33,584 nt of DNA from an uncultured Granulosicoccus sp. (GTDB taxonomy: Bacteria > Pseudomonadota > Gammaproteobacteria > Granulosicoccales > Granulosicoccaceae): positions 1-33,584 of the forward strand of contig CALKLO010000041.1 of assembly GCA_937991945.1 (NCBI GenBank), read 5' to 3'. The position numbers and the translations under genes were made by a program. The notes under the pieces were generated by a model, which saw only the letters and a program-made list of their open reading frames with translations, was not told the origin of the DNA and made no database searches. Positions 1 through 33,584 of this stretch are shown piece by piece (positions within the stretch are counted from its first letter, which is position 1; every line of letters begins with the position of its first letter).

Positions 1-27
1 AAAGCTCTACAGATTGGCCTGTAAAAC

Positions 28-101
28 TGGAGGCTGAGCCCGGAGTCGAACCGAGGTAAACGGATTTGCAATCCGGTGCATAGCCACTCTGCCACTCAGC
101 C
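28..101 (-). tRNA. tRNA-Cys (GCA)
   Basis: Read on the minus strand, this 74-nt stretch folds as a complete tRNA with an encoded 3' CCA (28-30). The anticodon stem CCGGA/TCCGG closes the loop TTGCAAA, giving anticodon GCA (complement of 67-69) for cysteine. The T-loop has the usual GGTTCGACTCC form. It lies 27 nt after tRNA-Gly on the same strand, so the two are very likely cotranscribed. The order pgsA, Gly tRNA, Cys tRNA matches E. coli pgsA-glyW-cysT-leuZ; a leucine tRNA would lie just outside the window if that order continues. A weak 5-bp hairpin (8-23) follows it. Confidence 0.97.
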
Positions 102-128
102 GAGTGTAAAAACTTTCAGATCAATGTT

Positions 129-204
129 TGGAGCGGGAAACCAGGTTCGAACTGGCGACCTCGACCTTGGCAAGGTCGCGCTCTACCAACTGAGCTATTC
201 CCGC
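129..204 (-). tRNA. tRNA-Gly (GCC)
   Basis: A 76-nt minus-strand tRNA with encoded CCA (129-131). It has acceptor stem GCGGGAA/TTCCCGC, a D-arm, anticodon GCC (complement of 169-171) in the loop TTGCCAA, and the T-loop GTTCGAA. It decodes GGC/GGU glycine. It is first in a two-tRNA unit with tRNA-Cys, and its 5' end lies about 5-6 nt after the predicted start of transcription from the promoter at 217-245. Confidence 0.97.
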
Positions 205-216
205 GTCAATCCGCCT

Positions 217-245
217 ATTTTGATGGGCTAGGCTCGCGCTGTCAA
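217..245 (-). promoter_or_regulatory. Sigma-70 promoter for the tRNA-Gly/tRNA-Cys unit
   Basis: On the minus strand a perfect -35 TTGACA (240-245) is followed after exactly 17 nt by CAAAAT (217-222), which matches four of six bases of the -10 consensus. The discriminator AGGCGG is GC-rich, as is usual for stringently controlled stable-RNA promoters. The predicted start near 210 is just before the mature tRNA-Gly end. The site lies in the gap after pgsA, so the tRNAs need not depend on pgsA transcription. Confidence 0.7.
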
Positions 246-308
246 GCACCCTAGGCAACTGAATTTGCGCAATTTTGTCTTAACACTTTGCCTCAGAGCA
301 AAACTGTA

Positions 309-330
309 CAAAAAAACTACTCTATTGAGT
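309..330 (-). terminator. Possible weak terminator at the end of pgsA
   Basis: On the minus strand a short hairpin (ACTC, loop AATA, GAGT; 319-330) overlaps the pgsA stop codon and is followed directly by seven T residues (310-316). The stem is only 4 bp, so efficiency would be low. Some read-through from pgsA into the tRNAs is likely. Confidence 0.3.
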
Positions 331-880
331 CGTTTGTATCCGAAAAAGCGGCCTGCATGTAACTCACCATGGACCAGATGGTCAGCACGGTTGCGATGTA
401 AAGCGCCACCATTCCCATTTTGTATATCGGCAACCCGAACAAATCGTGAAGATATAAAAGCAAAGACAGCGAGGTTATTTGAGCCGTAGTTTTTACCTTG
501 CCCAGCCAACCGACAGCCACTTTGCCTCTCAAACCCATTTCAGCCATCCATTCTCGCAGTGCACTGATCGTAATTTCACGTCCAATAATGACAATGGCAG
601 GAATGGTCAGCCACGGGCTATTATCAAATTCAACGATAAGGATGAGCACAGTGGCCACCATGAGTTTGTCAGCCACTGGGTCCAAAAAGGCACCAAAGCG
701 GCTCTCAACTCCCCATAGGCGAGCTAAATAGCCATCTAGCCAGTCTGTTATGCCGGCGACAACAAAAATAAAGCAGCTCAACGGGCGTGCCCACGAATAA
801 TCCAGATAGAACACCACCACAATCACGGGCAGCAACCCAATACGCAGCAACGTCAGCCAAGTTGGCAGATTGTTTCTCAT
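317..880 (-). CDS. pgsA: CDP-diacylglycerol--glycerol-3-phosphate 3-phosphatidyltransferase
   Basis: PgsA makes phosphatidylglycerol phosphate from CDP-diacylglycerol and glycerol 3-phosphate in the inner membrane, the committed step to phosphatidylglycerol and cardiolipin. The 187-residue protein has the usual length and several hydrophobic helices. The CDP-alcohol phosphotransferase signature DGx2ARx8Gx3Dx3D is complete: D49, G50, A53, R54, G63, D67, D71. The ATG lies 6 nt after the uvrC stop, so translation is probably coupled to uvrC. Its downstream partner pgpA, which removes the phosphate, is also in this window at 6951-7427 but in another unit. Gene order uvrY-uvrC-pgsA-tRNA is as in E. 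coli. Confidence 0.96.
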   Translation of the reverse strand: MRNNLPTWLTLLRIGLLPVIVVVFYLDYSWARPLSCFIFVVAGITDWLDGYLARLWGVESRFGAFLDPVADKLMVATVLILIVEFDNSPWLTIPAIVIIGREITISALREWMAEMGLRGKVAVGWLGKVKTTAQITSLSLLLYLHDLFGLPIYKMGMVALYIATVLTIWSMVSYMQAAFSDTNDSIE

Positions 881-886
881 TAAAAG

Positions 887-2758
887 TTAACTCTTTAAAA
901 CGCGATTGGGGTGTAGCTCATCATAAACCTTAGCAGCCAGGTCCGAACTAATACCAGGCACAGAGGATATATCCTCTACTCCGGCTTTCTGCAAGTGGCG
1001 TAGACCACCAAAGTGCGTCAACAACTGTTTCCGACGCTTTGGGCCCATACCCTTAATATCTTCCAACACGGACTGTTGGCGCTTCTTTGCTCGTTTTCCG
1101 CGGTGTCCAGTAATGGCAAACCGATGCGCCTCGTCACGAATCTGCTGTATGAGCAAAAGCGCTGGAGAGTCAGACGTTAGCTGCTTTTCCATCTGCCCGC
1201 CGTCTATTTCATCACGACATAGAATCAACGTCTCATCCCCTGGCCGCCGATCTGGCCCCTTGGAGACACCGACAACCTGTACAGAATCTATCTGCAACTC
1301 TGTCATAACGTCCAGCGCCACACTGATTTGGCCTTTGCCTCCATCAATAAACAAGATGTCGGGCAAATCGCGCTGCTCTTTAAGCAAACGAGTATATCGA
1401 CGTGTGAGCGCCTGACGCATTGCCGCATAGTCATCGCCAGGTGTAATGTCTTCAATATTAAATTTACGATAATCAGACTTCAACGCACCCTCGGCATTAA
1501 ACACCACACAGGATGCCACCGTCGCCTCACCCATGGTGTGCGAAATATCAAAGCATTCCATACGGCTCGGAGCGTCATCTAGATCGACTAATTCTCTCAC
1601 CGCCTCCAACCGAGCAGCCATACCCGAACGCGATGCCAGTCGTGTTGCCAAACCTATTTCTGCATTGGTAATAGCAAGTGTCTGTAGCTTAGCCCTCTCC
1701 CCTCGCACGCTGTTTACAACGCTGACATTCGAACCAAGGCGCTGCGTGAACACCTCTTGCAACACGGCTGCATCCTCAACAGGTTCACTGCAAATAATCT
1801 CTTTAGGTAAGTCGTGCTGTAAGTAGAACTGAGCGAGAAAGGCATTTAAAATTTCGGCGTTTGTACTGCCGACAGGGGTGGCAGGGTAAAACGCTTTGTT
1901 GCCTAAATTGATGCCATTGCGGATGAAAAACACCTGAACACAACTCTGCCCACCCTTGGTGATAGCAGCAACGTAATCGGCATTGCCTTCGTTGTTCATA
2001 TCACCCGACAAATCGGATACCGCCTTTAAGCTTCCAATTTGATCTCGTAACCTAGCCGCTGATTCAAAATCTAGCACCTCACTAGCCGCTTCCATTCGCT
2101 GCGCTAAATTCTTCACGACGTCTTGTGTTTTACCTTCGAGCACGCGAGTGGTCATTTCAACATCACTGCGATAATCCTCGCTGCTGATTTTGCCAACACA
2201 CGGAGCGGAACAACGCTTTATTTGATACTGCAAGCAGGGTCTTGAACGGTTTTTAAAATAACTGTCTTCACATTGGCGCACATTAAATAGCTTTTGCACC
2301 AAACGCAGAGAGCGCTTAACCGAGCTAGCACTAGGATACGGCCCAATGTACTTACCCTTAGCCTTTCGAGCGCCACGCTGGTAACTCAAGCGCGGGTATT
2401 CCGCTGTACTTGAGATAAATATATACGGGTAACTCTTATCATCGCGCAGCACCACGTTATAGCGCGGACGATGCTCTTTGATTAAATTATGCTCGAGCAA
2501 TAACGCTTCGGCAGCACTAGCCGTAACGGTTGTCTGCACGTTTGCTATGTGCGACACCAATGCCTGTGTCTTGCGGTTATCCAGCGTTTTTTGAAAGTAG
2601 CTGGACAAGCGGTTTTTTAAGTTACTCGCCTTACCCACATAAATGATTTCTTCATGGGCATTGAACATTCGGTACACGCCTGGGCGCGTTGTAACCGTGC
2701 GCATAAAAGCTACGACATCAAATTCAGGCGTTTGCTCCGGCGGTAGATTTTCTGACAT
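887..2758 (-). CDS. uvrC: UvrABC system protein C (excinuclease subunit C)
   Basis: UvrC makes both incisions around a bulky lesion in nucleotide excision repair after UvrA/UvrB loading. The 623-residue product has the family's normal length and domain order. An N-terminal GIY-YIG nuclease covers residues about 24-105, with GVYRMF and YVGKA visible. A cysteine-containing segment lies near 150-190, followed by a UVR/UvrB-binding helix pair near 205-245 (FESAARLRDQI). The RNase H-like 5' nuclease domain follows (MECFDISH, DGGKGQ), and tandem helix-hairpin-helix motifs end the protein (IKGMGPKRRKQLL, VPGIS). It sits 21 nt after uvrY and 6 nt before pgsA, which indicates an operon. Confidence 0.98.
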   Translation of the reverse strand: MSENLPPEQTPEFDVVAFMRTVTTRPGVYRMFNAHEEIIYVGKASNLKNRLSSYFQKTLDNRKTQALVSHIANVQTTVTASAAEALLLEHNLIKEHRPRYNVVLRDDKSYPYIFISSTAEYPRLSYQRGARKAKGKYIGPYPSASSVKRSLRLVQKLFNVRQCEDSYFKNRSRPCLQYQIKRCSAPCVGKISSEDYRSDVEMTTRVLEGKTQDVVKNLAQRMEAASEVLDFESAARLRDQIGSLKAVSDLSGDMNNEGNADYVAAITKGGQSCVQVFFIRNGINLGNKAFYPATPVGSTNAEILNAFLAQFYLQHDLPKEIICSEPVEDAAVLQEVFTQRLGSNVSVVNSVRGERAKLQTLAITNAEIGLATRLASRSGMAARLEAVRELVDLDDAPSRMECFDISHTMGEATVASCVVFNAEGALKSDYRKFNIEDITPGDDYAAMRQALTRRYTRLLKEQRDLPDILFIDGGKGQISVALDVMTELQIDSVQVVGVSKGPDRRPGDETLILCRDEIDGGQMEKQLTSDSPALLLIQQIRDEAHRFAITGHRGKRAKKRQQSVLEDIKGMGPKRRKQLLTHFGGLRHLQKAGVEDISSVPGISSDLAAKVYDELHPNRVLKS

Positions 2759-2779
2759 GCGACTAGCCTCTTGTAATGG

Positions 2780-3421
2780 TTAGTCTTCGTTCCATTTATC
2801 AAACCGAATAGCAAGTCGAACTAGCTCAGCGGTATTTTTCACGCGCATCTTTTCAAAAGCACGAGTGCGATGGGTACTGACTGTTTTTTCACTGATGTGC
2901 AGATCAGCCGATATTTGTCTATTACGCTGGCCTTGTAACAACAGTTGGACGATTTCTAGTTCTCGTGATGTTAGACGTTCAAACGGGTCAGAGTCATCAC
3001 CACGCAACGCATCTATAGCAAATCGTTGAGCGACATCTGGCGACAGATACTGTTCACCGGACATAACCATTCGCATGGCTTTCTCAATTTCTCGAGCATC
3101 GCTGCCTTTACTAACATAACCCCGGACACCTGCATTGAGTAACTTACGGATAAGCTCAGGTTCAAGTCTGCCAGTGACCATAATGATTCGGCTATTGGGT
3201 GCAAGCGTAATTAAACGTTCTGACGCTTCCAGCCCGCTCATGCCAGGCAGATTAACGTCCATGAGTATTAGGTTGTATTGCGTGGTGGTTGCTAGCTCTA
3301 AGGCAATTTCTGCCGAGCTTGCTTCGTGAATACACTCAATATCAGGGTTGTCTTCTAAAAGACGTCGCATGCCAGAGCGCACAAGCTCATGATCATCAAC
3401 TACCAGTACTTTCATTTGCAT
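2780..3421 (-). CDS. uvrY: UvrY/GacA-type response regulator
   Basis: A NarL/FixJ-type two-component response regulator, expected partner of a BarA/GacS hybrid kinase and activator of small regulatory RNAs that titrate CsrA/RsmA. The receiver domain (about 3-120) has the acidic pair DD at 9-10, phospho-acceptor D55 in LILMDVNLPG, and a lysine in the YVSKG motif. The C-terminal LuxR-type helix-turn-helix (about 145-205) includes LTSRELEIVQLLLQG and ISEKTVSTHR. I chose the ATG at 3421 (213 residues) because GAGG lies 9 nt upstream; a second ATG two codons later is possible, and a TTG at 3445 would give a longer form. Placement next to uvrC is the classic gammaproteobacterial arrangement. BarA/GacS is not in this window. 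Confidence 0.93.
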   Translation of the reverse strand: MQMKVLVVDDHELVRSGMRRLLEDNPDIECIHEASSAEIALELATTTQYNLILMDVNLPGMSGLEASERLITLAPNSRIIMVTGRLEPELIRKLLNAGVRGYVSKGSDAREIEKAMRMVMSGEQYLSPDVAQRFAIDALRGDDSDPFERLTSRELEIVQLLLQGQRNRQISADLHISEKTVSTHRTRAFEKMRVKNTAELVRLAIRFDKWNED

Positions 3422-3445
3422 GGGACAGCACCTCGACTCAACCAA

Positions 3446-4417
3446 CTACCAGCTTACAAGTGCAGAACCCCAGGTAAATCCGCCACCGAAGCCTTCCATA
3501 AGTATGGTGTCCCCAGCACGAATTCGGCCATCTCTAACGGCCACGTCTAAGGCTAACGGGATAGAAGCTGCCGATGTATTACCATGTTTGGCTACCGTTT
3601 GAACGACTTTGTCCATCGGCATGCCCAGCTTTTTGGCCGTGGCTGCAATAATTCGTGAGTTTGCCTGATGCGGCACTAGCCAGTCGATATCTGACTTTTG
3701 CATTTGATTCGCCTCAAGCGTTTCATCAACAATGCGGCCTAATGTTTTTACTGCCATACGGAATACATCACTGCCCGCCATTTCGACGAACGCAGTACCG
3801 CCCTGCACGGCCGCTAAATTATTTGACACACCTTTAGGCACTTGCAGCAGTGAGGCGTAGTCACCATCGGCGTGTATATGCGTAGACAAAATGCCTGGGG
3901 CATTATCACGCGTGAGCACGACAGCCCCTGCACCATCACCAAATAGTACGCAAGTGTTTCTATCCGTCCAATCGATGATGCGCGAGAACGTTTCCGCACC
4001 GACTACCAGCGCATTCTTTGCAGCCCCAGTTCGCATGAATTGATCAGCTACTGACAGTGCGTAAACAAAGCCCGTACACACAGCCTGAATATCAAACGCT
4101 GGACACCCGTGTATATCAAGCCGGCTTTGCAGCAAGCATGCAGTACTGGGGAACACTTGATCAGCGGTCGTGGTAGCGACAATAATTAAATCGATGTCGG
4201 AATAGGCAATGCCTGCAGCTTCTAATGCACGTCGAGACGCTTGCTCTGCTAAATCCAAGGTGAATTCACCTTCAGCGGCAATGTGCCTCTGCTCGATACC
4301 GGTACGTTCGCGTATCCATGCATCGTTGGTTTCTACCGTCTTTTCCAAGTCAGCGTTGGTGACAACGTTTTCTGGAAGGTAACTACCTGTACCAATAATG
4401 CGAGAAAAATGAGTCAT
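3446..4417 (-). CDS. fabH: 3-oxoacyl-[acyl-carrier-protein] synthase III
   Basis: FabH starts fatty acid synthesis by condensing an acyl-CoA primer with malonyl-ACP. The 323-residue product is full length and has the thiolase fold. The catalytic triad is visible: C114 in AVCTGF, H250 in VPHQAN, and N280 in KHGNTSAAS. The GDGAGAVVL and [12 protein letters not shown] glycine-rich motifs are also present. It follows plsX by 18 nt. Unusually, the next gene is uvrY rather than fabD/fabG/acpP, so the fab cluster is split in this genome. Confidence 0.97.
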
Positions 4418-4435
4418 GATTCGTGGTCAGCGAAG

Positions 4436-5452
4436 TTAGGCCGCGCTTAGTGTCTCTTCTAGACGTTCGGCAATCATGGAAGGCACATTATGGCCGATTT
4501 CTAACAAGGCGATATTAATAGCATTGGCAAACGCCACTGCATCTGCACCGCCATGACTTTTTACAACAACGCCTTGCAAGCCAAGAAAGCTTGCTCCGTT
4601 ATACCGACGAGGATCGATGCGGTTACCAAACGCCTGCAAAACAGGTTTTGCTAACAATCCAATGAGTTTATTAACGAGAGTGCGTTTGAACTCTTCCTTG
4701 ATGTAGTGAGAAACCATCTTCGCTACGCCTTCACTGGTTTTTAACGACACATTGCCGACAAAACCATCACAGACCACGACATCGACCTTATCAGTGTAAA
4801 TGTCATTGCCTTCGACGAAGCCAATATAGTTGAGCCCACTATTCGCCAACAACGGTGCTGCAAGTTTTACTTGCTCGTTGCCTTTGATATCTTCAGAGCC
4901 AATATTGAGTAGTCCTACTCGGGGCTTAGCAACGCCATCTACCGCCTCAGCCAAAATGGACCCCATGAGCGCGAACTGATGCAAATGCTCCGCGGAGCTA
5001 TCGACGTTTGCGCCCAAATCTAGCATGTGGGTATGGCCGTCTATGGCAGGAATGATGGCCGAAATAGCAGGCCTATCGATACCGCGTACGGTCTTTAAAA
5101 CAAACCGGCTAATAGCCATCAGAGCACCGGTATTGCCTGCACTGACGCACGCATCGGCTGCCCCCTCTTTGACTAAATTGACAGCCAAACGCATGGACGA
5201 TTTTTTCTTGGAACGAAGCGCAACAGCTGCGCTATCGTCCATGGTCACCACTTCAGAAGATGCCACGATGGAATAACGGTCTTGGGGCAAAGCGTCCTGC
5301 CCAATACAGCTCATTATTTTATCGGGGTCACCGACCAGTGTCAGGTGGACGTCGTCGCGCTCTTTAATAACTGCGCGAACAGCATCCACAATGACGGCGG
5401 TGCCACCGTCGCCGCTCATAGCATCAATGGCGACGGTTAACATGCGAGACAT
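4436..5452 (-). CDS. plsX: Phosphate acyltransferase PlsX
   Basis: PlsX converts acyl-ACP to acyl-phosphate, the donor for PlsY in phospholipid synthesis, and acts at the membrane surface. The 338-residue protein is of normal length. It begins with the family motif VAIDAMSGDGG and contains GANVDSSAEHL, SAGNTGALM and VVCDGFVGNV. An alternative ATG lies three codons downstream of the chosen one. It lies between rpmF and fabH on the same strand, the widely conserved rpmF-plsX-fabH order, which ties membrane synthesis to ribosome production. Confidence 0.97.
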   Translation of the reverse strand: MSRMLTVAIDAMSGDGGTAVIVDAVRAVIKERDDVHLTLVGDPDKIMSCIGQDALPQDRYSIVASSEVVTMDDSAAVALRSKKKSSMRLAVNLVKEGAADACVSAGNTGALMAISRFVLKTVRGIDRPAISAIIPAIDGHTHMLDLGANVDSSAEHLHQFALMGSILAEAVDGVAKPRVGLLNIGSEDIKGNEQVKLAAPLLANSGLNYIGFVEGNDIYTDKVDVVVCDGFVGNVSLKTSEGVAKMVSHYIKEEFKRTLVNKLIGLLAKPVLQAFGNRIDPRRYNGASFLGLQGVVVKSHGGADAVAFANAINIALLEIGHNVPSMIAERLEETLSAA

Positions 5453-5511
5453 GCAGCTCGAGATTCACTCACAAATGGGTGCAAGCTAAAGCATGTGCGC
5501 ATAAAAATGAC

Positions 5512-5706
5512 TTACTCGTCGTCGTCTAGCTCTTCAGGAGTTTCAACAACTTGGTTACCACGGTAGAAACCGTCTGCCGTGATGTGGTGCCGGCGATGCA
5601 GCTCACCCGTAGTCGGGTCAGTTGACAGTGTTGGGTTCTTCAGAGAATCGTGTGAACGACGCATGCCACGACGTGAAGGTGTCTTGCGGCTCTTTTGGAC
5701 GGCCAT
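5512..5706 (-). CDS. rpmF: 50S ribosomal protein L32
   Basis: A 64-residue basic protein of the large ribosomal subunit. The N-terminus [21 protein letters not shown] is the L32 signature up to residue 20. It is the cysteine-free form, without the zinc-binding CxxC pairs seen in some bacteria. The acidic C-terminal tail (EELDDDE) makes it slightly longer than the E. coli protein. It lies 21 nt after yceD and 59 nt before plsX, as in most gammaproteobacteria. Confidence 0.97.
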
Positions 5707-5727
5707 TACGTTATATCCGTTAAGTGT

Positions 5728-6246
5728 TTAATGTAAATTCAAATTCTTCAGTGCTTCAAAAGGGTTTTTAGTCCCTTCTTCAACGTCAGCGGGTAAATCA
5801 CCAAATTCAGTCTGGTGCATTTCACACGTTGTCATATCACTGTGCTTAGGTATATCCGGTATGTGCAGGATCACTTCGTCTTCAAATAGATCGACGACGT
5901 GAATCTGACCTTTTTCATCAAGTACTACTGGGTCTAGCTCTTTCGGTAATTCACTGGCCTTTTCTTCATTATCAACAAAAACCAATTCGAACGGCTCGCT
6001 AATATCGACATGCATCGAGTTCAGGCATCGCTGGCATTGCAGCGTAAACCGCGTGCTTATGCGACCGCTAATCAGAATATGACGCGTGCGGCGCGAAAAC
6101 AATGCAGTAACCTGTACGTCGTTGTCTGCAGATGAGACGATACTGCTTAACCGAGCCATCTGGCTCTGCGGCAGCACCAGTTCAAAACGGGTTCCGTCGC
6201 GGGCTAGTAAATCGGGATTGAATCGTTGAGGAAGTGCCTTGACCAT
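5728..6246 (-). CDS. yceD: YceD family protein (DUF177), 23S rRNA accumulation protein
   Basis: A DUF177/YceD protein, the conserved partner of rpmF, linked by family knowledge to 23S rRNA accumulation; its biochemical role is unknown. It keeps the central CQRCLN motif and a second cysteine in TCEMHQTEFGDLP near the C-terminus. I chose the ATG at 6246 (172 residues) because that matches the family's usual length and start (MVKALPQRF). An upstream ATG at 6300 would overlap the divergent maf gene. The 32-bp gap to maf must hold the start signals for both genes. Confidence 0.9.
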   Translation of the reverse strand: MVKALPQRFNPDLLARDGTRFELVLPQSQMARLSSIVSSADNDVQVTALFSRRTRHILISGRISTRFTLQCQRCLNSMHVDISEPFELVFVDNEEKASELPKELDPVVLDEKGQIHVVDLFEDEVILHIPDIPKHSDMTTCEMHQTEFGDLPADVEEGTKNPFEALKNLNLH

Positions 6247-6278
6247 AACCCGCGAATGATAAAGAAAGGAGCTAGTTC

Positions 6279-6875
6279 TTGCAAGTGCTTGTTCTCGCAT
6301 CAGGATCACAATATCGCGCAGAATTGCTCAATAGGCTCAACCGCCCTTTTCAGCAGTTCTCTCCAAACGTCGATGAGTCCCCTAAATCGGCCGAATCCGC
6401 CCCTGATTTAGCCACCAGGCTGGCTAAAACGAAGTCGGAGGCCCCTCTTTTGAACGATTTTGTGGGGAATTTACCCAATTCAGCCATTGTAATCGCTTCA
6501 GACCAAGTCGCAGCCGTAGACGACAAATTTTTAGGCAAACCAGGCACTTTGGAGCAGGCTTCCAAGCAATTGTGCGCCATGCGAGGCAAAACAGTCTCCT
6601 TTTACACCGCTCTCTATCTGCGAAACACCGCCAATGACCACTATTTTTCAGCGCTGGACGTCACGACGGCCACGCTCAGAGCGCTCGAGCTTGATGAAAT
6701 AGAACGCTATCTGATTGCCGACAACCCAATAGATTGCGCCGGAAGCTTCAAAGTGGAGTCTTTGGGCATCAGCTTATTCGAGCGTATTGAAAGCTCAGAC
6801 CCAACTGCGTTGGTAGGTCTTCCGATGATTCAGCTATGCAAAGGTTTGCGGCGGTTTGGCCTAAACGTGCCCTAA
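6279..6875 (+). CDS. maf: Maf/YceF family nucleotide pyrophosphatase
   Basis: A Maf-family nucleoside triphosphate pyrophosphatase of the YceF type, a subfamily that in E. coli hydrolyses 7-methyl-GTP (house-cleaning). The 198-residue product has the family motifs LASGSQYRAELL at the N-terminus, the catalytic region ASDQVAA with D75, GKPGT, and the C-terminal CAGSFKVE and VGLPM. The start is TTG at 6279: a good AGGAG (6267-6271) lies 7 nt upstream and homologues begin at this point. It is divergent from yceD, as in E. coli. Confidence 0.94.
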   Translation: MQVLVLASGSQYRAELLNRLNRPFQQFSPNVDESPKSAESAPDLATRLAKTKSEAPLLNDFVGNLPNSAIVIASDQVAAVDDKFLGKPGTLEQASKQLCAMRGKTVSFYTALYLRNTANDHYFSALDVTTATLRALELDEIERYLIADNPIDCAGSFKVESLGISLFERIESSDPTALVGLPMIQLCKGLRRFGLNVP

Positions 6876-6935
6876 CGAGCTGAACGGGCATTTTAGAGAG
6901 GGGATACCGAGGCTAAACAAACACGAGCCTCAAAC

Positions 6936-6950
6936 AGCACGCTAGGTGCT
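6936..6950 (-). terminator. Weak hairpin after pgpA
   Basis: A perfect 5-bp stem AGCAC/GTGCT with a 5-nt loop directly follows the pgpA stop on the minus strand and is followed by GTTTG. A second inverted repeat (GAGGCT/AGCCTC with an 11-nt loop, about 6909-6931) lies beyond it. Together they occupy the gap between the converging maf and pgpA genes. Without a T-run the termination role is only a guess. Confidence 0.3.
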
Positions 6951-7427
6951 TCAAATCAGATAAACGGCAACTTGCATAACAACAAAAGCCAGCACTCCGG
7001 CCAACACATCATCCAACATGATGCCCAAACCGCCGTGCACATTCCTATCGACCCAGCTAATGGGCCAAGGCTTAAGAATATCGAACAAGCGAAACACAGC
7101 AAAGCCTGCCACCACCCACAAAAACGTCTGGGGCACTGCTGCCATGGTAATTAAATACCCAACGACCTCATCCCACACAATACCCGGATGATCGTGAACA
7201 CCTAAGTTTTTCGCACACACATCACAACACCACACACCTAAGGCGAACAGCAGCAACACCACCACCGCATAGGCAACGAGGTTTTGGGGCATGAGAAACA
7301 AAAAAGGAATGCCCAGCAAGGTACCGAATGTGCCAGGTGCTTTGGGCGCTAAGCCCAATCCTGCGCCCAGTGCAATAAAATTAGCAGTGCCTTTAAGTGA
7401 CTCGGCTCGTAACGGGGGTTGGCTCAC
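6951..7427 (-). CDS. pgpA: Phosphatidylglycerophosphatase A
   Basis: PgpA removes the phosphate from phosphatidylglycerol phosphate, the step after PgsA, in the inner membrane. The 158-residue protein has the family motifs LAPKAPGTFGTL (residues 26-37), the acidic motif WDEVVG (D86, E87), FRLFDILKPWPI (112-123) and LDDVLAG (138-144), with four hydrophobic segments. The start is GTG at 7427, and it overlaps the nusB stop in a GTGA arrangement, so translation is coupled to nusB. The thiL gene that commonly lies between nusB and pgpA is absent. Confidence 0.95.
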   Translation of the reverse strand: MSQPPLRAESLKGTANFIALGAGLGLAPKAPGTFGTLLGIPFLFLMPQNLVAYAVVVLLLFALGVWCCDVCAKNLGVHDHPGIVWDEVVGYLITMAAVPQTFLWVVAGFAVFRLFDILKPWPISWVDRNVHGGLGIMLDDVLAGVLAFVVMQVAVYLI

Positions 7428-8068
7428 CGGCGCTTCATTTCCAACGGTCGAACTTCTGCTGCAAGCTTATCCAGCACACCATTGATGTAGCGGTGACCTT
7501 TATCAGCACCAAAGCGCTTGGTGATCTCAATGCCTTCGTTAATTACGACTCGAGCAGGGATATCCAGACACTGTGTAAGCTCGTAGGTGGCTATTCGAAG
7601 CACGGCCCGCTCTACTGGGTCTAATGAACCGATGTCCCTGTCCAACGAGGCTTTCATGGCATCGTCAACCGCTTGAGGATTATGACTAACGCCGTTAAAC
7701 AGCTGAGTAAAGTACTCAACGTCTACCCGGCTCATGTCTTGTTCTTCCATGAACTGGGTGCGCACATCATAGCTTTCGGCTGTGGAGACATCCCATTGAT
7801 ACAACGCTTGCAGTGCTCGTTCACGCGCAAACCGGCGTGACTGAGAGCGACTGACTTTTTTGACGCGCTTAGGCTTTTCAGCCTGCTCTGTATCGCCAGC
7901 TTCAGCTGGATTGTCAGGTGCCACGCCTTGAGCTAACGACGCCTCACGCATCATTTCACCGAGCGAGCGCGGCTGCTCAGTACCCGGCAATACAGGTGTT
8001 GCCTCCGAGACCGCAGCATCATCGCTAGTGGCTGGCTTAACATCTTGGGGTTGGGGAATATTCTTCAT
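7424..8068 (-). CDS. nusB: Transcription antitermination protein NusB, N-terminally extended
   Basis: NusB binds boxA RNA with NusE (S10) during antitermination of rRNA operons. The NusB domain occupies residues about 73-214: RRFARERALQALYQWD, then VERAVLRIATYEL and VINEGIEITKRFG, the usual conserved blocks. Before it is a 70-odd residue segment rich in Ala, Pro, Glu and Asp, ending in a basic stretch KPKRVKKVSRSQSRR. Typical NusB proteins are about 140-160 residues. The ATG at 8068 has no clear ribosome site; ATG codons at residues 39-40 could give a shorter form. It sits between cysS and pgpA; ribE/ribH, its common neighbours, are absent. Confidence 0.93.
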   Translation of the reverse strand: MKNIPQPQDVKPATSDDAAVSEATPVLPGTEQPRSLGEMMREASLAQGVAPDNPAEAGDTEQAEKPKRVKKVSRSQSRRFARERALQALYQWDVSTAESYDVRTQFMEEQDMSRVDVEYFTQLFNGVSHNPQAVDDAMKASLDRDIGSLDPVERAVLRIATYELTQCLDIPARVVINEGIEITKRFGADKGHRYINGVLDKLAAEVRPLEMKRR

Positions 8069-8171
8069 GGCTGGCGTACTAACTGGGTTAAAGCGAAAAG
8101 TCCAGGGTGCTCCCTGACCCCACTGCCTATCATCGCGCTTTCGGACACGAAAAGGTCAAAAAGAGCGTGCA

Positions 8172-9584
8172 TTACTGGCGTCGCCAAGTCGTTTTGCCAC
8201 CTGTGTCTTCCAGAATGATACCCAGCGCTACCAACTCATCACGAATTTCGTCACTGCGACCAAAATCCTTGGCAGCTCGTGCCTCTACACGCTGAGCAAT
8301 AAGCGCATCGATCTCTTCGTTGCTAGGCCCACTGTCTGAACTACCCGATTGCAAAGCAACTTCAGGATCTTGCTCCAAAATGCCCAGACGGCCACCCAAA
8401 TAAACCAATGTATTCGCCAACTGGCGTGATCGAGGGTTTTCCAGCTCACTTTCCCGATTGAGGTTCCCTGCTAGATCGTGCAGCACGGACATCGCTAACG
8501 GCGTATTCAAGTCATCGTTCATGGCCGCATCAAAACGCTCAACGAATGAGGCGTCTATCAGCCTGGCTTTTGGTGTCTTGCCAATGCCTGGCAGTTCATC
8601 TCTAGCACGTCCGCGCAAAGCAATATAGAAACGCTTCAAAGACTCGCGTGCGTTGTCTAAGGACTCCGTCATATAGTTTAACGGGCTTCGGTAATGACTA
8701 CCTACGATGAACGTGCGGATTTCTTCGCCGCTGTACTGCTCAAGCACATCGCGCAACGTTAGAAAGTTGTTCAACGACTTGGACATTTTCTCGTCATCGA
8801 TGCGGACTAACCCGTTGTGCATCCAATAGCGGGCAAACTTGCCGCCAGTTAATGCCTCGCTCTGGGCTATTTCATTTTCATGGTGCGGGAACTCGAGATC
8901 CATACCACCGCCGTGAATATCAAACTCTTCACCCAGTAAATCCATGGACATGGCTGAACATTCAATATGCCAGCCTGGTCGGCCCTCACCCCAAGGTGAT
9001 GTCCAGCTTGGCTCAGAGGGTTTTGCCGACTTCCACAATACGAAATCCAGCGGGTCGCGCTTGGCTTCGTCAACTGCTACTCGCTCGCCTGAGCGTAGGT
9101 CTTCAATTTTACGACCCGACAACTTGCCGTATTCGGCAAACGACTTCACCGAGTAGAAAACGTCGCCATTGTCGGCGGCGTAGGCATGGCCTAACTCGAT
9201 GAGCTGCTTGATGATGCGGATCATGCTGTCTACCGTCTCGGTAGCTTTAGGCTCATGTGTCGGCGGCAGCACATTCAGCGCACGCTCATCTGCGTGCATT
9301 TCATCGATATAGCGCTCCGACAATGCGGTCGGCGTCACACCGTTCTCTGCTGCTCGCTTGATGATTTTGTCATCTACGTCAGTAATGTTGCGAACATATT
9401 TCACCGTGTAACCTTGCGATTGCAGGTGCCTGTATAGTATGTCGTACACGATCATGACTCGGCCGTGCCCAACATGGCAGACGTCGTAGACCGTGATCCC
9501 ACAGACGTAAAGGCCTACATGCCCTGCTTTGAGTGGTTCAAACGCCTCTTTTTGACGATTCAGAGTGTTGTATATTTGCAGCAT
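8172..9584 (-). CDS. cysS: Cysteine--tRNA ligase
   Basis: A class I aminoacyl-tRNA synthetase that charges tRNA-Cys. The 470-residue enzyme has C28 in YVCGITVYD and the HIGH motif as HVGH (37-40). Further zinc ligands are C209 in HIECSAM and H234 in PHHENE, and KMSKS is at 266-270. The C-terminal DALR and anticodon-binding region is present. It is divergent from ppiA, with ppiB and lpxH beyond, which matches the E. coli cysS/ppiB-lpxH neighbourhood with an added ppiA. nusB and pgpA follow on the same strand after a 103-nt gap. Confidence 0.98.
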   Translation of the reverse strand: MLQIYNTLNRQKEAFEPLKAGHVGLYVCGITVYDVCHVGHGRVMIVYDILYRHLQSQGYTVKYVRNITDVDDKIIKRAAENGVTPTALSERYIDEMHADERALNVLPPTHEPKATETVDSMIRIIKQLIELGHAYAADNGDVFYSVKSFAEYGKLSGRKIEDLRSGERVAVDEAKRDPLDFVLWKSAKPSEPSWTSPWGEGRPGWHIECSAMSMDLLGEEFDIHGGGMDLEFPHHENEIAQSEALTGGKFARYWMHNGLVRIDDEKMSKSLNNFLTLRDVLEQYSGEEIRTFIVGSHYRSPLNYMTESLDNARESLKRFYIALRGRARDELPGIGKTPKARLIDASFVERFDAAMNDDLNTPLAMSVLHDLAGNLNRESELENPRSRQLANTLVYLGGRLGILEQDPEVALQSGSSDSGPSNEEIDALIAQRVEARAAKDFGRSDEIRDELVALGIILEDTGGKTTWRRQ

Positions 9585-9645
9585 GCGCGCGTAAGTCTTT
9601 TTATAAATAGTAGTAGATGCGGAAGCCTAGCAGATTACCCGATGG

Positions 9646-9670
9646 TTACTGATGCAAGCGATATCAGTAA
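9646..9670. promoter_or_regulatory. Perfect inverted repeat in the cysS/ppiA divergent gap (operator candidate)
   Basis: TTACTGAT (9646-9653) and ATCAGTAA (9663-9670) are perfect 8-bp inverted arms with a 9-nt spacer, so half-site centres are 17 bp apart. The repeat lies between the divergent starts of cysS (9584) and ppiA (9723). The geometry fits binding by a dimeric regulator. I do not recognise the protein. A TATAAA near 9601-9606 (minus strand) could be the cysS -10. Confidence 0.4.
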
Positions 9671-9722
9671 TTGCCGCTAATATTGCCTAGCTACCCAAGA
9701 ATCGAGTATTTAAGGATCTAAC

Positions 9723-10397
9723 ATGGTTATTCGCCCCACCAGTGTTACCAAGCTTGCACTTTATGCTGCCTTGATTGCAGGATCGCTCATTTCGGGCGTT
9801 GCACACGCTGAGAGCACCCGCGTCACCATGAGTACCTCGCTCGGCGAGATCGTTATCGAATTGGACGGAGAGCGAGCACCGCAAAGCGTCAATAATTTTT
9901 TGCAATACGTCGATGACGGCTTCTATGCAGAAACCCTGTTTCATCGTGTCATTGAAGGATTCATGATTCAAGGCGGTGGTTTCACAGCTGATTATCAGAG
10001 AAAACCTACCCGCCAGCCAGTCAGTAATGAGGCCTACAACGGTCTTCGCAACGATCGCTACACCATTGCCATGGCGCGCACCACAGCTCCACATTCGGCC
10101 ACTTCGCAATTTTTCATCAACAATGAAAACAACCGAAATCTGAACCACACTGACACCAGCCAACGCGGTTGGGGCTATACGGTTTTTGGCAAAGTTGTAG
10201 AAGGCAAAGAGGTTGTCGATGAAATCAGTTTAGTGCGCACAGGCGCTGGCGGACCCTTCAGTCGTGATGCCCCCGTGGAGCCTGTCGTCATATTGTCTAT
10301 CGTTAGACAAGAGGCGCAAGCCATAGCTACTGCAGGTGCAACCGCGGCTGCAAGTGCTGAAAAGACTGACGACCAACCCGCTGCAGAACAAAACTAG
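9723..10397 (+). CDS. ppiA: Peptidyl-prolyl cis-trans isomerase, periplasmic cyclophilin (PpiA type)
   Basis: A cyclophilin that speeds proline isomerisation during folding of exported proteins. Residues 1-29 form a Sec signal peptide with a hydrophobic core and AHA cleavage motif. The cyclophilin domain follows (about 31-197), with FHRVIEGFMIQGGGF, MARTTAPHSATSQFFI and GWGYTVFGKV carrying the usual active-site Arg, Phe and Gln. The last 25 or so residues are an Ala/Glu-rich tail not part of the domain. A good ribosome site AAGGA lies 6 nt before the ATG. A cytoplasmic paralogue follows 80 nt downstream. Confidence 0.94.
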   Translation: MVIRPTSVTKLALYAALIAGSLISGVAHAESTRVTMSTSLGEIVIELDGERAPQSVNNFLQYVDDGFYAETLFHRVIEGFMIQGGGFTADYQRKPTRQPVSNEAYNGLRNDRYTIAMARTTAPHSATSQFFINNENNRNLNHTDTSQRGWGYTVFGKVVEGKEVVDEISLVRTGAGGPFSRDAPVEPVVILSIVRQEAQAIATAGATAAASAEKTDDQPAAEQN

Positions 10398-10460
10398 TTG
10401 CTGCAATTCAGCGGTAGCCTGAAAAACGACTGTTACACTACGTGTTTTAGCAACGCTGAA
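10397..10460 (+). promoter_or_regulatory. Two interleaved inverted repeats between ppiA and ppiB
   Basis: GTTGCT (10397-10402) can pair with AGCAAC (10449-10454), and TTCAGCG (10407-10413) with CGCTGAA (10454-10460). The order a-b-a'-b' would form either one stem or a pseudoknot in the RNA just upstream of ppiB. Between them a small ACAC-TAC-GTGT hairpin is followed by TTTT. This may be an attenuator-like leader, or chance; arms are only 6 and 7 bp. Confidence 0.2.
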
Positions 10461-10477
10461 CCTTTGACCTGCATCCT

Positions 10478-10978
10478 ATGAAAGCAACTATTACGACAAG
10501 TAAAGGCACCCTGGTTATTGAACTGGACGCAGAAGCTGCGCCATTAACCTGTGCAAACTTCAAGCGCTACGCCGATGAAGGCCACTACGACGGCACCATT
10601 TTTCATCGTGTAATCCCTAACTTCATGATTCAAGGTGGCGGCTTCACAGCTGACATGGAACAGAAGCCAACTCACGAAAATATTCAAAACGAAGCAGCAA
10701 ACGGTCTAACGAACCTCAATGGCTCTATTGCCATGGCGCGTACACCCGACCCACATTCTGCTAGCTCACAGTTTTTTATCAACCTAACTGACAATGACTT
10801 TTTGAATTTCCGCGACGAGTCTCAAGCAGGCTTTGGTTACTGCGTATTCGGTAAAACGGTTGAAGGTGACGATACTGTGGCAGCCATCGCTGGTGTTCAA
10901 ACCGGCTCAAATGGTCATCACCAAGATGTACCTGTTGAAGCTGTTGTTATCGAAACTGTCGTTGTTAGCGCAGACTAA
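10478..10978 (+). CDS. ppiB: Peptidyl-prolyl cis-trans isomerase, cytoplasmic cyclophilin (PpiB type)
   Basis: A compact 166-residue cyclophilin without a signal peptide, so cytoplasmic. It has FHRVIPNFMIQGGGF, MARTPDPHSASSQFFINL and GFGYCVFGKTVEG, matching E. coli PpiB closely in layout. It resembles ppiA just upstream, and the pair probably arose by duplication followed by gain or loss of the signal peptide. The lpxH reading frame begins at or inside its 3' end, implying a shared transcript. Confidence 0.95.
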   Translation: MKATITTSKGTLVIELDAEAAPLTCANFKRYADEGHYDGTIFHRVIPNFMIQGGGFTADMEQKPTHENIQNEAANGLTNLNGSIAMARTPDPHSASSQFFINLTDNDFLNFRDESQAGFGYCVFGKTVEGDDTVAAIAGVQTGSNGHHQDVPVEAVVIETVVVSAD

Positions 10979-11705
10979 CTGCCCCATCGACAGTCAGCTG
11001 TTCATAGCGGATCTGCATTTAGATCCTGCTAAACCCGGCTTACAAGATTTGGCCCTGCGCTTTTTACACTTCGCGCAGGGCCATAGTCACTTGTACATTC
11101 TGGGCGACCTGTTTGAATATTGGCTCGGTGACGATATTGGCGTTACGGCCTATTCACCGTTTATAAACCAACTCGCCAAATTACCTACCCACGGATGTTC
11201 GGTGACCGTGATGTTGGGTAATCGTGATTTTTTATTGGGTGATGCCTTCGCTGCTGCAGCAAACGTCCATCTTGTTAAGGACGATGAGCTTAAGGTTCAA
11301 CTTGGCAGCTCCTACGCGCTGTTAATGCACGGCGACACCTTGTGTACGGACGATACCGACTACCAAAAATTCCGACAGCTTGTACGCGACACACAATGGC
11401 AAGACAATTTTGTAAACCAACCCGTTGATGAGCGCATACAACAAGCGCAGGCCATGCGAGATGCTAGCAAAGATGCCAGTGCAAGCAAACGCTCCGAAAT
11501 CATGGACGTGAATGCAGCTGCGGTATCGACGCAAATCAACAGCAGCCAATGCCCTGTATTGATACATGGCCACACTCATCGGCCTGCCATTCACAACGTT
11601 ACCGAGTGCAATGCTCGACGGTATGTCGTCGGCGACTGGCATGAAGATCACGCCCAATTTGTACAGTGGACACCCAACGGTATTGAGCTACTAGAGTTTC
11701 GCTAA
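10962..11705 (+). CDS. lpxH: UDP-2,3-diacylglucosamine diphosphatase (lipid A synthesis)
   Basis: LpxH hydrolyses UDP-2,3-diacylglucosamine to lipid X in lipid A synthesis, at the inner membrane face. All calcineurin-like metallophosphatase motifs are present: FIADLHL, ILGDLFEYWLGDD, MLGNRDFLLG, MHGDTLCTDD and HGHTHRPA. The start is uncertain. No ATG or GTG lies near the conserved N-terminus. The nearest accepted in-frame start is TTG at 10962 (247 residues), which overlaps ppiB by 17 nt and lacks a clear ribosome site. An ATG at 10833 would overlap ppiB deeply and add a non-conserved leader. Confidence 0.93.
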   Translation: MLAQTNCPIDSQLFIADLHLDPAKPGLQDLALRFLHFAQGHSHLYILGDLFEYWLGDDIGVTAYSPFINQLAKLPTHGCSVTVMLGNRDFLLGDAFAAAANVHLVKDDELKVQLGSSYALLMHGDTLCTDDTDYQKFRQLVRDTQWQDNFVNQPVDERIQQAQAMRDASKDASASKRSEIMDVNAAAVSTQINSSQCPVLIHGHTHRPAIHNVTECNARRYVVGDWHEDHAQFVQWTPNGIELLEFR

Positions 11706-11713
11706 TACTGACG

Positions 11714-12565
11714 CTAAGAAAGGCCTGCGACTTTGTACTCAGCTTCCATCTCTTTTATTAGAGACAATTCCTCTTCATTAAACCCTGCCTGTAACCGAGC
11801 TTCACGATTGTAGGGGCTACGCAGGTAGGCACTGTTTTGGCCTTTCAATAGGTCACGAAACACTACAGTGCCATCAAGCTCTCGTTGCTGACAAATGTGG
11901 CGAAACCATCGGTTTCCTACCTCAACATGCGTAATTTCATCGGTGTAGATGCGCTGCAAGATCTCGGCAGTTTGCTTATCACCTAAACGCTTGAGTTTTT
12001 CGATCATAGGCGGCGCTACATCTAAACCACGTGCTTCTAAAATGCGTGGCACTAACGCCATTCTGACCAAAATATCGTGATCGGTGCGTCTCGCCATATC
12101 CCATAAACCATCATGGGCATTCAGATCGCCGTAATGCGTATCCAGTGACAGCAGCCGCTCATGCAAAAGCAAGAAATGCTCACCCTCATCAGAAGCGACA
12201 CGCAGCCAGTCTTCATAGTAGAGCGCCGGCATGCCGCGAAAGCGATACACCGCATCCAGTGCTAAATTAATAGCGTTGAATTCGATATGCGCTAATGAAT
12301 GGATTAAACCGATGCGTCCAGCCTCAGAGCCCATGCCTCGGCGTGGAAGTTTGCGTGAGTCGACTAGTTCTGGTTTCTCTGGGCGTCCGGGTGCTTCTAG
12401 AATACGTACAGTAGAGGTTGACGGCGATTTTGCGAGCAAGGCCTGCTCACTGTTATCGAGTAAACCCCAGCGATCGTATAGCTCGATACTCTGGCGGGCT
12501 TTCTCGACCGGGTCTGGACACATCAGAGCCTTTTCAGCGTCTGCGTAAAGATCTTCAATACTCAC
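11714..12565 (-). CDS. Ferritin-like DUF455 family protein
   Basis: A 283-residue member of the DUF455 ferritin-like family, related in fold to MiaE-type di-iron tRNA hydroxylases; the reaction is not established. Helices carry a repeated Glu/His pattern suited to a two-metal site: E95 in HSLAHIEFNAINL, E127/E129/H130 in ASDEGEHFLLLHE, and E210/H213/E215 in YTDEITHVEVGN. The start is GTG at 12565. It converges on lpxH with only 8 nt between the genes and is divergent from the lipoprotein gene. No membrane segment or signal peptide is seen. Confidence 0.85.
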   Translation of the reverse strand: MSIEDLYADAEKALMCPDPVEKARQSIELYDRWGLLDNSEQALLAKSPSTSTVRILEAPGRPEKPELVDSRKLPRRGMGSEAGRIGLIHSLAHIEFNAINLALDAVYRFRGMPALYYEDWLRVASDEGEHFLLLHERLLSLDTHYGDLNAHDGLWDMARRTDHDILVRMALVPRILEARGLDVAPPMIEKLKRLGDKQTAEILQRIYTDEITHVEVGNRWFRHICQQRELDGTVVFRDLLKGQNSAYLRSPYNREARLQAGFNEEELSLIKEMEAEYKVAGLS

Positions 12566-12635
12566 GGATACGTCGTACCTTTAGCTTTTCGTTTCATACT
12601 GCTCATCACCCGTTTACTCAAAATATTTGAAGCCC

Positions 12636-13184
12636 ATGAATAGACTTGCCCAACGCGCATTTCGTATAGTTAGCCTAACATTGCTAGCCCTATTTCTGAG
12701 TGCTTGTGCAACAAAACCCCCAGCGCCTGACGGGTCACTGGAGACCTTCGTGCTACAAGAAGATCTACTAGGCAAAACTATCGGCACCGGAAATTTTAGC
12801 GCAATAGACGGCACCAGCCGCGACTTTGTGGCTTACATGGATGGCCAATGGGATGGCAAAGCACTAACCCTCATCGAAGACTTCGAATACGCTGACGGTG
12901 TAAAAGAGCGAAAGACATGGACATTCACCCAGCTTCCTAACGGGGAATTCAGTGGCGTACGTGAAGATGTTGTGGGCACGGCGCGAGGCTACCAAGACGG
13001 CGATGTATTCCGATTGGAGTACATCATGGCTATACCCAACGATGACGGCACACCGGGGCGTAAAGTCTCTTTTAAGGATGTTCTCGCCAAGCAAAGCGAT
13101 GGTGTCATCCGAAACGACGCAGTGGTAGGCATGTGGGGTGTACGAGTGGGCAGCGTAAATTTAATAATCAACAAAAGCCCCTAG
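12636..13184 (+). CDS. DUF3833 family lipoprotein
   Basis: A predicted outer-membrane or periplasmic lipoprotein of 182 residues. The first 23 residues form a lipoprotein signal, with lipobox LSAC and acylated C24. The rest looks like the DUF3833 family: a small beta-rich domain with repeated acidic and aromatic motifs (YMDGQWDGKALTLIEDFEYADG up to 20 residues of this block are typical) and a C-terminal VNLIINK. I chose ATG 12636; a TTG at 12627 is also in frame. The function of the family is unknown. In this window it is followed by an EamA transporter on the same strand after 85 nt. Confidence 0.8.
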   Translation: MNRLAQRAFRIVSLTLLALFLSACATKPPAPDGSLETFVLQEDLLGKTIGTGNFSAIDGTSRDFVAYMDGQWDGKALTLIEDFEYADGVKERKTWTFTQLPNGEFSGVREDVVGTARGYQDGDVFRLEYIMAIPNDDGTPGRKVSFKDVLAKQSDGVIRNDAVVGMWGVRVGSVNLIINKSP

Positions 13185-13269
13185 CTTTACACCAATAAAC
13201 GGGCCTATGATGGAAACACTCTCCACACCGTTTTAGTTAGCGTATGCCCGTCGGATTTTTCACACTTCC

Positions 13270-14160
13270 ATGAGTACATGGGTTGCATTTACAGTGTTTG
13301 CGGCGCTGATGCAGGCGGTTCGCACAGCGGGGCAAAAACAGTTAACCAGCAGCTTGAGCCCTATGGCTGCAACGCTTGTCCGATATGTTTTCGGACTACC
13401 GTTTGCCATTATTTACCTACTTTTACTGACTAACCTAGACGCTGTTTCGTACATCAGCCAAGCAGTAACGAATACACGTTTTATTGTCTACGCCTTAATG
13501 GCAGGCATAGCGCAAATTTTAGCCACGTATCTGCTGGTCAAGGCCGTTAACTTTCGAAACTTTACAGTCGGCACAAGCTTTGCCAAGACTGAAGCAATAC
13601 AAACTGCAGTATTTGGCACGGTGCTCTTTAGTAGCACACTCAACACCTTAGGCTGGTTAGCAGTCGCAGTTGGGGTACTGGGTATATTCATCGTTAGCAT
13701 CCCGACCAAAAGCGGCCGTTGGGAACCCATGAACGTCTTGCTTGGCACTTTGTCGGGCACCGCCTTTTCGCTAACATCATTATGGCTTCGAGAGGCAAGT
13801 TTAAGCCTTGGACTACCCGTATTGAACAGCGCTGCCGTCACTCTAGTTTTTATGGTGGCAACACAATCTTTCATGTGTGTTGTCTACCTTGCCATCAGAG
13901 AGCGCGCTCAGTTTAGTGCTATTCACCAACGATTACGCTTGTCTTGGTTTGTCGGCCTCACCAGTGCATTGGGCTCTATCGGATGGTTTACGGCCATGAC
14001 GGCTCAAAACCCGGCGCTGGTTAAATCGCTTGGGCAAATGGAATTCATCTTTACGTTATTAATAACGACCTTATTCTTTAAAGAGAAAGTTACGGGGCGT
14101 GAACTCATAGGCGTACTGGCCATCATCGCCAGCGTCGTTCTTATACTAAAGGCAACATAG
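13270..14160 (+). CDS. EamA/DMT-family transporter
   Basis: A 296-residue inner-membrane protein with about ten hydrophobic segments arranged as two EamA repeats, the drug/metabolite transporter fold. The second repeat (residues about 150-296) ends with the typical FIFTLLITTLFFKEKVTGRE and IGVLAIIASVVLI. Substrates of this family range from amino acids to nucleotide sugars and cannot be read from sequence. The stop is 2 nt before the PhzF-family ATG, so the two genes form an operon and may handle a common metabolite. Confidence 0.88.
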   Translation: MSTWVAFTVFAALMQAVRTAGQKQLTSSLSPMAATLVRYVFGLPFAIIYLLLLTNLDAVSYISQAVTNTRFIVYALMAGIAQILATYLLVKAVNFRNFTVGTSFAKTEAIQTAVFGTVLFSSTLNTLGWLAVAVGVLGIFIVSIPTKSGRWEPMNVLLGTLSGTAFSLTSLWLREASLSLGLPVLNSAAVTLVFMVATQSFMCVVYLAIRERAQFSAIHQRLRLSWFVGLTSALGSIGWFTAMTAQNPALVKSLGQMEFIFTLLITTLFFKEKVTGRELIGVLAIIASVVLILKAT

Positions 14161-14162
14161 AT

Positions 14163-14996
14163 ATGAACATTCAACGACTAGCCGCTTTTTCAGACGAACA
14201 GCAAGGTGGCAATCCAGCTGGTGTTGTTATTAGCGACGAGCTGCCAGCCACAGCTGCGATGCAACAAATCGCTAAAGATGTTGGGTACTCTGAAACCGCA
14301 TTCGCGCAACCGGTAGAGGGAGGTTTTAAAGTCCGCTACTTCTCACCGCTTTCAGAAGTGCCTTTTTGCGGTCACGCAACCATTGCATTGGGTGCAGCCT
14401 TGGCTCAGGCCTATGGAAACAATACCTATGCACTCACACTCAATGAAGCCAACATAACCGTAGAGGGTCGTGTAGAGGGCGAAAACATACACGCCTCCTT
14501 GCAGTCTCCCCCCACTCACAGTGAAGCTGCCAGCGAGCACCTGCTAAGCGAAGCGTTAACCTTATTCCACCTTACAAAGGACGATTTGGATTTACGTATT
14601 CCACCGGCATTTGCACACGGTGGCGCTAATCACTTAGTTCTGTTCTTAAAGTCTAGACAGACATTAGCCGAACTAGACTACCCACAGCAGCTAGGAAAGG
14701 TTTGGATGGATGCCGAAAACCTTGTCACCGTATTATTAGGCTATATCGAAAACGATCAGTTATTTCACACGCGTAACGCGTTTGCATCTGGCGGTGTTTT
14801 TGAAGATCCAGCTACGGGCGCTGCAACAGCGGCACTTGCAGGCTACCTACGAGATATTAAATGGCCGCACGGTGGTGATATCAACATCGTTCAAGGTGAG
14901 GACATGGGTAGTCGCTCTCTGCTGAATGCAACGTTTAGTAACGAGCCTGGTAGCTCTATTCGCGTGTCGGGTAGCGTTAGGCAAATACAAGGCTAA
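14163..14996 (+). CDS. PhzF family isomerase-like protein
   Basis: A 277-residue PhzF-fold protein of the diaminopimelate-epimerase superfamily. Characteristic motifs are GGNPAGVV (residues 15-22), the putative catalytic acid E44 in GYSETAF, YFSPLSEVPFCGHAT, and EDPATGAA near residue 216. PhzF itself isomerises a phenazine precursor, but no phenazine genes are present, so only a general isomerase role can be proposed. It is translated immediately after the EamA transporter. It converges on recO, separated by a strong hairpin. Confidence 0.9.
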   Translation: MNIQRLAAFSDEQQGGNPAGVVISDELPATAAMQQIAKDVGYSETAFAQPVEGGFKVRYFSPLSEVPFCGHATIALGAALAQAYGNNTYALTLNEANITVEGRVEGENIHASLQSPPTHSEAASEHLLSEALTLFHLTKDDLDLRIPPAFAHGGANHLVLFLKSRQTLAELDYPQQLGKVWMDAENLVTVLLGYIENDQLFHTRNAFASGGVFEDPATGAATAALAGYLRDIKWPHGGDINIVQGEDMGSRSLLNATFSNEPGSSIRVSGSVRQIQG

Positions 14997-15003
14997 ACAC
15001 GCT

Positions 15004-15037
15004 ATGGCCTGCGCACGCTAACCATTGCGCAGGCTAT
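15004..15037. terminator. Bidirectional terminator hairpin between PhzF-family gene and recO
   Basis: GCCTGCGCA (15007-15015) and TGCGCAGGC (15026-15034) form a perfect 9-bp GC-rich stem with a 10-nt loop, extended by three further pairs including a G-T pair. It lies in the 49-bp gap between converging genes. On the plus strand it is followed by an AT-rich TATTTATCG. It probably ends both the PhzF unit and the long rpoE-to-recO unit. Confidence 0.65.
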
Positions 15038-15045
15038 TTATCGTC

Positions 15046-15885
15046 TCAATTGCGAAGTACTAAGGAATCGAAAAGCTCTCGGCTTCGTAGTGGGCGATCC
15101 CCTAAATGCACCCGTAAAATACGGCGCATAAGCTGCTTAGCTTCTTCTAAAACTAGGGGTTCGGAAAAATCTAGATCCGACAATGCAATAAGCGTCGCAC
15201 CGCTAACCAGCACACCCTCATCAGGTGTCATGCCATCCGCTTGAATACTCGGATTACGTGAATCTCCCGCCCCCATGCGATGCTTTTCTTTTTGAATGCC
15301 TAACGATCCATCATCACTGGCAGCAGACGTGTTAGTGACAACAGCAATGGCGTTGGCTGGGTGATAACGGTATTCACGATTAGCATCAATAGCACTGCCA
15401 TCGCTGGTACAGCGAGCTAGATTCGGCAACACACCCAACGCATCAAGCAACTGCAATTCAAAGGTTCTGAGCACTTCTTGAACCGACAAGCTCTTGGTGG
15501 CTAACTGAGCCATCGCCAGCGAATAGTGAGCAAACAGCATGGGGTGCGGTTGATCTTTACCTAAAAGGCGTAGGACCAACTCATTAAGATAATACGCGCA
15601 GGCAAGCTCAGCGTCCTGCATATCAAAGGCTTCACCACTCTCCTCGATGCCTGTGAGTGTGCGTAAGTCACCTGCCCCAACCCATGAAACCAACAATGGC
15701 CGAAACGGCTGATACAGCGCGCGCGTCCTTGGCTTGGAGTTTCGCGCACTTCTGGCGACTAAGGCAATACGGCCATGAACTAACGAAAAAGCATCGACGA
15801 TGAAACTGGTTTCCTGCCACTCCTTGTAATGCAGTATGTAGACTGCCTGCAAGGTTGTGCTGACACTGCCATCAGTGTCCATCAT
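15046..15885 (-). CDS. recO: DNA repair protein RecO
   Basis: RecO anneals ssDNA and loads RecA with RecR in the RecFOR pathway. The N-terminal OB-fold is visible (AVYILHYKEWQETSFIVDAF, HGRIALVARSAR), followed by the helical domain with YLNELVLRLL and FELQLLDALGVLP. The C-terminal portion holds a polar stretch of about 40 residues (about 180-225) that makes it longer (279) than E. coli RecO (about 240). The first two codons are both ATG. It follows era by 29 nt, the conserved rnc-era-recO order; pdxJ and acpS do not follow. Confidence 0.94.
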   Translation of the reverse strand: MMDTDGSVSTTLQAVYILHYKEWQETSFIVDAFSLVHGRIALVARSARNSKPRTRALYQPFRPLLVSWVGAGDLRTLTGIEESGEAFDMQDAELACAYYLNELVLRLLGKDQPHPMLFAHYSLAMAQLATKSLSVQEVLRTFELQLLDALGVLPNLARCTSDGSAIDANREYRYHPANAIAVVTNTSAASDDGSLGIQKEKHRMGAGDSRNPSIQADGMTPDEGVLVSGATLIALSDLDFSEPLVLEEAKQLMRRILRVHLGDRPLRSRELFDSLVLRN

Positions 15886-15914
15886 TTATACAGACCGCAG
15901 AATAACCAACAGCA

Positions 15915-16802
15915 TCACGGGTTTTCATACCCTAAGCTACGCAGCGCACGGTCATCATCAGCCCAGCCTTCCTTGACTCGAACCCAAAGCTTGAGAAATA
16001 CCTTCGTACCAAACAGTGTCTCTAGTGTGGAACGAGCTCGCGTTCCAACTTCTTTGAGTTGCGCGCCACCCTTACCGATCACTATGCCTTTTTGGCTGGA
16101 CTTATCCACCCAGATAACCGCACCAATACGCAGTAAATCAGGTGATTCTTCAAAGGTTTCGATCTCAACACTCAAGGCATAAGGCAACTCAGCAGACAAC
16201 AGGCGAGTCAGCTGCTCACGGACCGCTTCTGATGCTAAGAATCGCGACGAGCGATTGGTCAGCTCATCGGGGCCGAACTGCCAAGGAGCCTCAGGAATAA
16301 GTTTGCTAACACCGCCTACCAATGCATCAACTCCGGCACCTTTACGGGCCGAAATTAACATCACTTGCTGAAGCCTTTCGTGGCTTGGTATTTTGGTCAA
16401 AAACGGCAGTAAGTCTTCCTTGTGTTTGATCGTATCGATTTTGTTGACCGCGATAAAAAACGGTACGCCCGATTGACTAACCATGTCATAGGCACGCTGG
16501 TCATCATCGTTCCAAACCATAGCCTGCAACAACAAAATGATGACATCGACATCGTGAAGTGATGACGAGGCCGTGCGGTTGAGTACTTGGTTGAGCTTTT
16601 GAGTACCTGTGACGTGAATACCTGGGGTATCAACGTAGATAATCTGGTGTTCACCTTCTGTATGGATGCCATGAATACTGTGGCGCGTTGTCTGAGGTTT
16701 ATGCGCCGTAATGCTCAGCTTTTGGCCAATCAATTTATTGAGCAAGGTCGACTTGCCCACATTGGGCCGACCGGCTATGGATACAACACCGCAAAAAGTC
16801 AT
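15915..16802 (-). CDS. era: GTPase Era
   Basis: Era is an essential GTPase that binds the 3' end of 16S rRNA and assists 30S assembly. The GTPase motifs are complete: P-loop GRPNVGKST, switch region PQTTRH, DTPG, and NKID. The C-terminal KH domain carries VIGKGGAQLKEVG and a downstream KLWVRVKEGW. I chose the ATG at 16802 because AGG lies 7 nt before it; a TTG one codon upstream is also possible. It sits between rnc and recO in the conserved order. Confidence 0.97.
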   Translation of the reverse strand: MTFCGVVSIAGRPNVGKSTLLNKLIGQKLSITAHKPQTTRHSIHGIHTEGEHQIIYVDTPGIHVTGTQKLNQVLNRTASSSLHDVDVIILLLQAMVWNDDDQRAYDMVSQSGVPFFIAVNKIDTIKHKEDLLPFLTKIPSHERLQQVMLISARKGAGVDALVGGVSKLIPEAPWQFGPDELTNRSSRFLASEAVREQLTRLLSAELPYALSVEIETFEESPDLLRIGAVIWVDKSSQKGIVIGKGGAQLKEVGTRARSTLETLFGTKVFLKLWVRVKEGWADDDRALRSLGYENP

Positions 16803-16904
16803 CAATACGCCTGAATTCGTTGAATAGCGTGCAGTTTACTCGCTTCTACGCCCGCGGGTGCCTTCATTAAGACCCTGTCTGAGGTATAGCGCACGTTAGC
16901 CAAC

Positions 16905-17600
16905 CTACTGTTGGTTAGCTTGGGCCTCTTTACGCCGTATTTTCTCAAGCATTAGGGAAGCAGCGCCCTGCTCAGCTTTTCGGCGGCTAGTGTCGGTGGA
17001 CTGCACCGACATTTTAAGAGAGACCAAGGTACAGACCACTGTAAACCGCATATCGTGAGATTTACCGGTTGCCTCGATGACCGCGTATTCAGGCCTGTCC
17101 AGGCTTTGGGCCTGCAGCCACTCCTGGAGTCGGGTTTTGGGGTCCTTGAGCTCTGCGGCTGGTGGCAGCTCTACAACTCGCTGAGCGTACAGGCGCACAA
17201 CCAGTTTTCTGGCCTCCTCGTAGCCGGCATCAAGAAACACAGCACCAATAATCGATTCCACGACATCGGACAAAATGGAGTCACGTTTAAAGCCACCGCT
17301 TCGCAGCTCACCCGCACCCATCATTAGATAGTCACCGAGTTTGAGTTCGCGAGCAATTTCCGCCAGCGTACTTTCTCGAACGAGACTAGCTCGAAGTCGA
17401 CTCAGGGCACCTTCATCATCTTTGGGCTTGTGATGAAAAACTTCAGTGGCGATCGTGAAATTGAGGAAGCTATCGCCTAAATACTCCAACCGTTCATAGT
17501 TCACAGCACCATTGGAGCGATGCGACAAGGCCTCTATTAACAGGGATTCATCGTTGAAACGATAGTCGAGCTTTTCGCAAAGGGTGCTTAAATCTGCCAT
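16905..17600 (-). CDS. rnc: Ribonuclease III
   Basis: RNase III cleaves double-stranded RNA in rRNA precursors and many mRNAs. The signature NYERLEYLGDSFLNF (34-48) contains the metal-binding acids E39 and D43; D112 and E115 in SDVVESIIGA complete the set. A double-stranded RNA-binding domain fills residues about 155-226. Length 231 is typical. An imperfect hairpin (CCAAC, AGTAG, GTTGG) covers the stop codon region; in E. coli RNase III cleaves its own leader, but here I see no strong leader structure. Confidence 0.97.
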   Translation of the reverse strand: MADLSTLCEKLDYRFNDESLLIEALSHRSNGAVNYERLEYLGDSFLNFTIATEVFHHKPKDDEGALSRLRASLVRESTLAEIARELKLGDYLMMGAGELRSGGFKRDSILSDVVESIIGAVFLDAGYEEARKLVVRLYAQRVVELPPAAELKDPKTRLQEWLQAQSLDRPEYAVIEATGKSHDMRFTVVCTLVSLKMSVQSTDTSRRKAEQGAASLMLEKIRRKEAQANQQ

Positions 17601-17639
17601 ACAGGTATTTTACCAGTGTGGGCACGACAAGTGTTTTAA

Positions 17640-18044
17640 CTACTCAGCTACAGGCAATTCATCTTCTGTTGTATCGAAGGCTGTAATGAGATGAATGTTA
17701 TGAAAAAACGGAATACGCTTTTCATATTTCACATTGAGACTGTAGCTCTTGGAACGACCCTGCCGCTCCAGCACAACCGTATCTTCAGCCTTAAGATCCC
17801 AAAGGTTGTTTTGTCGGTAGGCACGATTCAAATGGTCATAAATCTTCGCCTTCTTCTGCGCAAGAATCTCAGGCTGCGCTCTCGTGTCTTCCGCAATTTG
17901 GGCAACCGTCCAGTGCTCCAAATACTCAGGAATAATTTTGAGCGCAAATAACCCCAGAAAAAGACCGATAGCCATCACAATAAAAACGCCAAGCATGGTA
18001 ATTCCGCGTTGACGTTTTGGTCCTTTAAACTGTGTTTTAACCAT
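17640..18044 (-). CDS. DUF4845 family small membrane protein
   Basis: A 134-residue protein of the DUF4845 family, which typically sits between lepB and rnc in gammaproteobacteria. Basic N-terminus (KGPKRQRG), then one transmembrane helix at about 15-36, then a charged domain probably in the periplasm. Function unknown. The constant position near signal peptidase I suggests a link to secretion, but that is inference. A 178-nt gap separates it from lepB, longer than the other gaps in this train. Confidence 0.85.
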   Translation of the reverse strand: MVKTQFKGPKRQRGITMLGVFIVMAIGLFLGLFALKIIPEYLEHWTVAQIAEDTRAQPEILAQKKAKIYDHLNRAYRQNNLWDLKAEDTVVLERQGRSKSYSLNVKYEKRIPFFHNIHLITAFDTTEDELPVAE

Positions 18045-18222
18045 GGTTACTTACCCTGTATATGCACCCTACAGTCCTAATAAGGACCGCACCAATGCTA
18101 ATACAGCGTCAGAAACACCTGATACCTGAGCGTTGAAACCCCACTCAATTAACGAGCACACGAGAAGACTTCGTTAAATTGTCAAAGCTGTGAACAGTTT
18201 CTATATCAAGCTGGACCAAACG

Positions 18223-19020
18223 TTACTTTATGGCGGTGGCTAAACGGCTCCAGATAACCCCTTTATTCCAATGCATCCAGATGTACTTCGCTTCACCCAC
18301 TAGATTGCCTTCTGGGACAAACCCCCAAAACCGACTATCGTTACTGCGGTCGCGGTTATCACCCACAAGAAAATAATGTCCCTCCGGCACCACGATAGTA
18401 CCTGAGCGCTTTGGTGCTTCATTCGGGTACTCAAGGATGTCATGCCCCTCGCCATCGATTAATTCCTGACGCTGAATTGCACCACGAACTTCGCGCTCAT
18501 CGATAGGACTGGTGTATTTCTGATCGTTTCCGGTATCCAAAAGTACACCGTTTACAGTGAACTGGCGATTTTCATACACCACTGTGTCACCAGGAAGACC
18601 AATAACACGCTTAATGTAATCAAGCCTGGGGTCTTGAGGGTAACGAAAAACCGCTACATCGCCTCTTTCGGGTGAACCCGTATCTAGGATTTTGGTATGA
18701 ATAACCGGCAGTCGAACACCGTAGCTAAACTTACTCACCAAAATAAAATCGCCTACCAGTAGCGTGGGGATCATGGAACCTGAAGGAATTTTAAACGGCT
18801 CAAAAAAGAACGAGCGCAATACCAATACAAACAGCAATACAGGAAAAAATGACTGAACATATTCCACCAAAATAGGTAGCTCGCCATTTTCTGCCCGCAA
18901 CGAAGCCTTTCGCTTAGGCGCAAACAACAGGCTGTCGATCAACCAGATCAGACCCGTAACAGCGGTCGCTACAACCAGCAATAGGGGGAAATTAATTTTA
19001 TCTGCCCAGTTTGAAGGCAT
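18223..19020 (-). CDS. lepB: Signal peptidase I
   Basis: LepB cleaves signal peptides from Sec and Tat substrates on the periplasmic side of the inner membrane. Two N-terminal transmembrane helices are visible (about 10-32 and 53-72). Catalytic S82 lies in IPSGSMIPTL, and the general base K137 lies in YIKRVIGLPGD. Box E is GDNRDRSNDSRFWGFVP. Length 265 is normal for a gammaproteobacterium. Its ATG overlaps the lepA stop by one base (TAATG), a sign of coupled translation. Confidence 0.97.
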   Translation of the reverse strand: MPSNWADKINFPLLLVVATAVTGLIWLIDSLLFAPKRKASLRAENGELPILVEYVQSFFPVLLFVLVLRSFFFEPFKIPSGSMIPTLLVGDFILVSKFSYGVRLPVIHTKILDTGSPERGDVAVFRYPQDPRLDYIKRVIGLPGDTVVYENRQFTVNGVLLDTGNDQKYTSPIDEREVRGAIQRQELIDGEGHDILEYPNEAPKRSGTIVVPEGHYFLVGDNRDRSNDSRFWGFVPEGNLVGEAKYIWMHWNKGVIWSRLATAIK

Positions 19021-20816
19021 TATTTTCGATCCACTTGTAAGACGGCCAAGAATGCTTCCTGTGGGATCTCGACCTTACCCACCTGCTTCATGCGGCGCTT
19101 GCCCGCTTTCTGCTTTTCTAACAATTTGCGCTTACGCGATACGTCACCACCGTAACACTTCGCTGTCACGTTTTTGCGCAATGCTTTGATGGATGATCTT
19201 GCAATGATGTGCGAGCCAATCGCCGCCTGCACTGCAATTTCAAACATCTGGCGTGGAATAATTTCTTTCATGCGTTCAGCTAGCTCGCGACCACGGCTTT
19301 GCGAACGATCTCGGTGAATGATTGAAGCCAATGCATCAACCTTGTCACCGTTGATAAGGATATCGACCTTGACCAGATCCGCATGCTGGAAACACTTAAA
19401 TTCATAATCAAAAGACGCATAGCCCTTACTGACAGACTTGAGTCGATCGAAAAAATCCAGGACCACTTCAGACAATGGCAGCTCGTAACTCATTTGCACC
19501 TGACGACCCAAGTACTGCATGCTCACTTGCACGCCCCGCTTCTCTACGCACAACTTGATAACATCGCCGACGTAATCTTGTGGCAATAGTAAATTGGCCT
19601 TAATAATAGGCTCGCGTATCTCAGCCACCACATTGATCATGGGTAGCTCTGAAGGGTTATGGATGTATATCAGATCGCCCTTCGTGTCTAAGATTTCGTA
19701 GACAACCGTAGGGGCTGTCGATATCAGATCCAAATCGTATTCACGCTCTAGACGTTCTTGCACAATCTCCATGTGCAACATGCCGAGGAAACCACAGCGA
19801 AAACCAAACCCTAATGCTGTCGATGATTCTGGCTCGAAATGCAATGCGGCGTCATTCAATCGCAACTTGGACAACGCTTCGCGAAAGTTTTCGTAATCAT
19901 CACTTTCTATCGGGAACAAACCGGCAAATACGCGAGGTTGGACCTCTTTAAATCCCGGTAGCGGCTCTACTGCTGGGCGGCTCGCCAAAGTAATCGTATC
20001 GCCCACTCGCGCAGCTTCGATTTCTTTAATGCCCGCAATAATAAAACCTACCTCACCTGCGGCGAGTCGGTCCGTCGTCTTACGCTTAGGCGTAAAGATG
20101 CCAACATCGTCAGCTTGGAAAGTTCTGCCCGTAGACATAATCTGGATTTTAGAACGACGCTCGATGGTGCCTTCGATAACTCGCACCAGAGTCACGACTC
20201 CTACGTAGGCATCAAACCAAGAGTCGATAATCAACGCTTTGGCAGGCGCATCGTAGTCGCCTACTGGAGGAGGAACACGCTCAACAAGTTGTTCAAGTAA
20301 GTCTTCTATTCCAACACCGGTTTTCGCACTCACGTGAATCGCGTCGTGTGCATCGATTCCGATGATTTCTTCAATTTCATCGACAACGCGATCAGGATCG
20401 GCTGCCGGCAAATCGATTTTGTTTAGAACAGGCAAAACTTCTAGATCTTGCTCTATGGCGGTGTAGCAGTTCGCAACACTTTGCGCCTCAACACCTTGCG
20501 AGGCATCAACGACTAACAATGCGCCTTCACACGCGGACAGTGAACGGGAGACCTCATACGAGAAATCTACGTGACCTGGTGTATCGATGAAGTTGAGATG
20601 GTAGGTCTCGCCATTTCGCGCCTTGTAATCCAGCGATACGGCCTGAGCCTTGATCGTGATACCACGCTCTTGCTCTATATCCATGGAGTCGAGTACTTGT
20701 GACGACATCTCGCGATCCGTCAAGCCTCCACACACCTGGATAAACCGATCGGCGATGGTGGATTTACCATGGTCGATGTGGGCGATGATCGAGAAATTTC
20801 TTATGTTTTGCTGCAT
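19020..20816 (-). CDS. lepA: Elongation factor 4 (LepA)
   Basis: EF4/LepA is a ribosome-associated translational GTPase linked to ribosome assembly and stalled elongation. The 598-residue protein has the family length and the GTPase motifs [17 protein letters not shown] and NKIDLP. The EF-G-like domains II-V follow, and the LepA-specific C-terminus ([19 protein letters not shown]) is intact. It precedes lepB with a one-base overlap, as in E. coli. Upstream it is 40 nt from the small thioredoxin-fold gene of the rpoE operon. Confidence 0.98.
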
Positions 20817-20856
20817 GCGTTCGAATTCGGCGGGACTAGGGCTTTACTGCGGGCCA

Positions 20857-21132
20857 TCAGCTCACTGACAGCGACCCCCTATTGTAGCTTGCAAGCGCCT
20901 CTTTCACGGCTTCTAGGTCTAAAAAGTGTTCACAGACGTCCAATTGGTCACACGAAAGCACGGGAACGCGCACATTGTAGGCCTCCTGCAGCACCGGATC
21001 CGCATCAATATCGATGCGAATCAGCGTAAAACTGCCAGGATCAAGCAGCTCGTAGAGCTGCTCCTCCATATCCTCACAAAGGTGACACCCATCACGATAA
21101 TGCAGCGTCAGTGCCGGGGGCGAGGTACTCAC
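20857..21132 (-). CDS. Glutaredoxin-like protein (DUF836)
   Basis: A 91-residue thioredoxin-fold protein with the active-site motif CHLCE (residues 16-20), a cis-proline segment VRVPVLSC, and no signal peptide. It belongs to the glutaredoxin-like DUF836 family. The start is GTG at 21132, overlapping the mucD stop (GTGA). It may reduce or sense disulfides in the cytoplasm; no substrate is known. Its placement between mucD and lepA joins the rpoE operon to the lepA operon. Confidence 0.88.
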   Translation of the reverse strand: MSTSPPALTLHYRDGCHLCEDMEEQLYELLDPGSFTLIRIDIDADPVLQEAYNVRVPVLSCDQLDVCEHFLDLEAVKEALASYNRGSLSVS

Positions 21133-22562
21133 TCTTCGATTTGGAGAGCCAAAAAGACCGGACCTTCGGCTCGATGCACCAGCACAGCCACCGATTTGCG
21201 ACCGTCAAGCTCCTCCAGAACGTTTTCCACATCACGGGCGGAATCTACCGGCTTGTTGTCAATCATAGAGATGACATCGTCAGCGCGAATACCCGCTTTA
21301 TGTGCCGGGCTGTCCTCTTCAATGCTATCGACCTGAACACCGCCTTTATCAATGCCGAGTTCTTCGCGTAGCGAATCGTTCAGCGGCTTAACTGTAAACT
21401 TAAGCCGATTGATTTCGGACTCAATGAGTTTCTTTTGAGCGCCATTACGAAGCTCATTGTTGGATGGCAGCATGCCGATATTCACAATTAGATCGACGGA
21501 CTTGCCTTCACGAACAACGCGAACTGTTGCGTCTGTATTGGCGCGCACTCGTCCAACCAACGGTGGCAGCGATGATGAGCGCTCAACTTGCCGACCTTCA
21601 AAATGCGTTATGACATCGCCGATGCGCAGGTCTGACCGAGACGCAGGGCTATCGGGCAATATGCGAGACACCACAGCACCGTAGGCGCGATCCATCCCAA
21701 ACGACTTAGATAACTCTAATGTGACTTCTTGAATGATGACGCCCAACCAACCGCGGCTCACAGCACCCGTGTCACGTAACTGGTCGGACACATCCATGGC
21801 CATTTCAATAGGGATGGCAAAGGAGAGCCCACTGAAGCTGCCTGTACGGCTGTAAATTTGACTGTTAATACCGATGACATCACCATCGAGGTTAAACAAT
21901 GGCCCACCCGAATTTCCAGGGTTAATAGCAACATCCGTTTGTATGAAAGGCACGTAGTTTTCATTCGGCAGTGCTCGGCCCGTTGCACTAACAATACCGG
22001 CCGTTACTGAAAAGTCGAAACCAAAGGGTGATCCGATAGCCAACACCCATTCACCGACTTCAAGCTCATCGCTGTTACCAATGCTCACCACCGGTAGATC
22101 AGTTGCATCTACTTTCAGTAGCGCTACGTCAGAGCGTGGGTCGGTGCCGATAACAATTGCATTCAGTTGACGTCGATCATGTAGCCGAACGATGACACGC
22201 TCCGCATTTTCTACAACGTGATTGTTAGTCAGAATAAACCCGTCAGCCGATATGATGAAGCCTGAGCCTTGAGCACGCCCTTCTGAGGGCCCGCGAGGAC
22301 CCCGCTCCTCTTCAAAACGTTTTATCAGATCATCTACGATGGAGTCATCTTCGCTACCCGGAATTTTGGGCGGTGCCTGCTCGGCACGCACTTGCGAGAT
22401 ACTGATGTTAACTACCGCTTTGTGGTTCTTTTTAACCAACTGAGTAAAATCAGGTAACCCATTCTGCGCATTGGCAGAAGCTGCCGCGACCAACATCAAC
22501 GACATCGCAACTAACTTCCCGAAGCTAGACACGCGTGCTCGGCTTTTACATTCAAAATTCAT
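21129..22562 (-). CDS. mucD: DegP/MucD-type periplasmic serine protease
   Basis: A DegP/HtrA-family protease and chaperone that clears misfolded periplasmic proteins. The order in the rpoE operon points to the MucD lineage. A signal peptide covers residues about 1-33 (cleavage after ANAQ or so). The catalytic triad is H115 (NNHVVE), D145 (RSDVALLK) and S218 (NPGNSGGPLF). Two PDZ domains follow at about 270-360 and 385-470. Length 477 is typical. The start overlaps the rseC stop by 11 nt and the end overlaps the DUF836 start, so translation is coupled along the operon. Confidence 0.96.
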   Translation of the reverse strand: MNFECKSRARVSSFGKLVAMSLMLVAAASANAQNGLPDFTQLVKKNHKAVVNISISQVRAEQAPPKIPGSEDDSIVDDLIKRFEEERGPRGPSEGRAQGSGFIISADGFILTNNHVVENAERVIVRLHDRRQLNAIVIGTDPRSDVALLKVDATDLPVVSIGNSDELEVGEWVLAIGSPFGFDFSVTAGIVSATGRALPNENYVPFIQTDVAINPGNSGGPLFNLDGDVIGINSQIYSRTGSFSGLSFAIPIEMAMDVSDQLRDTGAVSRGWLGVIIQEVTLELSKSFGMDRAYGAVVSRILPDSPASRSDLRIGDVITHFEGRQVERSSSLPPLVGRVRANTDATVRVVREGKSVDLIVNIGMLPSNNELRNGAQKKLIESEINRLKFTVKPLNDSLREELGIDKGGVQVDSIEEDSPAHKAGIRADDVISMIDNKPVDSARDVENVLEELDGRKSVAVLVHRAEGPVFLALQIEE

Positions 22563-23079
22563 CAGGGCTTTCCCTTAAAGAGGTATCGGATGAAGACGTC
22601 TCACCCACTATACGTGCTGATTGTATGCACAGACCCGTTTCCAGGTGAGACAACACGTACGCAGATACTGTGCGCCATGCAATAAGCCCTCCACACAACC
22701 CCGTGAAGGCTGCTGCAGCGACCAACGCGTCTGCGCTAAAAACACTGTTATGTAGATACGTTTCTGGCAATTTACTCACCCACAATCCTGCGGCAAGACT
22801 TGCACTAACAAAACCTAGGAGAGGAAGGCCGTAAGCCCCGGCAACCAACCACAGCCAGGTCGATCCGCCGTCATCAATTTCAATATCAACGTGCTGGTTT
22901 GCCGCTACGCTTAGAGGCGTATAACAATCGATTTGGGCAGCTGAGATTCCTTGGTTGAAGATACCTGCCCCACAACCCTGGCCATTTGCACAGCGTTGAC
23001 AGGCACTAATACTATCCACTTCGACTCGCACGCTTTGTTGTGCAAGCGCGTCAGTTAGAACGCGGGCACTGCGAATCAC
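22552..23079 (-). CDS. rseC: RseC/MucC family protein
   Basis: RseC is an inner-membrane protein of the sigma-E operon, a positive modulator in E. coli. The 175-residue protein has an N-terminal cysteine cluster CQRCANGQGCG (C27, C30, C36), which could bind a metal or Fe-S centre. Two transmembrane helices lie at about 76-100 and 117-139. The start is GTG at 23079, overlapping the rseB stop (GTGA). Together with rseA, rseB and mucD it forms the complete rpoE operon as in Pseudomonas algU-mucABCD. Confidence 0.93.
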   Translation of the reverse strand: MIRSARVLTDALAQQSVRVEVDSISACQRCANGQGCGAGIFNQGISAAQIDCYTPLSVAANQHVDIEIDDGGSTWLWLVAGAYGLPLLGFVSASLAAGLWVSKLPETYLHNSVFSADALVAAAAFTGLCGGLIAWRTVSAYVLSHLETGLCIQSARIVGETSSSDTSLRESPDEF

Positions 23080-24125
23080 TGGCGAATTATTACAGCCATG
23101 GCAATGGCTTGAACTGTGGCCCCCGGAACTTCACCCACCGCTGTTATAAAAGCTTGGCCAGCACTCATACCGTAAGCGTTCATTGCGCCCATGGTCGACA
23201 AGCCTTTTGAAGATTGCTTATGCTCGTCTTTGCTCAGGTACTCAACATAAACAGATACCGAGGCCATGCCATCAGTGAGCATCACGTGGGTAATCGGATT
23301 CTCTTTATCGAGCATCGGTGTATAGGTCTCGGAGACCTCTTCATAGCCAAGAGGCAAGGTTCCAAACTCTACTCGATTAACCTGGTCGGCTATTGCCTTA
23401 GGCAGGCCTGACGTCGCTTTCGCCCGCGTCGGTTCTAACCAACTGAGCTGTCTTTCTGTCGGAAACACATCAAAGCGTGCCGCAGAAATCGTATCGGGGT
23501 ATTCAATTTGAGTGAACATCACTTGTTCAACGACCTTATTAGGGCCTTCCATCAGCATGGAGCGAAGCAACATATTGGTTGTCTGGTCGATCCAGAACTT
23601 ATACCCGTATCGGTGCTTGTCGGTTGGCTTAACGTGAACAACGTGAGTCGGTATGCCCGCAACACGATCGGGCTTGCCCATCATAAACTCATAACGCTCA
23701 CTGCTTGTCAGTGTGGCATCCAGCTTAGGCAGTAAATCTCTAGGCTTAGATTGGCTCACGACAACCTCTTGAGTGCCGGGCCAGATGCAAGTAACCAACG
23801 CGTTGTTACGAATAACTTCTCGCGCCTCGCCATCTAGCGAACTAAGACGTTCTAACTCACCGTGCTTATCGCTGGAATGCAGAATGTGCATGGAGGTGAC
23901 ATGACCACCTTGTAGGTGCACAAACGTGCCCTCGTAATTTAGCGTTTTCAACGCCATTGTCATGTCAGTCACCAAGGCGGACGCATCTGCACTCAGTTGC
24001 TGCTGTGATTCACCTTCCGTGGCGAACACTTGTTGACTAATCGGCAAGGCGCTGACCAGCACAGACCCGGCCCAAAGGACGGATGCACGCAAAAAGGCGT
24101 CAGGCTTAACGGTTAGGAACTTCAT
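23076..24125 (-). CDS. rseB: Sigma-E regulatory protein RseB/MucB
   Basis: RseB binds the periplasmic domain of RseA and blocks its cleavage until envelope damage signals arrive. The 349-residue protein has a signal peptide (about 1-36, ending near VFATE). The LolA-like N-terminal domain follows with LNYEGTFVHLQGG and HGELERLSSLDG. The smaller C-terminal domain ends with GEVPGATVQAIA. Five nt separate it from rseA, and it overlaps rseC. It is of normal length. Confidence 0.95.
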   Translation of the reverse strand: MKFLTVKPDAFLRASVLWAGSVLVSALPISQQVFATEGESQQQLSADASALVTDMTMALKTLNYEGTFVHLQGGHVTSMHILHSSDKHGELERLSSLDGEAREVIRNNALVTCIWPGTQEVVVSQSKPRDLLPKLDATLTSSERYEFMMGKPDRVAGIPTHVVHVKPTDKHRYGYKFWIDQTTNMLLRSMLMEGPNKVVEQVMFTQIEYPDTISAARFDVFPTERQLSWLEPTRAKATSGLPKAIADQVNRVEFGTLPLGYEEVSETYTPMLDKENPITHVMLTDGMASVSVYVEYLSKDEHKQSSKGLSTMGAMNAYGMSAGQAFITAVGEVPGATVQAIAMAVIIRQ

Positions 24126-24130
24126 ATTGC

Positions 24131-24877
24131 TTACTGCTCCTCAGTACGATTATCGTACCCCACAAGGCGAGAATATGACAGTAACCCTTCTCGACTCGCC
24201 GTCGGGGAGTTCTCTAGATGTTGCGACAAAAACATATTTAGTCGCTCTTCGTCATTGGCTCTTTCAGAAGTTTGCGGAGAAACCCAGAAAGCCCCGGTAT
24301 TGGAAACAAACTCAACCTCAGGTAGTGGAACGCCTTCAACCTGCTGCGAAAATGCATCGACGGCCGTGGTGTTCGCAGCAACGGTTGCGTTATCGGTTTG
24401 CAGGGCGTCCTGTCCTTGCCAGACATTCATTCCCACAACCGTTACTAAGGCGACGCTTGCTGCCAGAGCAAAACCTGTTATGCCAGTACCAAACATCGAC
24501 GACTTTTTCTCAGCCGTAGGAGCTGTTTTAGCGTCACTGATTTCAACAACTGAGTTGTCAGAGCTCGATTGCACGCCCGTGTCTGAAAACGTTGCTGTCT
24601 CAGTGGTCTCAGCGCTGGACGAGAATGGCGTAATGTTGCTGTACTCAGGCTCATCAGCTATAGCCGCACAAATGCTAGATACCAATTGGGTATCCGCGTG
24701 TACAGGCTCTGATTTTATAACGTCGCGAATCATGTGATAACGCGCCCACTTACCACGTAGCGCCTCGTCTTCACAGATTCCTGCAACACAATCGGAAGGG
24801 TTTAAACCATTCCATTCGCCGTCCATTAACTGCGACAGTTGTTCTTCGTTCATTGGTGGAAGATTTGAATTAGTCAT
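24131..24877 (-). CDS. rseA: Anti-sigma-E factor RseA/MucA
   Basis: RseA holds sigma-E at the inner membrane and is destroyed by regulated proteolysis under envelope stress. The cytoplasmic anti-sigma domain (residues about 8-75) has the typical EEQLSQLMDGEW and KWARYHMIRDVI. A polar linker follows, then a single transmembrane helix at about 132-152 and a periplasmic tail of about 95 residues. Length 248 is a little longer than E. coli RseA (216). It starts 3 nt after the rpoE stop. Confidence 0.93.
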   Translation of the reverse strand: MTNSNLPPMNEEQLSQLMDGEWNGLNPSDCVAGICEDEALRGKWARYHMIRDVIKSEPVHADTQLVSSICAAIADEPEYSNITPFSSSAETTETATFSDTGVQSSSDNSVVEISDAKTAPTAEKKSSMFGTGITGFALAASVALVTVVGMNVWQGQDALQTDNATVAANTTAVDAFSQQVEGVPLPEVEFVSNTGAFWVSPQTSERANDEERLNMFLSQHLENSPTASREGLLSYSRLVGYDNRTEEQ

Positions 24878-24880
24878 ACC

Positions 24881-25468
24881 TTACCTACGTTTCTCGTCGA
24901 GCAACGGCTCGAGGTTAGTATCGATAGCTTCTCTAGCACGAAAAATTCGCGACCGAACTGTGCCTATTGGGCAGTCCATCGCAAGAGCAATTTCTTCGTA
25001 GGACATACCTTCGAACTCACGTAGCGTGATAGCCGTTCGAAGGTCTTCAGGGAGTGCTTCAATCGTGTCTTGCACAACCCGTGCAATTTCTTCAGTCGCC
25101 ATGACTCGGTCAGGACTCGCGTTTTCACGCAGAGCAGCACCGCTGTCAAACTGCTCAGCATCGACGACATCGATTCCTGTATCACTGATTTTTCGGCTTC
25201 GAGTGACCAAGTGATTTTTGGCGGTGTTGATCGCAATGCGATACAGCCACGTGTAGAAAGCACTATCACCTCGGAAGTTTTTCAGCCCGCGGTAGGCCTT
25301 GATGAACGCCTCTTGTGTTACATCTTGCGATTCGTGAACATCGTGCACGTAACGGGTGACCAAGTGGCCGATCTTGTGCTGGTATTTGAGCACCAGCAGA
25401 TCGAAGGCCGACTTGTCTCCTCGTTGGACTCGTTGGACGAGCGCCAGATCTATTTCTTTGTCACTCAA
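24881..25468 (-). CDS. rpoE: RNA polymerase sigma factor RpoE/AlgU
   Basis: The extracytoplasmic-function sigma factor of the envelope stress response. Region 2 has RVQRGDKSAFDLLVLKYQHKI and FYTWLYRIAINTAKN blocks; region 4 has LREFEGMSYEEIALAMDCPIG and RSRIFRAREAI. I chose TTG at 25468 (195 residues) because GGGGAG lies 8 nt upstream and this matches the family's start and length. An ATG at 25531 would add 21 residues with no ribosome site. It leads an operon of rseA, rseB, rseC and mucD, and a sigma-E-like promoter is about 100 nt upstream. Confidence 0.95.
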   Translation of the reverse strand: MSDKEIDLALVQRVQRGDKSAFDLLVLKYQHKIGHLVTRYVHDVHESQDVTQEAFIKAYRGLKNFRGDSAFYTWLYRIAINTAKNHLVTRSRKISDTGIDVVDAEQFDSGAALRENASPDRVMATEEIARVVQDTIEALPEDLRTAITLREFEGMSYEEIALAMDCPIGTVRSRIFRAREAIDTNLEPLLDEKRR

Positions 25469-25573
25469 TGCTTTCGCTCCCCGAGCGATTCGAGGTGCTA
25501 CCGATGACACCTTGTTGGAGGCGAGAATCATATCAGTTAACTATCGGGCTGCGCCCACCGGGCTGGTAACTTA

Positions 25574-25600
25574 TATGACCCCAATTCTCGGTATAGTTCC
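25574..25600 (-). promoter_or_regulatory. Sigma-E-type promoter upstream of rpoE (autoregulation)
   Basis: On the minus strand GGAACTA (-35; GGAACT at 25595-25600) is followed by GTCATA (-10; TCATA at 25574-25578). Known sigma-E promoters have GGAACTT and TCTRA-like boxes at 15-17 nt spacing; here the GAACTA to TCATA distance is 15 nt. The start of transcription would be near 25567, giving a leader of about 100 nt. Autoregulation of rpoE is established in E. coli and Pseudomonas. The -10 is imperfect, so this is a candidate. Confidence 0.5.
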
Positions 25601-25662
25601 GGTATAACCCGGTGAAAACGTCGTTTAGCCCACAAATCGTCTCAGAACGGAAAAAATTCGTC

Positions 25663-26493
25663 ATGTCTTTGTCACTCGTAGCTACCTCTTCAGATCTCAA
25701 CGACTTACTTACCCAGTCGCAAGCCAACGGTGCAATGCTCCGAGATGCACGCATCTGCCTAGTGGATTTACGCTCTTCTGAGGCTTACGCAGTGGCGCAT
25801 ATTCCAGGTGCTGTCTGGGGTAACGCGGCCTTGTTAAACCGATCTGCCCCTCCAGTCGGTGGCTTGATGCCCGATGCGGAGGCCGTCAACACCTTCCTCG
25901 CTCAAATTGGCGCAAACTTAGGCGACCAAATCATCGCTTATGACGGTGGCCGCGAAACGGCTGCTGCTCGTCTTGTATGGGTGCTAGATGCCTACGGCTA
26001 TGAAGTCGGCAGTTGGCTCAGCGGTGGCTTTAACGACTGGCAGGCGCAGAACCTCGCCGTCACCACCGATGTTCCTGAAACTGTACCGGGTGATTTAAAT
26101 CTGTGTGTCATAGGCGATAACGTCATCTCTGCCGATCAGCTGATGCAAGAACTCAACAACACGTCGATAAAAATTCTCGATGTCAGAAGCGCTGGCGAAT
26201 ACGCAGGTACCGACGCGCGCAGCGCACGAGCTGGGCATGTCCCTGGGGCATATCATCTGGAGTGGACAAGCCAGCTTGACGACCAAGGTCGATTATTGGG
26301 CGACGAAGTGCTGCAGCAGCAACTCGAAACAGCAGGTATAACGACAGACGATACCGTTGTTGTGTATTGCCAGACCCACCAGCGCTCTGCAGTCACATAC
26401 GTTGCCCTGCGAAACCTAGGGTACAACGATGTACGAGCACTGGACGGTGCTTGGTCTACTTGGGGCAATCGTGATGACACCCCTATCGAATAG
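25663..26493 (+). CDS. RhdA-type thiosulfate/3-mercaptopyruvate sulfurtransferase
   Basis: A tandem-domain rhodanese that moves sulfane sulfur between donors and thiophilic acceptors. The N-terminal inactive domain (about 5-135) has VDLRSSEAYAVAHIPGA and YDGGRETAAARL. The C-terminal active domain (about 155-275) has LDVRSAGEYAG, GHVPGAYHLEW and the catalytic C236 in YCQTHQRSA. The active loop CQTHQRS resembles the CQTHHRS loop of Azotobacter RhdA more than mammalian-type loops. I chose ATG 25663 (276 residues); a GTG at 25612 is also in frame. It is divergent from rpoE and converges on rsgA with a 14-nt gap; an RhdA gene next to rsgA-orn is known from Pseudomonas. Confidence 0.9.
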   Translation: MSLSLVATSSDLNDLLTQSQANGAMLRDARICLVDLRSSEAYAVAHIPGAVWGNAALLNRSAPPVGGLMPDAEAVNTFLAQIGANLGDQIIAYDGGRETAAARLVWVLDAYGYEVGSWLSGGFNDWQAQNLAVTTDVPETVPGDLNLCVIGDNVISADQLMQELNNTSIKILDVRSAGEYAGTDARSARAGHVPGAYHLEWTSQLDDQGRLLGDEVLQQQLETAGITTDDTVVVYCQTHQRSAVTYVALRNLGYNDVRALDGAWSTWGNRDDTPIE

Positions 26494-26507
26494 CCAGAAG
26501 CTGTGCG

Positions 26508-27380
26508 TTAAATCTCGGCCAGTTTTCTATAGTTGTCGTAGCGCCAGCGGGCAATCTCCCCGCTTTCTAGACCGTCAAGCACGCCGCACGCAGGCTCAAC
26601 GGTATGCGAGCAATCGCCAAACCGGCACGACTGCGCTGCCCGCGCCATTTCATGGTAACCCTGACGAACCGTGTGATTGGAGAAATGTGACACTGAGAAC
26701 TGACGTACACCCGGTGAGTCGATAATTGCGCCCTCGCCTGGCATGTCGTACCAAAACGTCACTGAGGTGGTGTGAGACCCAAGACCTGTTGCTTTGGAGA
26801 CAGCACCGACTACTAAGTCTTTGTCTGGCAGAAGACGCTGAATAATCGAAGACTTCCCAACACCACTGGCGCCGACCATTGTGAAGGTACATCCTTTGAG
26901 TTCATCAAAGAGAGGCTGCATGCCATCTTCTGTTTTTGTATCAATTAAGACTGCGGGGTAACCGATTCGTCGATAGGTGGCGATGAGATCATCAACCTCC
27001 ACGCGCTCATCTGCGCTCATACAGTCGGCTTTGTTGAAAATAATAAGCGCTTCTACATCAGCTTGGTGTGCCGCTAGGCAGAATTGATCGATAAGCAACG
27101 TATCGATACCCGGTGGATTCGACGAGACGATGCCTAAGTGGGTCAAGTTTGCGGCTAGCGGTTTAGACCAATGGCGATCTTTACGCTCTAACACGGTATC
27201 TCGAGGTACCAGTTCCTGCACTCTTAACAGGCCGTCCTCTCTTAAACACTCTATGCGGTCACCCGCTACCATCAGCGGCACTTTCGCTAATGGATAGGCC
27301 TGCTCAATGGCGGTATCGCCATCCACCTGCACCGCCACCGTTTTCCTGAAATTCGCCACTACGCGGGCTTTGATTATCAC
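26508..27380 (-). CDS. rsgA: Small ribosomal subunit biogenesis GTPase RsgA
   Basis: RsgA (YjeQ) is a GTPase that helps release assembly factors during late 30S maturation. The circularly permuted motif order is evident: NKAD (116-119) comes before the P-loop GASGVGKSS (170-178) and DSPG (221-224). The zinc-binding motif C252-x4-C257-x-H259-x5-C265 follows. At 290 residues it is shorter than E. coli RsgA (about 350) and lacks the basic N-terminal and C-terminal tails. The start is GTG at 27380. It is divergent from orn, the usual neighbour, across 214 bp. Confidence 0.96.
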   Translation of the reverse strand: MIIKARVVANFRKTVAVQVDGDTAIEQAYPLAKVPLMVAGDRIECLREDGLLRVQELVPRDTVLERKDRHWSKPLAANLTHLGIVSSNPPGIDTLLIDQFCLAAHQADVEALIIFNKADCMSADERVEVDDLIATYRRIGYPAVLIDTKTEDGMQPLFDELKGCTFTMVGASGVGKSSIIQRLLPDKDLVVGAVSKATGLGSHTTSVTFWYDMPGEGAIIDSPGVRQFSVSHFSNHTVRQGYHEMARAAQSCRFGDCSHTVEPACGVLDGLESGEIARWRYDNYRKLAEI

Positions 27381-27594
27381 GAGCTTAGAGCGAATCTGTG
27401 AAATGAAGCATCAGATGAAAGTGTTTCGGTAGTTAAGTTGCACAATGTATGCTTGCATAAAGTTAGGCAGTCCATTTAGACCCAAAAAAAGGATCTAACG
27501 CTTTAGTTGGAAGATTAAGACAAAAATTTCTGGCAATCAGGCAGCAATCGTCAATACTTCTGCATCACCAAAGAATAAAAAACGAGACAACTTG

Positions 27595-28140
27595 ATGTCA
27601 ATAAACAATGACAATCTTATTTGGGTCGATCTGGAAATGACAGGTCTAGAGCCTGAGACCGACACTATTATAGAGATTGCAAGTATCGTGACTGATCCTC
27701 AGCTTAACACTCTGGCTGAAGGTCCGGTTATCGCTATCCACGTCGATGATGAGCGCTTGCTTGCAATGGATGATTGGAATACTGAACACCACACCGCCTC
27801 TGGGCTTGTGGATCGTGTGCGCGAGAGTACCCATAGCTTAGAGAGCGCTAGTGCTGACACCATCGCTTTTCTAGAACCGTGGATCAATGCTGGCAAAAGC
27901 CCAATGTGTGGAAACAGCATTGGGCAAGATCGTCGCTTCATGGTTAAGTACATGCCAACGTTGGAAGAGTTCTTCCACTACCGCAATGTAGACGTCAGCA
28001 CGATTAAGGAATTAGTCAAGCGCTGGAAGCCCTCTATCAGTGACGGATTTTCAAAAGAGAATACCCACCTGGCGATGGATGATATTCGCGAAAGTATCGC
28101 GGAGTTACGCTACTACAGAGAGCAAATTTTCACTATTTAG
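27595..28140 (+). CDS. orn: Oligoribonuclease
   Basis: Orn degrades RNA dinucleotides, including pGpG from c-di-GMP turnover, and is essential in many gammaproteobacteria. The 181-residue enzyme has the DEDDh exonuclease motifs: [22 protein letters not shown] and [10 protein letters not shown]. Start ATG 27595 is preceded by a TTG one codon earlier. The 214-bp divergent region with rsgA has no promoter I can name confidently. Confidence 0.97.
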
Positions 28141-28151
28141 ATCGGTAATTA

Positions 28152-28174
28152 CGGCGAGTGTCATTATCTCGCCG
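28152..28174 (+). terminator. Hairpin after orn
   Basis: CGGCGAG (28152-28158) and CTCGCCG (28168-28174) form a perfect 7-bp stem with a 9-nt loop, 11 nt after the orn stop. No T-run follows, so it may be a transcript-end stabiliser rather than an intrinsic terminator. Confidence 0.4.
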
Positions 28175-28354
28175 GATTCCAGAGTATTTAGCGAAAATAT
28201 CTGCGATTTTTACCCGAAAAACGTACTTTTTGGGCTTGACGAGCCTGAAAATATCAGCGCTTATGCACAGGTAAAATAAAAGTTGATGCAGTTCAAATTA
28301 TGTTGTATGTGAACGTACAGCTACTTTAAGAATGCACTGCAACCTATTGAATAT

Positions 28355-28379
28355 ATTGAACAAACAGGCATTGTTCAAT
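28355..28379. repeat. AT-rich perfect inverted repeat
   Basis: ATTGAACAA (28355-28363) and TTGTTCAAT (28371-28379) are perfect 9-bp arms with a 7-nt spacer, followed by TTATAAAC. The surroundings are AT-rich. It could be a dimeric regulator site or a weak hairpin. It lies about 60 bp from the DnaA-box cluster. Confidence 0.6.
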
Positions 28380-28437
28380 TTATAAACAATCTAACAAAAC
28401 TGTTACAGGACGTGGGTTTCATCCCTCAATTATGGTT

Positions 28438-28481
28438 TCATCCACAATGTTATCCACAGATTTTGTGGATAACGTGGATAA
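28438..28481. promoter_or_regulatory. Cluster of four DnaA-box-like sites
   Basis: The sites are TCATCCACA at 28438-28446 (plus, one mismatch), TTATCCACA at 28450-28458 (plus, perfect), TGTGGATAA at 28464-28472 (perfect on minus), and CGTGGATAA at 28473-28481 (minus, one mismatch). The two perfect boxes face each other as part of a 10-bp inverted repeat (28449-28458/28464-28473) with a 5-nt spacer. The two minus boxes are a tandem 9-bp repeat of GTGGATAAC. A further TTATGCACA, fitting the TTATNCACA consensus, lies at 28261-28269. Sequence identity to known DnaA boxes is direct; binding is inferred. Confidence 0.65.
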
Positions 28482-28592
28482 CTCACGTCAATAAAAGGGT
28501 CCCACGACTATTAAGGTATCAATGAGCGTCAATTTTTTGCTTATTTCACTGATACTGAGCCGCGAAAAAAGTGTGTCGTCAGCAGCTCGATA

Positions 28593-28619
28593 AGCGCCTT
28601 CACTGAACGTGAAGGCGCT
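28593..28619. terminator. Strong hairpin at the 3' end of icd
   Basis: AGCGCCTTCAC (28593-28603) and GTGAAGGCGCT (28609-28619) form a perfect 11-bp stem with a 5-nt loop, 17 nt past the icd stop on the minus strand. There is no long T-run after it on the minus strand. The stem strength suggests the transcript end of icd, and it would also block transcription from the left. Confidence 0.6.
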
Positions 28620-28636
28620 AACTAAAAACAACCGAT

Positions 28637-30886
<2,250 letters not shown>

Positions 30887-30967
30887 TTAACCGACAAGTT
30901 TCGGCCTAAAAGCGCACAAAATCAAGTGACCTAGGCTGAAAAGCGTTTCAACCATTCGTCCATAAAC

Positions 30968-31000
30968 CCTAGGCACCGCCAGTTAGCGGCGGCACCTAGG
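30968..31000 (-). terminator. Terminator hairpin between aceA and icd
   Basis: On the minus strand CCTAGGTGCCGCC pairs with GGCGGTGCCTAGG (arms 30988-31000 and 30968-30980), 13 bp including two G-U pairs in RNA, with a 7-nt loop. GTTTATGG follows. It starts 10 nt after the aceA stop. It should reduce read-through from aceA into icd or stabilise the aceA mRNA. The 10-mer ACCTAGGCTG occurs again at 30929-30938. Confidence 0.6.
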
Positions 31001-31009
31001 CTGTATTAC

Positions 31010-32608
31010 TTACCCAAACTGATTCATCGTGTTGTCTTTTCCAGAGGCTTTGAGTGCCTGAGCGCCTGAAAAATACTCTTTATGATCATCACCAATATTG
31101 GACCCTGACATATCTTGGTGCTTAACACAGGCCAATCCATCGCGGATTTCGCGGCGCTGCACGTCACGAACATAAGCCAGCATACCTTGCTCACCAAAGT
31201 AGTTCTTGGCCAGATCATCCGTTGACTGAGCAGCCGTGTGGTAAGTCGGCAGAGTAATAAGATGATGGAAAATACCCGCATGAGCCGCCGCTTCAGATTG
31301 AAATGCCTGAATTCGCGCATCTGCATCAACCGCTAGGTCGGTGGCGTCGTACTTCTCATTCATCAAATCAGCACGCTCGTAACTATCAACTGACTTGCCC
31401 TCTTCTTGCCAAGCATCGAACACTTGCTGGCGAAAATTAAGTGTCCAGTTAAACGAGGGGCTGTTGTTGTAGACCAATTTGGCGTTGGGAATGACTTCTC
31501 TTATGCGATTAACCATGCCAGCTATTTGGCCAACATGTGGCTTTTCTGTTTCAATCCAAAGTAGGTCAGCGCCGTTTTGCAACGATGTAATACCATCCAG
31601 TACGCAACGATCTTCACCGGAGCCTGCGCGGAATTGCATCAAGCCGTTAGGCAGACGCGATGTCTTTATCGTCTTGCCGCCTTGCTGTATGACGATGTCT
31701 CCTGCGTTAATGTCAGCTAGTGACGATACTTCTTCACCCGCTAAAAACGCATTGTATTGATCACCGAGATCACCAGGCTCACGGGATACTGGAATTTTTT
31801 GAGTCAAGCCAGCACCTAAAGAGTCAGTTCGCGCCACAATGACACCGTCGTCTACGCCCATTTCTAGAAAGGCATACCGAAGCGCATTAATTTTAGCGAT
31901 GAAATCTTCGTGAGGGACCGTAACCTTGCCGTCTTGATGACCACACTGCTTTACATCAGACACTTGGTTTTCAATTTGCAAGGCACAAGCACCCGCCTCA
32001 ATCATCTTTTTAGCCAATAAGTATGTGGCTTCTTCGTTACCAAACCCTGCATCAATGTCGGCAATAATAGGCACTACATGGGTTTGAAAGTTATCGATTT
32101 TATCCATGGCTGCTTTTTCAGCTACTTGATTATTTTGCGCACGCGCCTCATCAAGTTCTGTGAAAAGATGGCGTAATTCTCGAGCGTCAGCCTGCTTTAA
32201 AAATGTATACAGCTCCTCTATAAGTGCAGGCACTGATGTCTTTTCGTGAATTGATTGATCAGGCAGAGGACCAAATTCAGACCTTAGCGCAGCAATCATC
32301 CAACCTGACAAATACAAGTAGCGCCCTTTCGTTGTACCGAAATGCTTCTTGATTGAAATGAGTTTTTGTTGCCCTATAAAACCATGCCAGCAACCTAGAG
32401 ACTGAGTGTACTGCGAAGAATCCTTGTCATACGCTGCCATGTCCTCGCGCATGATACCGGCGGTGTAACGCGCTATATCAAGACCTGTGCGAAAACGATT
32501 TTGAAGTTGCATACGCGCAACATTTTCAGGATTGATAGCTTCCCAGCTACTGCCGTTTGAGGCAATAGTGCTGGCTGCATCAGAGGTAAGAGTACGGTAC
32601 GGATTCAT
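31010..32608 (-). CDS. aceA: Isocitrate lyase
   Basis: AceA splits isocitrate to glyoxylate and succinate, the first step of the glyoxylate shunt. At 532 residues it is the long form known in Pseudomonas, about 100 longer than E. coli AceA. The catalytic motif reads KQCGHQDG with C222, in place of the KKCGH of E. coli. Other blocks are IADIDAGFGN (182-191), QIENQVSD and YNNSPSFNWTLNF. The ATG has AGGAAAG 8 nt upstream. Malate synthase, its partner enzyme, is not here as a full gene. The next upstream gene encodes a malate-synthase-G-like fragment. Confidence 0.97.
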   Translation of the reverse strand: MNPYRTLTSDAASTIASNGSSWEAINPENVARMQLQNRFRTGLDIARYTAGIMREDMAAYDKDSSQYTQSLGCWHGFIGQQKLISIKKHFGTTKGRYLYLSGWMIAALRSEFGPLPDQSIHEKTSVPALIEELYTFLKQADARELRHLFTELDEARAQNNQVAEKAAMDKIDNFQTHVVPIIADIDAGFGNEEATYLLAKKMIEAGACALQIENQVSDVKQCGHQDGKVTVPHEDFIAKINALRYAFLEMGVDDGVIVARTDSLGAGLTQKIPVSREPGDLGDQYNAFLAGEEVSSLADINAGDIVIQQGGKTIKTSRLPNGLMQFRAGSGEDRCVLDGITSLQNGADLLWIETEKPHVGQIAGMVNRIREVIPNAKLVYNNSPSFNWTLNFRQQVFDAWQEEGKSVDSYERADLMNEKYDATDLAVDADARIQAFQSEAAAHAGIFHHLITLPTYHTAAQSTDDLAKNYFGEQGMLAYVRDVQRREIRDGLACVKHQDMSGSNIGDDHKEYFSGAQALKASGKDNTMNQFG

Positions 32609-32644
32609 TACGATAACTTTCCTATTTAAATATCGGTTTTAACT

Positions 32645-32670
32645 TAAGAGAAAACGTGTTTGCTCTCTTA
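32645..32670 (-). promoter_or_regulatory. Hairpin between the small malate-synthase-like gene and aceA
   Basis: On the minus strand TAAGAGA (32664-32670) and TCTCTTA (32645-32651) form a perfect 7-bp arm pair around a 12-nt loop, with AAAC/GTTT able to pair inside. The left arm includes the stop codon of the upstream gene. It lies 37 nt before the aceA ATG. It may tune the ratio of the two products; it lacks a T-run. Confidence 0.35.
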
Positions 32671-33000
32671 CAGTTGTGTGAGTAATTGCATTCGGTGATT
32701 GGGCATAGAGCCAGCGCACTTTGCACCCGCCTGGTCCGGTTCGATTTCAACCTGAACACCATTGCTCTCAAGAAGGATTGACTGAGGGCTCTCTTCGTTG
32801 CCGCCGGCCTCTACAAATTGTGCAGGACTGGATAACCCCGTCATGGTTCCATCAGCTCTAATAATCAGAAGGTGGTCGAAATACACCAAATACGCATTGG
32901 CGGCTGCATGTGAGCCCTCTGCTAAAGGAAAGCTCTTGTCCAGGAAGTTGATTGCCTGGTCCCAGCTTGCTGATGTTTTGAATTGTTGATTCATGCCCAT
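32668..33000 (-). CDS. Small protein resembling the insertion domain of malate synthase G
   Basis: A 110-residue soluble protein with no signal peptide or membrane helix. From residue about 13 to 93 it follows a segment of malate synthase G (GlcB) as I know it: FLDKSFPLAEGS, then a beta-rich stretch, RADGTMTGL, SPAQFVEAGG, SILLESNGVQVEIEPD. GlcB has FLDESLPLENGS, then PAQFVGYRGD and ILLKNNGLHIEL. This part of GlcB is in the alpha/beta domain inserted in the TIM barrel; the catalytic Arg, Glu, Asp and Cys are elsewhere and absent here. The ATG has GGAG 7 nt upstream, so it looks like a real gene. It is 59 nt before aceA. It could be an accessory protein or a relic of glcB. Confidence 0.75.
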   Translation of the reverse strand: MGMNQQFKTSASWDQAINFLDKSFPLAEGSHAAANAYLVYFDHLLIIRADGTMTGLSSPAQFVEAGGNEESPQSILLESNGVQVEIEPDQAGAKCAGSMPNHRMQLLTQL

Positions 33001-33584
33001 GATCTTGCTCCAACGTTTAACTGACGATTTGACTCCACGTATGTGGAAGTTCGCCTGTCCTAAGGCTTAACGGCAGTTTAGGGAAAAGTGAATGATAATT
33101 TCACAATAGAAATTACACAGTGTGAATTTTACAAAAAAAGATCGTGAGGTATTCCAAAAAAACCCAGCATGATTCACGTCACATAATTTTTCGATATGCG
33201 TGACGAACGTGGCTCCATTCAGCAATCTGAACTGGCGTCAAATCGGTGCTAAACCGAGTTCTCAAATTGGCTCAGATACGCAGGTGGCTTCATATTTTTT
33301 GCACTATTTCCAAACACACTTCTACCCAGCGAATTTACTGCTTGGCGAGGCAATTATTTCTGAGCATGGATCTCAAGAACGCCTTTTTGATATGCCGTTT
33401 AAAAAAAAGGAATATTTATTCACGACGGGTGTTCTTGTGTTTCGAGTTCAATTTCAGCTCATCAACACCCTATTTACACAGGTGTGATTGCGTATTTCTT
33501 ATGCGCGTTTACCTGCGCTTAGTTCAGTTCAATATTTACATTTCATCAAAGTGGTTTTGCGCTAGTCAACACGACTAGATAAAC
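33001..33584. other. Gene-free AT-rich region, upstream control region of the aceA unit
   Basis: No supported gene. The left part (33001-33199) is the probable control region for the small gene and aceA on the minus strand, and holds short inverted repeats: TCCAC/GTGGA (33034-33047), GTGAA/TTCAC (33088-33104) and TTCACA/TGTGAA (33100-33126). The right part (33200-33584) has a long-range GGGTGTT/AACACCC pair (33427-33470) and a 6-bp hairpin CTAGTC/GACTAG (33562-33578). A 95-codon open frame from GTG 33200 has no recognisable similarity or ribosome site. Confidence 0.6.
33088..33126 (-). promoter_or_regulatory. Overlapping inverted repeats upstream of the aceA unit (operator candidates)
   Basis: GTGAA-N7-TTCAC (33088-33104) overlaps TTCACA-N15-TGTGAA (33100-33126), and CACAGTGTG (33116-33124) is itself an odd palindrome. 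On the minus strand TTGTAA-N17-TTCTAT runs through the same interval and could be a weak sigma-70 promoter. This fits regulation of the glyoxylate shunt by carbon source, but I cannot name the regulator. Confidence 0.3.

Follow-up and report, generated by a model that had tools for sequence, protein, structure and literature searches.

In Escherichia coli, the DARS core consists of three DnaA boxes, of which boxes I and II hold two ADP-DnaA molecules head to head, expelling ADP, as described in the accessible part of the source (PMC8682772). According to the sections available of a review, DARS1 and DARS2 share the spacing of these boxes and box I opposes boxes II and III (PMC5742627). The core of DARS1, which lies in the bioD-uvrB gap, reads TTATCCACT-5-TGTGGATAA-3-TGTGTATTA and that of DARS2, which lies beside mutH, reads TTATTCACC-5-TGTGGATAG-3-TGTGAAGAA (gaps in bp). 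DARS2 additionally requires IHF and Fis, as stated in the accessible text of PMC4245941, and is described in the available parts of two sources as conserved in E. coli-related beta- and gammaproteobacterial species (PMC4245941; PMC5742627); for Vibrio cholerae, the part of the report at hand describes DARS-like sequences at the E. coli positions (PMC6090056). The inactivating site datA is, in its minimal form, 183 bp long and combines a single IHF site with the high-affinity boxes 2 and 3, which have the same direction, and with box 7 of low affinity (PMC5742627, accessible part).

Here, a cluster of DnaA boxes between orn and icd was analyzed in a 33,584-nt stretch of DNA (the window), contig CALKLO010000041.1 (C41) of an uncultured Granulosicoccus sp. 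with a genome of 3.83 Mb in 158 contigs. Judged from its sequence, the element at positions 28261-28481 is probably a DARS controlled by Fis and IHF that would convert ADP-DnaA to ATP-DnaA (probability roughly 0.6).

The box cluster in the orn-icd gap

A preliminary description of this DNA had reported four DnaA box 9-mers within 44 bp and a further TTATGCACA about 170 bp away, and the four 9-mers were located at the positions given there, the further box at 28261-28269 on the plus strand (Table 1). Its view that such a density is unlikely to arise by chance was borne out, since first-order Markov simulations of the window (n = 500) never produced more than two boxes per 44 bp, compared to the four observed (0-1 mismatch); over the window as a whole, the number of boxes is unremarkable (10 at ≤1 mismatch vs. 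a mean of 7.1, sd 2.8, in shuffles). The perfect pair faces inward as described, and inward-facing perfect pairs with a gap of 0-30 bp occur at only two places in the genome, namely in the orn-icd gap and near priA, the second (G000:C31:14462) being an identical 23-mer in opposite orientation to the window copy. The two minus-strand boxes are tandem as sequence, but not as members of the triad that matches the known sites. Likewise, the idea of a DARS-like three-box core stood, but the triad chosen for it (one plus and two minus boxes, gaps of 5 and 0 bp) did not: the gaps of 5 and 3 bp known from E. coli DARS are found in the triad of the minus-strand box at 28464 with the plus-strand boxes at 28450 and 28438. 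With box I opposed to boxes II and III at these gaps, this triad agrees with the three-box definition of DARS, and its minus-strand reading is TTATCCACA-AAATC-TGTGGATAA-CAT-TGTGGATGA. The extra box TTATCCACG has a counterpart in the nearest relative (G022), where the similar box TTATGCACG also abuts box I at the equivalent place. The Fis site, the IHF site and the inclusion of the box at 28261 as a part of the element are additions to the earlier picture.

Table 1. Features of the element and its flanking genes in the window.
Feature	Coordinates	Strand	Remarks
DnaA box I, DARS-type core, TTATCCACA	28464..28472	-	Core has 1/27 mismatch vs. the three-box pattern
DnaA box II, TTATCCACA	28450..28458	+	Opposed to box I, 5 bp gap as in E. 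coli DARS1/DARS2
DnaA box III, TCATCCACA	28438..28446	+	Tandem with box II, 3 bp gap as in E. coli DARS1/DARS2
Extra DnaA-like box, TTATCCACG, abutting box I	28473..28481	-	Outside the triad
Fis-type consensus GnnYAnnnnnTRnnC	28373..28387		0 mismatches; +50 from box III; offset conserved
IHF-type site WATCAANNNNTTR	28340..28352	-	1 mismatch; +85 from box III; offset conserved
Distal DnaA box IV, TTATGCACA	28261..28269	+	+168 from box III; offset and orientation conserved
orn, oligoribonuclease, flanking	27592..28140	+	NF003765 (NCBIfam); 3' end towards the element
icd, monomeric NADP isocitrate dehydrogenase, flanking	28637..30865	-	TIGR00178 (NCBIfam); 3' end towards the element

Sites of the two kinds that DARS2 requires, for IHF and Fis, are thus present beside the core as consensus matches, and binding of both proteins is predicted. 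The host genome encodes DnaA, IHF alpha and a Fis homologue, the best Fis match extending over the full length at 72 bits, under the NCBIfam curated cut-off of 99. Beyond box IV, at about 28228-28240, a GTCAAG motif was observed that recurs at 42 of 79 family cores and at 9 of 102 class cores; because of the latter count it is placed outside the class-wide element. The host genome possesses a second copy of the element on contig C31, between priA and pntB and upstream of priA, about 159 kb from dnaA.

Two other identities were rejected. The gene dnaA, whose location had been called for in the preliminary description, lies on contig C31 and the element on C41, and host DnaA as a query matched 0 of 180 core-bearing regions (1.5-8 kb), which argues against the element being an oriC beside dnaA. 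A known RNA family was not recognized at the element either, as a scan of the window at gathering thresholds returned two tRNAs only.

Conservation of the core, the offsets and the genomic positions

Of 48 family genomes, 45 yielded the core in searches with the three-box pattern (≤3 mismatches over 27 fixed bases), and of 232 class genomes, 160 did, whereas the remaining 3 and 72, respectively, gave none at that threshold; in a phylum sample that includes class members it was present in 81 of 199 genomes, and the reversed pattern, used as control, yielded 0 in each sample. In the phylum sample, DARS1-like sites were also recovered in four genomes that, judged from the sequence, are likely enterobacterial (G438, G307, G419, and G426); they serve as a positive control. 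The inward perfect pair was found in 38 of the 48 family genomes, and among the matches listed for this family its gap is 5 bp with one exception, although 0-30 bp were allowed, and the third box follows 3 bp after the pair in most. Cores were also seen outside the class, in families f173, f177 and f181, and nine matches occur in the single genome G309. In the large-genome Granulosicoccus relatives, 10-13 core matches each were counted, a few of which are second readings of one palindrome. Their dispersed extra cores (G045:C7 114521-198753, G044:C17 and C40, G043:C2, and G020 at 3.08 and 6.56 Mb) mostly keep the Fis consensus near +50, without box IV and usually without the IHF site; on G045:C7, seven cores lie within 84 kb, on a single strand throughout.

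Outside the core, an alignment of 19 orn-side units from 11 genomes revealed few conserved blocks, among them the Fis consensus, the IHF-like site and TTGTGCATAA. The offsets of Fis site, IHF site and distal box beyond box III are 50/85/168 in the window and 50/85/169 in the priA copy, and comparable values were obtained for 102 class cores from 79 genomes: the exact Fis consensus stands at +51 in 33 of them, up to 49 have an IHF site (≤1 mismatch) at +85 or +86, and up to 66 carry a DnaA box on the minus strand, taken relative to the core, within +165 to +172. This class set derives from 100 regions hand-picked among the sites listed, mostly one or two per genome; duplicates were excluded, and each core retained has at least 200 bp on its upstream and 350 bp on its downstream side. 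When mismatches of ≤1 for Fis, ≤2 for IHF and ≤1 for the box were tolerated in narrow windows (loose composite), all three sites were observed at 61 of the 102 class cores (51 of 79 genomes) and at 44 of 79 family cores (array copies and a few palindromes read twice among them), as compared to 0/102 and 0/79 at each of three shifts of the windows; the loose composite was lacking at 41 class and 35 family cores. The strict composite was found at 28 of the 102 class cores.

Another 81 named sites, in 80 loci listed of at least 118 stretches, were chosen by core and Fis alone, so that Fis is a selection criterion in this second set; it overlaps with the family set in 9 of the 81 sites and with the class set in none. 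It covers Dyella, Luteibacter, Rhodanobacter, Woeseiaceae, Chromatiales, Rhodocyclaceae, Nitrosomonadales and others, and 8 of the 80 loci are titled Granulosicoccus or Granulosicoccaceae. Here, the IHF site (≤1 mismatch) was present in 52 of 81 vs. 0-3 in shifted controls, and an exact box IV in 42 of 81 vs. 0-1.

Clustering identified a PriA-like gene on the box-I side, reading away from the core, as the commonest neighbour (44 of 181 cores), and host PriA as a query found matches in 30 of the 100 class regions and in 32 of the 80 named loci. The priA-side core of the host genome (L001 1414-1535) starts roughly 90 bp away from the open reading frame of priA and may affect the priA promoter too. 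The E. coli priA-rpmE gap contains no core.

An orn could be located in 44 family genomes; the orn-side region was read in 27 of these, and a core was present downstream of orn in 11, all of one genus and always facing orn, about 270-460 bp beyond the end of the orn match. The preliminary description had taken conservation of the boxes at orn in relatives as a check of function and its absence beside the same neighbours as an argument against it; what was found, conservation in these 11 genomes, including the nearest relative, and its absence in the other 16, did not refute its proposal. Several genomes carry 2-4 copies in a row downstream of orn, about 480-650 bp apart (L106, L111, L112, L049, L142, and L110/L124), and in G044 the row seems to cross a contig break. 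In the class sample, a box cluster downstream of orn was detected in 0 of 29 other genomes (30 best orn matches, read up to 1400 bp; four stretches show a single near-box and three are short, 193-857 bp), host Orn as a query matched 0 of 180 core-bearing regions, and among the cores and orn matches listed, compared by eye, only the host genome has a core within 1 kb of orn.

On the scale of half a chromosome, with dnaA taken as the origin, four of six finished class genomes have cores at 0.07-0.25 and at 0.34-0.68, a fifth has its two cores at 0.68 and 0.71, and the sixth only one, at 0.16; of the four origin-near cores, three are beside priA. In G020, the GC skew (20 samples) places the terminus between 3.7 and 4.1 Mb, and the orn-side copies are at 0.72. 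Orientation with the replication fork was rejected as a general rule: all 8 scored cores of G020 point away from the origin, a count that omits two weaker matches (3834541 and the palindromic reading 4980221), but only 7 of 11 do so in six other finished genomes; six further genomes stand outside this scoring.

Given the same core and the Fis and IHF sites at fixed offsets, the same reaction as in E. coli is the best explanation. We propose, following the E. coli work, that boxes I and II would hold ADP-DnaA head to head via the AAA+ domains, that ADP would be lost, and that DnaA would be released and subsequently bind ATP. Fis and IHF would bend the flank and carry the DnaA bound to box IV onto the core, by which reactivation would take place at the proper time and in the proper growth phase. 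The rigid distances suggest such a loop, placing the distal box on the core.

Comparison with DARS1, DARS2 and datA and the alternative functions

DARS2 resembles the window element in its three-box core with gaps of 5 and 3 bp, in the possession of IHF and Fis sites and in a distal box about 170 bp off, but its distances of IHF site and distal box are not those of the window: the IHF-type matches of DARS2 stand at +58 and +74 as compared to +85, and its distal box at +176 on the plus strand as compared to box IV at +168 on the minus strand (strands relative to the core). The exact Fis consensus stands at +50 in the window and in DARS2 at +110 only, in a consensus scan that does not place the essential Fis sites of DARS2. 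Moreover, the core boxes of the window are closer to the consensus than those of DARS2, and the flanking genes differ. DARS1 shares the core geometry, but at the offsets of the window it lacks both a Fis and an IHF consensus, and it has other neighbours. Neither DARS position of E. coli corresponds to the orn-icd gap, and the sequence comparison points to a new DARS variant, distinct from DARS1, DARS2 and datA. The listed titles and abstract openings on DARS and its relatives, which cover subscription literature thinly and leave novelty unproven, mention no priA- or orn-linked DARS, nor such a layout.

The main rival reading, clearly less probable than a DARS, is a datA-type site, at which IHF bending would join DnaA on boxes IV and III into a complex that hydrolyses DnaA-bound ATP, inactivation instead of reactivation; an element of this kind could also serve both functions, each at its own time. 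A datA-like function had been mentioned earlier as an alternative and has gained support, as E. coli datA shares the neighbourhood and orientation, rsgA-orn-(glyVXY)-datA, with the window, where rsgA likewise lies on the other side of orn, although in E. coli tRNA genes stand between orn and datA, and its box 2-IHF-box 3 layout is contained in the window element. In the E. coli sequence, the stretch from box 2 through the last box is exactly 183 bp long, in the order box2-56-IHF-84-box-3-opposed box, and the window reads boxIV-70-IHF-85-boxIII-3-boxII-5-boxI with boxes IV and III in the same direction. Both have an IHF site between same-direction boxes, 84 or 85 bp from one of them, which is followed by another box after 3 bp; however, the gap between the far-side box and the IHF site is 56 bp in datA vs. 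70 bp in the window, and the low-affinity box 7 was not located. The pair of E. coli boxes at a distance of 84 bp from the IHF site most likely corresponds to boxes 3 and 4 of datA, which stand 3 bp apart when NC_000913 4391500-4395500 (L369) is compared with window 26511-28637; removal of box II and its 5 bp gap from the window element would leave boxes III and I likewise 3 bp apart. What speaks for the DARS reading is that E. coli datA lacks the triad (best match with 8 mismatches) and a Fis consensus at the matching place (best with 2 mismatches), and that the head-to-head pair of boxes I and II with its 5 bp gap, absent from datA, is the best-kept part of the element here. The position downstream of orn, a trait of datA that is present in the window, is not general in the class, and its sharing may be a coincidence in view of the 29 cluster-free genomes and the 0 of 180 core regions matched by host Orn; its common inheritance with E. 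coli datA, considered as well, is weakened by the same 29 genomes and by the listed cores away from orn.

Two further explanations are improbable. A plain DnaA titration cluster, with neither nucleotide exchange nor hydrolysis, would agree with the many cores of the large-genome relatives, many of them without IHF site or box IV, but the 5 bp gap where 0-30 bp were allowed and the fixed offsets of Fis site, IHF site and distal box exceed what titration needs, which makes this explanation rather improbable. Scarcely more can be said for control of transcription, by which DnaA would regulate orn or icd in the window, or priA beside the second copy: a regulatory role of DnaA in transcription is known, as described in the accessible part of PMC11317965, and the second copy is upstream of priA, the commonest neighbour class-wide, but the window element lies between the ends of two convergent genes, where it can be the promoter of neither orn nor icd, and in some relatives 2-4 copies are arrayed downstream of orn. 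Because of this position between two convergent gene ends, the element is more likely a chromosomal site for the control of replication timing than a promoter.

Implications for DnaA control in Gammaproteobacteria

To our knowledge, the return of DnaA to its ATP form in bacteria outside the E. coli group is largely an open question. Since the datA layout and the DARS triad are united in this element, inactivation becomes the main competing function, and the boldest reading is that of a combined or ancestral element. Tentatively, and with somewhat less than even confidence, we suggest that core-50-Fis-20-IHF-70-boxIV may represent an ancestral DnaA nucleotide switch of Gammaproteobacteria, beta lineages included, in which the DARS triad and the datA loop are joined, in many cases as one origin-near copy beside priA and a second farther along a replication arm. 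E. coli DARS2 and datA would then be separated descendants, and in large Granulosicoccus genomes the switch would have multiplied, with a reduced form of core and Fis site spreading.

The layout recurs in many gammaproteobacteria beyond the relatives of E. coli, in which such switches are described, and points to an early origin of Fis- and IHF-linked DnaA control within Gammaproteobacteria. With its fixed arrangement of about 220 bp, absent in the shifted controls, it provides exact fragments for tests in many species, and the origin of datA, which inactivates DnaA, and of DARS, which reactivates it, from a single element becomes testable.
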